In this document: positions 1 through 53,597 of the stretch, in pieces | Position numbering within the stretch: the stretch's first letter is position 1 | How the letters are laid out: each line of letters starts with the position of its first letter | Assembly: GCA_946498975.1 (NCBI GenBank) | Contig: CAMMQC010000005.1 | Coordinates: 1-53,597 of the forward strand | Origin: an uncultured Mycoplasmatota bacterium | Lineage (GTDB): Bacteria > Bacillota_I > Bacilli_A > RF39 > UBA660 | Direction: 5' to 3' | Length of the DNA stretch: 53,597 nt | Translations under genes and position numbers: made by a program | Notes under the pieces: generated by a model | Told to the model about the DNA's origin: nothing | Databases searched by the model: none | What the model saw: the letters and a program-made list of their open reading frames with translations, nothing else

Positions 1-178
1 TCTAGCATTTTTTGTAGAATTTAACTATCTGATTTTATTATAAGAGTCTCCTTATCAATTCAATAAATATCATAGCATTATCTTACCTAACTTGCAAACA
101 AAATAAAGCAAATTTATCACACTTTTTTAATATTTACCATAGAATAATGTGAACACTAGAAAAAAGGAGGATTAAGTT

Positions 179-259
179 ATGGGTAATTGTAATTCAAACA
201 GCGCTATTATATTAGTATTATTTATCTTACTAGTTATTATAATAGGTGCTGTCTGCTAA
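179..259 (+). CDS. YjcZ-like micro-membrane protein
   Basis: A 26-residue protein, a short polar N-terminus (MGNCNSNS) followed by one hydrophobic helix, AIILVLFILLVIIIGAVC. The helix closely resembles the YjcZ family of tiny proteins (ALIVVLFILLIIVGA-type core), originally noted among Bacillus spore proteins. A strong AAAAAGGAGG ribosome site lies about 9 bases before the ATG, which supports expression despite the size. A second gene of the same type follows 22 bases later. The family assignment rests on the helix only; a sporulation role here is not shown. Confidence 0.7.
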   Translation: MGNCNSNSAIILVLFILLVIIIGAVC

Positions 260-281
260 GGTATAAAAAGGAGGTGTAAAA

Positions 282-410
282 ATGTCTTGTTCAAATAATC
301 AAACAGTAACTACTAGCTGCTGTTCATCAAGACCAAGAAATAGTTTTCTAATTATAATTGTATTATATATCTTACTAGCTATCATCTTAGGTTCTTGCAT
401 GAGTTATTAA
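282..410 (+). CDS. YjcZ-like micro-membrane protein, Cys-rich N-terminus
   Basis: A 42-residue protein with a polar, cysteine-rich head (three Cys in the first 14 residues) and a C-terminal hydrophobic helix FLIIIVLYILLAIILGSC, again YjcZ-like. The ribosome site AAAAGGAGGTG lies 8 bases upstream of the ATG. It probably forms a two-gene transcript with the similar gene just before it, and a hairpin terminator follows directly. The function is unknown; small coat-associated or membrane-regulatory roles are possible. Confidence 0.7.
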   Translation: MSCSNNQTVTTSCCSSRPRNSFLIIIVLYILLAIILGSCMSY

Positions 411-412
411 TT

Positions 413-441
413 AAGAAGCTCTTTTTTAGAGTTTCTTTTTG
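413..441 (+). terminator. Terminator after the micro-protein pair
   Basis: AAGAAGCTC and GAGTTTCTT pair across a T-rich loop (one G-T pair), followed by TTTT. It starts just after the second micro-protein stop codon. Confidence 0.65.
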
Positions 442-491
442 TATTATATAAAGAAAATTGTTAATAATAATATAGAAAAGAGCGTGATACT

Positions 492-992
492 ATGTATTAT
501 TATTTAAATAATTTTCTTTTTTTCGCTATCTTAGGATTTATTTATGAGAATATATTACAGTTAATATTGACAGGAGATTTTACTAGTAATCCTTTTTATG
601 GACCATGGATGCCTATTTATGGTTTTGGTGTAATTATTATGATTTTTCTAACAAGATTAATATTTAATAATTTAAAGATAAAAAGATGGCAAAAAATAAT
701 TATCTTATTTATAAGTGTTACAGCAATATTAACAATTATAGAACTAGTAGGAGGACATTTAACAGAGTTTATTTTTCACAAAAGTTTTTGGGATTATACT
801 GACATGAAATATAATTTTGGTAAATATATATCTTTAGAAGTAAGCCTAGTATGGGGAACTGCATGTCTAATATTCTTATATGTAGTAAAGCCTCTAACAG
901 ATAAGTTTATAGAAAAAATTCCTAAATTTATTTCTATAATTCTTTTAATATTAATAATTACTGATTTCATCTTTAGTTTCTTTTTAAAATAG
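492..992 (+). CDS. CmpB-like membrane protein (putative ABC transporter permease, PF06541 type)
   Basis: A 166-residue integral membrane protein with about five hydrophobic helices. Features typical of the PF06541 ('ABC_trans_CmpB') family are an N-terminal GFIYENILQ segment, the FYGPWMPIYGFGVI motif near residues 35-48, and a later HKSFWDYTDMKYNFGKYISLE..LVWG stretch. Members are often annotated as putative ABC permeases, but no ATPase lies next to it and the biochemical role is not established. The start at 492 follows an AAAAGAGCGTG purine stretch, a weak ribosome site. It is probably a single-gene unit. Confidence 0.75.
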   Translation: MYYYLNNFLFFAILGFIYENILQLILTGDFTSNPFYGPWMPIYGFGVIIMIFLTRLIFNNLKIKRWQKIIILFISVTAILTIIELVGGHLTEFIFHKSFWDYTDMKYNFGKYISLEVSLVWGTACLIFLYVVKPLTDKFIEKIPKFISIILLILIITDFIFSFFLK

Positions 993-1020
993 TCTGTAGT
1001 CGCAAAAAACAGAAAAATAA

Positions 1021-1050
1021 AAAGTTTTGCGATTATAACCGTAAAACTTT
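1021..1050. terminator. Inverted repeat downstream of the CmpB-like gene
   Basis: AAAGTTTT (1021-1028) and AAAACTTT (1043-1050) form a perfect 8-bp stem with a 14-base loop. It lies between two convergent genes and could terminate either strand, although the stem is weak and AT-only apart from one G-C pair. Confidence 0.4.
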
Positions 1051-1076
1051 AAGAAATAAGAAAAATATTAAACAGT

Positions 1077-1106
1077 AAAACTGAGTAAAAATTTCTACTC
1101 AGTTTT
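1077..1106. terminator. Bidirectional terminator between convergent genes
   Basis: AAAACTGAGTA and TACTCAGTTTT form a perfect 11-bp stem with an 8-base loop. On the minus strand the 5' arm includes the last codons and stop of the HIT gene and is followed by U residues. It is symmetric enough to serve both convergent transcripts. Confidence 0.75.
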
Positions 1107-1493
1107 AAACTTATCATACACATCGTCTAATTTACTAACACTATTTTCATCAAAGGTACATTTAAAACTATCACTATCATATCTTGGTATTAAATGAATA
1201 TGATAATGTTTAACATCTTGTCCATAATAATTATTTTGACAAATAGTTAAACCATCAATATTAAGTTTCTCTTTTAATATAGGATAAATATGAGTCTTAA
1301 TAGTATCTATCATATAAATAATTAACTCATTAGGTGTCTCAAATAAATTTTCATAATGTTCTTTAGGTATTACTAAAGTATGACCATCACTATTAGGATT
1401 AACATCTAAGAAAGCTAATACTTTATCATCTTCATAGACTTTATAAGATGGAATATCTCCTTTAATTATTTTACAGAATAAACAATCATTCAT
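1095..1493 (-). CDS. HIT family hydrolase
   Basis: A 132-residue histidine-triad protein. The N-terminal DCLFCKIIKGDIPSYKVYED block and the HYHIHL triad at residues 96-101 are diagnostic. HIT proteins hydrolyse or transfer nucleoside phosphates such as AMP-lysine, AMP-NH2 or dinucleoside polyphosphates, using the middle histidine as nucleophile. The reading frame extends six codons upstream, but an AAGGAGG ribosome site sits inside that extension, so the ATG giving MNDCLFCK is the better start. This ATG overlaps the stop of the preceding gene by 8 bases, so the two are probably translationally coupled. The exact substrate is unknown. Confidence 0.93.
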   Translation of the reverse strand: MNDCLFCKIIKGDIPSYKVYEDDKVLAFLDVNPNSDGHTLVIPKEHYENLFETPNELIIYMIDTIKTHIYPILKEKLNIDGLTICQNNYYGQDVKHYHIHLIPRYDSDSFKCTFDENSVSKLDDVYDKFKTE

Positions 1494-2145
1494 TAAAATT
1501 TCCTCCTTCAACTATCTTTATTATACCATTATTATCAAAAGTAACACTATAATTATTTGTAACCAAACCATTATCAGCAGCAATAGTATTAAAACTATTA
1601 ATTAAATTATTAAGATAAACTTCATCTAAACTATCTACTTTAACATAATAACTAACTGAGTAATATCCCGTATTAAAAATATTACCTTCTAAAATATCCA
1701 CCACTTCAGCTTTACTATACTCATCTAAATCTTTAAACTCTACTTTTATCTTTTCATAATTAGTATTAGAAAAAATATCTTTATATTTATCTAATACATC
1801 TTTACTTGCCCTCTTAAGAACATCTTTTCCTTTTACATAGTTTTCTTTATAATTATCAGTAATCTTATTATTTAAATATGTAATAGTAAAGTTTAACTCT
1901 TTATAATCTTTATCATAATAGGTAATGCTAAAACTGTTATCGTCTTTATTATATTCTAAATTACCTTTAGATACATCTAAATCATTATAATTTTCTTCAA
2001 AATAAGTATTGATATCTTCTTCTACATTTTTAGACTTTAAACTAGGTACTTTCTCATTAACAATGATAATTCCAAAAAAGATAATAACAAGTCCAAAAAG
2101 CAATGCTTGTCCTATCATTAATCTATTCATTTTTTTGTTATACAT
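1486..2145 (-). CDS. Membrane-anchored protein of unknown function
   Basis: About 219 residues from the ATG chosen here (MYNKKMNRLM). A basic N-terminus is followed by one hydrophobic helix (LMIGQALLFGLVIIFFGIIIV, about residues 9-29) and then a soluble, charged domain, suggesting a signal anchor with the bulk outside the cell. A longer frame exists to 2208, but an SD-like AGTGG lies nearer this ATG. The family is not recognised. It overlaps the HIT gene by 8 bases (ATGAATGA), implying coupled translation. Confidence 0.65.
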   Translation of the reverse strand: MYNKKMNRLMIGQALLFGLVIIFFGIIIVNEKVPSLKSKNVEEDINTYFEENYNDLDVSKGNLEYNKDDNSFSITYYDKDYKELNFTITYLNNKITDNYKENYVKGKDVLKRASKDVLDKYKDIFSNTNYEKIKVEFKDLDEYSKAEVVDILEGNIFNTGYYSVSYYVKVDSLDEVYLNNLINSFNTIAADNGLVTNNYSVTFDNNGIIKIVEGGNFNE

Positions 2146-2294
2146 AAAAACCACTATCTTTCTATATCTCCTATCTATTATTTTATCAAATCCTTTAAAT
2201 ATAAGCAATTATGTGTTATACTAAGCATGTCTTTTAACATAAATATTGACAATTTAATAATATAATTTATCATACAATTAGAAAGGGTGATAAT

Positions 2295-3056
2295 ATGTTT
2301 AAAATAGATAATTTAAATGTAAAAATAAAAGATACTGATAAAGAGATTCTAAAAGATTTTTCTCTTACTATCGATAAAGGAGAAATACATGCTATTATGG
2401 GACCTAATGGAGTAGGTAAGAGTACTTTATCAAAAGCAATAATGCATCATCCTGATTATGTTATAGAAAGTGGTTCTATTACTTATAATGGAAAGACTCT
2501 AAATGATTTAACAACTGATGAAATAGCAAGACTAGGTATATATTTACTTATGCAAGATCCATCTATTATCGATGGTGTAAGTAATAGTGAAGCCCTAAGA
2601 ACTGCTTTAAAAGAACGTGGTAGTGATACTAATCTATATTCTTTTATTACTAAGATGAAAAAAGAATTAGACTCCCTAAATCTACCAAAAGATGCTATGC
2701 ATAGATCTATTAATAAAGGTTTATCTGGAGGAGAAAGAAAGAAAAATGAAGTCTTAGGATTAAAAGTCTTAACACCTAGTTTTATTATCTTAGATGAATT
2801 AGATAGTGGACTAGATGTAGATAGTCTAAAAGTAGTTGCAAATAATATTAATGATTACTTAAAAGAAAATAAAGATACAAGTGTTCTAATTATTACTCAC
2901 TATAGTAGAGTTCTAGATTTAATTAAACCAGATTATGTCCATGAGATGAAAGCTGGTAAGATAGTTAAAACAGGAGATATTACTCTTGCTAAACAAATAG
3001 AAAAAACAGGTTTTACCGGGGTAAATGAAGTGGAGCCTAGTGAAAATTATGAATAA
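2295..3056 (+). CDS. sufC: Fe-S cluster assembly ATPase SufC
   Basis: A 253-residue ABC ATPase of the SUF system. Walker A GPNGVGKST is near residue 36, the signature LSGGERKKNE near residue 144 (KKNE after the signature is typical of SufC), and Walker B FIILDELDSGLD near residue 163. SufC binds SufB-SufD and powers cluster assembly in the cytosol. AGAAAGGGTG precedes the ATG. It is the first gene of an operon that continues with sufD, a peptidase, sufS, sufU and sufB. The end overlaps sufD by 8 bases. Confidence 0.97.
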   Translation: MFKIDNLNVKIKDTDKEILKDFSLTIDKGEIHAIMGPNGVGKSTLSKAIMHHPDYVIESGSITYNGKTLNDLTTDEIARLGIYLLMQDPSIIDGVSNSEALRTALKERGSDTNLYSFITKMKKELDSLNLPKDAMHRSINKGLSGGERKKNEVLGLKVLTPSFIILDELDSGLDVDSLKVVANNINDYLKENKDTSVLIITHYSRVLDLIKPDYVHEMKAGKIVKTGDITLAKQIEKTGFTGVNEVEPSENYE

Positions 3057-3720
3057 TATATTATTAGATAGTGCTATAAGTTTTAGTAAAGAAGGCACCT
3101 TTAAATTAGAACTAGATAAAGATACTACTATAAGTGTTGAAAGTGATAATGTAAAACTATATCTTGTAACTAAAAATAATATAAAAGTTGATTTCAATAT
3201 TTTAAACTCTACAACTATTTATAATATTACTACGGAAAGTATTACTGTTAATATTAATATCTATAATAATGCTAAACTAGACTTTTATGAAATGACTGTT
3301 ACTGATAAAAAGATAACTAACGAAGTAAATGTTTATCATAAAAATAAAGAAACAACAAGTAATGTTACATGTCATGGAATTAGTTATGGTAAAGGAGATT
3401 TAAAGTTTAGTGTCAATGGTTATATTAAAAAGGGTATGATAGGTTCAATATGTAATCAATCTAGTAGAATAATTAATTTAGATGAAGGAAAAAGTTCAAT
3501 AAAACCAAATCTTTTTATAGATGAATTTGATTCTATTGCCAATCATTCCGCTTACACAGGACCTTTTGATGAAAAATTATTATTCTATTTAGAAACAAAG
3601 GGAATAAGTAAAAAAGAATCATTTAATCTCTTATTAAATGGCTTTATGAAAGTGGTAGAACTACCAATTGATTATGAAAGTGTACTTGATAATATTTTAG
3701 ATAAAGTAACGAGGAGGTGA
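3049..3720 (+). CDS. sufD: Short SufD-like Fe-S assembly scaffold component
   Basis: A 223-residue SufB/SufD-family protein, about half the length of usual SufD (about 430 residues). It keeps the beta-helix core and the typical C-terminal block (IDEFDSIANHSAYTGPFDEKLLFYLETKGISKKESFNLLLNGF), which matches the SufB/D C-terminus. It should pair with SufB and SufC to form the scaffold complex. The ATG at 3049 overlaps the sufC stop (ATGAATAA); a longer frame from 3025 would lie deeper in sufC and has no ribosome site. The missing N-terminal half is probably lineage-specific reduction, since the frame is intact. Confidence 0.88.
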   Translation: MNNILLDSAISFSKEGTFKLELDKDTTISVESDNVKLYLVTKNNIKVDFNILNSTTIYNITTESITVNINIYNNAKLDFYEMTVTDKKITNEVNVYHKNKETTSNVTCHGISYGKGDLKFSVNGYIKKGMIGSICNQSSRIINLDEGKSSIKPNLFIDEFDSIANHSAYTGPFDEKLLFYLETKGISKKESFNLLLNGFMKVVELPIDYESVLDNILDKVTRR

Positions 3721-3725
3721 TTACA

Positions 3726-4394
3726 TTGAAATTAGTTTTAGCATCACAAGGATTTACTACTGACGAAATTGCTAAAGAAGTAGAAAAATTAGTAGGAAAG
3801 CCTCTAAAAGAAATAAACATTGCTATAATTAATGAAGCCTATGTAGGACTTGATGGTACAAAAGATAAAAGATGGTTAATAAAAGAATTATCTAACATTG
3901 AAAAATATATTGGTGGTATTATAGATTTTATTAACTTTAGAGCATACACCAAAGAAGAGATAAATAAACGTCTAAACATGGCAGATTTAATTTATATAGT
4001 TGGAGGCAAACAACATTTATTAGAAAAGCTTTTTAGAGAAACTGATACTATAGATATAATTAAGAATATAAGTAATACAAAAGTTATAATGGGGACATCA
4101 GCAGGTTCAATTGTTCTTGGCAGAAAAATTACAAGCGAGAAGTTTTGGGAAGAACGTTATCCCCAAGATAAAGAACTTGCTAAAACTCATGAAGAACTCA
4201 ACTTAGTAGATTTCAATATAATTCCCCATTACATGAGAGAAGACCGTAAAAAGTGGACTAAAGACTTTTTTGAAAGAGTTTTAGAAGATAATGAGTTCAA
4301 AGTATATGCCATAAAAGATAGTCAAGCTGTTGTATATAATGATGGAAAAATAGAATTTATTGGTGGTACACCAGATATTTTTGGAAGAAAGTAA
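3726..4394 (+). CDS. Peptidase E-like S51 family protein inside the suf operon
   Basis: A 222-residue protein of the dipeptidase E (S51) fold. The motif MGTSAGSIVLG near residue 120 carries the nucleophilic serine of the elbow, and LVDFNIIPHY near residue 160 matches the conserved histidine region. Family members cleave N-terminal Asp-X dipeptides in the cytosol. It lies between sufD and sufS, with 5 bases to the sufD stop, so it is cotranscribed with Fe-S genes. The start is a TTG placed 8 bases after GAGGAGGTGA; the upstream GTG at 3717 lies within that ribosome site and is unlikely. A link with Fe-S assembly is not known. Confidence 0.85.
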   Translation: MKLVLASQGFTTDEIAKEVEKLVGKPLKEINIAIINEAYVGLDGTKDKRWLIKELSNIEKYIGGIIDFINFRAYTKEEINKRLNMADLIYIVGGKQHLLEKLFRETDTIDIIKNISNTKVIMGTSAGSIVLGRKITSEKFWEERYPQDKELAKTHEELNLVDFNIIPHYMREDRKKWTKDFFERVLEDNEFKVYAIKDSQAVVYNDGKIEFIGGTPDIFGRK

Positions 4395-4417
4395 AGTACA
4401 CAAGGGAGGTGATTATT

Positions 4418-5614
4418 ATTAATCGTGAAGATTTTCCTGTTTTAAACAATAACATAATATATTTTGATAATGGAGCGACTACTCTAAAACCAAAATGTGT
4501 AGTTGAAGCGATGAATGATTATTACTATAACTATGGAGCGAATATTCATAGAGGAGATTATAAAATATCTTTAAAAGCAAGTGAAGAATATGAGAAGGTT
4601 AGAGATAAAGTAAAAGACTTTATAAATGCTAAAAGTAGTAAAGAGATAGTTTTTACTAGTGGTGCAACAGACTCACTTAATAAGATAGTCTTTGGTTTTA
4701 TGAAAGATTATTTAAATGAAGGAGATGAAGTCCTACTTACTAAAAGTGAACATGCCTCAAACGTCTTACCTTGGTTAGAACTATCTAAAATAAAAAATAT
4801 AAAGATAAGTTATATTCCTCTAAATGATAATCATGAATTAACTAGGGAAGCATTAACTACTTCGATAACAGAAAAGACTAAAGTAATCTCTATTGCAAGT
4901 ATTACTAATGTAGTAGGAGATGTAAGAGATATTCATGAAATAAGTAAAATCGCTCACAAACATAACATAATATTAGTAGTAGACGGAGCCCAAAGTGTTC
5001 CTCATATGAAAACAGATGTTATTAAAGATGATATTGACTTTTTAACATTCTCAGGTCATAAGATGTTAGGACCAACAGGAGTAGGAGTACTTTATGCTAA
5101 AGAAGAATATTTAGAAAAGATGAAACCTATAGAATACGGTGGTGGTATGAATCAATACTTTGAAGTAACAGGAGAAGTTGAATATAAAAGCATTCCTACA
5201 AGATTTGAAGCAGGAACTCCTCCTATCGCCGAAGTAATAGGACTAGGAGCTGCCATTGATTACTTACAAAGTATTGGTATGAATAAAATTTATGAATATG
5301 AAAAAAAACTAAAGAAATATCTTGTTTCTAAACTAGAAAGTAATACTAAAGTAATTTTATATAATAAAAATAGTGATAGTGGTATTTTAGCATTCAATCT
5401 AGAAGGAATATTTAGTCAAGATACTGCTATCTATCTAGACCACTATAATATTTGTGTAAGAGCAGGTAATCACTGTGCCAAAATTTTAAAAGATGAAATA
5501 AATATTAAAAATACTTGTAGAATTAGTTTATACTTTTATAATACTAAAGAGGAAATAGATAAACTTGTTGAAGCATTAGAAAAGTCAGATGATTTATTTA
5601 AGATAATATTGTAG
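4418..5614 (+). CDS. sufS: Cysteine desulfurase SufS, apparent AUU start
   Basis: About 398 residues, PLP-dependent. It takes sulfur from cysteine as a persulfide and passes it to SufU. Seen: the YFDNGATTLKP N-terminal motif, the PLP lysine in FSGHKMLGPTGVG near residue 217, and the catalytic cysteine in CVRAGNHCAKIL near residue 350. The first in-frame GTG (4409) sits inside the ribosome site AAGGGAGGTGA and cannot use it. No ATG, GTG or TTG follows before the conserved domain, so the best-spaced initiator is ATT at 4418, 8 bases after GGAGG. This is a rare start type, known for infC. The gene is 23 bases after the peptidase gene and 11 before sufU. Confidence 0.93.
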   Translation: MNREDFPVLNNNIIYFDNGATTLKPKCVVEAMNDYYYNYGANIHRGDYKISLKASEEYEKVRDKVKDFINAKSSKEIVFTSGATDSLNKIVFGFMKDYLNEGDEVLLTKSEHASNVLPWLELSKIKNIKISYIPLNDNHELTREALTTSITEKTKVISIASITNVVGDVRDIHEISKIAHKHNIILVVDGAQSVPHMKTDVIKDDIDFLTFSGHKMLGPTGVGVLYAKEEYLEKMKPIEYGGGMNQYFEVTGEVEYKSIPTRFEAGTPPIAEVIGLGAAIDYLQSIGMNKIYEYEKKLKKYLVSKLESNTKVILYNKNSDSGILAFNLEGIFSQDTAIYLDHYNICVRAGNHCAKILKDEINIKNTCRISLYFYNTKEEIDKLVEALEKSDDLFKIIL

Positions 5615-5625
5615 GAGGAGTAATC

Positions 5626-6057
5626 ATGGATGCAGAATTAAAAAGAGAAGTAATACTAGATAATTATAATAATCCTTATCATAAAGGTTTGAAAAATGAA
5701 GCTGGGTATAAAAAAGCGAATACTAATAATGAATCTTGTATTGATAATATCGATATTGAACTAAAAATAGAAGAAGGAATTGTAGTAGATGCTAACTTTG
5801 ATGGAGAAGCATGTGCTATCTCAACATCTGCTACCTCTATTTTCTTAAGAAAGATAATAGGAAAGAGTGTTAGTGATGTTAAAGATTTAATAGAAAACTA
5901 TGAACATTTAATAGATGAAAAAGACTATGATGAAGAAAAACTAGGAGAACTTATGGCCTATGATACTATCTATATGCAACCTAATAGAAAACACTGTGCT
6001 CTTCTTCCTGTCGATACAATTAAAAAGATTCTAAAGGAGGAAACAAGTGGAGATTAA
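5626..6057 (+). CDS. sufU: SufU zinc-dependent sulfurtransferase
   Basis: A 143-residue IscU-fold protein. In Gram-positive SUF systems SufU accepts persulfide sulfur from SufS. The zinc/sulfur ligands are visible: SCID near residue 39 (Cys plus Asp), EACAIS near residue 61 and KHCALLP near residue 125. The long insert between the second and third cysteines (LIENYEHLIDEKDYDEEKLGELMAY region) is typical of SufU rather than IscU. TAGGAGGAG precedes the ATG. It overlaps sufB by 11 bases. Confidence 0.95.
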   Translation: MDAELKREVILDNYNNPYHKGLKNEAGYKKANTNNESCIDNIDIELKIEEGIVVDANFDGEACAISTSATSIFLRKIIGKSVSDVKDLIENYEHLIDEKDYDEEKLGELMAYDTIYMQPNRKHCALLPVDTIKKILKEETSGD

Positions 6058-7357
6058 AGGACTAACTAAAGATAATATAATAAAGATATCAACTCATAAA
6101 AAAGAAGATACTTGGGTAAAAGATTATCGAATAAAATCATATGAATACTTTGAAAAGATGAATAAAACATTACCTTTTGGACCTAAGTTTAAACTTAATT
6201 ATGATGATATTATCTATTATAAGAGTGCAACTGATGAACTAACTGATGACTGGTCTAAAGTTATGAAGCCAATTAAAAGTGAATTAGATAAATTAGGTGT
6301 ACTTGAAAGTGAACAATATATGGATGGTATGGGAGTCCAATATGAAAGTGAAGTAATCTACCATAATATGCTTAAAGAACTTACAGATAAAAAAGTAATC
6401 TTTACATCCATTGATAATGCTATTAAAGAATATCCTGATCTTGTAAAAAAGTATTTTGGTAAGATTGTTAAAAATACTGATAATTTGTATGCAGCCTTAA
6501 ATAGTTCTGTTTTCTCAGGTGGAAGTTTTATCTATATACCTCCTCATACTAAACTAAATAGACCATTACAAAGTTACTTTAGAATTAATAGTAAAGGAAT
6601 GGGACAATTTGAAAGAACTCTAATCATAGTAGATGATGATAGTGAGCTTCACTATATAGAAGGATGTACCGCTCCTACTTATGCTACTTCTTCACTTCAT
6701 GCAGCCGTTGTAGAAATATACGTAGGAAAGAATAGTAAATGCCGTTATACAACTATTCAAAACTGGGCTCCTAATGTCTACAACCTAGTTACTAAAAGAG
6801 CCTTAGTAGAAGAAAATGGTACCATGGAGTGGATTGATGGTAATATTGGAAGTAAACTAACTATGAAATATCCATGTTGTATTCTAAAAGGAGATAATTC
6901 TACTGGTACATGTATTAGTATCGCTGTTGCAAGTAATAATCAAATTCAAGATACAGGTGCTAGAATGATTCATCTAGGTAAGAATACAAACAGTAAAATA
7001 ATATCTAAAAGTATCGCTAGAAGTGGAGGTAATGCCAGTTATAGAGGTGATGTTAAAATTAAAGAAGATGCCACTAACTCATACTCTATGATAAAATGCG
7101 ACACATTAATACTAGATAAAGATAGTATTAGTGATACTGTACCTACAAATATAGTCTCTAATAATAGTAGTACCATTGAACATGAAGCGACTGTTTCTAA
7201 AATAAATGATGCTAATATATTTTATCTTGAAAGTAAAGGAATACCTAAAGAAATTTGTGAAGAACTAATAGTCTTAGGCTTCTTAGAAGAGTTTAGAAAA
7301 GAACTACCAATGGAGTATGCCGTTGAACTAAATCAAATTTTGAAAAAAAACTTGTAA
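6047..7357 (+). CDS. sufB: Fe-S cluster scaffold protein SufB
   Basis: A 436-residue SufB with the usual C-terminal blocks: ARSGGNASYRGDVKI, SMIKCDTLILD (the conserved cysteine) and the IEHEATVSKINDANIFYLESKGIPKEICEELIVLGFLE segment. SufB forms the scaffold with SufC and the short SufD. It starts at GTG, with AAAGGAGGAAACAA placed correctly upstream, and overlaps the sufU stop by 11 bases, so translation is probably coupled. It is the last gene of the operon. Full length, with no sign of decay. Confidence 0.97.
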   Translation: MEIKGLTKDNIIKISTHKKEDTWVKDYRIKSYEYFEKMNKTLPFGPKFKLNYDDIIYYKSATDELTDDWSKVMKPIKSELDKLGVLESEQYMDGMGVQYESEVIYHNMLKELTDKKVIFTSIDNAIKEYPDLVKKYFGKIVKNTDNLYAALNSSVFSGGSFIYIPPHTKLNRPLQSYFRINSKGMGQFERTLIIVDDDSELHYIEGCTAPTYATSSLHAAVVEIYVGKNSKCRYTTIQNWAPNVYNLVTKRALVEENGTMEWIDGNIGSKLTMKYPCCILKGDNSTGTCISIAVASNNQIQDTGARMIHLGKNTNSKIISKSIARSGGNASYRGDVKIKEDATNSYSMIKCDTLILDKDSISDTVPTNIVSNNSSTIEHEATVSKINDANIFYLESKGIPKEICEELIVLGFLEEFRKELPMEYAVELNQILKKNL

Positions 7358-7363
7358 TTTTGT

Positions 7364-7444
7364 AAATTCAAGAAATTTTAGCTCTGAATTTTTAAAAAGT
7401 GCCCAGTGAAAATTGAAAAATCAGAGTAAAAAAGTCTTGAATTT
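7364..7444. repeat. Two nested inverted repeats after sufB
   Basis: The outer arms AAATTCAAGA (7364-7373) and TCTTGAATTT (7435-7444) are perfect 10-bp complements. Inside them CTCTGAATTTTT (7382-7393) pairs with AAAAATCAGAG (7416-7426), with one bulged base. The 81-bp unit fills most of the sufB-ssb gap. It could be the operon terminator (T-rich tail after the outer arm) or a small palindromic element. Confidence 0.6.
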
Positions 7445-7508
7445 TTAGTTTTCTCTTTTTGCATGGATTTTAAAACTATGTTACCTTAGTTGCGAAAGGA
7501 GGAATTAT

Positions 7509-7856
7509 ATGTTAAATAGCTTAATTATAGTAGGACGTCTAACTAAAGATATTGATATCAAAGAAACTGAATCTGGTAAGAAAGTAGGAACACTTTCTTT
7601 AGCAGTACCACGTTCCTTTAAGAATATGGACGGTGTATATGAAACAGACTTTATAAATTGCACTCTTTGGGAAGAGAAAGCTAAACTTACTAAAGAATAT
7701 TGTAAAGTTGGTGATATAGTAGGTATTAGAGGACGTTTACAAAGTAATATTATTAAGACAGAAGAAGGTTCTAGATACTTTCTAGAAGTAGTTGCAGACA
7801 AAGTCACATTCCTGTCAAATAAGAAGAAAACCGATGTCAAAAATATCGATAATTAG
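7509..7856 (+). CDS. ssb: Short single-stranded DNA-binding protein
   Basis: A 115-residue SSB consisting of the OB fold only: MLNSLIIVGRLTKDIDIKETESGKKVGTLSLAV at the N-terminus, then FINCTLWEEKAKLTKEYCKVGDIVGIRGRLQ. It binds ssDNA in replication and repair. The long flexible tail and the acidic DDDIPF-type tip that recruits partner proteins are absent; it ends KKTDVKNIDN. It may therefore be a secondary paralogue. GAAAGGAGGAATTAT precedes the ATG. It stands alone between sufB and an XRE regulator. Confidence 0.9.
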   Translation: MLNSLIIVGRLTKDIDIKETESGKKVGTLSLAVPRSFKNMDGVYETDFINCTLWEEKAKLTKEYCKVGDIVGIRGRLQSNIIKTEEGSRYFLEVVADKVTFLSNKKKTDVKNIDN

Positions 7857-7896
7857 TTATTTTTTTGCTTATTTTTCAATATTTTCAAAATAACGG

Positions 7897-7926
7897 TTGA
7901 CTTTTGCTAGAAAAAAGATTTATATT
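7897..7926 (+). promoter_or_regulatory. Sigma-A-like promoter of the XRE gene
   Basis: TTGACT (7897-7902) and TATATT (7921-7926) are separated by 18 bases, about 30 bases before the XRE start codon. Confidence 0.5.
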
Positions 7927-7957
7927 TTAATAAATAATTAAATAAGGAGAGACAAAT

Positions 7958-8314
7958 ATGCTTTTAAGTAAACGTTTAAAAGAGTTGCGTATATCTAATG
8001 GATTAACGCAACGAGAGTTGGGCGAGCGTGTAAATGTTACAAAAGTAAGTATTTGTTGTTATGAAAATGGCACGAGAACCCCAACTTTAGACACATTAAC
8101 AAAATTAGGAAAGGTTTTAGATGTAGATGTAGACTATCTATTGGGGTATGATAGTCCTGTTAAAGAAAAAGGCAAAAGTAAAAAAGTTATTAATATGGCT
8201 AAAGAAGAAATAGAGTTTATTGCTGAAATACGTAAACTTGAAAATATTCATCAAGCCATTATTGAAAATCCAAAAAAGGTAATCGATATAATAAACAAGG
8301 GATTAGATAATTAA
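7958..8314 (+). CDS. XRE-family transcriptional regulator
   Basis: A 118-residue Cro/CI-type regulator. The N-terminal helix-turn-helix is clear: LKELRISNGLTQRELGERVNVTKVSICCYENGTRTPTLDTLTKLGKVLDVDVDYLLGY (residues 7-65). The C-terminal 50 residues are charged and may form helices for dimerisation. ATAAGGAGAGAC precedes the ATG and it has its own promoter. No partner toxin or metabolic gene is apparent; the target is unknown. Confidence 0.92.
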   Translation: MLLSKRLKELRISNGLTQRELGERVNVTKVSICCYENGTRTPTLDTLTKLGKVLDVDVDYLLGYDSPVKEKGKSKKVINMAKEEIEFIAEIRKLENIHQAIIENPKKVIDIINKGLDN

Positions 8315-8355
8315 TCTCTTTTTAGTTAGGAAAATAATATTGTAAACTTACATAC

Positions 8356-8387
8356 ATATAATATATAATATATAATATATAATATAT
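8356..8387. repeat. 7-bp tandem repeat (ATATAAT)n
   Basis: About 4.5 copies of ATATAAT in exact register between the XRE gene and the GNAT-like gene. Each unit contains a -10-like TATAAT, so the tract may offer several start sites, and its copy number could vary by slippage. Confidence 0.85.
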
Positions 8388-8408
8388 TTAATTTAAATGG
8401 AGGCCCTT

Positions 8409-9890
8409 ATGAATCAAAAATTTATTGCCAAATTAGAAACAGAAAAATATCTAATAGGAAGTTTTGATGCCTATTTAGATATGACAAAAACATTAATTCA
8501 AAACAATTCACATTTTTCGAGTGAAGAAGTAGATGATATTTTAAATAGTATGCCAACGAGTTATAGAGCAACGATTACTACTAAAGATGGTAAATATATT
8601 GGATACATTGGTCTATTTAATATTGATGAAAAAAATAGGACTACTTCTATAAGAATAGAAGTAAACACTAATTTACATAAAACTGATAAAGATGAGATCC
8701 TAGAAGAATTTAAAAAATATTTATATGAATCATTAAATATAATTAATGTAGAAGACATTATTTATAAAACAAAAGATTTGCTAGAAACAAAAAGAAGTAA
8801 GCTAATTCCTAAAAGTAATATTATTATTCCTAGTAAGTTACTAGTAGAAGGAATATCTCAAGAAACTTTAGATAAGTTTTCAAAAGATTATCAAATTCCT
8901 AAATTACAAATGCCATTTACAATAAAAAGTAGCGATAGAGTTATAGGAATAATAGGTTTGAGTAATTTAATTTGGTCAAATAGAAGAGCCAATCTAAATA
9001 TATTTTTAGATAAAAGTTTAGGAAGTGATATATCTAGAGAATTATCTAGTTATATAATTGATGAATACATTAATTATCTACATAATTCAAATATCCATAA
9101 TATTACATTATCAGTAAATAGTAGCAATAAAGATATGCTAGATATAGTAGATAAAACTAATATGAATTATTACGGACAAATTCCTTTCAGTGCTATTAAT
9201 AAAGATAATATTGAATCTAATCTAATGTTTCAGCACCTTCCAAATATGACAAAAGAAAAAGATGTTATTATTCCCAAAAATAATTCAATTTCTCTATTTC
9301 TATTAGAAACTGAAAAAAAAGAATTATCTAAAGAGATTGAATTAGACAATGGCTATAAATTAGTATCTCCAAAAATATTAGAAGAAAAAAATATTGATTT
9401 AAATAAAGTGTTAGAATCTCATATTAAAGCAATGCAAAATAGAGAAAAATTTACAATTCCTCTTGGGGAAGATAAATATTTTCTCCAAAAAGGCAATGGT
9501 AATTATGGACTTTCCAAAGTTCTAATGAATTACAGTTATATTATTTTAAATGAAAATAATGATTATTCAGGATATATTAATATATTAAGAAACAATGCTA
9601 ATGGAAAAAATGCAGAAATCGAAATTGGAATAGATCCAAAATTACAACGTCATGGTTTAGGAACAACAGTTATAAATAGATTTTATGATGAACTTTTTTC
9701 TATAGGATATGCAAGTGTAACTAGTGCAGTATTTAACTTTAATAATCCTTCATTAAAATTACATGATAAAGTAGCAGAGCTAAATGGTATAAGATTAGAA
9801 GCTTATTATATTAATGGTAAGTTATGGAATATGAATTATTATTCTAAAACTAATCCTTTAATTGAAAAAATAAAAAGCAAGCATTTTTAA
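8409..9890 (+). CDS. Large protein of three GNAT-like modules
   Basis: About 493 residues. The C-terminal module (about 345-490) is a recognisable GNAT acetyltransferase: YSGYINILRNNANGKNAEIEIGIDPKLQRHGLGTTVINRFYDELFSIGYASVTSAVFNFNNPSLKLHDK, with the acetyl-CoA loop QRHGLGT near residue 413. Two earlier segments (about 50-120, YIGYIGLFNIDEKNRTTSIRIEV; about 170-260, VIGIIGLSNLIWSNRRANLNIFL) look like repeats of the same strand pattern but lack a clear Q/RxxGxG loop. The start at 8409 uses TGGAGG 5 bases upstream; the earlier ATG at 8397 overlaps that site. The substrate is unknown. Confidence 0.75.
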   Translation: MNQKFIAKLETEKYLIGSFDAYLDMTKTLIQNNSHFSSEEVDDILNSMPTSYRATITTKDGKYIGYIGLFNIDEKNRTTSIRIEVNTNLHKTDKDEILEEFKKYLYESLNIINVEDIIYKTKDLLETKRSKLIPKSNIIIPSKLLVEGISQETLDKFSKDYQIPKLQMPFTIKSSDRVIGIIGLSNLIWSNRRANLNIFLDKSLGSDISRELSSYIIDEYINYLHNSNIHNITLSVNSSNKDMLDIVDKTNMNYYGQIPFSAINKDNIESNLMFQHLPNMTKEKDVIIPKNNSISLFLLETEKKELSKEIELDNGYKLVSPKILEEKNIDLNKVLESHIKAMQNREKFTIPLGEDKYFLQKGNGNYGLSKVLMNYSYIILNENNDYSGYINILRNNANGKNAEIEIGIDPKLQRHGLGTTVINRFYDELFSIGYASVTSAVFNFNNPSLKLHDKVAELNGIRLEAYYINGKLWNMNYYSKTNPLIEKIKSKHF

Positions 9891-9918
9891 ATTGATACAA
9901 ATAATGTAAAATCTTGTT

Positions 9919-9945
9919 AAGAGTCTTGTAATTTAAGACTCTTTT
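9919..9945 (+). terminator. Terminator after the GNAT-like gene
   Basis: AAGAGTCTT and AAGACTCTT form a perfect 9-bp stem with a 7-base loop, followed by a T run. Confidence 0.8.
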
Positions 9946-9972
9946 AATTATTATTAAAATAGGTGATTAACT

Positions 9973-11196
9973 ATGATACTAGATATAATTAATAAGAAAG
10001 CAAATAACTATGAATTAACTAAAGAAGAACTAGAAACCATTTTCATGGGCTATCTAAAAGATGAAGTAAAAGATTATCAAATGAGTGCTTTTCTAATGGC
10101 TATATGTATTAATGATATGAGCGATAGCGAAATATTCGCTCTAACTGATATCTTTATTAGAAGTGGAGAAGTTTTAGATTTAAGTTTTATTGATGCTATT
10201 AAAGTAGATAAACATTCAACTGGTGGTGTAGGAGATAAAACAACTCTAATAGTTGCACCCTTAGTCGCTAGTTGTAATGTTCCTGTTATAAAAATGAGTG
10301 GAAGAGGATTAGGATATACAGGAGGAACTATAGATAAATTAGAATCAATACCAGGTTTTAAAGTTGATCTAACAGAAGAGAAAATAAGAAGGCAAGCTAA
10401 AGAGATTGGTATTGTTATAACTAGTCAAACTAAAGATTTAGCACCTCTTGATAAGAAAGTATATGCTCTTCGTGATGTTACCGCAACAACTAATTCTATT
10501 CCTCTAATCGCTAGTAGTATTATGAGTAAGAAAATAGCAGGTGGTGCAGATAAGATAGTAATAGATATCAAAGTAGGTAATGGTGCTTTAATTAAGACTA
10601 TGGAAGATGCCAAAAGATTAGAAAGTTTACTTATAAAAATAGGTACATATTATCAAAAAGAAGTAAGAACTGTTATATCTAATATGGATAGACCCCTAGG
10701 ACATAATATAGGAAATAAATTAGAAGTTTTAGAAGCACTTGATGTATTAAAAGGTAAAGAGAAAGGAAAACTATTAGATTTATCACTTGAGTTAGCTAGT
10801 AAAATGGTATCAATGGGTAAAGGAATAAGTACAGAAGCTGCTATGAAAGAAGTAAAAGAAAATATAAAGACCGGTAAAGCACTAAATAAGTTTTTAGAAT
10901 TTATTAAATATCAACATGGTGATATAGATAATCTTGAAATAGATGCTAAAGTTTATAATATAAAAGCTAACAAAAGTGGAATTTTAAAAGATATAAATGC
11001 TTTATCTATAGCAAAATTAAGTGAAAGCCTAGGAGCAGGTAGAAAAAACAAAGATGATAAAATTGATTATAATGCAGGAATTATTATAAAAAAAGAAATA
11101 GGCGATGAAATAAAAGAAGGAGATATACTAGCAAGTTTGTATACAAATATTGACAACAAAGAATTTAATCTTGAAAGAATATTTGAAATTTCTTGA
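9973..11196 (+). CDS. pdp: Pyrimidine-nucleoside phosphorylase
   Basis: A 407-residue member of the thymidine/pyrimidine phosphorylase family (DeoA/Pdp). It splits uridine, deoxyuridine or thymidine with phosphate for nucleoside salvage. Seen: KVDKHSTGGVGDKTTLIVAPL near residue 77 (phosphate loop), SGRGLGYTGGTIDKLESIPG near residue 113 (family signature) and the C-terminal barrel-sandwich domain. AATAGGTGATTAACT precedes the ATG. It is a single gene with a terminator before it; the next gene has its own promoter at its stop codon. Pdp is favoured over DeoA because this is a Gram-positive, but specificity cannot be read from the sequence. Confidence 0.95.
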   Translation: MILDIINKKANNYELTKEELETIFMGYLKDEVKDYQMSAFLMAICINDMSDSEIFALTDIFIRSGEVLDLSFIDAIKVDKHSTGGVGDKTTLIVAPLVASCNVPVIKMSGRGLGYTGGTIDKLESIPGFKVDLTEEKIRRQAKEIGIVITSQTKDLAPLDKKVYALRDVTATTNSIPLIASSIMSKKIAGGADKIVIDIKVGNGALIKTMEDAKRLESLLIKIGTYYQKEVRTVISNMDRPLGHNIGNKLEVLEALDVLKGKEKGKLLDLSLELASKMVSMGKGISTEAAMKEVKENIKTGKALNKFLEFIKYQHGDIDNLEIDAKVYNIKANKSGILKDINALSIAKLSESLGAGRKNKDDKIDYNAGIIIKKEIGDEIKEGDILASLYTNIDNKEFNLERIFEIS

Positions 11197-11221
11197 AAAA
11201 AGCAATTCCTTTTGCTATACT
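11193..11221 (+). promoter_or_regulatory. Sigma-A promoter of the adhesin gene
   Basis: TTGAAA (11193-11198), a 17-base spacer and TATACT (11216-11221). The -35 box overlaps the stop codon of the phosphorylase gene. Confidence 0.75.
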
Positions 11222-11243
11222 TGCTATAAGGTAAGGTGATTAT

Positions 11244-12503
11244 ATGAGTTCTAAAATGAGTTCAAAAAGACAAATAAAAAGAAGTAAAGAAAAAAGAAGT
11301 CAAGATAAAATGGACAAAGCAATGAGCGATGTGAAAAAAATAGGTATTATTTCTTGCTGTTTATTAGCAGTATTACTAGTAGTGGGAATATTTATTAGTA
11401 ATGAAGAAAGTTATGCGGCAGGATTTCTAACAGAAGTACCAGATAAATTTATTTCTGATGTAGTAAATGGTGACAATGATACCCGACCAGTTAATAATAA
11501 TTTAATTCCAGGTATAGGTTTGCCTTGGGAATTTTCTGGATATGAAGCTATTGAAGATGAAAATGGTGAACTATCTGATACAGATGGAAAAAAATATAAT
11601 AAAGGTAATGAAATAAGTTTTATATATTGTGTTGATAGAAAAAAAGATATGGCTGATAATATAATATATACAAAAGGTGCATCAATAAAAAGTCAAGTTT
11701 CACTTGATTCACAAAACATTGTTAACAGCTATCCTGGTCTAATTTACATTATATTAAATGATAATATTGTAGAAAATAATAATTTAACTGTACCTAGTGG
11801 ACAGACAACTGAAACTATGAATTATTACTTAGCTCAAGTAGCAATTTGGTATTACATTGATGTAGTGAATGGAACAGATTATAACTTTACAGCAGATGAG
11901 AAACAAACAATTAATGACTCAACTTATGGTACTATAATTAATAATCTAGTAACAGGTGCCAAAGCTTATCAAGATAATAGTAGTACAGATAGTTATATAA
12001 CTGTTAATGAAGATAATATTAGTTATAGTATTATAGGAGATTACATCGAAACTAGTTTAATAACTCCAATTGGTAGTAATTCAACTTTCGAAAATTATAG
12101 TGTTCAACTTACTGATAATTCAAGTAATATAGAAGTACTTGATGCTAATGGTAATCCTATAACAGGTCTTATAAATGCTAATGAAGGTTTCAAAGTAAGA
12201 ATACCAGTTAGTGCAACTCAAAATAATGACTTTAATTTACCAATCACTATTGTAGGATACTTTTCTAATAATTATGATGCCTACATATATGAACCAAATA
12301 ATTCATTAGCACAAAGAGCTTTACTAGGAAAGCTTGAAAAAGTATCTACACCTACAACATTTTATCTAAAGGCTCCAACTATTAATGTTCCAGACACTAA
12401 TAGCACTTCATTCTTAGTATATGGAATAGGGGCATTGATTATAATCGCAGGTATTGTCTTAATAGTTATGGCTAAAGGACCAAAAAATGCAAAGAAAAAA
12501 TAA
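11244..12503 (+). CDS. Sortase-anchored thioester-domain surface adhesin
   Basis: A 419-residue surface protein. A basic N-terminus with a hydrophobic helix (about 32-52) and an AYAAG-like site serves as signal peptide. The region around 125-205 matches a bacterial thioester domain: IYCVDR (Cys129) and LAQVAIWYYID (Gln198) are the Cys and Gln expected to form an internal thioester that can bond covalently to host or matrix amines. Ig-like strands follow. The C-terminus has VPDTN near residue 384, a helix (about 391-410) and a basic tail KGPKNAKKK, that is, a sorting signal of LPxTG-variant type. The next gene is a sortase, which fits. Thioester formation is predicted, not shown. Confidence 0.83.
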   Translation: MSSKMSSKRQIKRSKEKRSQDKMDKAMSDVKKIGIISCCLLAVLLVVGIFISNEESYAAGFLTEVPDKFISDVVNGDNDTRPVNNNLIPGIGLPWEFSGYEAIEDENGELSDTDGKKYNKGNEISFIYCVDRKKDMADNIIYTKGASIKSQVSLDSQNIVNSYPGLIYIILNDNIVENNNLTVPSGQTTETMNYYLAQVAIWYYIDVVNGTDYNFTADEKQTINDSTYGTIINNLVTGAKAYQDNSSTDSYITVNEDNISYSIIGDYIETSLITPIGSNSTFENYSVQLTDNSSNIEVLDANGNPITGLINANEGFKVRIPVSATQNNDFNLPITIVGYFSNNYDAYIYEPNNSLAQRALLGKLEKVSTPTTFYLKAPTINVPDTNSTSFLVYGIGALIIIAGIVLIVMAKGPKNAKKK

Positions 12504-13137
12504 AAACATAAAAAGCCAACTTTTTAAGGTTGGCTTTTTCTTCCTTATAGTAGGAGTTATAATATTTTTTAGTACTCCCATGAAAAAAATAAAAGAAGAA
12601 GTATTTGAAGAAATGAGACTTGCTATTTTCCAGTTAAATATTAATAGTGAAAATATAACTATTAGTGATGTCAATACTGAGAATTTAGAAGTAACTCAAG
12701 AAAATACAGAAATAGCAGAAGAAAACGATAAAAAAGCCACCTACTCATATATAGGACAATTATCAATACCAACTATTAATTTAAAAAGAGGTTTTGTATC
12801 TAAAGAATCAAGATATAACAATATTAATTATAATATAACAATAGCTAACGAAGCTGATTATCCTGACGTACCAATGGGTAATTTCATTCTAATGGCTCAT
12901 TCAGGAAACGCCTATATTTCCTTTTTTGATAAACTATATAAATTGCAAATAGGAGATGAAGCAAGTGTTAGTTATAATGCTACTACCTATAATTATCGTT
13001 TAACAAAAATATATAATCAAGCTAAAACAGGAACAGTAGCAATATATCGTAATCCAACTATTAAAACCTTAACCCTAATTACCTGTACTCATAATGATGA
13101 TTATAATCAAACAATTTACATTTTTGAAGAAATATAA
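12487..13137 (+). CDS. Sortase, likely dedicated to the adjacent adhesin
   Basis: A 216-residue transpeptidase with an N-terminal signal anchor (LFKVGFFFLIVGVIIFF, about 12-29) and a C-terminal sortase barrel. The catalytic histidine is in MAHSGN (about 138) and the cysteine in TLTLITCTHN (Cys199). The usual arginine after the cysteine is not seen: the strand reads DDYNQTIYIF, with Gln near the expected place. The ATG at 12487 overlaps the adhesin end by 17 bases, with AAAGGA upstream. Starting later would remove the anchor, so the frame really does include the terminator hairpin. Confidence 0.88.
   Translation: MQRKNKNIKSQLFKVGFFFLIVGVIIFFSTPMKKIKEEVFEEMRLAIFQLNINSENITISDVNTENLEVTQENTEIAEENDKKATYSYIGQLSIPTINLKRGFVSKESRYNNINYNITIANEADYPDVPMGNFILMAHSGNAYISFFDKLYKLQIGDEASVSYNATTYNYRLTKIYNQAKTGTVAIYRNPTIKTLTLITCTHNDDYNQTIYIFEEI
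12510..12539 (+). terminator. Strong terminator located inside the sortase reading frame
   Basis: AAAAAGCCAAC and GTTGGCTTTTT form a perfect stem (GC-rich core GCCAAC/GTTGGC) with an 8-base loop, followed by more T. It begins 7 bases after the adhesin stop codon but lies within codons 8-18 of the sortase gene. It should end most adhesin transcripts unless translation of the sortase start disrupts the hairpin. Confidence 0.85.
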
Positions 13138-13157
13138 GAATAAAAGGGGAAATATTT

Positions 13158-13736
13158 ATGGATTTAAGTATAATAGAACAACTAATAACCTTTATAACAC
13201 TTCCATTTCAATCATTTCTAACGATTGAAATTCTACTAATATTTATTATACTATATATATTTATACTATATAATGAAAGAAGACAAAATAAAAAAGTAAA
13301 AATAATTTTAACTTCATTAATAATTTTCTTTTTTTCATTATTAGTATTCTACTTTTCAGAAGATATGATGACAGTATTAAGTGAAATAACAAAAACTATA
13401 ATGAGAAGCTTTTATTTTCCTAATATTATCTTTTATATCTTAAGTGCTATAATTTCTTTAGTTCTATTAATATATACACTCTTTAAAGAAAAGTTAACCA
13501 AATTAAATAAAATAATAACATATACATTTACAATTCTTCATCTTTTCCTATTTACTATCTTTATCTCTAATGCTATTACTAATAACCTTTCTTTAACTAA
13601 TACAGCTAATATCTATCAACATGATAATATGTTTGTAATAGTTTTATTTAGTAATATTATCTTTATACTTCTAATAATTTACAAAGTAATCTATCATTTT
13701 TGTTATATTAGACATGAGAAATTGAAAAATAAATAA
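13158..13736 (+). CDS. Multi-pass membrane protein of unknown function
   Basis: 192 residues with about five hydrophobic helices separated by short basic loops (NERRQNKKVK near residue 40, KEKLTKLNK near 112). No family is recognised. It lies 20 bases after the sortase with a ribosome site AAAGGGGAAA, so it belongs to the adhesin-sortase transcript. A role in surface assembly is a guess from position only. Its last codons contain the promoter of the next gene. Confidence 0.6.
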   Translation: MDLSIIEQLITFITLPFQSFLTIEILLIFIILYIFILYNERRQNKKVKIILTSLIIFFFSLLVFYFSEDMMTVLSEITKTIMRSFYFPNIIFYILSAIISLVLLIYTLFKEKLTKLNKIITYTFTILHLFLFTIFISNAITNNLSLTNTANIYQHDNMFVIVLFSNIIFILLIIYKVIYHFCYIRHEKLKNK

Positions 13737-13750
13737 TAAAATGCTATAAT
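13722..13750 (+). promoter_or_regulatory. Sigma-A promoter of the LtaS-like gene
   Basis: TTGAAA (13722-13727), a 17-base spacer and TATAAT (13745-13750). The -35 box lies inside the 3' end of the preceding gene. Confidence 0.8.
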
Positions 13751-13770
13751 GTCTAGGAAGTGAGGTAATT

Positions 13771-15831
13771 ATGAAGAAAAAAATAATTAAAGCTAAAGAT
13801 AAAATCATTAAAAATATAAAAAGAATAAAAGAAGAAAAAATGCTAAGTAGTTTCTTTAAAGATAATAGACTTTTTCTTGTCTATGTTTTAATATGTGTAT
13901 TAAATTCTACGTTGCTTAGAATTTTTACTATGCCTACAATGGAAAATTATTTATCATTTAAACCTATTATAGCAGATATAGCAGTTGTTACTATCATCGG
14001 TTCTTTTTCTTATTTATTTAAAGGAAAGAAAAGATATGTTTATCTATTAGTATGGGCAATAATATTTACAGCTATTTGTACCATTAACTCAGCTTATTAT
14101 ACATTCTATACATCATTTGCAAGTGTCTCTATGTTATCTCTTACTCAATATATTGGAGAAGTAGGTGATGCTGTAGTTGAAAATGTTTTACAAATAAAAG
14201 ATTTAGTCTATGTTTTTCCACTTATTTTCTTTATATATTATTACCATCGCCTTGTAAAAAAAGATAAATATAAAATTTACACTAAAGAAAAAAGAATTAG
14301 AAAGTTTAAAAATACTATAATCGCTGGTGCTATTATTCTTGTTTTATTTATAGTCTCTTTATCAAGTCTTGAGATAAGTAGATTTGTTAAACAATGGAAT
14401 AGAGAATATATTGTTATGAGATTTGGTATTTATATGTACCAAGGGAATGATATTGTTGCAAGTATAAGGCCACAGATTTCCGCTATGTTTGGTTATGATG
14501 ATGCTAAAAAAGAATTTACTGAGTACTACAAAGATAGACCTGATGAACAAGATTATACAAATGAATATACTAATGTTCTTGAAGGACGTAACGTTATTGT
14601 AATCCATGCTGAAAGCATGCAAGGAATTGCCATAAACAGAACTTTTAATGGAGAAGAAGTAACACCAAATTTAAATAGATTAATTAAAGAGGGGTTATAC
14701 TTTAGTAATTTCTATTCTCAAGTAAGTGTTGGAACAAGTAGTGATACAGAACTTACTTTCAATACTAGTTTAATGCCAACTCAAAATGGAACAGCCTTTG
14801 TAAGTTACTTTGATAGAACTTATATTGCAACACCTTCCTTAATGAAAGAAAAAGGCTATTATACATTTAGTATGCATGCTAATAATGCAGACTTTTGGAA
14901 TAGACGTGCTATGCATGAATCACTTGGTTATGATAAGTTCTATAGTAAAGAGACATATGATGTAGATGATGAAAATGTAATTGGTCTAGGTTTATCAGAT
15001 AAAGAGTTCTTTGCTCAGTCAGTAGAAAAAATTAAAAAGATAAGTGAAGGACATGATAAATATTATGGATTATTAATAACACTAACAAATCATACACCAT
15101 TCTCTGATACTGATAAATATGGAGAATTCGCTGTTACAATGAAAACAACTATAACTAATGAAGATGGAACAGAAGAAGAAATAGAATCTCCATACTTAGA
15201 AGGAACAAAACTTGGTAATTACTTCAAATCAGTTCATTATGCTGATGAAGCCTTAGGAGAATTCTTTAATGAAATGGATGAAGCTGGATTATTAGAAAAT
15301 ACTGTTGTAGTACTTTATGGAGATCATGATGCTAGACTTCCAAGAAGTGATTTTAACTTAATGTATAATTATGATCCTGCAACTGATGATGTTAAAGCTG
15401 AAGAAGATCCAACTTATGTAGAATATGATAGCTTTGATTATGAACTAGATCGTAAAGTACCATTACTAATTTGGACTAAAGATGGTGCTGTTAAAGGACA
15501 AGTTGATTATACTATGGGTATGTATGATGCTATGCCTACTTTAGGAAACATGTTAGGATTTTATAATAAATATGCTCTAGGTCATGATATATTTGAAACT
15601 AAAGATGATAATATTGTTGTCTTTCCTAATGGTAATTGGGTAACTAATTTAATGTATTATAATAGTCAAAAAGGTGAGTATAAGCTTCTTAAAGATGAGA
15701 TAATAGATGAAAATTATATAACAGAAAATAATGAATATGCTGAAAAATTATTAGATGTTTCTAATAAAGCTATTGTCTTTGATTTGTTTAATCCAAATAG
15801 TGAAGAAGAAGCCGTATCTAAAGAGAATTAG
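13771..15831 (+). CDS. LtaS-type phosphoglycerol transferase (lipoteichoic acid synthase family)
   Basis: A 686-residue protein with a basic cytoplasmic N-terminus, about five membrane helices (about 35-205) and an extracellular sulfatase-like domain (about 270-640). Metal and catalytic motifs: HAESMQG near residue 279, GTSSDTE near 321 (the nucleophile region; here Ser stands where S. aureus LtaS has Thr), MHANNADFWNR near 368 and GDHDARLP near 517. It polymerises glycerol-phosphate from phosphatidylglycerol onto a lipid anchor at the membrane surface. AGTGAGGTAATT precedes the ATG. Two further genes follow in the same direction. Closely related enzymes with other phospho-group substrates cannot be excluded. 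Confidence 0.9.
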   Translation: MKKKIIKAKDKIIKNIKRIKEEKMLSSFFKDNRLFLVYVLICVLNSTLLRIFTMPTMENYLSFKPIIADIAVVTIIGSFSYLFKGKKRYVYLLVWAIIFTAICTINSAYYTFYTSFASVSMLSLTQYIGEVGDAVVENVLQIKDLVYVFPLIFFIYYYHRLVKKDKYKIYTKEKRIRKFKNTIIAGAIILVLFIVSLSSLEISRFVKQWNREYIVMRFGIYMYQGNDIVASIRPQISAMFGYDDAKKEFTEYYKDRPDEQDYTNEYTNVLEGRNVIVIHAESMQGIAINRTFNGEEVTPNLNRLIKEGLYFSNFYSQVSVGTSSDTELTFNTSLMPTQNGTAFVSYFDRTYIATPSLMKEKGYYTFSMHANNADFWNRRAMHESLGYDKFYSKETYDVDDENVIGLGLSDKEFFAQSVEKIKKISEGHDKYYGLLITLTNHTPFSDTDKYGEFAVTMKTTITNEDGTEEEIESPYLEGTKLGNYFKSVHYADEALGEFFNEMDEAGLLENTVVVLYGDHDARLPRSDFNLMYNYDPATDDVKAEEDPTYVEYDSFDYELDRKVPLLIWTKDGAVKGQVDYTMGMYDAMPTLGNMLGFYNKYALGHDIFETKDDNIVVFPNGNWVTNLMYYNSQKGEYKLLKDEIIDENYITENNEYAEKLLDVSNKAIVFDLFNPNSEEEAVSKEN

Positions 15832-15844
15832 AGGGGAGTAAACT

Positions 15845-16462
15845 ATGAAACTTAAGAAAAAAGTAAAAGTAACATTAATAATAGCAATTATCCTAATAGT
15901 AGCAGGTTTAGTATTCCTTGCTTATGAAAGTGTAAAACCTAAAGCAGTTAAAACAGCAACTGTTGAAAATGAAATAGAAGAGTATGGATATACCCTTAAA
16001 TCTACAAGAAATGATAGATATAAAGAGGCATTTCAAGAACTAAAAGACATTTTAAGTAAGAAAGAAGTTGATGAAGAAGCTTATGTTGAACAGATTAGTA
16101 AAATGTTTATAATGGATTTCTATACTTTAAATGATAAACTTGCTAATACAGATGTAGGTGGTATTGATTTTATTCATACTAATGCTAAAACTAACTTCTT
16201 AGAAAAGGCAGAAGATACAGTTTATAAGTATGTAGAAAATGATATTTATGGTAATAGAGAACAACAATTACCAGAAATTACTGAAGTAACTGTTGAAAAT
16301 GTTGAGAATATAGAGTATACTATAGGAACAGATTTTACGGATGATAATGCTTATCAAGTAGAAGTTTCCTTAAAATATAAAGAAGATATGGATTATCCTA
16401 CTAAAGCTACACTTATCTTTGTACATGAAGATAATAAACTATCTCTAGTAGAAATGGAATAA
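15845..16462 (+). CDS. Membrane-anchored extracytoplasmic protein of unknown function
   Basis: 205 residues: basic N-terminus, one helix (VTLIIAIILIVAGLVFLAY, about 9-27), then an acidic, mostly helical exported domain with an NTF2-like feel (YVEQISKMFIMDFYTLNDKL, then strands ending LIFVHEDNKLSLVEME). The family is not recognised. It follows the LtaS-like gene by 13 bases with GAGGGGAGTAA as ribosome site, so the two are cotranscribed, which suggests a cell-envelope role. Confidence 0.6.
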   Translation: MKLKKKVKVTLIIAIILIVAGLVFLAYESVKPKAVKTATVENEIEEYGYTLKSTRNDRYKEAFQELKDILSKKEVDEEAYVEQISKMFIMDFYTLNDKLANTDVGGIDFIHTNAKTNFLEKAEDTVYKYVENDIYGNREQQLPEITEVTVENVENIEYTIGTDFTDDNAYQVEVSLKYKEDMDYPTKATLIFVHEDNKLSLVEME

Positions 16463-16496
16463 TATCTTCTTTTTCTTTAAAATGGAGTGATGAATA

Positions 16497-17213
16497 ATGG
16501 AAAGATTGCAAAAAGTAATAGCAAATGCAGGAGTTACATCAAGACGTAAAGCTGAAGAATTAATTAAAGAAGGTAGAGTAACAGTAAATGGTGTTATGGT
16601 AACTGAACTTGGTACTAAAGTAACTAACAAAGATATAATTAAAGTAAATGGTAAAGAAATAGAAAAAGAAAAAAAAGTTTATTATCTACTTAATAAACCA
16701 AGAGGTATTATTACTAGTGTTACTGATGATAAGGAAAGGAAGACTGTAGTTGACTTAATACCATGCAATGAGAGAATCTATCCCGTAGGTAGACTTGATT
16801 ATGATACAACAGGAGTGTTATTACTTACTAATGATGGAGAGTTTGCAAATATACTTATGCATCCGAGTGATTTGGTAGAGAAAGTATATATTGTTAAAGT
16901 AAAAGGTATTATTAAAGGAGATGCCATTAATACTATTAAAAATGGTGTAACAGTAGATGGTGTTTCTTATGAGAAAGCTAAAGTCAAGTTAAGAAAAACA
17001 GATTATAAAACAAATACTTCTATGCTTACAGTAACAATACATGAAGGACGTAATCATGAAGTTAAGAAGATGTTTGAAGCAGTTGGTTTTCCTGTCTTAA
17101 AGCTTAGAAGAGAAAGAGAGTTTATCTTTGATTTAAAAGGATTAAAGAGTGGAGAATATAGAAAACTAACACCTAAAGAAGTAGCAGTTGTCTATAGTTT
17201 GGCAAAAAAATAA
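16497..17213 (+). CDS. rluB: Pseudouridine synthase RluB/RsuA family
   Basis: A 238-residue enzyme that converts uridine to pseudouridine in ribosomal RNA, probably 23S. An N-terminal S4 RNA-binding domain (MERLQKVIANAGVTSRRKAEELIKEGRVTVNG, about 1-60) is followed by the catalytic domain, with GRLDYDTTGVLLLTNDG near residue 98 holding the catalytic aspartate, and the later EGRNHEVKKMFEAVG motif. ATGGAGTGATGAATA precedes the ATG. It ends at a hairpin terminator. RluB is favoured over RsuA by the R-rich N-terminus and Gram-positive context. Confidence 0.93.
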   Translation: MERLQKVIANAGVTSRRKAEELIKEGRVTVNGVMVTELGTKVTNKDIIKVNGKEIEKEKKVYYLLNKPRGIITSVTDDKERKTVVDLIPCNERIYPVGRLDYDTTGVLLLTNDGEFANILMHPSDLVEKVYIVKVKGIIKGDAINTIKNGVTVDGVSYEKAKVKLRKTDYKTNTSMLTVTIHEGRNHEVKKMFEAVGFPVLKLRREREFIFDLKGLKSGEYRKLTPKEVAVVYSLAKK

Positions 17214-17234
17214 GAGCAATAGTCGCTCTTTTTT
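17212..17234. terminator. Terminator between rluB and the ferredoxin gene
   Basis: AAGAGC and GCTCTT pair with a 7-base loop and are followed by TTTT. The stem begins in the rluB stop codon. The gene on the other strand converges onto it. Confidence 0.75.
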
Positions 17235-17235
17235 A

Positions 17236-17472
<237 letters not shown>

Positions 17473-17563
17473 TTAATTATATCTTATTTTTCCTCTTTTG
17501 CCTACTTTAAATTTTTTTAATAGTATGATATTATTGAAGTATATAGTAAAGTAGGTGAATATC

Positions 17564-18421
17564 ATGGGAAGAATGGAACGGTATGATAATTCTAATAGAA
17601 GTACAGTTAGAAGTAGAACAGAAAAAAATCAAGGTCTATATAATGATTTAGGAAGATTAGAAAAATATACTACTCTAACAGATGTATCTAAAATAGAAGC
17701 AGTTGAGTTAAATGCAGCGAAAAAGAATTATCGTACAAGAGAAGGATATCACAGTTTAAAGGATTATGATATAGACATAGAAAAACCTAAAGAAAGAAAA
17801 GAATTAGATGAATTTAATTTTCTTTATAATGATGAACATAAAACCTATGATATTAATAAAGTTCTAGAAGAAGCGAAAGAACTAAGAGAAAGAGATTCTC
17901 TAGAAAAGAAAAGAAAACTACATAATGAAAAATATAACATCTTAGAAAGTAGTGAAGAAGATTTAGAGAAATTTAAAGAAGAGACAAAATTAAGACATAA
18001 GCCTATTGAAAATGAAGAGGAACTTGAAGAGTTAATACATACTATTACTTCAAAAGAGTTAAGAGAGGAAATAGATAAAGCAGAATCTAATGACAATAAC
18101 AGTCTACTTAGTGATTTAATGGCTACTAATGTAAATGAAGAAGTCTTAAAGCCTATCGCTACTAAGATAGAAGATAGTAAAGTAGAAGAAGATACTAAAA
18201 AGCTAGATAAAGTTAAAGAAAAGACAATGTCTTTAAAAGATGAAATAGATAAATCTTTCTATACTAAGAGTCTTGATCTAAGTGAAGAAGATTTTATTAG
18301 TGATGATGAAGAAGAAGAGATTAAACCATCAAAGTTTATTGGTTTCTTAAAGTTCTTATTCTCTCTAATATTAATACTTGCAGTTGGTTTTGGTGTATAT
18401 TACGTAATTACAAACTTTTAA
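17564..18421 (+). CDS. Acidic tail-anchored protein of unknown function
   Basis: 285 residues: a highly charged cytoplasmic region rich in Glu and Lys, with probable coiled coils (about 95-150 and 195-240), and a single C-terminal helix (FIGFLKFLFSLILILAVGFGVYYVI, about 258-282). The N-terminus is Arg-rich (MGRMERYDNSNRSTVRSRTEKNQGLYNDLGRLEKY). Such a layout suits a scaffold or division/envelope linker, but no family is recognised. The ATG at 17564 follows AGTAGGTGA; the earlier GTG lies in that site. Confidence 0.7.
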   Translation: MGRMERYDNSNRSTVRSRTEKNQGLYNDLGRLEKYTTLTDVSKIEAVELNAAKKNYRTREGYHSLKDYDIDIEKPKERKELDEFNFLYNDEHKTYDINKVLEEAKELRERDSLEKKRKLHNEKYNILESSEEDLEKFKEETKLRHKPIENEEELEELIHTITSKELREEIDKAESNDNNSLLSDLMATNVNEEVLKPIATKIEDSKVEEDTKKLDKVKEKTMSLKDEIDKSFYTKSLDLSEEDFISDDEEEEIKPSKFIGFLKFLFSLILILAVGFGVYYVITNF

Positions 18422-18483
18422 AAATTGTATATCAAAAGTCTTAAAATTTGTATATCAAATTCCTTAAAAAATGTATATTAAGA
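18421..18483. repeat. Three-copy repeat array, 23-bp period (array A)
   Basis: Three copies of a TTGTATATCAAA-like unit start with their G at 18427, 18450 and 18473, an exact 23-bp spacing. The third copy is diverged (ATGTATATTAAG). The array begins at the stop codon of the upstream gene and ends at a terminator hairpin. No gene follows directly. The layout resembles the 23-bp pair near 37.5 kb and the 33-bp array before the ATPase gene near 42.4 kb. Confidence 0.75.
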
Positions 18484-18487
18484 ATTT

Positions 18488-18529
18488 AGAGAATTAGAAA
18501 ATAATAATATTTATTTTCTATTCTCTTTT
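18488..18529 (+). terminator. Terminator after array A
   Basis: AGAGAATT-AGAAAATAA pairs with TTATTTTCT-A-TTCTCT around a 6-base loop and is followed by TTT. Long stem with one small internal mismatch. Confidence 0.75.
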
Positions 18530-18591
18530 ATTGTAGCAATTTTTATGATAAACTTTATACAAACAATAATATTGATAAGGGGGAATAGAAA

Positions 18592-19431
18592 ATGAATTTA
18601 AACTTTGTTTTAAATGATTACGTTTTAATATGGAATCTTTTATTTAGTGCCTCTATTTCTTCTAATATTCAAGGTTTTAAACAGAAGTTGTGGAAAAACT
18701 ATCGTCATAGTTATAATGATTTATATAAAGAAGAAGAACATATTTTAAAAGACCCTAAAAACTATATACCAGCAGATGATACTATCTTTGATATGGTAAA
18801 AGCTAGTGATATATATAAAGAAATAAGAGAAGATACTGAAAAATATCGTCTAGAATTATTACATACTTGGGATAAAGTAAAAAAAGACTTAAATAAAAAC
18901 TTAAAAGAAATACTTAGATTTGATATTAAACTATATCATGTTTTAGTTGTTGATAAAAAGTTAGATGTTATAGGAATGAAAATACCTAAGAGTAGAAGAG
19001 TAAATACTATTACTTGGGGAAATAGAGTTGATAGTGATAATTATACCCTTGCTATTATCAATATCATTGAACATATTGTAAGAAAAGAACTAGCAACATA
19101 CAAGAGCGAATATAAAGATATAGTAGATGCTATCATTGAACTTGCTATTGATAATGAATTAACATCAAGAACATTAAAGAAAAGTGTTTATTTAAGAGGA
19201 GATAGTTCTCTAAAATATCTTAAAAGACAACTATATCCTTACTTTCTTATGTATTTAGGATATTCTAAAGAAGAGATATTAAATAGAATGATGGAAGATA
19301 AGATTATCTTTGAACTAGATAAATATACTTTTGAAAGAGGATTAGCAACTGTTGACTTAAAGACTTTTATTAACTTTTGTATTAAGAATCAAAAACATAT
19401 TTTAAAGATTAAAGAATTAGAAATAATATAG
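18592..19431 (+). CDS. Conserved-looking protein of unknown function upstream of polC
   Basis: 279 residues, soluble, basic and helical, without recognised domain. Features: LWKNYRHSYNDLYKEEEHILKDPKNYIPADDTIFDMV near residues 28-65, KIPKSRR near 128, and a C-terminal region with repeated YxFxRGLATVDLKTFINFCIKN. The ribosome site AAGGGGGAAT precedes the ATG. It ends 14 bases before polC and is surely cotranscribed with it, which hints at a replication or nucleic-acid role; this is inference from position. Confidence 0.65.
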   Translation: MNLNFVLNDYVLIWNLLFSASISSNIQGFKQKLWKNYRHSYNDLYKEEEHILKDPKNYIPADDTIFDMVKASDIYKEIREDTEKYRLELLHTWDKVKKDLNKNLKEILRFDIKLYHVLVVDKKLDVIGMKIPKSRRVNTITWGNRVDSDNYTLAIINIIEHIVRKELATYKSEYKDIVDAIIELAIDNELTSRTLKKSVYLRGDSSLKYLKRQLYPYFLMYLGYSKEEILNRMMEDKIIFELDKYTFERGLATVDLKTFINFCIKNQKHILKIKELEII

Positions 19432-19445
19432 GATAGTGGTGCGGT

Positions 19446-22400
19446 ATGGATAGTAAACTAAATTTATTTTTGAAAAAGATTAACTTAAATAGTGAGTACT
19501 TTGACTTTTTTAAGAGTTCAACCTTAGATAAAATAGTAATTAATAAAAATAATAAAAGCTTTTTAGTTAAAATAACTATTGATAAATATTTGCCTAAAGA
19601 CATATTATCTAATCTAGTAGAGAATAAGTCTTTATTTTCAGATGATTTAACCTATAACTTTACAGTTAGAAACCCTGATAATAATATGCTATTAGATTAT
19701 TATCCTTACTTTTTAGATATCTTAAAATCTAAAGATAAAATAAAACTAATAGATGTTTATAAAGATTCACTAGTTTATGAAAGTGATACTCTAAGACTTA
19801 TCGCTTATAATAAAAAAGAAGAAGATAGACTAAAAGAAATAAGTAATGATATAAATAATTTCTATCATAATATAGGTTTTCATGACTATATACCTGTTAT
19901 TTTAAGAGAAGATAATTTAATAGAAGAAGAGATAAGTAATGAATTATCTAATGTTACTATTCCTGAACCTATTAAGAAAGATGTTATTAAAGAAGAACCT
20001 AAACGTTATAATAATAGTGGAACTCCTAGAAGAAGAAAAAGTACTGATGAAGGATGTATACTAGGTAAAACTATAGATAGTGATCCTATTAAGATGAGTT
20101 TATTACTAGGAGAAGATAATGATGTAACAGTAGAAGGATATATCTTTGGTACTGATTATTTTGAGTCTAGTAAGACTAATTTTAAGATTATTACTTTAAA
20201 AATAACAGATGAAACAGATAGTATCGCTTGTAAAGTATTTTGTAATGAAGATGAAGAGTATGCTAGACTTTGTAAAGCTTTAAAAGTAGGTACATGGCTT
20301 AAGATTAGAGGATATACGAAAATAGATAATTTTTCTAAAGATGAATTAGTACTTAATGCTAGAGATATTATGCCAGTAGAGCATGAGGAAGAAGAAATTA
20401 TTGATGAAGAGACAGAAAAAAGAGTAGAACTACATGCCCATACGATGATGAGTCAGATGGATGGAGTAGCAGATGAAGTAAAACTAGTAAAACAAGCGAT
20501 GAAGTGGGGACATAAAGCAATTGCAATTACGGACCATAACGGTGTTCAAGCCTTTCCTCATGTTTATAACTTAGTAAGAGATTATAATAAAGGTAAAGAA
20601 GATAAAGATAAGTTTAAAGCCCTATATGGAACAGAACTTGTTATGGTAGATGATAATGTAGATATCGTTATTAGACCTAATGATGGTAAATTACTAGACC
20701 AAACTTATGTTGTTTTTGACTTTGAAACAACTGGTTTTAATGCCGGTGGTGCTGACTCTATTATTGAAATTGGTGCGGTTAAGATGAAAGGTGGAGAGAT
20801 ATTAGAACGTTATGATGAACTAATTAATCCAGGAAGACCTTTACCTGCTAAAATAACAGAGATAACAAATATAACAGATTTAATGCTAGAAGATAAAGAT
20901 ACTGAAGAGAATGCTGTTAAAAGATTTATTGAATGGTTTGGTGACTTACCTATGGTTGCCCATAATGCTAAGTTCGATGTTTCATTCTTAGAGATGGCTT
21001 ATAAAAAATATAATCTAGGTGAGTTTAAGAATCCTGTTATCGATACCTTAGAATTATCAAGAACCCTAGATAATAACTATGCTCGTCATGGTCTATCTGC
21101 CTTAGTTAAAAGATATAATGTTCCATGGGATGAAGAGAGCCATCATAGAGGAGATTATGATGCTGAAGGTACTGCATTAGTCCTATACAAAATGTTAGAG
21201 AAACTAGATAGTAGAAATATAGAGACAATGGAACAACTTTCAAATATAGTAGATTCTAAAGAGATGTATAAATATGGTAATACTAATCATATCAATATCA
21301 TCGCTTTAAATAAGAAAGGCCTAAAGAATCTATTTAAAATAGTATCTTTTGCCAATACAACTTATCTATATAAAACACCAAGAATACCAAGAAGTGTTAT
21401 TAATGAATATAGAGAAGGACTTTTAATTGGTAGTGGTTGTTATGAAAGTGAAGTCTTTAAACAAGCATCAAGTAAGAGTGAAGAAGAACTATCTAATATC
21501 ATTAGATTCTATGACTATATAGAAGTACAACCACCTGAATGTTATTCTCACTTAGTAGAAACAGGTGATTTTGCCAATGAAGGTGAAGTAATTAGTAATA
21601 TCAATAAAATCATTAATACAACTATTGATGCCGGTAAGTTAATTGTGGCAACAGGAGATGTTCATCACTTAACAAGAGAAGATAAAATATATAGAGAAAT
21701 CATTGTTAATCAAAAAGTACCAGGAGGAGGACGTCATCCACTAGCAAGAGGAGGTATTAAAAATATTCCATCTAATCACTTTAGAACAACAACAGAGATG
21801 TTAGAAGACTTCTCATTCTTAGATGAAGAAACAAGAAAACTAATAGTTATAGATAATCCTAATAAAATCGCTGATATGACAGAGATTATAGAAGTTATTA
21901 TTGAAACAGGGGGAATACCTTTCTCTCCTAAAATTGATAAAAGTGTAGAAACAGTTACTGACTTAGTCTTTACAAAAGCAAGTGATATGTATGGAGAACC
22001 ACTTCCTTATAATATTGAAGAGAGAATTAGTACAGAGTTATATGGAGATGGAGTTTTTAAAGCCGTAGAAGCTAAGTTGAAAAGAGAAGAGCCTAATCTA
22101 AGTGAAGATGAGTTTAAGAAAAAGTTATTCGCTAACTTACATAGTACTCTTTTAAAAGGCTTTGATGAAGTAAAGACAGTAATAAAAGAAAATCTTAAAA
22201 TAACTGATCCTGATATAACAGATGAAGATTTAGAGAAAACTCTTAAAAAGAACTTAGGTGGTGTAATAGGTGGAGGCTTCGATGTTATTTACTTAATCGC
22301 TCAAAAGTTAGTTAAGCATTCTAATGATGATGGTTATATCGTTGGTTCCCGTGGTTCTGTTGGTTCATCATTCGTCGCTACCATGATGGGAATAACTGAA

Positions 22401-24059
22401 GTAAATCCTCTTCCAGCCCACTATCTATGTCGTAATAAAGACTGTAAGTATTCAGAATTTATTAATGATGAAGGAGTTCCTTATGGAAAAGATTATCCAT
22501 CAGGTTATGACTTAAAAGATAAGACTTGCCCTAAGTGTGGACAGCCTCTAGGTAAAGAAGGACAAGACATGCCATTTGCAACCTTCTTAGGTTTCAATGC
22601 TGATAAAGTTCCCGATATCGATCTTAACTTCTCTGGAGAATATCAATGGAAAGCTCATGAATATACTAAAGTACTATTCGGAGTTGATAATGTATATAGA
22701 GCAGGAACAATTGGTACAGTAGCAGAAAAGACCGCTTACGGTTATGTTAGAGGTTATTTTGAAGAACATGGAATTGTTGGTAAAAGAAGTACAGAGATTG
22801 AACGCCTTGCCAAAGGATGTACTGGTGTTAAAAGAACAACAGGGCAACATCCTGGAGGTATCGTTGTAATACCAGGATATATGGATGTCTTTGATTTTAC
22901 ACCGTTCCAGTATCCTGCCGATGATAATACATCTTTATGGAGAACAACTCACTTTGATTACCATGCCATTGATCAAGATGTTTTAAAACTAGATATACTA
23001 GGTCACGATGATCCTACTGTCCTTAGAATGTTACAAGATTTATCTGGTATAGATATTACAACCCTACCAATGGATGATAAAAAGATATTCTCAATTCTTT
23101 CTAGTCCTGAAGCTTTAGGAGTAACAGAAGATGAGATACTTTGTCCTACAGGAACATTAGGACTACCTGAACTTGGAACCCGTTTTGTTATTCAAATGTT
23201 AGTAGAGACAAAACCAAGTACTTTCGCTGAACTTGTTAAAATATCAGGACTATCACACGGTACTGATGTTTGGGCAGGAAATGCTAGTGAATTAATTAGA
23301 AATAATATTGTTCCTTTTAAAGATGTTATAGGTTGTCGTGATGATATCATGGTTAACCTAATGAACTGGGGCATGAAGCCTATTAGAGCCTTTAAAATAA
23401 TGGAGCATGTTAGAAAAGGTAAAGCGACTAAAGACCCTGAAACATGGAAGGGTATGGTCGAAGAAATGAAACAAGCGAATGTTCCAGAATGGTATATAGA
23501 GTCATGTCATAAAATCAAATACATGTTCCCAAAAGCCCATGCTTGTGCCTATGTTATGAGTGCTATTAGAATCGCTTGGTTCAAAGTCTATAAGCCATTA
23601 TTCTACTATGCAGCCTTCTTCTCAATTAGAGTAGATGATTATGATATAGAAACTATGATAAAAGGGTATAACTCTATTAAAACAAGGTATGAAGACTTAA
23701 TGGCTAAAGGATTTGAAGCGACTAATAAAGAGACAAACATAATAGACTCTCTTCATGTTGCCCTAGAAGCGACGGCACGTGGTATTAAATTTGCACCAAT
23801 TTCTTTAGAGAAAAGTGATGCGACAAGATTTGTTGTTGATACCGAACATGAAAATACTTTAATACCACCATTTAAAACTATCGATGGACTAGGAGAAACC
23901 GTTGCTAAAACAATTGTGGAAGCAAGAGAAAACGGACCTTTCCTAAGTAAAGAAGATTTACAAAAACGTGGTAAAGTCTCAAAGACCCTAACAGATAAAA
24001 TGACTGAGATGGGTATCCTTAATGAATTACCTGATTCTAATCAGTTAAGCTTGTTTTAG
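19446..24059 (+). CDS. polC: DNA polymerase III alpha subunit, Gram-positive PolC
   Basis: A 1537-residue replicative polymerase with proofreading. Order: N-terminal domain (1-200), OB fold (about 215-310), PHP domain starting KRVELHAHTMMSQMDG (about 325) and interrupted by the DEDD 3'-5' exonuclease (YVVFDFETTGF about 421, HNAKFDVSFLE about 506, HRGDYDAEGTA about 567), PHP resumption (TGDVHHLTREDKIYREI about 738), zinc site CRNKDC...CPKCG (about 995-1031), palm motif PDIDLNFSGEYQ (about 1055), fingers, and C-terminal QLSLF, a beta-clamp binding motif. Length and order fit Firmicute PolC. It starts with ATG after ATAGTGGTGCGGT, a weak ribosome site. Confidence 0.98.
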   Translation: MDSKLNLFLKKINLNSEYFDFFKSSTLDKIVINKNNKSFLVKITIDKYLPKDILSNLVENKSLFSDDLTYNFTVRNPDNNMLLDYYPYFLDILKSKDKIKLIDVYKDSLVYESDTLRLIAYNKKEEDRLKEISNDINNFYHNIGFHDYIPVILREDNLIEEEISNELSNVTIPEPIKKDVIKEEPKRYNNSGTPRRRKSTDEGCILGKTIDSDPIKMSLLLGEDNDVTVEGYIFGTDYFESSKTNFKIITLKITDETDSIACKVFCNEDEEYARLCKALKVGTWLKIRGYTKIDNFSKDELVLNARDIMPVEHEEEEIIDEETEKRVELHAHTMMSQMDGVADEVKLVKQAMKWGHKAIAITDHNGVQAFPHVYNLVRDYNKGKEDKDKFKALYGTELVMVDDNVDIVIRPNDGKLLDQTYVVFDFETTGFNAGGADSIIEIGAVKMKGGEILERYDELINPGRPLPAKITEITNITDLMLEDKDTEENAVKRFIEWFGDLPMVAHNAKFDVSFLEMAYKKYNLGEFKNPVIDTLELSRTLDNNYARHGLSALVKRYNVPWDEESHHRGDYDAEGTALVLYKMLEKLDSRNIETMEQLSNIVDSKEMYKYGNTNHINIIALNKKGLKNLFKIVSFANTTYLYKTPRIPRSVINEYREGLLIGSGCYESEVFKQASSKSEEELSNIIRFYDYIEVQPPECYSHLVETGDFANEGEVISNINKIINTTIDAGKLIVATGDVHHLTREDKIYREIIVNQKVPGGGRHPLARGGIKNIPSNHFRTTTEMLEDFSFLDEETRKLIVIDNPNKIADMTEIIEVIIETGGIPFSPKIDKSVETVTDLVFTKASDMYGEPLPYNIEERISTELYGDGVFKAVEAKLKREEPNLSEDEFKKKLFANLHSTLLKGFDEVKTVIKENLKITDPDITDEDLEKTLKKNLGGVIGGGFDVIYLIAQKLVKHSNDDGYIVGSRGSVGSSFVATMMGITEVNPLPAHYLCRNKDCKYSEFINDEGVPYGKDYPSGYDLKDKTCPKCGQPLGKEGQDMPFATFLGFNADKVPDIDLNFSGEYQWKAHEYTKVLFGVDNVYRAGTIGTVAEKTAYGYVRGYFEEHGIVGKRSTEIERLAKGCTGVKRTTGQHPGGIVVIPGYMDVFDFTPFQYPADDNTSLWRTTHFDYHAIDQDVLKLDILGHDDPTVLRMLQDLSGIDITTLPMDDKKIFSILSSPEALGVTEDEILCPTGTLGLPELGTRFVIQMLVETKPSTFAELVKISGLSHGTDVWAGNASELIRNNIVPFKDVIGCRDDIMVNLMNWGMKPIRAFKIMEHVRKGKATKDPETWKGMVEEMKQANVPEWYIESCHKIKYMFPKAHACAYVMSAIRIAWFKVYKPLFYYAAFFSIRVDDYDIETMIKGYNSIKTRYEDLMAKGFEATNKETNIIDSLHVALEATARGIKFAPISLEKSDATRFVVDTEHENTLIPPFKTIDGLGETVAKTIVEARENGPFLSKEDLQKRGKVSKTLTDKMTEMGILNELPDSNQLSLF

Positions 24060-24088
24060 TTGACAAAGTAATAAAGAAGTGCTATAAT
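24060..24088 (+). promoter_or_regulatory. Consensus sigma-A promoter, copy 1 of a duplicated pair
   Basis: TTGACA (24060-24065), a 17-base spacer and TATAAT (24083-24088). Promoter and leader are nearly identical to those at 24806: AAGTAAyAAA.AAGTGCTATAAT, then TACATTC and AAGGGGGAAT. The -35 box lies just after the polC stop. Confidence 0.92.
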
Positions 24089-24120
24089 ATGGCTACATTC
24101 ATGGAAGGGGGAATTTAATA

Positions 24121-24750
24121 ATGAATAGTAATATCATGAATGAATGGTCAAAAGTTTTACCAGCCGCTATTTCTACAGAAGGAAAATTTTCTTATTTTTC
24201 TACTATTAGTAGTGATGGTACAAAAGAAGATTTACCTGAAATAAAACCAATTAGTAGTTTTATAAAAGAAGATTCAGGAATTACAATTGATAGGGAAAAT
24301 AAGCTATTTATAAAAAATAATATGGCTATACTAGGTGCTTATGATTTTTCTGATCAAGATGATGAAGCAATTGCTAAATTTGTTTCAGAATTACAAGAGC
24401 AATATTCTGGTTATAATTTACAATTAGTTTCTGGAGCTTTTCCATTATCAATAAGACGTGGTGCTTCTTATCAAGACTATGATTTAAAAAATTGTACTAA
24501 TGAAGAGGAAGTCCATATGTCAACTCATCTAATATGTGTTTCTAATTATAAGGATTATATTAGAACTCATAAACCTTTAGATAACTTAAGTCTTGCTAAT
24601 AAGTTAGGTGCATTAGGATATTATAAATGTGGACCCGAGGCACTTAGTTATGGAAGATTTAATCCAAGAGGTTTAACTCTAGAAGAGATTGATGAATTAT
24701 ATGAACACGAAATAGATGTTCTATATGGTGGTAAAGAATATTGTAAATAG
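24121..24750 (+). CDS. Protein of unknown function, first of a small accessory cluster
   Basis: 209 residues, soluble, acidic. No family is recognised. Noticeable blocks are LPEIKPISSFIKEDSGITID near 40-60, SGAFPLSIRRGASYQDYDLKNCTNEEEVHMSTHLICVSNYKDYIRTHKPLD near 104-155, and LGALGYYKCGPEALSYGRFNPRGLTLEEIDELYEHEIDVLYGG at the end. A strong GAAGGGGGAATT ribosome site and a near-perfect promoter suggest high expression. The same promoter type drives the next gene, so the two are probably coexpressed from separate transcripts. Confidence 0.65.
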   Translation: MNSNIMNEWSKVLPAAISTEGKFSYFSTISSDGTKEDLPEIKPISSFIKEDSGITIDRENKLFIKNNMAILGAYDFSDQDDEAIAKFVSELQEQYSGYNLQLVSGAFPLSIRRGASYQDYDLKNCTNEEEVHMSTHLICVSNYKDYIRTHKPLDNLSLANKLGALGYYKCGPEALSYGRFNPRGLTLEEIDELYEHEIDVLYGGKEYCK

Positions 24751-24786
24751 ATAGAAAAGGATAGGAAACTATCTTTTTTCTATCTC
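24750..24786 (+). terminator. Terminator after the unknown gene at 24.1 kb
   Basis: AGATAGAAAA pairs with TTTTTCTATCT, with an inner GGATAG/CTATC hairpin; the T run lies within the right arm. Confidence 0.65.
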
Positions 24787-24805
24787 CGTCGAAATCAGTT
24801 AGAGC

Positions 24806-24834
24806 TTGACAAAGTAACAAAAAAGTGCTATAAT
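24806..24834 (+). promoter_or_regulatory. Consensus sigma-A promoter, copy 2 of a duplicated pair
   Basis: TTGACA (24806-24811), a 17-base spacer and TATAAT (24829-24834), with leader TACATTC and GAAGGGGGAAT. It differs from copy 1 at only a few positions over about 55 bases. Confidence 0.92.
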
Positions 24835-24867
24835 GTGAATACATTCGAAATGAAGGGGGAATAAAGA

Positions 24868-25746
24868 ATGGAAAATTTAAAATTTGTAGTATTTAATACT
24901 AATAATACTTATGGTAATACTAAAGGAGGAGCAGGTAAAGCAAATCGTTTAAAAATAGCTGAAGAAGTAGGGTTTGACTTAAATCGTCTATTTATGGCTT
25001 TACAACCAAAAGAAGCTAAGGATAGAGGCTCAGTTTATGTTTTAACTCCTGAAGATTTAGCTAATTATGCAAACTTATATGATTACGATGTATATGCTGA
25101 TACACCAAAAGTTACACCTGATACACCTGGAGTAGCAATTGGTTTTAATATTTACGATGGTGCTAATATAGTTGCTATGAACACAAAAACTATGGAAGCT
25201 ACTTCAACTTTCTGTCCTGGTACTCATATTGATGCTGAAGTGCCAAAAGGTATAGCAGAAATTACTGGTGGTAATCCAGAAGATATAATTGTTGATGTAT
25301 CACCTTTCGCTCATGAATTACCTTTATTTAATCCAAATGATAAAAACTTTACACCAGGATATGTAAATAATGGAAAAGTATGGGATGGAGCATTACGTAG
25401 AGATAAAAATACAAACATTTTATATCTTAATCAATTAAAAGCAATAAAAAAACAATTGCTTGAAAGTGGTATTAAAGAAGAGAATATTAATTGGGGTGAA
25501 GATTCTTTCTATACAACAGATGCTAATGGTAATTTCCTTTATCCATCTTTGCAAAGAACAAGAATGGTTCCAGATTTAGCTCATCCAGGACAATTCTTAA
25601 TTGATTCTGAAACTGGTACATACTTACATGATGATAGTCAAAATGGTAGTTATATGCATGGTGTTGCTTTATTAGAAGAAACTAAAGAACCATATGCTAA
25701 TGAAGATATTAAAGTTTATAGTTATGGTTCTTCTAGAAGAAGATAG
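24868..25746 (+). CDS. Diverged YlmD/laccase-domain paralogue, metal ligands apparently lost
   Basis: 292 residues. Overall order resembles the YlmD/YfiH (PF02578) fold: NRLKIAEEVGFDLNRLFMALQP (about 26), VYVLTPEDLANYANLYDYDVYADTP (about 56), DTPGVAIGFNIYDGANIVAMNTKTMEATSTF (about 85), NPEDIIVDVSPFAHELP and ILYLNQLKAIKKQLLESGIKEENI. In active family members the third block carries ADC and the next HAGWRG; here these are NIYDG and CPGTHID, so metal binding is probably lost or changed. The C-terminal 40 residues (ending SYGSSRRR) are extra. It starts after AAGGGGGAATAAAG. Remote homology is judged by eye. Confidence 0.55.
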   Translation: MENLKFVVFNTNNTYGNTKGGAGKANRLKIAEEVGFDLNRLFMALQPKEAKDRGSVYVLTPEDLANYANLYDYDVYADTPKVTPDTPGVAIGFNIYDGANIVAMNTKTMEATSTFCPGTHIDAEVPKGIAEITGGNPEDIIVDVSPFAHELPLFNPNDKNFTPGYVNNGKVWDGALRRDKNTNILYLNQLKAIKKQLLESGIKEENINWGEDSFYTTDANGNFLYPSLQRTRMVPDLAHPGQFLIDSETGTYLHDDSQNGSYMHGVALLEETKEPYANEDIKVYSYGSSRRR

Positions 25747-25767
25747 AGTCAAAATAGACTCTTTTTT
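25745..25767 (+). terminator. Terminator after the first YlmD-like gene
   Basis: AGAGTC and GACTCT form a perfect 6-bp stem with a 6-base loop, followed by TTTTT. Confidence 0.8.
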
Positions 25768-25817
25768 CTTTTTGTGTTATTATCATAATATGAAAGATAT
25801 TTACAAAGAGGTATGCT

Positions 25818-26738
25818 ATGGAAACACTAAAAGAAATATTAAATACAATTATGGAAGTTTATAATGAAGATTTAGATAATGATAAAAAACATCAATTATT
25901 ATCAACTTTATGGACTAGATATTATAAACTAAGTGAAAAACTTAATATTAAATTAGATGAAGCTTATAATCTATATTTAATTGGAGAAAATGAAAGTTAT
26001 ATAATTTATCAAGAACCAGAAAGAAAAAGGATAGATAATAAAAAATTAGAAATAGCTTTAAATCACTACAATGAAATAAAAAATAATGGATTTAAAGAAG
26101 GACTAACAGAGGAAGAAATTAAGATACTATTAGACTATAGTGTTGAAAATGCTAGAAAGTCTTTTGAGAACTTAGGTATTAATGTAAAAACAAATTCTTT
26201 AAATGGTTTATGTGAACTTGGTCAAGCACTAACAATTATGCCTTTAGAAAATTTAGGAATAGAAGTTACTAAAAATAGTGCAACTGCCTGTTTTAATTAT
26301 CCATTTAATCATGTATTTGGAACAGTTACTTTTCCTTATCAAGATAATGGTAGAGTAATAGATAAAACATATTTGATAGACTCAACCTATCGTCAGTTCT
26401 TTTCAACTATGCGGTGTAATGAAGGAAGATATTACACAGAAGAAGAAAATACTAATTTAAAAGTAGCTCCAGATCCAGGATATTTTATAACAGACATAGA
26501 CTTTGCTAAAACCATAATGAAAGATGGATATATTGAATTAACAAAAGACAATGCTAAAAAATATGGAGAGGCTTTTTATAAAGCAAGTATTCCTTTAAAA
26601 GATAATAAATTATTCCAAAATAATGATATTAATTATTACCACAATATTATTTTTGATAATGAAAATTATAGAGTTAATAACTCTGAATTAGAAGGATTTA
26701 ATGTGTTGTTCCCTAAAAATAACAAAAGAATTAGATAG
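25818..26738 (+). CDS. Cys-His-Asp (transglutaminase/papain-like fold) protein
   Basis: 306 residues. The N-terminal 110 residues are helical. The central part shows a catalytic-triad pattern typical of transglutaminase-like cysteine enzymes: NSLNGLCELGQALTI with Cys132 at the start of a helix, NHVFGTVTF with His165, and YLIDSTYRQFF with Asp188. No signal peptide. AGAGGTATGCT precedes the ATG. It sits between two YlmD-like genes. Substrate unknown; peptidase, transglutaminase or deamidase activity are all possible. The fold call rests on motif order, not on a search. Confidence 0.6.
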   Translation: METLKEILNTIMEVYNEDLDNDKKHQLLSTLWTRYYKLSEKLNIKLDEAYNLYLIGENESYIIYQEPERKRIDNKKLEIALNHYNEIKNNGFKEGLTEEEIKILLDYSVENARKSFENLGINVKTNSLNGLCELGQALTIMPLENLGIEVTKNSATACFNYPFNHVFGTVTFPYQDNGRVIDKTYLIDSTYRQFFSTMRCNEGRYYTEEENTNLKVAPDPGYFITDIDFAKTIMKDGYIELTKDNAKKYGEAFYKASIPLKDNKLFQNNDINYYHNIIFDNENYRVNNSELEGFNVLFPKNNKRIR

Positions 26739-26799
26739 TAGCATATTTACTAAATCAATACATACAGTATAAAGAATACTTATTGAAAGAAGGAAATAC

Positions 26800-27651
26800 A
26801 TGGAAAATTTAAATATTAGAGAAAATATTCTAAAAAAAGGACATTATGCTATTTATAAACAAGGACCGGCTAGCTTTAAAACTCTACGTATCTTAAACAC
26901 CGGTAATAAATATGGGATTATGACAACTAATGCTCTCTTTTATGAAGATGGAATGTCTTTTGATGAGAGAAAAGCTATCTTTTTAGAATGCCGTAAAAAG
27001 GTTGCCGCAGATAATAACTATGCTTTTGACCCATATAAATTTTATATACCAAAACAAGATGGTAAAGGCAAAGCAGTAGAACTTACAAGAGACATGGTAG
27101 AAGCTTACGAAGACGGTTGGGATTTAGATATAGAAGCTGATATTCTAATTACAACAGATAAAGTTCCAGGAGTAGTAGTTGGCTTCCCAGTTGCAGATTG
27201 TCCTGTTGTTGTAGCAAGTGACTTAAAAAACGGTGTAACTGCCACTGCTCATTGTAGTGCTGCAATGATTGATAATTATTTACCTAAAATGACTATAGAA
27301 TCATTACAAAGTATGTATAACAGTAAAAAAGAAGATATTTTCATTTATATAGGGGCTCATGCAGGAAAAGATTGGCCTTATGATAGATATCCTGATTTTG
27401 CCTCTGAAAGTTTCTGGAAAAAAACAGAGGCAGTTAAACAAGTATCTGCTAATGATTTTAGGATTAATATGGATAACGCATTACTTTATCAGCTTCCTCC
27501 AGAGGAATATGAAACATATATTATAAATACTGATAACACTAGAACTAATCCAAATTATTATTCTCATAGTGTTTATACTAATGAAGGTATTAAAGAAAAA
27601 TATGGTAGACACTTTGAAGGTGCATATTATCAAAAAACAAAAAGACTGTAA
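26800..27651 (+). CDS. YlmD/laccase-domain protein (PF02578-like)
   Basis: 283 residues. It keeps the pattern of the YlmD/YfiH family (polyphenol oxidase / purine nucleoside phosphorylase-deaminase): VPGVVVGFPVADCPVVVASDL with the ligand Cys134, VTATAHCSAAMIDNYL with His151, EDIFIYIGAHAGKDWPYD, FRINMDNALLYQL and a late YYSHSVYTNEG. The usual HAGWRG is changed to HCSAAM, so it is a diverged member. GAAAGAAGGAAATAC precedes the ATG. It is a paralogue of the gene two positions upstream. It may act on nucleosides, but substrate and activity are uncertain. Confidence 0.62.
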   Translation: MENLNIRENILKKGHYAIYKQGPASFKTLRILNTGNKYGIMTTNALFYEDGMSFDERKAIFLECRKKVAADNNYAFDPYKFYIPKQDGKGKAVELTRDMVEAYEDGWDLDIEADILITTDKVPGVVVGFPVADCPVVVASDLKNGVTATAHCSAAMIDNYLPKMTIESLQSMYNSKKEDIFIYIGAHAGKDWPYDRYPDFASESFWKKTEAVKQVSANDFRINMDNALLYQLPPEEYETYIINTDNTRTNPNYYSHSVYTNEGIKEKYGRHFEGAYYQKTKRL

Positions 27652-27652
27652 A

Positions 27653-27679
27653 GAAGAGTTGAAATAAAACTCTTTTTCT
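27653..27679 (+). terminator. Terminator after the second YlmD-like gene
   Basis: AAGAGTT and AACTCTT form a 7-bp stem with a 7-base loop, then TTTC and more T. Confidence 0.75.
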
Positions 27680-27718
27680 TTTTTTTGTGATATCATAAAT
27701 AAGAAAGAAGGTTTTATT

Positions 27719-28159
27719 ATGAGAAGAGTAACTGCAGTTGATAAAGATGGTAACATTTATAGTAAAGAGGATGAAAAAATAGGACATAATGAACTTATTT
27801 ATGAATTATTTGAAGAGTTTTTAGAACCATTACAAGATGAAGTATTACAAGGAGATGCTTATATAAGAATTTGGCCTAATGCTGGAATTATTACTAAATA
27901 TTTAGATATGATGCTTTATTTAGAAACGTTTGATGATAAGGCATCGATTGATAGCACAATTTGTATTATTCCTGAAGAAATAAATGATATCCTCTTAAGT
28001 TATTATGAAAATAATTATTTAAACCACGATGAACCTTTCTTAGGACTTCACTATCATAATGGAGTATTTAATACATTAAGCGAAGATAGAACTAAAGACT
28101 TTACTGCCAAAGAAGTACATAACTTTTTAAATGACATGGTTAAATCAAAGTCAAAATAA
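27719..28159 (+). CDS. Small acidic protein of unknown function
   Basis: 146 residues, no membrane segment and no recognised domain. Blocks: IWPNAGIITKYLDMMLYLETFDDKASIDSTICIIPEEINDILLSYYENNY (about 50-100) and GLHYHNGVFNTLSEDRTKDFTAKEVHNFLNDM at the end. AAGAAGGTTTTATT precedes the ATG. It is the last of the accessory cluster that begins at 24.1 kb, bounded by terminators on both sides, so it has its own transcript. Confidence 0.6.
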   Translation: MRRVTAVDKDGNIYSKEDEKIGHNELIYELFEEFLEPLQDEVLQGDAYIRIWPNAGIITKYLDMMLYLETFDDKASIDSTICIIPEEINDILLSYYENNYLNHDEPFLGLHYHNGVFNTLSEDRTKDFTAKEVHNFLNDMVKSKSK

Positions 28160-28160
28160 A

Positions 28161-28192
28161 TAAAAAAGAGTTAAAATATAAAGACTCTTTTT
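28161..28192 (+). terminator. Terminator after the small acidic protein gene
   Basis: AAAAAGAGT and ACTCTTTTT pair around an 11-12-base loop and the T run continues. Confidence 0.75.
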
Positions 28193-28225
28193 TATTTTTA
28201 TGATATACTTCTAATAGGAGGAAGT

Positions 28226-28954
28226 ATGGAAAAGATTAACCTAGATAAAGTAAATTACATACAATACGGTAATGCTAAAGGCAAAGATATTATTTTACTA
28301 CATGGTTGGGGACAAAACATTGAAATGATGGAACCACTTGGTAATCCCTTATCGAGTAAATATCATATTACAATATTAGACTTTCCAGGCTATGGTAAAA
28401 GTGCTGAACCAGATGAAGTATGGAGTGTATCTGATTATGCCGAACTTGTTCATGAATTAGTTAAGAAGTTAAAGATTAAGAAACCTACTTTAATAGGACA
28501 CTCTTTCGGAGGTAGAGTCGCTATAGTCTATGCTTCAAAGTATGAAGTAGATAGAATAGTCTTATTTGGAGCCCCTTGTGTTAGAACTAAAAAAGGCTTA
28601 ACTCTTAAAGAGAAAATGTTAAAGAAAGCGAAAACTTTACCAGGTATGGGAAAAATTGCTGAAATTGCTAAAAATTATATAGGCTCTGAGGACTATAAAA
28701 GTGCCACACCTAGAATGCGAGAAATCTTAGTTAAAACAGTTAATGAAGATTTATCAGATTATGCTAAAAAAATAACTGCCCCAACTCTTCTAATATGGGG
28801 AGAGATGGATGAAGCAGCTCCACTTGAAGAAGCTAAACTCTTAGAAGATTTACTTACTGATGGAGCCTTAATTGTTCTACCTGGAACACATTATGCTTAT
28901 TTAGAAAATCTACAACAAGTTATAAATATTATAAATAATTTTATGGAGGGATAA
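28226..28954 (+). CDS. Alpha/beta hydrolase
   Basis: 242 residues, the canonical hydrolase fold. HGWGQNIEMM near residue 26 forms the oxyanion region, the nucleophile elbow is GHSFGGRV (Ser near 93), the acid lies in LLIWGEMDEAAP (about 193) and the histidine in PGTHYAYLEN (about 222). Substrate unknown. AATAGGAGGAAGT precedes the ATG. It is followed after 2 bases by murF and then ddl, so it is expressed with peptidoglycan-precursor genes. Confidence 0.9.
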   Translation: MEKINLDKVNYIQYGNAKGKDIILLHGWGQNIEMMEPLGNPLSSKYHITILDFPGYGKSAEPDEVWSVSDYAELVHELVKKLKIKKPTLIGHSFGGRVAIVYASKYEVDRIVLFGAPCVRTKKGLTLKEKMLKKAKTLPGMGKIAEIAKNYIGSEDYKSATPRMREILVKTVNEDLSDYAKKITAPTLLIWGEMDEAAPLEEAKLLEDLLTDGALIVLPGTHYAYLENLQQVINIINNFMEG

Positions 28955-28956
28955 AA

Positions 28957-30576
28957 ATGATTGAAATACTTTTAATTTTAGTTGCTATCATAGCAATTAT
29001 CATCAAATCTAAAAAAAGTTTACATATGTTACAACAAAACTTATATAATGAAAACAACCGTTATATTAAATGGGTTGTTAATAATAGTTCTAATTTCTTC
29101 TCACTAGAACTTTTAGCAGTACTTATAGTAGCAGTCGCTAATGTCTTCTTAATTAATGATGATACTATAAGTTTAGTCTTAAATATCATAGCAATCATTC
29201 TATATGTAGTTTATGCTATTAAATTTAGAACAGATTTAAAGAATGAACAAGTAAAGAAACCTTTAGTAATAACTGCAAGAGTTAAAAGATTAATTGCAAC
29301 TACTACAATACTACACTTAATACCAATAGCATTAATAATAATCTATAGAGATAATCTTTTAATTAGTCATTTCTTAATCTTTATCTTTATACTTTTTGCC
29401 TATCTAAATACTTTTATAATCCTACTAGCAAACTTTATTAACAAATATACTTTAGAAAAATATGTATATCATCATTTCAAGAGTATGGCTGTTAAAAAGT
29501 TAAAGAGTATGCCTAACTTAAAAGTTATTGGTGTAACAGGTAGTTATGGTAAGACAAGTAGTAAGAATATTCTAGCAGATATATTAAATATTAAATATGC
29601 AACACTTCCAACTCCTCGTAACTTAAATACTCCTTATGGACTAATTATTACTATTAATAATCACTTAGATAAATTTACAGAAGTATTTATCGCTGAAATG
29701 GGTGCTTATGTTAGAGGAGAGATTAAAGATTTATGTAATTTAGTTCATCCTAAATATGGTATCTTAACAAGAATTGGAACTGCTCACTTAGAAAGTTTTG
29801 GTAGTGAAGAAAATATCCAAAAGACTAAGTTTGAACTTATTGAATCATTACCTCTTGATGGAGTAGGAGTACTTAATAAAGATGATCCTAAACAAGTAAG
29901 TTATAATCTAAAAAATAAATGTAAAATACTTTGGATAGGAATAGACGAAAAAGATGTAGATGTTCATGCTAGTAATATAAGATGTTCTAGTGTTGGAACT
30001 ACCTTTGATGTAACATTTAAAGGTGATAAGAAAAAATATGAGTTTGAAACTAAACTATTAGGAAATCATAATGTTTATAACATTCTAGCAGGACTTGCTT
30101 TAGGACGTGAATTTGGTATATCAATTCCTAAACTACAGCAAGCCGTTAGAAATGTTAAACAAGTTGAACATAGACTAGAACTTAAGAAAATGGGTTACTT
30201 CTATCAAATAGATGATGCTTATAACTCTAATCCTGTTGGTGCTAAGAGTGCTTTAGAAGTTTTATCTATGATGCCAGGGCTAAAAGTAGTAGTAACACCA
30301 GGTATGATAGAACTAGGTGATAAAGAAGAAGAACTTAATAAAGAGTTTGGAAAACAAATCGCTACTATTTCTAAAGCAGACTATGTAGTTCTAATTGGTG
30401 AGAAGAGAACTAAACCTATTAAAGAGGGATTAAGGGAAGCTAAATATAATATGGATAATTTAATTGTTTACAATGATGTCAAAGAAGCATATAATTTTAT
30501 AAGAGGTATAAAAACAAAGAAAGAAATCTATGCCTTATTTGAAAATGATTTACCTGATACATATAATGAAAAGTAG
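28957..30576 (+). CDS. murF: MurF-like ligase with N-terminal membrane domain
   Basis: 539 residues. About 150 N-terminal residues hold four to five membrane helices, then a Mur ligase: P-loop VIGVTGSYGKTSSKNIL near 190, NTPYGLIITI, EMGAYVRGEIKDL near 247, RIGTAHLESFG near 271, a DDAYNSNPVGAKSAL substrate loop near 418 and the VTPGMIELGDKEEE region. MurF adds D-Ala-D-Ala to UDP-MurNAc-tripeptide. The membrane extension is seen in MurF-like proteins of some clostridia-related groups. Starts 2 bases after the hydrolase and is followed 12 bases later by ddl, which makes its D-Ala-D-Ala substrate. Confidence 0.9.
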   Translation: MIEILLILVAIIAIIIKSKKSLHMLQQNLYNENNRYIKWVVNNSSNFFSLELLAVLIVAVANVFLINDDTISLVLNIIAIILYVVYAIKFRTDLKNEQVKKPLVITARVKRLIATTTILHLIPIALIIIYRDNLLISHFLIFIFILFAYLNTFIILLANFINKYTLEKYVYHHFKSMAVKKLKSMPNLKVIGVTGSYGKTSSKNILADILNIKYATLPTPRNLNTPYGLIITINNHLDKFTEVFIAEMGAYVRGEIKDLCNLVHPKYGILTRIGTAHLESFGSEENIQKTKFELIESLPLDGVGVLNKDDPKQVSYNLKNKCKILWIGIDEKDVDVHASNIRCSSVGTTFDVTFKGDKKKYEFETKLLGNHNVYNILAGLALGREFGISIPKLQQAVRNVKQVEHRLELKKMGYFYQIDDAYNSNPVGAKSALEVLSMMPGLKVVVTPGMIELGDKEEELNKEFGKQIATISKADYVVLIGEKRTKPIKEGLREAKYNMDNLIVYNDVKEAYNFIRGIKTKKEIYALFENDLPDTYNEK

Positions 30577-30588
30577 GAGGATGAAAAA

Positions 30589-31809
30589 ATGAAAATTAAA
30601 TTAGGAGTTGTATTCGGTGGTGAATCCGTTGAACATGAAGTAAGTATTATTTCAGCAGTTCAAGCCATGAATAAAATAAATCAAGAAAAATATGACATTA
30701 TCCCTATCTATATAACTAAAGATGGTGAGTGGTATACTGGTAATATGTTAATGGATGTTGAAGTATATCAGGATTTAGACTTAATTAAGAAATATGCAAG
30801 TAATGTCGTATTATATAAAAAAGATGGAGCCTTTGTATTACAAAGTAAGGGACTATTTAAAAAGATAGTTACAGATTTAGATGTAATATTTCCAATTACC
30901 CATGGTACTAATGTAGAAGATGGTGTATTACAAGGATATTTCCAAACAGTAGGTATTCCATATGTTGGACCTAATGTTTACTCAGCAGTTGTATCACAAG
31001 ATAAAGCATATATGAGAGATATCTTTAAAGCTAATGATATCCCAGTTCCAGCATATACATGGTTCTATGATACAGATTATAAAAATGATCCTGATGAAGT
31101 AATTAAAAAAGTAGAGAAAATCAAATATCCAGTTATTGTTAAACCTGCTACAACTGGTAGTAGTGTAGGAATAGGTGTTGCAAACAATAAAGATGAGTTA
31201 GTTAAAGCTATTGAAGAAGCTATTACTTATGATAGTAAAATCGTAGTAGAAGAAGTAATTAAAAACTTAATGGAAGTAAACATCTCTGTTTTAGGTAATT
31301 ATGAAAATCAGGAGACAAGTGTTATAGAAGAAGTATTATCTAAGAGTGCTTTTCTAACATATGATGAAAAGTATATTGGTAGTGGTAAAGTTAAAGGAAA
31401 ACTAGGAGCTAAAATGACTCCATTAAAAGGATCTAAAGGTATGGCTTCAGCAGATAGAAAAATACCAGCAGACCTTACTGATAAAATGAGTAAAGAAGTA
31501 GAAGAACTTGCTATTAAAGTATTTAGAGCCCTTGGAAGTAGTGGAGATGCTCGTATTGATATGTTAATTGATAGTAAAGCTAAAAAAGTATATGTTAATG
31601 AGATTAACTCAATACCAGGTTCACTGGCATTCTATCTATGGGATCCTAAAGGAAAAGATTATACTGAACTATTAGATGATATGATTAGTATTGCTATTAA
31701 AGATTATAAAAAACGTGAAAGTAAAACACATTCATTCAAAACAAATATCTTACAAGGCTTCGCCCATAATGGACTAAAAGGAATGAAAGGTAAACTACAA
31801 AATAAATAG
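30589..31809 (+). CDS. ddl: D-alanine--D-alanine ligase
   Basis: A 406-residue ATP-grasp ligase making D-Ala-D-Ala. Seen: GVVFGGESVEHEVSIISA (residues 5-22), VIFPITHGTNVEDGVLQGYFQ near 103, YPVIVKPATTGSSVGIGVA near 181, and the C-terminal VNEINSIPGSLAFYLW near 335 (metal ligands). Somewhat longer than typical (about 350) because of a C-terminal extension rich in Lys and Gly. TAGGAGGATGAAAA precedes the ATG. It is the last gene of the hydrolase-murF-ddl operon and is followed by a strong terminator. Confidence 0.96.
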   Translation: MKIKLGVVFGGESVEHEVSIISAVQAMNKINQEKYDIIPIYITKDGEWYTGNMLMDVEVYQDLDLIKKYASNVVLYKKDGAFVLQSKGLFKKIVTDLDVIFPITHGTNVEDGVLQGYFQTVGIPYVGPNVYSAVVSQDKAYMRDIFKANDIPVPAYTWFYDTDYKNDPDEVIKKVEKIKYPVIVKPATTGSSVGIGVANNKDELVKAIEEAITYDSKIVVEEVIKNLMEVNISVLGNYENQETSVIEEVLSKSAFLTYDEKYIGSGKVKGKLGAKMTPLKGSKGMASADRKIPADLTDKMSKEVEELAIKVFRALGSSGDARIDMLIDSKAKKVYVNEINSIPGSLAFYLWDPKGKDYTELLDDMISIAIKDYKKRESKTHSFKTNILQGFAHNGLKGMKGKLQNK

Positions 31810-31838
31810 AACTTAGATAATTGCTAAGTTCTTTTTTT
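31809..31838 (+). terminator. Terminator after ddl
   Basis: GAACTTAG and CTAAGTTC form a perfect 8-bp stem with a 7-base loop, followed by seven T. The T run overlaps the end of the convergent gene. Confidence 0.9.
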
Positions 31839-32618
31839 AACTTTACTAAATCCTAAATCTATACCTTTATCAATATTTTTACTATTAAACTTCTCAAGTC
31901 TTTCATAAATTAAATCTATATAATCATCTAATGACATATTAACTAGTTTTCTTGCTGCAATTACTTTCATATCATTAAATATATTGTTAACATTATTTAT
32001 AGTATCTTCAAATCCTCTTTCTAAAATAAAGTCACCACTACTAACATTAAACTCATCAAGCCCAATATGAGTATTTTGATTATATAAAGATATTATCTTA
32101 GCAGTAATAACTTCTTCAATAACATCTTTATCATCTTCCATAAACTCTTCAAAATGATAATCAGGTTCAGGTACATAAATACCTAACTTTTTATTCAAAT
32201 AACTTATATATCTAGCTTGATAATAGTAAGGAGTCATATAAATTTCTCTATTATACTTAGGACTACCATAATAAAGTAGGGGACTAACTACATCATCATT
32301 ATTTTTACTAAGGATTTTTAAGTTGTCATATTCACTCTTTACTTTACCATATTCTAAATTAGGTTGTCCCATTAATAAAGTATATTTTTTATGCCCATTA
32401 TCTAAGACATAAACAACTTTCATATGTCCCCAGTTTATAAACTTAATTCTTATGTTTTTACTATAATAATTAGGATAATTTTCCTTTAGATAATTAGCAA
32501 AGTCATTTTCAATAAATTCACTTGTTTTAATTACCTCTTCAATAGGTTGCTGTTCAGGATCTAATTCATAATAAATAAAATCATAATCATTAATACCTAA
32601 AGCTTCTTTTACTTTCAT
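31824..32618 (-). CDS. Protein of unknown function, possibly kinase-like fold
   Basis: 264 residues, soluble. The order of elements faintly recalls an aminoglycoside phosphotransferase/kinase-like fold: IRIKFINWGHMKVVYVLDNGHKKYTLLMG (about 56-85), EYDNLKILSKNNDDVVSPLLYYG (about 95-117), then HIGLDEFNVSSGDFIL (about 185-200) where a catalytic loop would be. No clear HxD or DFG motif, so activity is doubtful. GGAGGAAAGAAT precedes the ATG. It converges on ddl and ends in its terminator. Confidence 0.6.
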   Translation of the reverse strand: MKVKEALGINDYDFIYYELDPEQQPIEEVIKTSEFIENDFANYLKENYPNYYSKNIRIKFINWGHMKVVYVLDNGHKKYTLLMGQPNLEYGKVKSEYDNLKILSKNNDDVVSPLLYYGSPKYNREIYMTPYYYQARYISYLNKKLGIYVPEPDYHFEEFMEDDKDVIEEVITAKIISLYNQNTHIGLDEFNVSSGDFILERGFEDTINNVNNIFNDMKVIAARKLVNMSLDDYIDLIYERLEKFNSKNIDKGIDLGFSKVKKRT

Positions 32619-32735
32619 ATTCTTTCCTCCATGCTAGTTATTATAATGAAAAGATGGGGAAATAGCAAATAAATTAGTGTGAAACATATAAAAATGTGGT
32701 ATTATAAAACTAATTTATTAATTGGAGGAATATCT

Positions 32736-33497
32736 ATGACTTATTATTATGATAACTATGTTGAAAGATTTGGAAAAATAGATAAAGATGATAAATGGTG
32801 GTGTGAAGGAACTTATATCACACCTGAAGGAACACTTTTTGATGTAGATGGTTATGCAAGAGTTGCTCATGCAGGTGGCTTTGTACTTCCATTTTTCATG
32901 AGTTATACTGATCCAGATGAAGATGAATTAAGAATCTTTACGAAAGAGAAAGTATTGAGTAATTTAATTGATTGGCAATATGCCCTAAGTACAAGAGAAT
33001 ATGATGTTAATCCCAAAGAACAGAAAATGCGTTTAGCTTTAGTAAAATATTTAATCAATATTTATAAAAGTAAATATACTATTTGGGATGACATAAATGA
33101 ATATGTTGATTTGTCTTATGCTACAGGCATAAAAAAAGAAACAGAAAACTTTATAGGAAGAGATAGATTTTTAAAAGATATTTTAGTAATGGCTTGTAAT
33201 TATGATTCTGTTGAAAGTACACTTTATAGAACGATTACTACATCAAAATTTAATATCTATGAGACCTTCTATGATTATATTTTACATGACTATAAGATAT
33301 ATCAAATACCTAAACAAGTCTATGATGAAAAACAGGGTAAGTATGTTAATTGGTATTTACCCGATTATATGATTTCTGATAAAGAATTAAGATTAAAAAT
33401 GGAACTTGAGTCAATCTGTAAAACTGTACCTTTGGAAAAACGTGATAAATATAGAAGAAGTAAGGTAAAAATAAAAGGTTTTGATTTCATAGATTAA
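32736..33497 (+). CDS. Protein of unknown function rich in aromatic residues
   Basis: 253 residues, soluble, many Tyr and Trp (WWCEGTYITPEGTLFDVDGYARVAHAGGFVLPFFMSYTDPDEDE near the start). No family is recognised. The frame opens 19 codons earlier, but ATTGGAGGAATATCT lies directly before this ATG and decides the start. Short intergenic region upstream; a bidirectional terminator follows. Confidence 0.65.
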   Translation: MTYYYDNYVERFGKIDKDDKWWCEGTYITPEGTLFDVDGYARVAHAGGFVLPFFMSYTDPDEDELRIFTKEKVLSNLIDWQYALSTREYDVNPKEQKMRLALVKYLINIYKSKYTIWDDINEYVDLSYATGIKKETENFIGRDRFLKDILVMACNYDSVESTLYRTITTSKFNIYETFYDYILHDYKIYQIPKQVYDEKQGKYVNWYLPDYMISDKELRLKMELESICKTVPLEKRDKYRRSKVKIKGFDFID

Positions 33498-33524
33498 AAC
33501 TACTGAAAATTTACTCAGTAGTTT
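33497..33524. terminator. Bidirectional terminator between convergent genes
   Basis: AAACTACTGA and TCAGTAGTTT form a perfect 10-bp stem with an 8-base loop. T-rich on the right and A-rich on the left, so it can serve both strands. Confidence 0.8.
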
Positions 33525-34602
33525 CTTTTAATTTCTCATTAATTATCTTTAAGTTATTATTAAGCCTCTCATCATTTGGCTCTATCTTTATTGCTTTCTC
33601 TAAAAATACCTTGCTAATCTTTATTTCTCCTTTATTATAGTAAGAAATACTTAATAAGTCATATGGAGTATAACCAAAACTAAACGTCTCATTTATATAG
33701 CTCTTAGTATGACTTTTTATATTTAAAGCAAGATTTACATAATGAATAGTATTATCATAATCTTCTAAAGAATAATAGAGTAGGGCCATTTCCATATAAG
33801 GATCTCTTAAGTATGGCGCTTCCTTAATTGCTTTTAGAAGCCACATCTTCGCTTCATCATATCTTTTTAAGTACTTATAACATCTACCAATAAATCTCAT
33901 AGAAGCACATCTTTCATCTTTCCAAGTAGCATTTTCTAAATTTAAATGCTTAATCAAAGTATCAATCGCTTCATTATATTTACCATAATACATATATTCA
34001 CGACCTAAGTAATGCATATTTCTATCATCATTAGGATCTTCCTTAACGGAGATTTCAAGTAAAGGAAGATAACTACTTCTAGACTTAGTTCTATCAGGAT
34101 AATGATTTAAAATAATATTATCAGTAACATTAAAAGTTTCAACCCCATCATACTTTAATATTTCATGAACCGGATGATACCAAGAATAACCTAATCTTTT
34201 ATGAATCTTCTCATAATAAAAACTTATTATAGGATTATTGTTTTCATCTAAATACCAGTTATAAATATATCTAAGTCTTGTAGTATTATCATGCCAAGCT
34301 TTCTCTAACTCATCTCTCCAACCGGGTAAAAATACTTCATCTAAATCAGTACATACACAAATATCAGTATCTTCTGGTACTAATTTTAAAGACTGATTTC
34401 TTGCAACATCAAATCTCCAAGGCTCTATTTTTTTAACCTCTACATGAACACCTTTTTCCTTTAGTTTTTCTACCGTATTATCAGTAGAACCCGTATCAAG
34501 AACATAAATCTCATCAGCTTCCTTCATAGATTCATACCATCTATCAACGAATTTTTCTTCATTTAAACATATAGTATAAACACATACTTTATATTTACTC
34601 AT
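33511..34602 (-). CDS. Glycosyltransferase family 2 with C-terminal TPR repeats
   Basis: 363 residues. The N-terminal 180 residues are a GT-A glycosyltransferase: VCVYTICLNEEKFVDRWYESM, EIYVLDTGSTDNTVEKLKEKG, and the metal motif CTDLDEVFLPGW (about 84-95). The rest (about 190-355) consists of TPR-like helical pairs (LGREYMYYGKYNEAIDTLIKHL; RFIGRCYKYLKRYDEAKMWLLKAI). The layout resembles SunS-like and other TPR-linked transferases acting on proteins or peptides. No acceptor gene is next to it. AGAGGTGTATTT precedes the ATG. Single-gene unit; acceptor unknown. Confidence 0.9.
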   Translation of the reverse strand: MSKYKVCVYTICLNEEKFVDRWYESMKEADEIYVLDTGSTDNTVEKLKEKGVHVEVKKIEPWRFDVARNQSLKLVPEDTDICVCTDLDEVFLPGWRDELEKAWHDNTTRLRYIYNWYLDENNNPIISFYYEKIHKRLGYSWYHPVHEILKYDGVETFNVTDNIILNHYPDRTKSRSSYLPLLEISVKEDPNDDRNMHYLGREYMYYGKYNEAIDTLIKHLNLENATWKDERCASMRFIGRCYKYLKRYDEAKMWLLKAIKEAPYLRDPYMEMALLYYSLEDYDNTIHYVNLALNIKSHTKSYINETFSFGYTPYDLLSISYYNKGEIKISKVFLEKAIKIEPNDERLNNNLKIINEKLKETTE

Positions 34603-34677
34603 AAATACACCTCTATATATTCTATGAAAGACTTATAAAAAAGTAATAGTTGCATATAAATATATTAAGGAGGACTT

Positions 34678-35124
34678 ATGATTAAAAAAATAATTTATAG
34701 TTTATTACCAATAGTAGGAGGAGCATTAGTAGGTTTAATTATATCAGGTTATATGAATTACGGGGATATGGTAAAGCCTCCACTTAGCCCTCCATCATAT
34801 ATATTTCCTATAGTTTGGACAATACTTTATATTTTAATGGGAATATCTTACTTTATTGCGACTAAAGACAATGGAAATGATAAGGAATTGAACCAAATAT
34901 ACATATTACAACTTTTAGTAAATTTCTTCTGGCCAATAATTTTCTTTGTTTTAAAAATGTACTTTAGTGCTTTCTTCTGGATAATTTTATTAATAATATT
35001 AGTTATATATATGATTAAAGAATTATTAAAAAATAATAAGATTAGTGGTTACTTACAAATACCTTATTTTATCTGGTTATTATTTGCAACTTACCTTAAT
35101 ATTGGTATATTTCTTCTCAATTAG
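34678..35124 (+). CDS. TspO/MBR family membrane protein
   Basis: 148 residues, five membrane helices. The family motif VKPPLSPPSYIFPIVWTILYILMGISYFIA is at about residues 32-62, followed by QLLVNFFWPIIFF and the last helix IPYFIWLLFATYLNIGIFLLN, all typical of TspO. These proteins bind porphyrins and cholesterol-like ligands and act in stress responses. AAGGAGGACTT precedes the ATG. Single gene. Confidence 0.93.
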   Translation: MIKKIIYSLLPIVGGALVGLIISGYMNYGDMVKPPLSPPSYIFPIVWTILYILMGISYFIATKDNGNDKELNQIYILQLLVNFFWPIIFFVLKMYFSAFFWIILLIILVIYMIKELLKNNKISGYLQIPYFIWLLFATYLNIGIFLLN

Positions 35125-35198
35125 TACAGCTTAAGCTGTTCTTTTTCTATATTGTTAAAAAAAACAAAATATCTTATAATATTGGCGGAGGTATAGAT

Positions 35199-36488
35199 AT
35201 GGATAATAAAGTATTAGAAATATTAGAAAGCAAAGAATGGAAAGACTTTTATAATTACTATTTAGACATTGGTATTATAGAACAGATAGGATTGTTTCGT
35301 TATGAAGATATTCATACTAACTTTTTGGCATCCCTATTAAAGAAAGATAACATTTATGGATATGGTCTTAAATCAATGAAACAATTATTAAAGTTTATAA
35401 AAGAAAATCAAAGGCAAGATAAAAAAAATAATGAAGATTATTTTGAAGGTATTAATTTATCTGAAGATTATGATATTATTGATTTTTCAGAACCAGATAT
35501 TAGGAAAAAAATAGGCAAATATATTCCAGATTTATATATTACTTTTGGTATAAAACAAGGAAATATAAAAAAATATTTTATTATTCTTATAGAAGCGAAA
35601 CTTGAAAGTCCTGAACATTCTAACCAAACAAAAACATATTATGAAAAATTAGAAGGTAATAAAGAATTAAAAAAATATAGAAAAATATACATATATTTAA
35701 CTCTTGATGGAAAAAAAGGTAAAGACTGTAGTTGTAAGAATACATATGAACTTTATTCATATCAAGATTTAATAGATAACTTATATTCAGAACTTTCATC
35801 TAAAAATACAAGAAAAGTTCCTCTTAAAATAGAAGATTATCTAATAACTTTTAATATTTTATATCGTGATGGTATATATAATATTCCAGTTACAGAAGAA
35901 AGTGCTAAGTTAACTCGTAATTTATTTAAAAAAATAGAAGATAATTTAAAAGATGATTTAAATTATTATATACAAGAAATATATAATAGTTCTAGTAATA
36001 ATGAATGGCATAAAGAAATTATAAGAGTATTTTTTTCTAATATTAAATATTTAAATAGTAAAAATGATTCGTTTTTTAAGGACAAAGATACAAGTTTTAT
36101 TAATAATTATGTAAAAAGAGGAAATGAAATAAATAGAATAGATAACAAAAGATACAATAATTCTGAATATATTTATCAAGTATTTAAAAAAATAATTAAA
36201 GATTACAAGGTTACATATAAAGATTTAGAAAATATAAATAAAGGGAAAAATAATTATCAGTATATTTATACAGAAGAAGAATTTAATAATATAAAAAATT
36301 ATAAAGATTGTTATACTATTGATAAATATGGTAACTTGAAAATCGAAGATAAAAAATACTATTATTTATATAGGACTAATAGTGAGGAAATAAAGCTTTT
36401 AATTGAAAATATTAAAAATGATGATAAATTTATTAAGTATAAACAAGAAAACACTTTTGAAATACTTGAACAATTAGAAAACAAATAA
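35199..36488 (+). CDS. PD-(D/E)XK nuclease superfamily protein (PDDEXK_4-like)
   Basis: 429 residues. The N-terminal half has the nuclease core: IGLFRYEDIHTNFLASLL near residue 30, YIPDLYITFG near 110 (acidic residue), and YFIILIEAKLESPEHSNQTKTYYEKL near 127 (E-x-K motif), followed by KIYIYLTLDG and a tyrosine-rich strand. The C-terminal half is Lys/Asn-rich and not recognised. Members of this group are often found alone near mobile elements and are candidate defence or repair nucleases. No methylase or helicase is nearby. AGCGGAGGTATAGAT precedes the ATG. Confidence 0.8.
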   Translation: MDNKVLEILESKEWKDFYNYYLDIGIIEQIGLFRYEDIHTNFLASLLKKDNIYGYGLKSMKQLLKFIKENQRQDKKNNEDYFEGINLSEDYDIIDFSEPDIRKKIGKYIPDLYITFGIKQGNIKKYFIILIEAKLESPEHSNQTKTYYEKLEGNKELKKYRKIYIYLTLDGKKGKDCSCKNTYELYSYQDLIDNLYSELSSKNTRKVPLKIEDYLITFNILYRDGIYNIPVTEESAKLTRNLFKKIEDNLKDDLNYYIQEIYNSSSNNEWHKEIIRVFFSNIKYLNSKNDSFFKDKDTSFINNYVKRGNEINRIDNKRYNNSEYIYQVFKKIIKDYKVTYKDLENINKGKNNYQYIYTEEEFNNIKNYKDCYTIDKYGNLKIEDKKYYYLYRTNSEEIKLLIENIKNDDKFIKYKQENTFEILEQLENK

Positions 36489-36496
36489 TATAGTAA

Positions 36497-36996
<500 letters not shown>

Positions 36997-37095
36997 AGCA
37001 ATTCTCCTTTCCAATATAGTTTATTCTTAATAAGAAAATAAGTTATTATTATAGTCTAGTAAATGATATAATTGTAACAAAGGGAGGAAATTATT

Positions 37096-37482
37096 ATGAA
37101 ATTTAACAAATTAATACCAGAATTAAGTGTAACTAATATAGATAAAAGTAAAGAGTTTTACCTTACTCTAGGATTTAAAATAATGTATGAAAGAAAAGAA
37201 GATAAGTTTGCCTTTTTAGAACTAGAAGGTAATCAATTAATGATAGAAGAAATTAATGATAACTGGAATACAGGTAAGTTAGAGTATCCTTTTGGTAGAG
37301 GTATTAATATAAGCATGACTGTAAGTGATATAGATAACTATTATCAAGATTTAGTTAATAAAAATATAACCTTCTTTAAAGATATAATGATAAATGAATA
37401 TGATGTTAATGGTAAAACGTATTTAGATAAAGAGTTTTTAGTAAAGGATCCTGATGGCTATTTATTACGATTTAATAATTAG
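37096..37482 (+). CDS. VOC family protein (glyoxalase/bleomycin-resistance fold)
   Basis: 128 residues with two beta-alpha-beta-beta-beta modules: LIPELSVTNIDKSKEFYLTLGFKIMYERKEDKFAFLELEGNQLMIEE at the start and a second module ending YLDKEFLVKDPDGYLLRFNN. It resembles bleomycin-binding proteins and other VOC members that use the pocket for metal catalysis or drug binding. AAGGGAGGAAATTATT precedes the ATG. The substrate is unknown. Single gene. Confidence 0.88.
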   Translation: MKFNKLIPELSVTNIDKSKEFYLTLGFKIMYERKEDKFAFLELEGNQLMIEEINDNWNTGKLEYPFGRGINISMTVSDIDNYYQDLVNKNITFFKDIMINEYDVNGKTYLDKEFLVKDPDGYLLRFNN

Positions 37483-37519
37483 AAAGAAAAATACAATTAA
37501 AATATAAAAAACGAAGACT

Positions 37520-37558
37520 AGCCAAAATGTAAAATGAAAATGAGCCAAAATGTAAAAT
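37520..37558. repeat. Two-copy repeat array, 23-bp period (array B)
   Basis: The unit AGCCAAAATGTAAAAT occurs twice with starts at 37520 and 37543, exactly 23 bases apart. It lies between a VOC gene and a GNAT gene, upstream of the GNAT start. The core TGTAAAA is shared with the array before the ATPase gene near 42.4 kb, and the 23-bp period with array A. Confidence 0.75.
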
Positions 37559-37602
37559 AAATGCACAAACTATAACATTAATATAATAAGGAGATGAAAA
37601 TT

Positions 37603-38055
37603 ATGATTATTAGAAAAGCAAATATTAATGATTTTGAAGACCTTTTGGATTTACATCTACAAATTGAAGACACTGAAATATCTTTTGATTCTAATTTAAA
37701 GCCTCATGCCTTTGATATTGATGAAGGTAAGAAAAAAATAAAAAAACAAATTAAGGATGAAAACTATATCTTGTTAGTTTGTGAAGAAAATAATAATCAA
37801 GTAGTGGGTTTTATTGATGGAGAAGTAATGGAACCTTCCATAGTATATTATGATAAAGTTGCTTTTCTTAATCATATTTGTGTTGATAAAAAATATCGCA
37901 GAAAAGGTATCGGAGATTTGTTGTTTTTAGCATTTCAAGATGAAGTAGCAAAGCAAAATGCTAAATATATTAGAGTATTGGCTTTTCCCAAAAATACACC
38001 AGCAGTTTCTTTTTATAATAAGCATAATTTATTAGAATATTCAGTTTATTATTAA
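37603..38055 (+). CDS. GNAT family N-acetyltransferase
   Basis: 150 residues with the full GNAT fold: MIIRKANINDFEDLLDLHLQIED at the start, VVGFIDGEV, LNHICVDKKYRRKGIGDLLFLAFQ (acetyl-CoA loop RRKGIG, about 99-104) and the C-terminal AFPKNTPAVSFYNKHNL. It transfers an acetyl group from acetyl-CoA to an unknown amine. The ATG at 37603 is preferred: the earlier ATG (37594) overlaps AAGGAG. It follows array B, which may hold its regulatory region. Confidence 0.92.
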   Translation: MIIRKANINDFEDLLDLHLQIEDTEISFDSNLKPHAFDIDEGKKKIKKQIKDENYILLVCEENNNQVVGFIDGEVMEPSIVYYDKVAFLNHICVDKKYRRKGIGDLLFLAFQDEVAKQNAKYIRVLAFPKNTPAVSFYNKHNLLEYSVYY

Positions 38056-38170
38056 AAGAAAATTATGTAATATCTTTAGGTACATTAAAAAAATTGTTTT
38101 AAATGAATTTTAGCAATTGTATCTCTATAAAAACATTGATATAATACTTATAGAATAGAAGGTGTTATTT

Positions 38171-38335
38171 ATGAGAATTGGTATGATAGTTTTATTTGCG
38201 ATTCTTTATATTGCTTTAATCGCTTTATTTATATTAGGTTATAAAAAGAAACAAAAGAAAGTATGGGTAACTAGTTTAGTACTATTTCTAATCGCTATAG
38301 TTACAACTATTATTATAACAAGCATCTATGCTTGA
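38171..38335 (+). CDS. Small membrane protein with two helices
   Basis: 54 residues: helix 1 IGMIVLFAILYIALIALFILG, a basic loop YKKKQKKVW, helix 2 VTSLVLFLIAIVTTIIITSIYA. GAAGGTGTTATTT precedes the ATG, supporting expression. The frame overlaps no other gene on the right except for 3 bases of untranslated leader. No family recognised. Confidence 0.6.
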   Translation: MRIGMIVLFAILYIALIALFILGYKKKQKKVWVTSLVLFLIAIVTTIIITSIYA

Positions 38336-38385
38336 TTTTTTTCTTATTTTTTAGTATAATAAGCCTCACCAAAGGGGGAGAGACA

Positions 38386-39327
38386 GTGGACTTAATAACT
38401 GAAGAAATAAAAGAATCTAAAAACTTTCAAATACTATCTAAAGTCTTTTCATATCACTATGTAAATAAAGATAATTTGAAGCCTATTATTTCATATGATG
38501 AATTTAAAGAAGTATTAACAAATTTTATTGAAGAGATTATGAACGATTATTTAATAAAATCTGGTAATACAAGGGAAAAAGGAAGTTGTGAAATAGTTAA
38601 GTTTAAAAAAGGAAAAGATGGAGACTGTATAGATACTAAAATTAGATTAGATGAAGATGGGGTAAAAGATATATTTTTAGGAGATTTAATTATGTTTACT
38701 CCTTATCATGAACTTACTCATTTTAAGTATAATGTTGATATTGCAAGTGGTAAAGTATATGGGAATCTTGTTAGATATCTTAAAGAACTGTTAATAAGAA
38801 GAGATGGTATGACTTACATAAATGGATATGATGATTTTTATTATTTTCTTAATTATGATTGTATAAGTATTGAAACCCTTGCAAACATGGAAGGAATTTA
38901 TAACTTAGCAAAAATATTAGATATGATGAGAATAGATTTAACAAAAGCAGACCAATTAACTTTAATCTTGTTACTGAAACATAATGTATCTTTATATAAT
39001 AAACATTTAAGAAATTTAACATGTAATTTAAAATCTAATCTTTTTTATCAAAAATTTGAAGATTTTTTTGATTTAATAGTTGAAGATCATCCTGAATGGC
39101 TAGACTATAAACAATTACAAATAGAGTATTATCAAGATGAAGAAGGAAAAGTTAAGAAAAGAACATCTGAAGAATTACAAAGCCTTTTAGAAAGAGAAGA
39201 AGATGAAGAAACTAGAAAATATATTGAAAGCCTTTTAAAACAAAATAAAGATAAAAAAGAAGAAAAGTTTAAACAAAAGAAATATGATTATGCTAAGTTT
39301 TCTAAAATAACAAATGCTAATAAATAA
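38386..39327 (+). CDS. Putative zinc metallopeptidase-like protein (HExxH)
   Basis: 313 residues. TPYHELTHFKYNVD contains HELTH (His108, Glu109, His112), the zinc-binding HExxH motif, and DCISIETLANMEG about 50 residues later offers Glu163 as a third ligand, as in gluzincins. The N-terminal 100 residues and the Lys/Glu-rich end are not recognised. There is no signal peptide, so it would be intracellular. The start is a GTG after AAAGGGGGAGAGACA; an upstream ATG lies before the ribosome site. Activity is inferred from the motif only. Confidence 0.65.
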   Translation: MDLITEEIKESKNFQILSKVFSYHYVNKDNLKPIISYDEFKEVLTNFIEEIMNDYLIKSGNTREKGSCEIVKFKKGKDGDCIDTKIRLDEDGVKDIFLGDLIMFTPYHELTHFKYNVDIASGKVYGNLVRYLKELLIRRDGMTYINGYDDFYYFLNYDCISIETLANMEGIYNLAKILDMMRIDLTKADQLTLILLLKHNVSLYNKHLRNLTCNLKSNLFYQKFEDFFDLIVEDHPEWLDYKQLQIEYYQDEEGKVKKRTSEELQSLLEREEDEETRKYIESLLKQNKDKKEEKFKQKKYDYAKFSKITNANK

Positions 39328-39355
39328 AAATACTGTCAAGAATAGTATTTTTTTT
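39328..39355 (+). terminator. Terminator after the HExxH protein gene
   Basis: AAATACT and AGTATTT pair with an 8-9-base loop, followed by T7. Confidence 0.8.
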
Positions 39356-39377
39356 AATGAAATTATACATTTAATGG

Positions 39378-39383
39378 TATAAT
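39378..39383 (+). promoter_or_regulatory. Extended -10 promoter box of pflB
   Basis: TGGTATAAT (TATAAT at 39378-39383) forms an extended -10 element. The -35 region is poor, as is common for such promoters. Confidence 0.5.
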
Positions 39384-39407
39384 AAGAATGCAAGGAGGTA
39401 TGAAAAA

Positions 39408-41639
39408 ATGAGAGAAGAATGGAAAGGCTTTAAAGAAGGAGCCTGGACTAAGGAAATAAATGTTAGTGATTTTATTAAAACTAACTATAAGGGATATGAT
39501 GGAGATGAAAGTTTCCTAGAAGGGACTACAGAGAAAACTGATAGAGTTTGGGGAAAATGTAGTGACCTATTAAAAGAAGAATTAAAAAAACATGTACTTG
39601 ATATTGATGTTGACCATATGTCAGGGATTAATGCTTTTAAGCCAGGTTATATCAGTAAAGATGATGATGTAATCGTAGGACTTCAAACAGATGCTCCACT
39701 AAAAAGAATAGTTAATCCTTATGGTGGAATTAGAATGGTTTATCAAGAATTAGATGCTTATGGATATAAATTAAATCCTGAAGTTGATAAATATTTTAAT
39801 GAATACCGTAAAACTCATAATCAAGGTGTTTTTGATGCTTATACACCTGAAATTAGAAAAGCAAGACATGTTGGTCTATTAACAGGCCTACCTGATGCTT
39901 ATGGTAGAGGTAGAATAATTGGTGATTATAGACGTGTCGCTTTATATGGTATTGACTATCTAATGGAACAAAAGAAGGATGAATGGGATAATAAACTATT
40001 AGGACCAATGACTAATGAATTAATCCAATTAAGAGAAGATGTTTCTATGCAATATCGTGCTTTAGATGAAATTAAGAAAATGGCTAAAGGTTATGGTTTT
40101 GATATCTCAAGACCAGCACGTAATGGTAAAGAAGCAGTACAATGGACTTACTTTGGTTATTTAGCATCAGTTAAAGAAAATAATGGCGCTGCTATGAGCT
40201 TAGGTAGAGTAGATGCTTTCTTTGATATTTACTTTGAAAGAGATTTAAATGATGGAACTATAACTGAAAAAGAAATTCAAGAGATTATTGATCAGTTTGT
40301 TATTAAACTAAGATTAGTTAGGCACTTAAGAACACCTGATTATGATGAATTATTCTCAGGTGATCCAACTTGGGTAACTGCATCTATTGGTGGTGTTACT
40401 ACTGAAGGAAAGAGCATGGTAACTAAGACAAGTTATCGTATCTTACATACACTAACTAACTTAGATACTGCACCAGAACCAAATATGACTGTATTGTGGG
40501 CACAGGACTTACCTGAAAACTTCAAGAAATATTGTGCTAAGATGAGTATTGAAACAGATGCTATCCAATATGAAAACGATGATGTTATGCGTCCAGTATA
40601 TGGAGATGACTATGCTATTGCATGTTGTGTATCTGCAATGAGAGAAGGTAAAGATATGCAATTCTTTGGAGCTCGTTGTAATCTTGCTAAAGCACTTCTA
40701 TATGCTATTAACGGTGGTGTTGATGAAGTTAAAGGTGACCTAGTTGTTGAAGGATTCCCTAAGATGACTGATGAAGTACTTGATTATGGCAAAGTAAAAG
40801 ATGCATATTTCAAGATGATAGAAAAAGTTGCCGAAGTTTATTCTAATGCAATGAATGTTATTCATTATATGCATGATAAATATGCTTATGAAGCAGGACA
40901 AATGGCTTTGCACGATACAAATGTAAATCGCTTAATGGCTTATGGTGTTGCTGGACTATCAGTTGCAACAGACTCACTTTCTGCTATTAAGTATGCTAAA
41001 GTAAAACCAATTAGAAATGAAGAAGGTATCGCAATAGACTTTGAAGTAGAAGGAGACTATCCTAAATATGGTAATGATGATGATAGAGTAGATAATATTG
41101 CTAAAGAAATACTTGATAAGATGTATAAAGAATTATCTAAACATAAATGTTATCGTAACGCTACACCAACATTATCAGTATTAACAATAACATCAAACGT
41201 AGTTTATGGTAGTAAAACAGGTTCTACTCCAGATGGACGTAAGGCAGGAGAACCATTCGCACCAGGAGCAAATCCAATGCATGGAAGAGATGCAAGTGGA
41301 GCCATTGCATCCCTTAACTCAGTTGCAAAACTTAACTATGCAGATTGTTGTCGTGATGGTATTTCTAATACATTCTCAATTGTTCCATCATCCCTAGGAC
41401 ATAATAAAGATGAACAAATTGATAACTTAGTAAGTCTACTTGATGGTTACTTCGTACAAGGAGCACATCACTTAAACGTTAATGTTTTACAAAGAGAAAT
41501 GTTAATAGATGCTATGAATAATCCAGATAAATATCCATTATTAACTATCAGAGTATCAGGTTATGCTGTTAGATTTAATCGTTTAACTAGAAAACAACAA
41601 GAAGAAGTTATTTCAAGAACTTTCCACGAGAAGATGTAA
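39408..41639 (+). CDS. pflB: Formate acetyltransferase (pyruvate formate-lyase)
   Basis: A 743-residue glycyl-radical enzyme that splits pyruvate with CoA into acetyl-CoA and formate, central to anaerobic fermentation. Catalytic cysteine pair in [11 protein letters not shown] near residue 406; glycyl-radical motif RVSGYAVRF near residue 717 with Gly as radical site; N-terminal [19 protein letters not shown] is typical. Full length. GCAAGGAGGTATGAAAAA precedes the ATG. The activase gene follows with no gap. Implies an anaerobic, fermentative lifestyle. Confidence 0.98.
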
Positions 41640-42362
41640 ATGAAAGCAAGCGTTGACTCAATTGAAACCTTTGGCCTTGTTGATGGACCAGGAATTAGAA
41701 CCGTAGTATTTTTAGATGGTTGTACTCTAAGATGTAAATACTGTCATAACCCAGAAACTTGGGCAATGAATGAAGTAAACTATGATACTGATGAATTAGT
41801 TAAAAAAATTCTTCGTAACAAACCATACTTTAAAAGAAATAATGGTGGTGTAACTTTCTCTGGAGGAGAACCTCTTTTACAAATTAATTTCTTATTAGAT
41901 ATCTGTAAGAAACTAAAAAAAGAAGGTATCCACATTGCCTTAGATACTGCAGGTGTTGGTACCTGCAAATATAAAGAAATATTAGAGTTAATAGATCTTG
42001 TTATTTTAGATATTAAACACGTTACCAAAGAAGGTTATAAAGACTTAACAGGAAGAGATATAGAAGAGTCAGAAAAATTTATCGAAGAGTTAAATAAGAG
42101 TGGTAAACCAGTTTGGATTAGACAAGTAATAGTTCCAGGTATTATGGATAATGATGAATATTTAGATGGTTTAGTAGAATATTTAAAGAAAATAAAAAAT
42201 ATTGAAAAAATAGAATTTCTACCATTTCATCACTTAGGTTTTGAAAAATATCAAAAACTTAATATTCCTAATCCATTAAAAGATACACCTGAGATGGATG
42301 CTAGTAAATGTGATGAACTATATAAAAAGTTTATGAAGAAATATGAGAAGTCTAGGAAATAG
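41640..42362 (+). CDS. pflA: Pyruvate formate-lyase activating enzyme
   Basis: A 240-residue radical SAM enzyme that installs the glycyl radical on PflB. The cluster motif CTLRCKYCHNPETW (CxxxCxxC, about residues 29-36) and FSGGEPLLQ near 75 are visible. The ATG begins immediately after the pflB stop, so translation is coupled. The last codons and stop lie inside a 29-bp sequence that is repeated perfectly 1.5 kb downstream, on the other side of an ATPase gene. Confidence 0.97.
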   Translation: MKASVDSIETFGLVDGPGIRTVVFLDGCTLRCKYCHNPETWAMNEVNYDTDELVKKILRNKPYFKRNNGGVTFSGGEPLLQINFLLDICKKLKKEGIHIALDTAGVGTCKYKEILELIDLVILDIKHVTKEGYKDLTGRDIEESEKFIEELNKSGKPVWIRQVIVPGIMDNDEYLDGLVEYLKKIKNIEKIEFLPFHHLGFEKYQKLNIPNPLKDTPEMDASKCDELYKKFMKKYEKSRK

Positions 42363-42371
42363 GCTTCTTTT
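42343..42371 (+). repeat. 29-bp direct repeat, left copy (also the pflA terminator)
   Basis: Starts ATGAGAAGTCTAGGAAATAG and ends GGCTTCTTTT. It matches 43855-43883 base for base. It includes the pflA stop codon TAG and a hairpin (AGAAGTC / GGCTTCT with a T tail), so the pflA terminator is duplicated around the ATPase cassette. Confidence 0.95.
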
Positions 42372-42389
42372 TACTTAAAATAGACTAAA

Positions 42390-42475
42390 AATCTTGATTT
42401 GGTGTAAAATCTAGTTTTAAAAAATCTTGATTTCGTGTAAAAATAAAGTTGAAAAAAACTTGATTTCGTGTATAA
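42390..42475 (+). repeat. Three-copy 20-bp repeat, exact 33-bp period (array C)
   Basis: CTTGATTTsGTGTAAAA-like units begin at 42390, 42423 and 42456, an exact 33-bp period. The third unit merges with the -10 box (GTGTATAAT). The repeats lie on about the same DNA face (about three helical turns apart), like operators or iterons bound cooperatively by a protein. Confidence 0.88.
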
Positions 42476-42476
42476 T
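42449..42476 (+). promoter_or_regulatory. Promoter of the ATPase gene, overlapping array C
   Basis: TTGAAA (42449-42454), a 16-base spacer and TATAAT (42471-42476). The third repeat covers the spacer and -10 box, so anything bound there should affect transcription. Confidence 0.8.
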
Positions 42477-42496
42477 GTAATTATGGAGGTATCTTT

Positions 42497-43849
42497 ATGC
42501 AAAGAAAAATTTATAATAAGTTAGTTCAATGGAAAGAAGATTCTAATGGAAAAACAGCTCTTCTTATAGATGGAGCAAGACGTGTTGGAAAAAGTTACAT
42601 AGTAGAAGAGTTTGCTAAAAACAATTATAAAAATTATATTATGATAGACTTTAATAGAGCACCACTTGAAATTAAAAATTTATTTGATTTATATTTGGAT
42701 GACTTAGATAATTTATTTTTATATTTATCTAATTACTATAATGTAAAATTATATGAAAGAGAAAGTTTAATTATTTTTGATGAAGTACAACTATATCCAA
42801 GAGCAAGGTCTGCAATTAAATACTTAGTCGCTGATGGTAGGTATGATTATATTGAAACAGGATCTCTAGTTTCAATAAATGAAAATGTTAAAGATATTTT
42901 AATTCCTTCAGAAGAACAACATTTAAAAATGTATCCTATGGACTTTGAAGAGTTTTTATGGGCTTTAGATAATCACGGCTTAATGGAATTAATAGAAAAA
43001 AGTTTTAATGAAAGGAAACCTCTCGGTAATATTTTTCATAGAAAAGCAATGGATTATTTTAGACAATATATGATAGTTGGTGGAATGCCACAAGCAGTTT
43101 TAGAGTATGTTAATACTAAAGATTTTAATAAAGTAGATCAGATAAAAAGAAATATTTTAGACTTATATCGTGAAGATATAATTAAACATTCTGGCAAGTA
43201 TAGTTTAAAAGTAAGAAGTATATTTGATGAAATACCATCACAACTTCAAAAGCATGAAAAAAAGTTTAGAATCACATCTTTAGATAAGGATGCTAAAACA
43301 AGAGATTATGAGGATGCTTTTATGTGGTTAGATGATGCCATGATTGTTAATCAAGCATTTAATACTACAGAACCAAGTATAGGACTTTCTCTAAATTTAG
43401 ATAATAGTTTTTATAAATGCTATATGTCAGATACTGGACTTTTAATTTCAAAGGCTTTTGATGAAAAAAGCATTGTAGAAGAAGAAATTTATAAAAAGAT
43501 ATTATTTGATAAATTAGAATATAATGGTGGAATGATACTAGAAAATATAGTCGGTCAGATGTTAGTTTCTAATGGACACAAACTATATTTTTATTCCAAT
43601 AGTTCTAGAGAAAATAGTAATGATAGGATGGAAATTGATTTCTTAATTTCAAAATCAAAAATTACTAATAAACATAATATTTCCCCAATTGAAGTTAAAT
43701 CTGGTAAAAACTATACTTTAGTTTCATTAAATAAATTTAGAAAAAAGTATGCAAATTATCTAGCCACACCTTATATAATTCATACAAGTGATTATAAAGA
43801 AGAAGATGACATTGTATATTTACCAGTTTATATGACAATATTATTATAA
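42497..43849 (+). CDS. AAA_14 / DUF4143-type ATPase
   Basis: A 450-residue P-loop ATPase. Walker A GARRVGKS (26-33), Walker B LIIFDEVQLYPRAR (91-104), an arginine-rich NTPase core, then YIETGSLVSINENV and the winged-helix/DUF4143 part. The C-terminus has the PD-(D/E)XK-like signature EIDFLISKSK (about 377) followed by ISPIEVKSGKNY (about 394). Family function is unknown; members occur in many copies in some genomes. ATGGAGGTATCTTT precedes the ATG. It forms a single-gene unit with its own array and promoter, inserted between pflA and the next gene. Confidence 0.92.
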   Translation: MQRKIYNKLVQWKEDSNGKTALLIDGARRVGKSYIVEEFAKNNYKNYIMIDFNRAPLEIKNLFDLYLDDLDNLFLYLSNYYNVKLYERESLIIFDEVQLYPRARSAIKYLVADGRYDYIETGSLVSINENVKDILIPSEEQHLKMYPMDFEEFLWALDNHGLMELIEKSFNERKPLGNIFHRKAMDYFRQYMIVGGMPQAVLEYVNTKDFNKVDQIKRNILDLYREDIIKHSGKYSLKVRSIFDEIPSQLQKHEKKFRITSLDKDAKTRDYEDAFMWLDDAMIVNQAFNTTEPSIGLSLNLDNSFYKCYMSDTGLLISKAFDEKSIVEEEIYKKILFDKLEYNGGMILENIVGQMLVSNGHKLYFYSNSSRENSNDRMEIDFLISKSKITNKHNISPIEVKSGKNYTLVSLNKFRKKYANYLATPYIIHTSDYKEEDDIVYLPVYMTILL

Positions 43850-43854
43850 AAAGG

Positions 43855-43883
43855 ATGAGAAGTCTAGGAAATAGGCTTCTTTT
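43855..43883 (+). repeat. 29-bp direct repeat, right copy
   Basis: Identical over 29 bases to 42343-42371. It follows the ATPase stop codon by 5 bases and supplies a terminator hairpin for it. Confidence 0.95.
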
Positions 43884-43919
43884 ATGTTAGAATAAATTTA
43901 CTTGGAAAGAAGTGAGAAT

Positions 43920-44693
43920 ATGCAAAATAATACTAATAAGGAAAGTTTAAGAGAAAAAATATTTACTAAATATTTTAAAGTAGAAGAAGGAGTTAAATTG
44001 ACTGAATTAGTAGATAAGTTGTCATTTATCCCTGAAGTTTGGAATGAACTACATAATTTGTGTGAAAATAATATTGAAAATTTTGATGAATATAGCGTTA
44101 TAGAAGATATTAAGTTATTAAATCATAATGATAAGAATTACTTAATTTTAAAATTACCTATCTATAGATATATAATTATTGATATAGAAAGGAAAGAAAA
44201 TATAACAGAAGAACAGTTTGAAAATAACTTTGATGAAGACTTCTTTGTAAGTAATTTTAATGTTAGGAAAATGGAAGATTATGACTTTTTGGAATTATAT
44301 GATATTAAAAAATATGATGGCAATATAGAAGAACTACTTGATTTTTATATGGAAAATGAACAAGCATTAAATTTATCTAAAAAAATAGATTATATATCAA
44401 AAGTAGATAATGCTTGGATTTATTTTCATATTGATTTTGTAAATGAAAAAGGACAATTTGGTTTTGATGCAAAAGATCAATTTTCGTATGAACACTTAGA
44501 TTTAAGATGTGATTTCAGAGCATCTAAAATGCAAAATGCAAAAAATAAAGTAGACATAGAAAAAATGAAAGAAATGTTTCAAAAAATTAAAGAGATAAAA
44601 ATTCCTCAAGAAGTTATTCCAACTGATTTATATAAAGAATATTTAATTAAGTGTAATGAAGAAGAAAAGAATAAAATCTATACTAAAGTTTAA
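43920..44693 (+). CDS. Acidic protein of unknown function
   Basis: 257 residues, soluble, rich in Glu, Asp, Asn and Lys, helical; contains SLREKIFTKYFKVEEGVKLTELVDKLSFIPEVWNELHNL near the start and repeated YDxLELYDIKK-type segments. No domain recognised. The ATG at 43920 follows AAAGAAGTGAGA; the frame opens at a TTG six codons earlier. It is the gene that would directly follow pflA if the ATPase cassette were absent. Confidence 0.6.
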   Translation: MQNNTNKESLREKIFTKYFKVEEGVKLTELVDKLSFIPEVWNELHNLCENNIENFDEYSVIEDIKLLNHNDKNYLILKLPIYRYIIIDIERKENITEEQFENNFDEDFFVSNFNVRKMEDYDFLELYDIKKYDGNIEELLDFYMENEQALNLSKKIDYISKVDNAWIYFHIDFVNEKGQFGFDAKDQFSYEHLDLRCDFRASKMQNAKNKVDIEKMKEMFQKIKEIKIPQEVIPTDLYKEYLIKCNEEEKNKIYTKV

Positions 44694-44768
44694 CCACTGA
44701 CATACTAGTATACTTGTTTTCTAAAGAATATTGTGATATTATAGATACCAACTTAAGGGGGATTTATA

Positions 44769-45731
44769 ATGAGTATATATGAGGTAAAAAAATTAAATGC
44801 TCAAGAAAATGATAAGATTGTATACTATGATTATTTAATGTATAAAAGAGGAGCAGGTTGGTGGACTGGTTTAATAAATGATGATTGGCATAGACCTTAT
44901 GAAATACAAAGAGCTAAATATAATGCTAGTTTTCTTAATAATTTACCGGATTACTATTTCTTAGGTATTCCGATTAAAGAATTATTAAAATCAGAAATGT
45001 CAAAAGGAAGATGTCATGCTTGTGCTATAGCCTTAAGCCTCTGTTTTAAAGAATTTGAGATTTATACTTGTAATTTGAGAAATTATACTGCACATTATAA
45101 TGAAAAAAGTTCAAATAAAATAGATGAATATGAACATACTTTTTTAGTTATTAATAATGATGATATTAAAACAGTAATTGATACTAGTTTTGGTTTTATA
45201 ACAGATATTAATACATATGATGATATTTTTTCTATTGATGATGTTAGAATAATATCATCTGATACAATAAAAAATACAGACATATATAAATTTATTGAAG
45301 AAAGAAAAAATATTGAAGGACCAACACCAGAAAGTGAAGCTAGAGACGATAAAGAATATCAAAAATATAGTGAAGAAGTCCATAAATATATGAATATGTG
45401 TAAAAGTTACAAGAATAATCAAGATGAGCATTTACAAGACTTCTTTAATAGATGCTTATACAGAACATCAAATAGTTCTTGTATATGGAAGTGGAGATGT
45501 ACTTTAGAATTTAAATATGGAAACTCTGGGTTTATCTATCCAACTAATGACATGTTTTCTCTAAGAGATGATGAATTTGATGAAAATTTATATAGTCCAT
45601 ATGAAGAAACAACAGAAAAAAACAATAGAGTGTTAGAAAGCTATCATAAACCTAAAGAAGAAACTAAGACTAATTTTATTAAAAGTAAAATATTAAGACT
45701 AGCTAGCAGGATTATTAACAATAAAAATTAA
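44769..45731 (+). CDS. Cys-His-Asp protein, transglutaminase/papain-like fold
   Basis: 320 residues. GRCHACAIALSLCFKEFEIYTC places a cysteine (Cys82 or Cys85) at a helix start, YEHTFLVINN gives His123 and TVIDTSFGF gives Asp138. This order matches transglutaminase-like cysteine enzymes. N-terminal Trp-rich GWWTGLINDDWHRPYEIQRAKY; C-terminal 150 residues acidic, ending in a basic amphipathic stretch (KSKILRLASRIINNKN). TTAAGGGGGATTTATA precedes the ATG. No signal peptide. Similar in logic, not sequence, to the proteins near 25.8 and 49.0 kb. Function unknown. Confidence 0.6.
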   Translation: MSIYEVKKLNAQENDKIVYYDYLMYKRGAGWWTGLINDDWHRPYEIQRAKYNASFLNNLPDYYFLGIPIKELLKSEMSKGRCHACAIALSLCFKEFEIYTCNLRNYTAHYNEKSSNKIDEYEHTFLVINNDDIKTVIDTSFGFITDINTYDDIFSIDDVRIISSDTIKNTDIYKFIEERKNIEGPTPESEARDDKEYQKYSEEVHKYMNMCKSYKNNQDEHLQDFFNRCLYRTSNSSCIWKWRCTLEFKYGNSGFIYPTNDMFSLRDDEFDENLYSPYEETTEKNNRVLESYHKPKEETKTNFIKSKILRLASRIINNKN

Positions 45732-45778
45732 TGTATTAAATGATATAATGTAAGTATAAAAATAGAAAGGTTAACCTT

Positions 45779-46456
45779 ATGGAAGAGAAGTTTAAAAATT
45801 TATATAAAGAATATGACAAATTACAAAATGAGTATGGTGATAAAACCTTAGATTCTATCTATAATGGGGGAGAATCTAATAATCCAGATATTCTATTTGT
45901 TTTTATGAATCCAACAGGAAGAAACATTGCAAGTCCTAAAACTTGGAAAGGTATAAAGGCTCCTTGGCTTGGTACTAAGAACATTTGGAAACTATTTACT
46001 GCTATTAATCTTTTCGATAAAAGTCTTTTTGATGAGATAAACGAAAAGAAACCTAAAGACTGGGACTATGACTTTGCTATCAAAGTCTATAACGAGGTTA
46101 AAAGAAATAACTACTTTATAACAAATTTAGGTAAATGCACACAAGTAGATGCAAGACCCCTAAAAGATGAAGTCTTAAGAAGTTATCTTGGACTTTTAGA
46201 ACAAGAAATAGATATCGTTAAACCTAAAATAATAATTACTTTTGGTAATCAAGTATCATCAATTATTTTAAATAAAAAAATATCAGTAGGTGAGTGTAGA
46301 AAACAATACTTTGAAAAAGAAATAGGTAGTAATACTTATAAAGTATTTCCAGTCTATTATCCAGTTGGTAATGGAAGATTTAATATTGATAAAGCGATAG
46401 AAGACTTAAAATATATTATAGAAATTTATGTTAAAGATACTGTTAAAACAAAATAG
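45779..46456 (+). CDS. Uracil-DNA glycosylase superfamily protein
   Basis: 225 residues. The UDG-superfamily landmarks are ILFVFMNPTGRNI (about 38-50, motif 1 in place of GQDPY), DIVKPKIIITFGNQVSSIIL (about 145-165) and FPVYYPVGNGRFN (about 197-208, the HPS-like motif region). It may remove damaged bases, but both active-site motifs are altered, so activity could be different. AAAGGTTAACCTT precedes the ATG. Its last codons contain the stem of a terminator. Confidence 0.75.
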   Translation: MEEKFKNLYKEYDKLQNEYGDKTLDSIYNGGESNNPDILFVFMNPTGRNIASPKTWKGIKAPWLGTKNIWKLFTAINLFDKSLFDEINEKKPKDWDYDFAIKVYNEVKRNNYFITNLGKCTQVDARPLKDEVLRSYLGLLEQEIDIVKPKIIITFGNQVSSIILNKKISVGECRKQYFEKEIGSNTYKVFPVYYPVGNGRFNIDKAIEDLKYIIEIYVKDTVKTK

Positions 46457-46466
46457 TATCTTTTTA
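46433..46466 (+). terminator. Terminator overlapping the end of the UDG-like gene
   Basis: AAAGATACT (46433-46441) and AGTATCTTT (46454-46462) form a perfect 9-bp stem with a 12-base loop, then T. The left arm is coding and the right arm starts in the stop codon. Confidence 0.75.
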
Positions 46467-46468
46467 TA

Positions 46469-46508
46469 TTGACAAACATATAATAACTGTATATACTGTA
46501 TATATACA
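46469..46508 (+). promoter_or_regulatory. Promoter and palindromic operator of the GntR-ABC operon
   Basis: TTGACA (46469-46474), a 17-base spacer and TATACT (46492-46497). Overlapping the -10 box, TGTATATA (46488-46495) and TATATACA (46501-46508) form an inverted repeat with 5 bases between, the size expected for a GntR dimer. The operon's own first gene is the likely repressor. Confidence 0.85.
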
Positions 46509-46521
46509 AAGAGGTGGTTAA

Positions 46522-46902
46522 ATGCAGATAATTATCAGTAATAGTAGTGATATACCAATATACCAACAGATAGTTGATAATATTAAAAGAGAAATACTTA
46601 ATGGTAACTTAGTAGGAGGAGAGGCCTTACCTTCTATTAGAACACTTGCTAAAGATCTTCGAATCAGTAACATTACAACTAAAAGAGCTTATGAAGAATT
46701 AGAAAAAGATGGTTTTATTGAAGCAGTCGCTACTAAGGGCTACTTTGTAAAAAATAAAAGTGAGAACTATTTAAAAGAAGAAATATTAAAGAAAATAGAA
46801 GAAAACTTAGAAGAAGCTTTAACTATCGCTAATACTTATCATATTAGTTATGATGAAGTCTTAGAGATACTTAATGCTTTGAAGGAGGATAATAATGGAT
46901 AA
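46522..46902 (+). CDS. GntR family (YtrA-type) transcriptional regulator
   Basis: 126 residues. Winged helix at residues 10-75: IPIYQQIVDNIKREILNGNLVGGEALPSIRTLAKDLRISNITTKRAYEELEKDGFIEAVATKGYFV, followed by a short helical C-terminus of YtrA type without a ligand domain. It probably represses its own operon through the palindrome at the promoter. AGAGGTGGTTAA precedes the ATG. It overlaps the ATPase gene by 8 bases. YtrA-type systems often answer cell-wall antibiotics. Confidence 0.95.
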   Translation: MQIIISNSSDIPIYQQIVDNIKREILNGNLVGGEALPSIRTLAKDLRISNITTKRAYEELEKDGFIEAVATKGYFVKNKSENYLKEEILKKIEENLEEALTIANTYHISYDEVLEILNALKEDNNG

Positions 46903-47743
46903 TATAATTAAAGTTAATAATTTAACTAAAACCTATGATAACTTTAAACTAGATAATATTACTCTTGAAATAAAAAAAGGAAGTATCATTGGTCTAATAG
47001 GAGAAAATGGAGCAGGGAAGACAACACTAATTAAACTATTATTAGGTTTAATAAAAAAAGATAAAGGAGATATCTTACTATTTAATAAAATATTAAATAG
47101 TAAAGTAAAAGAAGATATTGGTGTGGTCTTAGATGATTCATTCTTTCCAGAAGTTATTAAAGTAAAAGATGTTAACCCTGTTATGAAAAATATCTATAAA
47201 TCTTGGGATGAAAAATTGTTTTTTAAATACCTAAAAGATTTTTCTTTAAATGAAAATATGTTAATAAAAAACTTATCTAAAGGAATGAAAAAGAAACTAG
47301 AAATAATAACCGCACTATCTCATCATCCTAAACTCTTAATATTAGATGAACCAACTAGTGGATTAGATCCAGTTGTTAGAAAAGAAATATTAGATATATT
47401 TTTAGACTTTATTGAAAATGGTGAAAACAGTATTTTATTCTCATCCCATATAACCAGTGATATTGAATCTATCGCTGACTATATAATCTTTATAGATAAT
47501 GGTAAATTAGTCTTTGATAAAGAAAAAGATGATATCTTAGATAATTATGGAATAGTTAAATGTAATAATAGTGATTTTAAGAAAATTTCTAAAGCAGATA
47601 TAATATCTTATCGTAAAAATAAATATAACTATGAAGTATTAGTTAACGATAGAAAAAAAGTTAAGAAAAATAACTCTGACATAGTCGTTGATAAAGCAAC
47701 ATTAGAAGATATTATGTTATTAATAGTGAAAGGAGAAAAATAA
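46895..47743 (+). CDS. ABC transporter ATP-binding protein
   Basis: 282 residues. Walker A GENGAGKTT (36-44), signature LSKGMKKKLE (about 134), Walker B LLILDEPTSGLDP (about 149) and the H-loop SSHITSD. The signature LSKGM is typical of YtrB/EcsA-like exporters. It partners the permease that follows with one base of overlap and is transcribed with the GntR regulator. GGAGGATAATA precedes the ATG. Substrate unknown; possibly antimicrobial peptide response. Confidence 0.96.
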   Translation: MDNIIKVNNLTKTYDNFKLDNITLEIKKGSIIGLIGENGAGKTTLIKLLLGLIKKDKGDILLFNKILNSKVKEDIGVVLDDSFFPEVIKVKDVNPVMKNIYKSWDEKLFFKYLKDFSLNENMLIKNLSKGMKKKLEIITALSHHPKLLILDEPTSGLDPVVRKEILDIFLDFIENGENSILFSSHITSDIESIADYIIFIDNGKLVFDKEKDDILDNYGIVKCNNSDFKKISKADIISYRKNKYNYEVLVNDRKKVKKNNSDIVVDKATLEDIMLLIVKGEK

Positions 47744-48396
47744 TGAAAGGTTTAATTATTAAAGATTTATGTGTTATAAAAAATCAAATGAAAACATTAT
47801 TATTAGTATTAGCTTTCTTTGTTATCTTTTCAATTATCAATGAAGATGCAACATTCATTCTTTTCTTAGTACCATTTTATATGATAATGATTCTTATAAC
47901 TACTTTTAATTATGATGAATTTAATAAATGGGACTCTTATTGTAACAGCTTACCTCTTAGTAGAAAAGAAATAGTTAAATCTAAATATATATTATTTAAT
48001 GCTACATCACTTATTGTTTTAATAGTAGGAATACTTTCATCTCTCATCATTCCAAACTTTATAGAAAATACTACCTTTGAATCCCTTTTTGCAAGCATAA
48101 TAGGAGTAGCCTTTGGTATATGTCTAGTAATATCCTTACTAATCCCATTTTATTATAAATTTGGTTCTAGTAAGGGAAGAATAATGTTATTCCTTTGTAT
48201 AGTAATACTTGCTTTACTAATAGGAATGATTACTAGTTTAGATATATTTAACAACAAAGAGCTAATGAATCTATTAAATAGTCTAAATAACTTAAGTTTA
48301 GGTATGATTACTTTACTATTAATAATTTTAACAAGCATAGTAATGTCTATATCCTATTACATCTCAGTTAGAATATATAAAAATAAAGAACTATAA
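47743..48396 (+). CDS. ABC-2 type transporter permease
   Basis: 217 residues, six membrane helices (MKGLIIKDLCVIKNQMKTLLLVLAFFVIFS start, typical of ABC-2 permeases of this regulon; DEFNKWDSYCNSLPLSRKEIVKSKY near residue 63 is the coupling-helix region). Begins at the last base of the ATPase stop. GAAAGGAGAAAA is the ribosome site. Last gene of the GntR-ABC operon. Confidence 0.92.
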   Translation: MKGLIIKDLCVIKNQMKTLLLVLAFFVIFSIINEDATFILFLVPFYMIMILITTFNYDEFNKWDSYCNSLPLSRKEIVKSKYILFNATSLIVLIVGILSSLIIPNFIENTTFESLFASIIGVAFGICLVISLLIPFYYKFGSSKGRIMLFLCIVILALLIGMITSLDIFNNKELMNLLNSLNNLSLGMITLLLIILTSIVMSISYYISVRIYKNKEL

Positions 48397-48397
48397 T

Positions 48398-48428
48398 AAA
48401 AGGAAGTCTATCTAGCTTTCTTTTTATT
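48398..48428. terminator. Terminator after the ABC permease, near-duplicate of 48795-48826
   Basis: AAAAGGAAGTCTATC...AGCTTTCTTTTT can fold into a hairpin with T tail. The segment ATAATAAAA-GGAAGTCTATC recurs at about 48790-48812, beside the intact tRNA-Cys gene. Confidence 0.65.
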
Positions 48429-48444
48429 ATATTAAAACTACTAC

Positions 48445-48473
48445 TTAGAGTGTTGCAGTACCACACCCTGCCA
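48445..48473 (-). pseudogene. tRNA-Cys relic (anticodon arm region)
   Basis: TTAGAGTGTTGCAGTACCAC and the following CACCCTGCCA align with the anticodon arm and neighbouring D arm of the intact tRNA-Cys at 48838-48911 (GTTGCAGT, CCAC and CC..CCA shared, about 75% identity over about 30 bases) in the same orientation. T arm and acceptor stem are missing, so it cannot be functional. Confidence 0.6.
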
Positions 48474-48480
48474 AAATAGT

Positions 48481-48768
48481 TTAATACTTTCTCTTTGATT
48501 TCCTACTGCCTGTTACTTTATCTAAACGATTTGGTATGTTTTCGTGAGCATTGTCATCTTTTAATAATAAATATGTATCAATATTAAGAGCTTCTGCTAA
48601 CATATCTAATTTTTCTAAACTTGGTGAGAATATTCCTCTTTCTAAATCAGATATATATTTATCAGTTAAATCAGACTTTACAGCTAAATCTTCCTGTGTC
48701 ATTTTATTTTTAATTCTATAGTATCTTAGATTAATTCTAAATATATCTCTTATATCTTTTCTTGCCAT
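48481..48768 (-). CDS. Small XRE-family regulator
   Basis: 95 residues. Helix-turn-helix: IFRINLRYYRIKNKMTQEDLAVKSDLTDKYISDLERGIFSPSLEKLDMLAEALNIDTYLLL (about 9-69), then a basic tail ending SRKSKRKY. AGGACTAAATA precedes the ATG. It lies alone between a tRNA-Cys relic and the intact tRNA-Cys, with a duplicated terminator on both sides, so it may be the cargo or remnant of an insertion. Target unknown. Confidence 0.9.
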   Translation of the reverse strand: MARKDIRDIFRINLRYYRIKNKMTQEDLAVKSDLTDKYISDLERGIFSPSLEKLDMLAEALNIDTYLLLKDDNAHENIPNRLDKVTGSRKSKRKY

Positions 48769-48794
48769 TATTTAGTCCTCCATAACGATTATAT

Positions 48795-48826
48795 AATAAA
48801 AAGGAAGTCTATCACTAGATTTCCTT
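48795..48826 (-). terminator. Terminator of the tRNA-Cys gene
   Basis: On the minus strand AAGGAAATC and GACTTCCTT pair with one mismatch, followed by T. Near-identical to the sequence after the ABC permease at 48398-48420. Confidence 0.65.
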
Positions 48827-48837
48827 TAATTTCTAAT

Positions 48838-48911
48838 TGGAGGGCCTAGTCGGATTTGAACCAACGATCAGGGAGTTGCAGTCCCACGCCTTACCACTTG
48901 GCTATAGACCC
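48838..48911 (-). tRNA. tRNA-Cys (GCA)
   Basis: 74 bases including the encoded CCA end. Acceptor GGGTCTA pairs with TAGGCCC (one G-T), anticodon arm has ACTGCAA with anticodon GCA, and the T arm reads GGTTCAAATCC. Complete cloverleaf. Confidence 0.95.
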
Positions 48912-49014
48912 ATCTAATACATTGTATGTATCAATTGCAAATATATTCTCTCATATATCTTTCTATTTGTCAAATACTAAGTTAAATTGTATAATGATAA
49001 TAAGGAGTGATAAC

Positions 49015-50073
49015 ATGACACCTTATGGATATGATAGACCTTTAGAAACATTTGGAAAGCCATTTGTTTCAGATGTTAAACCAGGTAAAAAGTTTATAAA
49101 AAGAGTAGAGAAGGATTTACCACTAGGCTCTAATAATCTTTCTATTGCTTTAAAACTATATAATAACTTAAATGAAGTTGTAGAATTCTCAGAAAAGTTT
49201 GAAGCTTTTGGACAAGATTTAAGTTTGGACTTCTTAAAAAGAATTTATGAAAAGCCTATAAATACTATTAATTTAACAGACAATCAAGTAGTATGTAAAA
49301 ACTGGGCAGAGCTTTATGCTTTCTTTTTAAATAAACACAATATTCCCTGTGTAATTAATAAAAGTGGAGTTCATTACAGTGTTTATCTTAAAGAAGAAGG
49401 ATATATTTTTAATGCTGATGCTACTATAATAAATAAAGGTAAAAATGATAATTATAAAATGGATGATTTAACAAGAAGTAAGTTAGGGCTAAGACCAAAT
49501 GGATTTAATGCCTTAATCAGTGATGAAGAAGTAGGTGCTAAGAAAGTTAATGTTTATGATTTAGGTCTTGATTTAGATAAATCAACAGAAATAGACTATG
49601 TTAACTTTGAAGATAGAACTAATGCAATTATTAGAAATCTTACTAATTGTAAAACTTTTAAAATACGTAATATACCAGAGATAACAGATGAAGTTACAGA
49701 TAATTTCTCTTTAATTAATAATTTACTATTAGAAGAAGATTTAGGAGGTGTTTCTGCTATCTCTTATATAAATACCTTAATAAAAGTATTATTTACTAAG
49801 GACCAACAACAACACCTAGCTTATATTCAAATAAAAGAGAAGGGTAAAAGAGAAGATGAATACAAAAATAGCGAAGTAATTAACTATAATCCTAATGAAG
49901 AAAGAATTCATAAACATGATTATACAATGGGTATACCTACTTTAGAGGGATATAACTTTATCTATAGAGATGGTTCCTTAGAATATTTAACCAAAAGAAA
50001 AGCTCGTAAAGCTATAGAAGACTCTATGAATATTGATATAGATGTACTTAGTAATAAAGGAGGAAGTCTATGA
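49015..50073 (+). CDS. Cys-His-Asp (transglutaminase-like) protein
   Basis: 352 residues. NQVVCKNWAELYAFFLNKHNI has Cys94 at the start of a helix, SGVHYSVYLKEEG has His120 and YIFNADATI has Asp135: the transglutaminase-like triad. N-terminal MTPYGYDRPLETFGKPF and the C-terminal 200 residues are not recognised; the end is basic. No signal peptide. The ATG at 49015 follows ATAAGGAGTGATAAC; the open frame runs much farther upstream across the tRNA, which is not coding. Its stop overlaps the next ATG (ATGA), so the two are coupled. Confidence 0.68.
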   Translation: MTPYGYDRPLETFGKPFVSDVKPGKKFIKRVEKDLPLGSNNLSIALKLYNNLNEVVEFSEKFEAFGQDLSLDFLKRIYEKPINTINLTDNQVVCKNWAELYAFFLNKHNIPCVINKSGVHYSVYLKEEGYIFNADATIINKGKNDNYKMDDLTRSKLGLRPNGFNALISDEEVGAKKVNVYDLGLDLDKSTEIDYVNFEDRTNAIIRNLTNCKTFKIRNIPEITDEVTDNFSLINNLLLEEDLGGVSAISYINTLIKVLFTKDQQQHLAYIQIKEKGKREDEYKNSEVINYNPNEERIHKHDYTMGIPTLEGYNFIYRDGSLEYLTKRKARKAIEDSMNIDIDVLSNKGGSL

Positions 50074-50327
50074 ATTATTTAAGGGAAATAGTAGAAAATA
50101 AACTAAAAGTCTTAGCAGATGCAAATACTATAGAAGAGTTAGAGAACTTAAAGAAATATAGATTAATAGAAGAACTATTAAAAGATGATGCTTGTTTCTT
50201 TAAAATTAATAGTTCTATAGCATATTCTATATTAATAGAATTAGATATAGATAATCCACTAGATTACTATAAAAATCTAATTAGTTATAAAGAATATCTA
50301 AAAAATAAAGAAAGCTTTAATTTGTAA
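50070..50327 (+). CDS. Small protein coupled to the transglutaminase-like gene
   Basis: 85 residues, all-helical and charged (MNYLREIVENKLKVLADANTIEELENLKKYRLIEELLKDD). It overlaps the preceding gene by 4 bases (ATGA), with AAAGGAGGAAGTCT as ribosome site. A partner or immunity-like role is possible from the coupling; no family recognised. Confidence 0.65.
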   Translation: MNYLREIVENKLKVLADANTIEELENLKKYRLIEELLKDDACFFKINSSIAYSILIELDIDNPLDYYKNLISYKEYLKNKESFNL

Positions 50328-50384
50328 CATAAAAAGCACTTGCCTCTTTTAGAATTTATGATACAATATATATGTATCTGTTTT

Positions 50385-50459
50385 GCGGATGTAGTTTAGT
50401 GGTTAGAATATGGCCTTGCCAAGGCTGTGACGGGGATTCGATTTCCCTCATCCGCTCCA
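50385..50459 (+). tRNA. tRNA-Gly (GCC)
   Basis: 75 bases with encoded CCA. Acceptor GCGGATG pairs with CATCCGC, anticodon loop CTTGCCAAG with GCC, T arm GGGGATTCGATTTCCC. The integrative element starts shortly after this gene. Confidence 0.95.
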
Positions 50460-50468
50460 TTTGAATAC

Positions 50469-50503
50469 AACTTACGGACTGTAAAAGTTTGTAAGTTTTT
50501 ATT
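50469..50503 (+). terminator. Terminator of the tRNA-Gly gene
   Basis: AACTTAC (50469-50475) and GTAAGTT (50491-50497) form a perfect 7-bp stem followed by TTT. Confidence 0.75.
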
Positions 50504-50520
50504 TTATATATGAAACTATA

Positions 50521-50552
50521 ATGTTCTCTTTCTAGGAAGGAGGACATTTTTT
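50521..50552 (+). promoter_or_regulatory. Hairpin plus T6 that hides the ribosome site of the next gene
   Basis: ATGTTCTCTTTC (50521-50532) pairs over 12 positions, two of them G-T, with GAAGGAGGACAT (50536-50547), loop TAG. Six T follow directly and then the ATG at 50553. The right arm contains the ribosome site GGAGG. It should act both as an intrinsic terminator and as a translation block. Confidence 0.75.
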
Positions 50553-50837
50553 ATGCTTGAATTTAAGACCATTCAGACTTTAAAGCCGAATACGGAAATA
50601 CTTGAAACAATTAAAGATTATAAATACAAAATTAAAAACGGTAAGGTTAAAAATCTACTACACACCAATTTACAAGTTATAGAACCCACTGAATATCTGA
50701 TTACATATCCTATTACTCTTACAATACTAGAATACAAAGTAAATGAAATATCTAACAAACCATTTTATACTAAAGAGTATAATCAAAAATACAATCTCAA
50801 AGAAATTAAACAAATTTTAAATAAAATTAAAGTTTAG
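50553..50837 (+). CDS. Small protein at the element's left end
   Basis: 94 residues, soluble, basic, not recognised: MLEFKTIQTLKPNTEILETIKDYKYKIKNGKVKNLLHTNLQVIEPTEYL, then a strand-rich part and a Lys-rich C-terminal helix. It lies between tRNA-Gly and the recombinase gene, so it may belong to the element or be the last chromosomal gene. The ribosome site AAGGAGGAC is sequestered by a hairpin. Confidence 0.6.
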   Translation: MLEFKTIQTLKPNTEILETIKDYKYKIKNGKVKNLLHTNLQVIEPTEYLITYPITLTILEYKVNEISNKPFYTKEYNQKYNLKEIKQILNKIKV

Positions 50838-50865
50838 ACTATAATTTTCATTTATTAATGAGGAA

Positions 50866-50898
50866 ACTAATAAGAAATATTAAAAAATTTCAATTAGT
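50866..50898. repeat. Dyad in front of the recombinase, candidate attachment or operator site
   Basis: ACTAAT-AA-GAAAT (50866-50878) is mirrored by ATTTC-A-ATTAGT (50887-50898), a near-perfect dyad with one base difference. Located about 50 bases before the recombinase start, where Tn4451-type elements have their left end. Confidence 0.5.
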
Positions 50899-50948
50899 GT
50901 TTGTTATTTTGCTTTTTAGTTAGGAAACAAGTGAGGAGATGATATTTT

Positions 50949-52739
50949 ATGAGATGTGGTATTTATGTAAGAGTTAGTACAGATGACCAAAGAGATAATG
51001 GTTATTCTATTGATTCCCAACTTCGTATGATCAAAGAATATTGTGAGAAAAATGATTATAGTATTGTAGATGTATATAATGACGCAGGTCATTCTGGTAA
51101 AGATTTAATGCGACCAGAAATGCAGAGGTTACTTGCTGATATTAAATCTAAAAAAATTGATAAGTTAATTGCTATTAAGGTAGATAGACTTACAAGAAAT
51201 AATTATGATGGCTTTTGGTTACTTAATTATTGTGAAGAACACGATGTTAAAATAGAACTTATTTTAGAACCTTATGATGTATCCACTGCTAATGGTGAAA
51301 TGATTTTTGGTATGAATTTAGTCTTTGGTCAACGTGAAAGAAAAGAAATTGGAGCAAGAACGAAACGTGCTATGGAAGAAATGGCATTAGAAAAAATACA
51401 TCCTAGTAAAGCACCTTATGGCTATATTAGAAATAAAGAAACTGGCCATTTAGAAATAGAACCTATTGAAGCACAAGTTGTTAAAGAGATATTTGAACTA
51501 TGCAAACAAGGCAATTCAACAAGGAATATTGCTACTATTATGAAAGATAATAACGCTTATTTAAAACAAGGCAAGTGGGCATCTGATAGAGTTTATAAAA
51601 TATTAACTAATTCTATTTATATTGGTATATTTGAATATGGAAAATATAAACGAAAATCACAAGATATTTTAAGAGTTGAAAATTATTGTGAACCAATTAT
51701 AGATGAAACTACTTGGAATGCTACTAGAAATGTATTAGTTAAAAATAAGCATTCTAACTACGGCGAATATATTCATTTATTTTCAGGATTAGTAAAATGC
51801 CCTATATGTGGCAATATTATGAGTTCATCTGAATCCTTTAAATATCCCAATGGTAAATTAAAAGTATATTATCATTTAAGATGTAAAAATCATAATTGTA
51901 AAGGTTTTGGACTTCATTATAATACTGAAAAAATCGAAAGTAAATTAAAACGAATACTAGAAGAATTAACTATCTTTATTCTTTCTATGGATAATGAAAT
52001 TATTACTTGTAATTCTACTAAAAATAATGATGAAAAAGAAGTAGAAAAGGCTATTAAAAAGTTAAAATTACAAGAAAAAAAATTAGTAGATTTGTATTTA
52101 AGTTCTAACCTAGATGTAGAAACTATTAATTATAAAAACGATGTTATTAAAAAAGAAATTGATAAATTAAACAAAAAGAAAATTAGTCTTGATCCAGACA
52201 ACTCATCACAAGAATATACAGTAGAACTCATAAAAAAACTAGATTGTATAGAAGAAAATGAAACTTTAATTTTTACCAGTATTAAAAATATCGGCTTTAC
52301 TTTTCTATATGATTTACTATCACGAGAAGTCAAAAGAGATATGATTCATAGACTTGTATCACAAATAGAAATTACTAGAGATAAAAATTATAATATTGAA
52401 ATTAAAGATATAAAATTCACAGATGAATTTATAACAAAAAGCAGTAAAGAGTATTTAAAATATCTTAATAAAATAATGACAGATAACAATATTGGAATTA
52501 AATATCAAGAAGAAATCAACGAAGAAAAACTAAAAATAATAGAACAAGATTACGATATTTTATCAGTTACAAAAATGAAAAATAATAAATATTCTAATGA
52601 ATTTTTAGAAGATTTTATATCAAAATCCAAAGAACATTTATATATAGATGGCATTATTAGTCGTCCATATGTTGATGAAAATAAACTAAAAGATATTTTA
52701 ATATTAGTACCTAAAACTAAAATGGAAATAGCAAATTAA
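50949..52739 (+). CDS. Large serine recombinase, TnpX-like
   Basis: 596 residues. Resolvase domain: MRCGIYVRVSTDDQ with catalytic Ser10, YSIVDVYNDAGHSGKDLMRPEMQRLL, DKLIAIKVDRLTRN and GEMIFGMNLVFGQRERKEIGARTKRAM (about 1-150). Then the recombinase domain (APYGYIRN..), a zinc ribbon CPICG (about 284) with RCKNHNC (about 318) and a coiled coil (KKLKLQEKKLVDLY). It excises and integrates the element. AAGTGAGGAGATGATATTTT precedes the ATG. The TnpV gene follows 22 bases later, as in Tn4451 relatives. Intact, so the element may be active. Confidence 0.93.
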   Translation: MRCGIYVRVSTDDQRDNGYSIDSQLRMIKEYCEKNDYSIVDVYNDAGHSGKDLMRPEMQRLLADIKSKKIDKLIAIKVDRLTRNNYDGFWLLNYCEEHDVKIELILEPYDVSTANGEMIFGMNLVFGQRERKEIGARTKRAMEEMALEKIHPSKAPYGYIRNKETGHLEIEPIEAQVVKEIFELCKQGNSTRNIATIMKDNNAYLKQGKWASDRVYKILTNSIYIGIFEYGKYKRKSQDILRVENYCEPIIDETTWNATRNVLVKNKHSNYGEYIHLFSGLVKCPICGNIMSSSESFKYPNGKLKVYYHLRCKNHNCKGFGLHYNTEKIESKLKRILEELTIFILSMDNEIITCNSTKNNDEKEVEKAIKKLKLQEKKLVDLYLSSNLDVETINYKNDVIKKEIDKLNKKKISLDPDNSSQEYTVELIKKLDCIEENETLIFTSIKNIGFTFLYDLLSREVKRDMIHRLVSQIEITRDKNYNIEIKDIKFTDEFITKSSKEYLKYLNKIMTDNNIGIKYQEEINEEKLKIIEQDYDILSVTKMKNNKYSNEFLEDFISKSKEHLYIDGIISRPYVDENKLKDILILVPKTKMEIAN

Positions 52740-52761
52740 ATAAAGAAATGGAGAGATGCAA

Positions 52762-53124
52762 ATGAAATTAACTTATACAAAAGTTGGAGATTATTTATTC
52801 CCTAATTTAACTATTAAAAATCAAAAATATAAAAGAATTAACAAATATGGATTACTAAAATTGCACTATCTGAAAAAGAATAGCAAAGCACTTTATACAA
52901 CTCTGTTAATGAAAAATGAACTAACCGATTATCTTGTTTCAGTTAGTAATGAATGTGAAAATAGATTAAATAATCTGATGGAACAATTTAAAAAATCAGA
53001 CAAATTACTATCTGAAAAAAGTAAAGAGATTAATCAATTAGAATGGGTAAAATTAATGAATAACTATAAAATTATTGCAGAAGAAATTATTTTAAATGAA
53101 CTAATTTATAATAAAAATGTGTGA
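52762..53124 (+). CDS. TnpV-like transposon-encoded protein
   Basis: 120 residues. KLTYTKVGDYLFPNLTI at the start and LEWVKLMNNYKIIAEEIILNELIYN at the end match the TnpV family found in Tn4451-like elements next to the recombinase. The function is unknown. The ATG at 52762 lies 8 bases after GGAG; an earlier ATG at 52756 is too close. Cotranscribed with the recombinase gene. Confidence 0.85.
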   Translation: MKLTYTKVGDYLFPNLTIKNQKYKRINKYGLLKLHYLKKNSKALYTTLLMKNELTDYLVSVSNECENRLNNLMEQFKKSDKLLSEKSKEINQLEWVKLMNNYKIIAEEIILNELIYNKNV

Positions 53125-53201
53125 GTACAAACTATAATATTTGTACTAGCCAGCACTGAATTTGTACTCCCGTACAAATTCTATTATGGGAAATTCCCAT
53201 A
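53124..53201. repeat. Cluster of three palindromes, oriT-like
   Basis: AGTACAAA/TTTGTACT (53124-53131 and 53140-53147), GAATTTGTAC/GTACAAATTC (53158-53167 and 53172-53181, perfect 10-bp arms, loop TCCC) and TATGGGAA-A-TTCCCATA (53185-53201). GTAC and TTTGTAC recur. They lie between TnpV and a MobC-like gene, the usual location of a mobilization origin or of a Mob operator. Confidence 0.7.
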
Positions 53202-53229
53202 CCCTTACTTTGAAAGGATAAAATTGATT

Positions 53230-53529
53230 ATGAGAAAAAGAAATATTAAAATTAATGTATTTTTAAATGAAGATGAAAAACAAATGCTAGTAGAAAAATC
53301 TAATAAAGCCAGACTATCACAGTCTGACTTTATTAGAAAATTAATTAACGATTATGCAAATGATGATGGAACTAAAAGCAATTTAGAAGAAGAAAGAGTA
53401 CAACTATTAAAAATAATTGAAAATTTATCGTTATTAAAACGACAAATGGATTTTCTTGGATATCGTGATTATTCTAATTTGATTATTAAACAAATCAATC
53501 AAATTAAAAATATTTTAAATGATTATTAA
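53230..53529 (+). CDS. MobC-like relaxosome accessory protein
   Basis: 99 residues, ribbon-helix-helix type: KRNIKINVFLNEDEKQMLVEKSNKARLSQSDFIRKLINDY (3-43) followed by a helical tail. The pattern matches MobC proteins that help a relaxase at oriT. The ATG at 53230 is taken; a TTG at 53224 is closer to AAAGGA and could also be used. The relaxase (MobA/TnpZ-like) should follow beyond the window. Right next to the palindrome cluster. Confidence 0.8.
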   Translation: MRKRNIKINVFLNEDEKQMLVEKSNKARLSQSDFIRKLINDYANDDGTKSNLEEERVQLLKIIENLSLLKRQMDFLGYRDYSNLIIKQINQIKNILNDY

Positions 53530-53597
53530 GAAATAATATTATTAGAGTTGTTCGGAAACTAAATTTAGGCAATATCTAAATTAAAAAGAGCACAAAC

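What the first reader, a model, noticed from the sequence alone, without database searches (positions are those of the whole stretch)
42390..42475. Three 20-bp repeats at an exact 33-bp period over the ATPase promoter
Copies start at 42390, 42423 and 42456. The third overlaps the -10 box. An exact period near three helical turns implies cooperative protein binding on one face. Because the element has only one gene, the ATPase itself or a sibling could bind there, making the array the recognition end of the element.
Basis: seen in the sequence. Interest (0 to 1): 0.7.

Follow-up and report, generated by a model that had tools for sequence, protein, structure and literature searches.

The report
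Private repeat array of mobile ATPase gene
The three repeats in front of this ATPase gene are real and are one case of a general rule: nearly every member of a very common family of candidate defence genes (PDC-S01) carries its own sequence-specific repeat array, and array plus gene move between genomes as one small unit, which suggests that the protein recognises its own array.

Summary
In detail: three 20-bp units at an exact 33-bp period cover the promoter of an AAA_14-DUF4143 ATPase gene. It is not peculiar to this locus. In 141 of 165 non-redundant homologues (Firmicutes, Bacteroidota, Proteobacteria, spirochaetes, an archaeon, viral contigs) I find 2-7 units upstream of the gene; of 316 spacings, 227 are 33 bp and 311 are 32-34 bp. 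Adjacent copies agree over a 17-bp core while spacers are near random. Units differ between homologues, and between paralogues of one genome. The unit occurs essentially only upstream and in one orientation. DNA homology between close relatives at different sites runs from the array to the stop codon and stops there. A sister genome has the empty site, and the element here is flanked by a 29-bp duplication of it. The protein is AAA+ plus a predicted winged helix plus a PD-(D/E)XK nuclease fold, and matches PADLOC PDC-S01, a widespread candidate defence gene without tested function. Best reading: the array is the private recognition site of its own protein, acting as promoter operator and as the left end of a one-gene mobile unit. 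Binding and mobilisation are inferred, not shown.

The parts
42343..42371 (+). left copy of the 29-bp flanking duplication ATGAGAAGTCTAGGAAATAGGCTTCTTTT (3' end and stop codon of pflA plus terminator)
   Evidence: identical to 43855-43883; single copy in the empty site of sister genome G008
42345..42369 (+). intrinsic terminator of pflA inside the duplicated segment
42372..43854 (+). inserted element (1483 bp): short leader, array, promoter, ATPase gene, 5 bp after the stop codon
   Evidence: absent from the empty site in G008 (L120)
42390..42409 (+). array unit 1 AATCTTGATTTGGTGTAAAA
42423..42442 (+). array unit 2 AATCTTGATTTCGTGTAAAA
42456..42475 (+). array unit 3 AAACTTGATTTCGTGTATAA, overlapping the -10
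42449..42476 (+). promoter TTGAAA-16-TATAAT
   Evidence: consensus match only
42485..42489 (+). ribosome binding site GGAGG
   Evidence: read from sequence
42497..43849 (+). AAA_14-DUF4143 ATPase gene (450 aa), PADLOC PDC-S01
42554..42958 (+). AAA+ ATPase domain, residues 20-154 (Walker A G26..GK32, Walker B D95 E96 invariant or nearly so)
43163..43462 (+). predicted winged-helix region, residues about 223-322
   Evidence: inferred from the model and its match to archaeal AAA+ ATPases 2qen and 2fna
43463..43846 (+). PD-(D/E)XK-type nuclease fold, residues 323-450 (D381, E399, K401 invariant or nearly so)
43855..43883 (+). right copy of the 29-bp flanking duplication

Best explanation
The array is the cognate DNA-recognition site of the protein encoded by the gene behind it. 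Shown by comparison: each AAA_14-DUF4143 gene has its own unit sequence, repeated 2-7 times at about 33 bp; the array lies on one side only and in one orientation; array and gene form the unit that changes place. Inferred: the AAA+ protein binds the units through its winged helix, as an oligomer with one subunit or dimer per unit; this covers the promoter or start of the gene and represses it until a trigger (phage, entry into a new cell, loss of protein) frees it; the same bound array marks the left end of the one-gene element, so each copy acts on its own DNA and not on that of its paralogues. The PD-(D/E)XK domain is the effector, and possibly the nuclease that opens the target with widely staggered nicks and so leaves long duplications of varying length.
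For: Family-wide array with period 32-34 found by lag scans that do not know the motif (20-60 bp; 16-80 bp) and by unit extraction. Private units: similarity is near the shuffled level below about 50% protein identity and rises with identity, and paralogues of one genome differ. Adjacent copies are 72-98% identical over the 17-bp core and about 25-41% in most spacer columns, so units are maintained and spacers are not. The unit occurs upstream on the coding strand 332 times, upstream on the other strand twice, elsewhere in the loci 12 times. Homology of close relatives ends at the array and at the stop codon in 39 of 49 pairs; two copies in one genome with unrelated flanks. Exact empty site with 29-bp duplication; flank duplications in 15 of 159 loci versus 0 of 949 permuted pairs. 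AAA+ part close to archaeal AAA+ and Orc/Cdc6 proteins bound to DNA; nuclease fold. In the window all units lie at or upstream of the promoter, so they are not in the RNA.
Against: No binding data. Covariation did not single out the winged helix: unit similarity tracks the whole protein (partial correlations AAA 0.16, nuclease 0.11, winged helix 0.03), and a candidate residue (229) failed on new sequences. No strand-transferase domain is visible, so self-mobilisation is unexplained. Only a minority of loci keep flank duplications, and some of those counted are array units. Most data are metagenome assemblies.
Confidence: 0.65

Rival explanations
1. The array is only an autoregulatory operator; the gene is carried about by other means (natural transformation, other elements, illegitimate recombination) and the array has no part in movement.
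For: The array lies over or beside the promoter or start codon in the cases read; in the window the promoter sits at the last unit, in other homologues (such as L023) a promoter-like site sits at the first unit, with further units in the leader. No transposase domain.
Against: Homology boundaries coincide with the array start and the stop codon in 39 of 49 pairs, more precise than ordinary illegitimate recombination would give; but an operator would also have to travel with its gene, so this is only weakly against.
Confidence: 0.45
2. Self-mobilising element: the AAA+-winged helix-nuclease protein uses its own array as the transposition end and cuts the target with staggered nicks, giving long duplications of variable length.
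For: Element boundaries, one-sided array, empty site, target duplications of about 14-60 bp whose right copy usually begins 0-50 nt after the stop codon; nuclease fold; up to 42 copies in one genome.
Against: No recognisable strand-transfer domain; no defined right end; duplication length not fixed; no movement observed.
Confidence: 0.25
3. Binding site of a host transcription factor.
For: Arrays lie at promoters.
Against: Paralogues in one genome have unrelated units; the unit is not found elsewhere in the genome above the control; related units follow the gene across phyla and into an archaeon.
Confidence: 0.03
4. Iteron- or centromere-like site (replication or partition) of a former plasmid.
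For: Direct repeats at near-integral helical pitch, bound by an Orc/Cdc6-like AAA+ winged-helix protein, would resemble initiator-iteron or parC pairs; fold similarity to Orc1/Cdc6.
Against: Chromosomal one-gene insertion; no replicon or second partition gene beside it; members of the family also sit inside large plasmids typed with their own replicons.
Confidence: 0.05
5. RNA-level element (leader structure or repeat RNA).
For: In some Bacteroidales the units lie downstream of a promoter-like site and reach the start codon (L054-L056).
Against: In the window all three units lie at or upstream of the -10 and are not transcribed from this promoter.
Confidence: 0.02
6. Chance or a recent tandem duplication without function.
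For: Low-complexity AT-rich sequence.
Against: Spacers have diverged to near randomness while units stay alike; period conserved in 141 loci; background regions 18 of 366 positive with scattered lags.
Confidence: 0.01

Closest known systems
PDC-S01 (PADLOC phage-defence candidate; AAA_14-DUF4143, COG1373-type ATPase)
   Same: The gene is a member by HMM (E 1.5e-117); ATPase fused to PD-(D/E)XK as described for PDC-S01 in PMC12988326.
   Different: The papers found treat it as a stand-alone defence candidate; the private array and the one-gene unit of movement are not mentioned in what I could search.
Archaeal AAA+ ATPases of the SSO1545 / PABY2304 type (PF01637, ATPase_2)
   Same: Best structural match over residues 1-321 (Z 16.2 with rmsd 3.9 over 262 residues, and 14.9 with rmsd 4.7 over 272); single genes with large paralogous expansions; private repeats in front of many genes.
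   Different: Their repeats are mostly inverted, some as two copies about 51-54 bp apart, not direct 33-bp arrays.
Iteron-initiator and parC-type arrays with autoregulation
   Same: Direct repeats over the promoter of the gene whose product is thought to bind them.
   Different: No replicon, no partner gene, period 33 and not 11 or 21-22, private to each paralogue (comparison from general knowledge).
Insertion sequences
   Same: One gene, scattered sites, target duplications, empty site.
   Different: No known transposase, no terminal inverted repeats, array at one end only, duplications of variable length.
AAA+ transposition regulators (TnsC, MuB, IstB, TniB) with TnsA
   Same: AAA+ protein coupled to a PD-(D/E)XK nuclease and repeated end sites in Tn7 (general knowledge); one member of the alignment has a weak TniB match.
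   Different: No DDE transposase here.

Membership tests
AAA_14-DUF4143 ATPase | Both Pfam domains above gathering score | tested here: met
   AAA_14 85.8 bits (cut-off 27), DUF4143 75.6 bits (cut-off 28.1); 75 of 75 alignment members match both
PDC-S01 | PADLOC HMM match over the full length | tested here: met
   391 bits, residues 1-448
PDC-S01 | Antiphage activity | not testable with these tools
   candidate only; [quoted passage not shown]
PD-(D/E)XK nuclease | Fold and catalytic D-ExK residues | tested here: met
   D381, E399, K401 invariant or nearly so; most of the best matches of the C-terminal model are PD-(D/E)XK nucleases (McrC Z 8.5, Can2 8.1, VRR-NUC 7.7, FokI 6.8), although no Foldseek E-value is below 0.001
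Winged-helix DNA-binding protein | Winged helix C-terminal to AAA+ | tested here: inconclusive
   model aligns to 2qen/2fna through residue 321; the region was not searched as a separate domain
Insertion sequence / transposon | Recognisable transposase or recombinase | tested here: not met
   only AAA_14 and DUF4143 domains found
Insertion sequence / transposon | Terminal inverted repeats | tested here: not met
   units upstream only and in one orientation
Insertion sequence / transposon | Target-site duplication with matching empty site | tested here: met
   29 bp and G008 empty site; other loci about 14-60 bp, so length is not fixed
Iteron-controlled replicon | Array lies in an autonomous replicon next to its initiator gene | tested here: not met
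   insertion behind the chromosomal pflA gene with an empty site in G008
Autoregulatory operator | Encoded protein binds the array and represses its promoter | not testable with these tools
   overlap with the promoter seen; binding not tested

The most novel reading that the evidence does not exclude
AAA_14-DUF4143 (PDC-S01) genes are a class of self-mobilising one-gene elements in bacteria and archaea: an AAA+-winged helix-PD-(D/E)XK protein that recognises its own private 33-bp-period array as the only end signal and inserts without a known transposase, so that what is counted as one of the commonest defence systems of prokaryotes is at least partly a selfish mobile element.
Probability: 0.25. 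Interest if true: 0.95.

Novelty: new variant of a known kind. Interest (0 to 1): 0.8.

Why it matters
PDC-S01 is reported as the fourth most common defence system across prokaryotes (29,494 in Bacteria and 9,986 in Archaea in one survey, PMC12988326) and its mechanism is untested. A private, sequence-specific array in front of almost every copy gives a direct handle: it predicts the DNA each protein should bind, allows swap experiments between paralogues, and asks whether these genes defend the cell, spread themselves, or both. The natural collection of protein-unit pairs is also a ready set for learning a protein-DNA recognition code.

Tried and rejected
Covariation between unit positions and protein columns: strong-looking pairs (residues 289, 300, 270, 229) rest on few sequences; the best rule (K/R at 229 with G in GGTG) was contradicted by new sequences (L271 with V and GGTG, L279 with K and another unit). 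Correlation of unit similarity with single domains: none stands out. A second array at the right end: not found as a rule; L080 and L236 have units just after the gene. Host regulator: rejected because paralogues differ. RNA leader: rejected for the window. CRISPR-like array: not pursued, as spacers of about 13 bp do not fit. No paper was found that describes the arrays; the library holds open-access papers only, no preprints. Viral-contig and phage-record copies exist but are few. The structural search of the full model mostly sees the AAA+ part.

Full report
Observation. The three 20-bp units are present at 42390, 42423 and 42456 with an exact spacing of 33 bp. The core has no other match with up to one mismatch in the 1.5-Mb genome. 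The third unit lies between TTGAAA (42449-42454) and the end of TATAAT (42471-42476) and overlaps the latter. The gene behind it (42497-43849) encodes a 450-residue protein with AAA_14 and DUF4143 domains and matches the PADLOC family PDC-S01 from end to end.

The array is a property of the gene family. Homologues were fetched from the genome collection, from the genus, family and class, from viral contigs and from nine further genomes that include multi-copy genomes of Bacteroidales, a spirochaete, Oxalobacter, Desulfovibrio and a Methanomethylophilaceae archaeon. A lag scan that does not know the motif found significant direct repeats in 75 of 102 upstream regions, 73 of them with a lag of 32-34 bp; nearby background regions gave 18 of 366 with scattered lags. 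With lags of 16-80 bp allowed, the result is the same in close homologues, viral contigs and distant paralogues. Unit extraction, which allowed spacings of 31-35 only, gave arrays in 141 of 165 non-redundant loci, 2 to 7 units each (3 commonest), with spacings 31:3, 32:54, 33:227, 34:30, 35:2. L004, a DUF4143 gene of this genome whose relatives recur as a single close match in most genomes of the genus, shows no array. Plasmid copies in Acinetobacter, Phocaeicola, Glaesserella and Segatella show repeated units by eye.

Units are specific and private. In the close family the unit is a core of about 17 bp, AAATCTTGATTTCGTG-like, ending in a nearly invariant GTG followed by an A-rich stretch. Adjacent copies in one array are 72-98% identical over the core but about 25-41% in most spacer columns, so spacers drifted while units were kept. 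Between homologues the middle changes: column 8 is T in 50% and A in 48% of copies, yet adjacent copies agree in 90%. Unit similarity rises with protein identity and is near the shuffled level below about 50% identity. Paralogues in the same genome have different units: one Bacteroidales genome has 42 DUF4143 genes, and those read have arrays such as AACCTCCGAAAATCTGCA, TTTCAGGGTTGGATTTTAT and AACATTTTGCGATTTTCGAC. This argues against a host regulator and for a recogniser that travels with the gene; as the moving unit holds one gene, that is the ATPase itself.

The array is one end of what moves. The unit occurs upstream on the coding strand 332 times, upstream on the other strand twice, and elsewhere in the loci 12 times. 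In pairs of homologues with at least 85% protein identity and flanks available, DNA homology begins 60-235 nt before the start codon, at the array, and ends within 25 nt of the stop codon in 39 of 49 pairs; 9 pairs share a longer flank on at least one side. Two copies in one Bacteroidales genome are 91% identical over 1,426 bp from the array to the stop codon, with unrelated flanks apart from one 46-bp match further downstream. The sister genome G008 has the empty site of the window element: its sequence runs through pflA, one copy of ATGAGAAGTCTAGGAAATAGGCTTCTTTT and the window's right flank. The window has that 29-bp segment on both sides, so the insert is 42372-43854. Across loci, flank duplications of score 14 or more occur in 15 of 159 against 0 of 949 permuted pairs; three of the 15 (L080, L236, L022) look like array units and two (window and L090) are one insertion site. 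Lengths range from about 14 to 60 bp and the right copy usually begins 0-50 nt after the stop codon. Other relatives keep remnants: two units without the gene in G005, one or two units with a broken gene in G021 and G031. The upstream neighbour lies on the same strand in 66 of 85 cases.

The protein. An AlphaFold model (mean pLDDT 89.5) matches archaeal AAA+ ATPases 2qen and 2fna over residues 1-321 (Z 16.2, rmsd 3.9 over 262 residues, and Z 14.9, rmsd 4.7 over 272) and, more weakly, Orc/Cdc6 and NLR or STAND proteins. From general knowledge the archaeal proteins carry a winged helix after the AAA+ module; that residues 223-322 are such a domain is inferred. The C-terminal 131 residues modelled alone (pLDDT 87.3) match mostly PD-(D/E)XK nucleases: McrC, Can2, VRR-NUC, FokI, BamHI, with modest scores (no Foldseek E-value below 0.001). 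D381, E399 and K401 are invariant or nearly so.

Mechanism. Shown: private arrays, one-sided, at the promoter or start, co-inherited with the gene and bounding the moving unit. Inferred: the protein binds its own array; binding represses the promoter (the window promoter is embedded in unit 3; in other homologues a promoter-like site lies at the first unit or upstream of it); and the array marks the left end for movement. The last step is the least certain because no strand-transfer domain is seen. I could not tell which domain reads the unit: covariation was inconclusive.

Wider pattern. A more distant branch of AAA_14-DUF4143 genes has units, several palindromic, at 22-23 or 39-41 bp, and the sister family PF01637 has private inverted repeats beyond the shuffled maximum before 11 of 17 genes tested. 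So private upstream repeats may be a general property of this class of single-gene AAA+ ATPases.

Known and new. PDC-S01 is listed as a very common defence candidate without tested function (PMC12988326, PMC13356809). I found no paper that describes the arrays or the one-gene unit of movement; preprints and most subscription papers were out of reach.

Limits. Most sequences are metagenome assemblies; homologues are not independent; unit extraction allowed only spacings of 31-35, although the independent lag scan agrees; only one empty site was aligned base by base.

Noticed in passing
L078, L081, L082, L083, L084 (ATPase gene): Five AT-rich clostridial homologues carry a +1 shift in the ATPase gene, in each case at a CGG codon that is the only one, or one of two, among about 1,500-3,000 codons of the locus. 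CGG may be unassigned there and passed by a +1 shift or read as a four-base word.
   Followed up: partly
L026, neighbouring 290-codon ORF: A neighbouring ORF has the only CGG of its locus at codon 287, just before its end, as if another gene shifted at CGG.
   Followed up: no
G122 loci among L282-L305: The sister family PF01637 (31 matches in one genome) has private inverted repeats, some as two copies 51-54 bp apart, in front of many genes.
   Followed up: partly
L218, L231, L223, L226, L241, L248, L187: A distant DUF4143 branch has units, several of them palindromic, at 22-23 or 39-41 bp instead of 33 bp.
   Followed up: partly
L123, L134, L135: Relatives at the same pflA site keep one or two array units without an intact gene, like solo remnants.
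   Followed up: yes
L080 and L236, just behind the gene: A second pair of units follows the gene within about 20-115 nt, giving array-gene-array.
   Followed up: partly
window 36538-37014, strand -: ORF with collagen-like Gly-Pro-Thr repeats, antisense to a repeat ORF at 36512-36940.
   Followed up: no
L260 (Glaesserella plasmid): The ATPase gene is flanked by two similar copies of about 85 bp, a possible longer target duplication, next to a type III restriction system.
   Followed up: no
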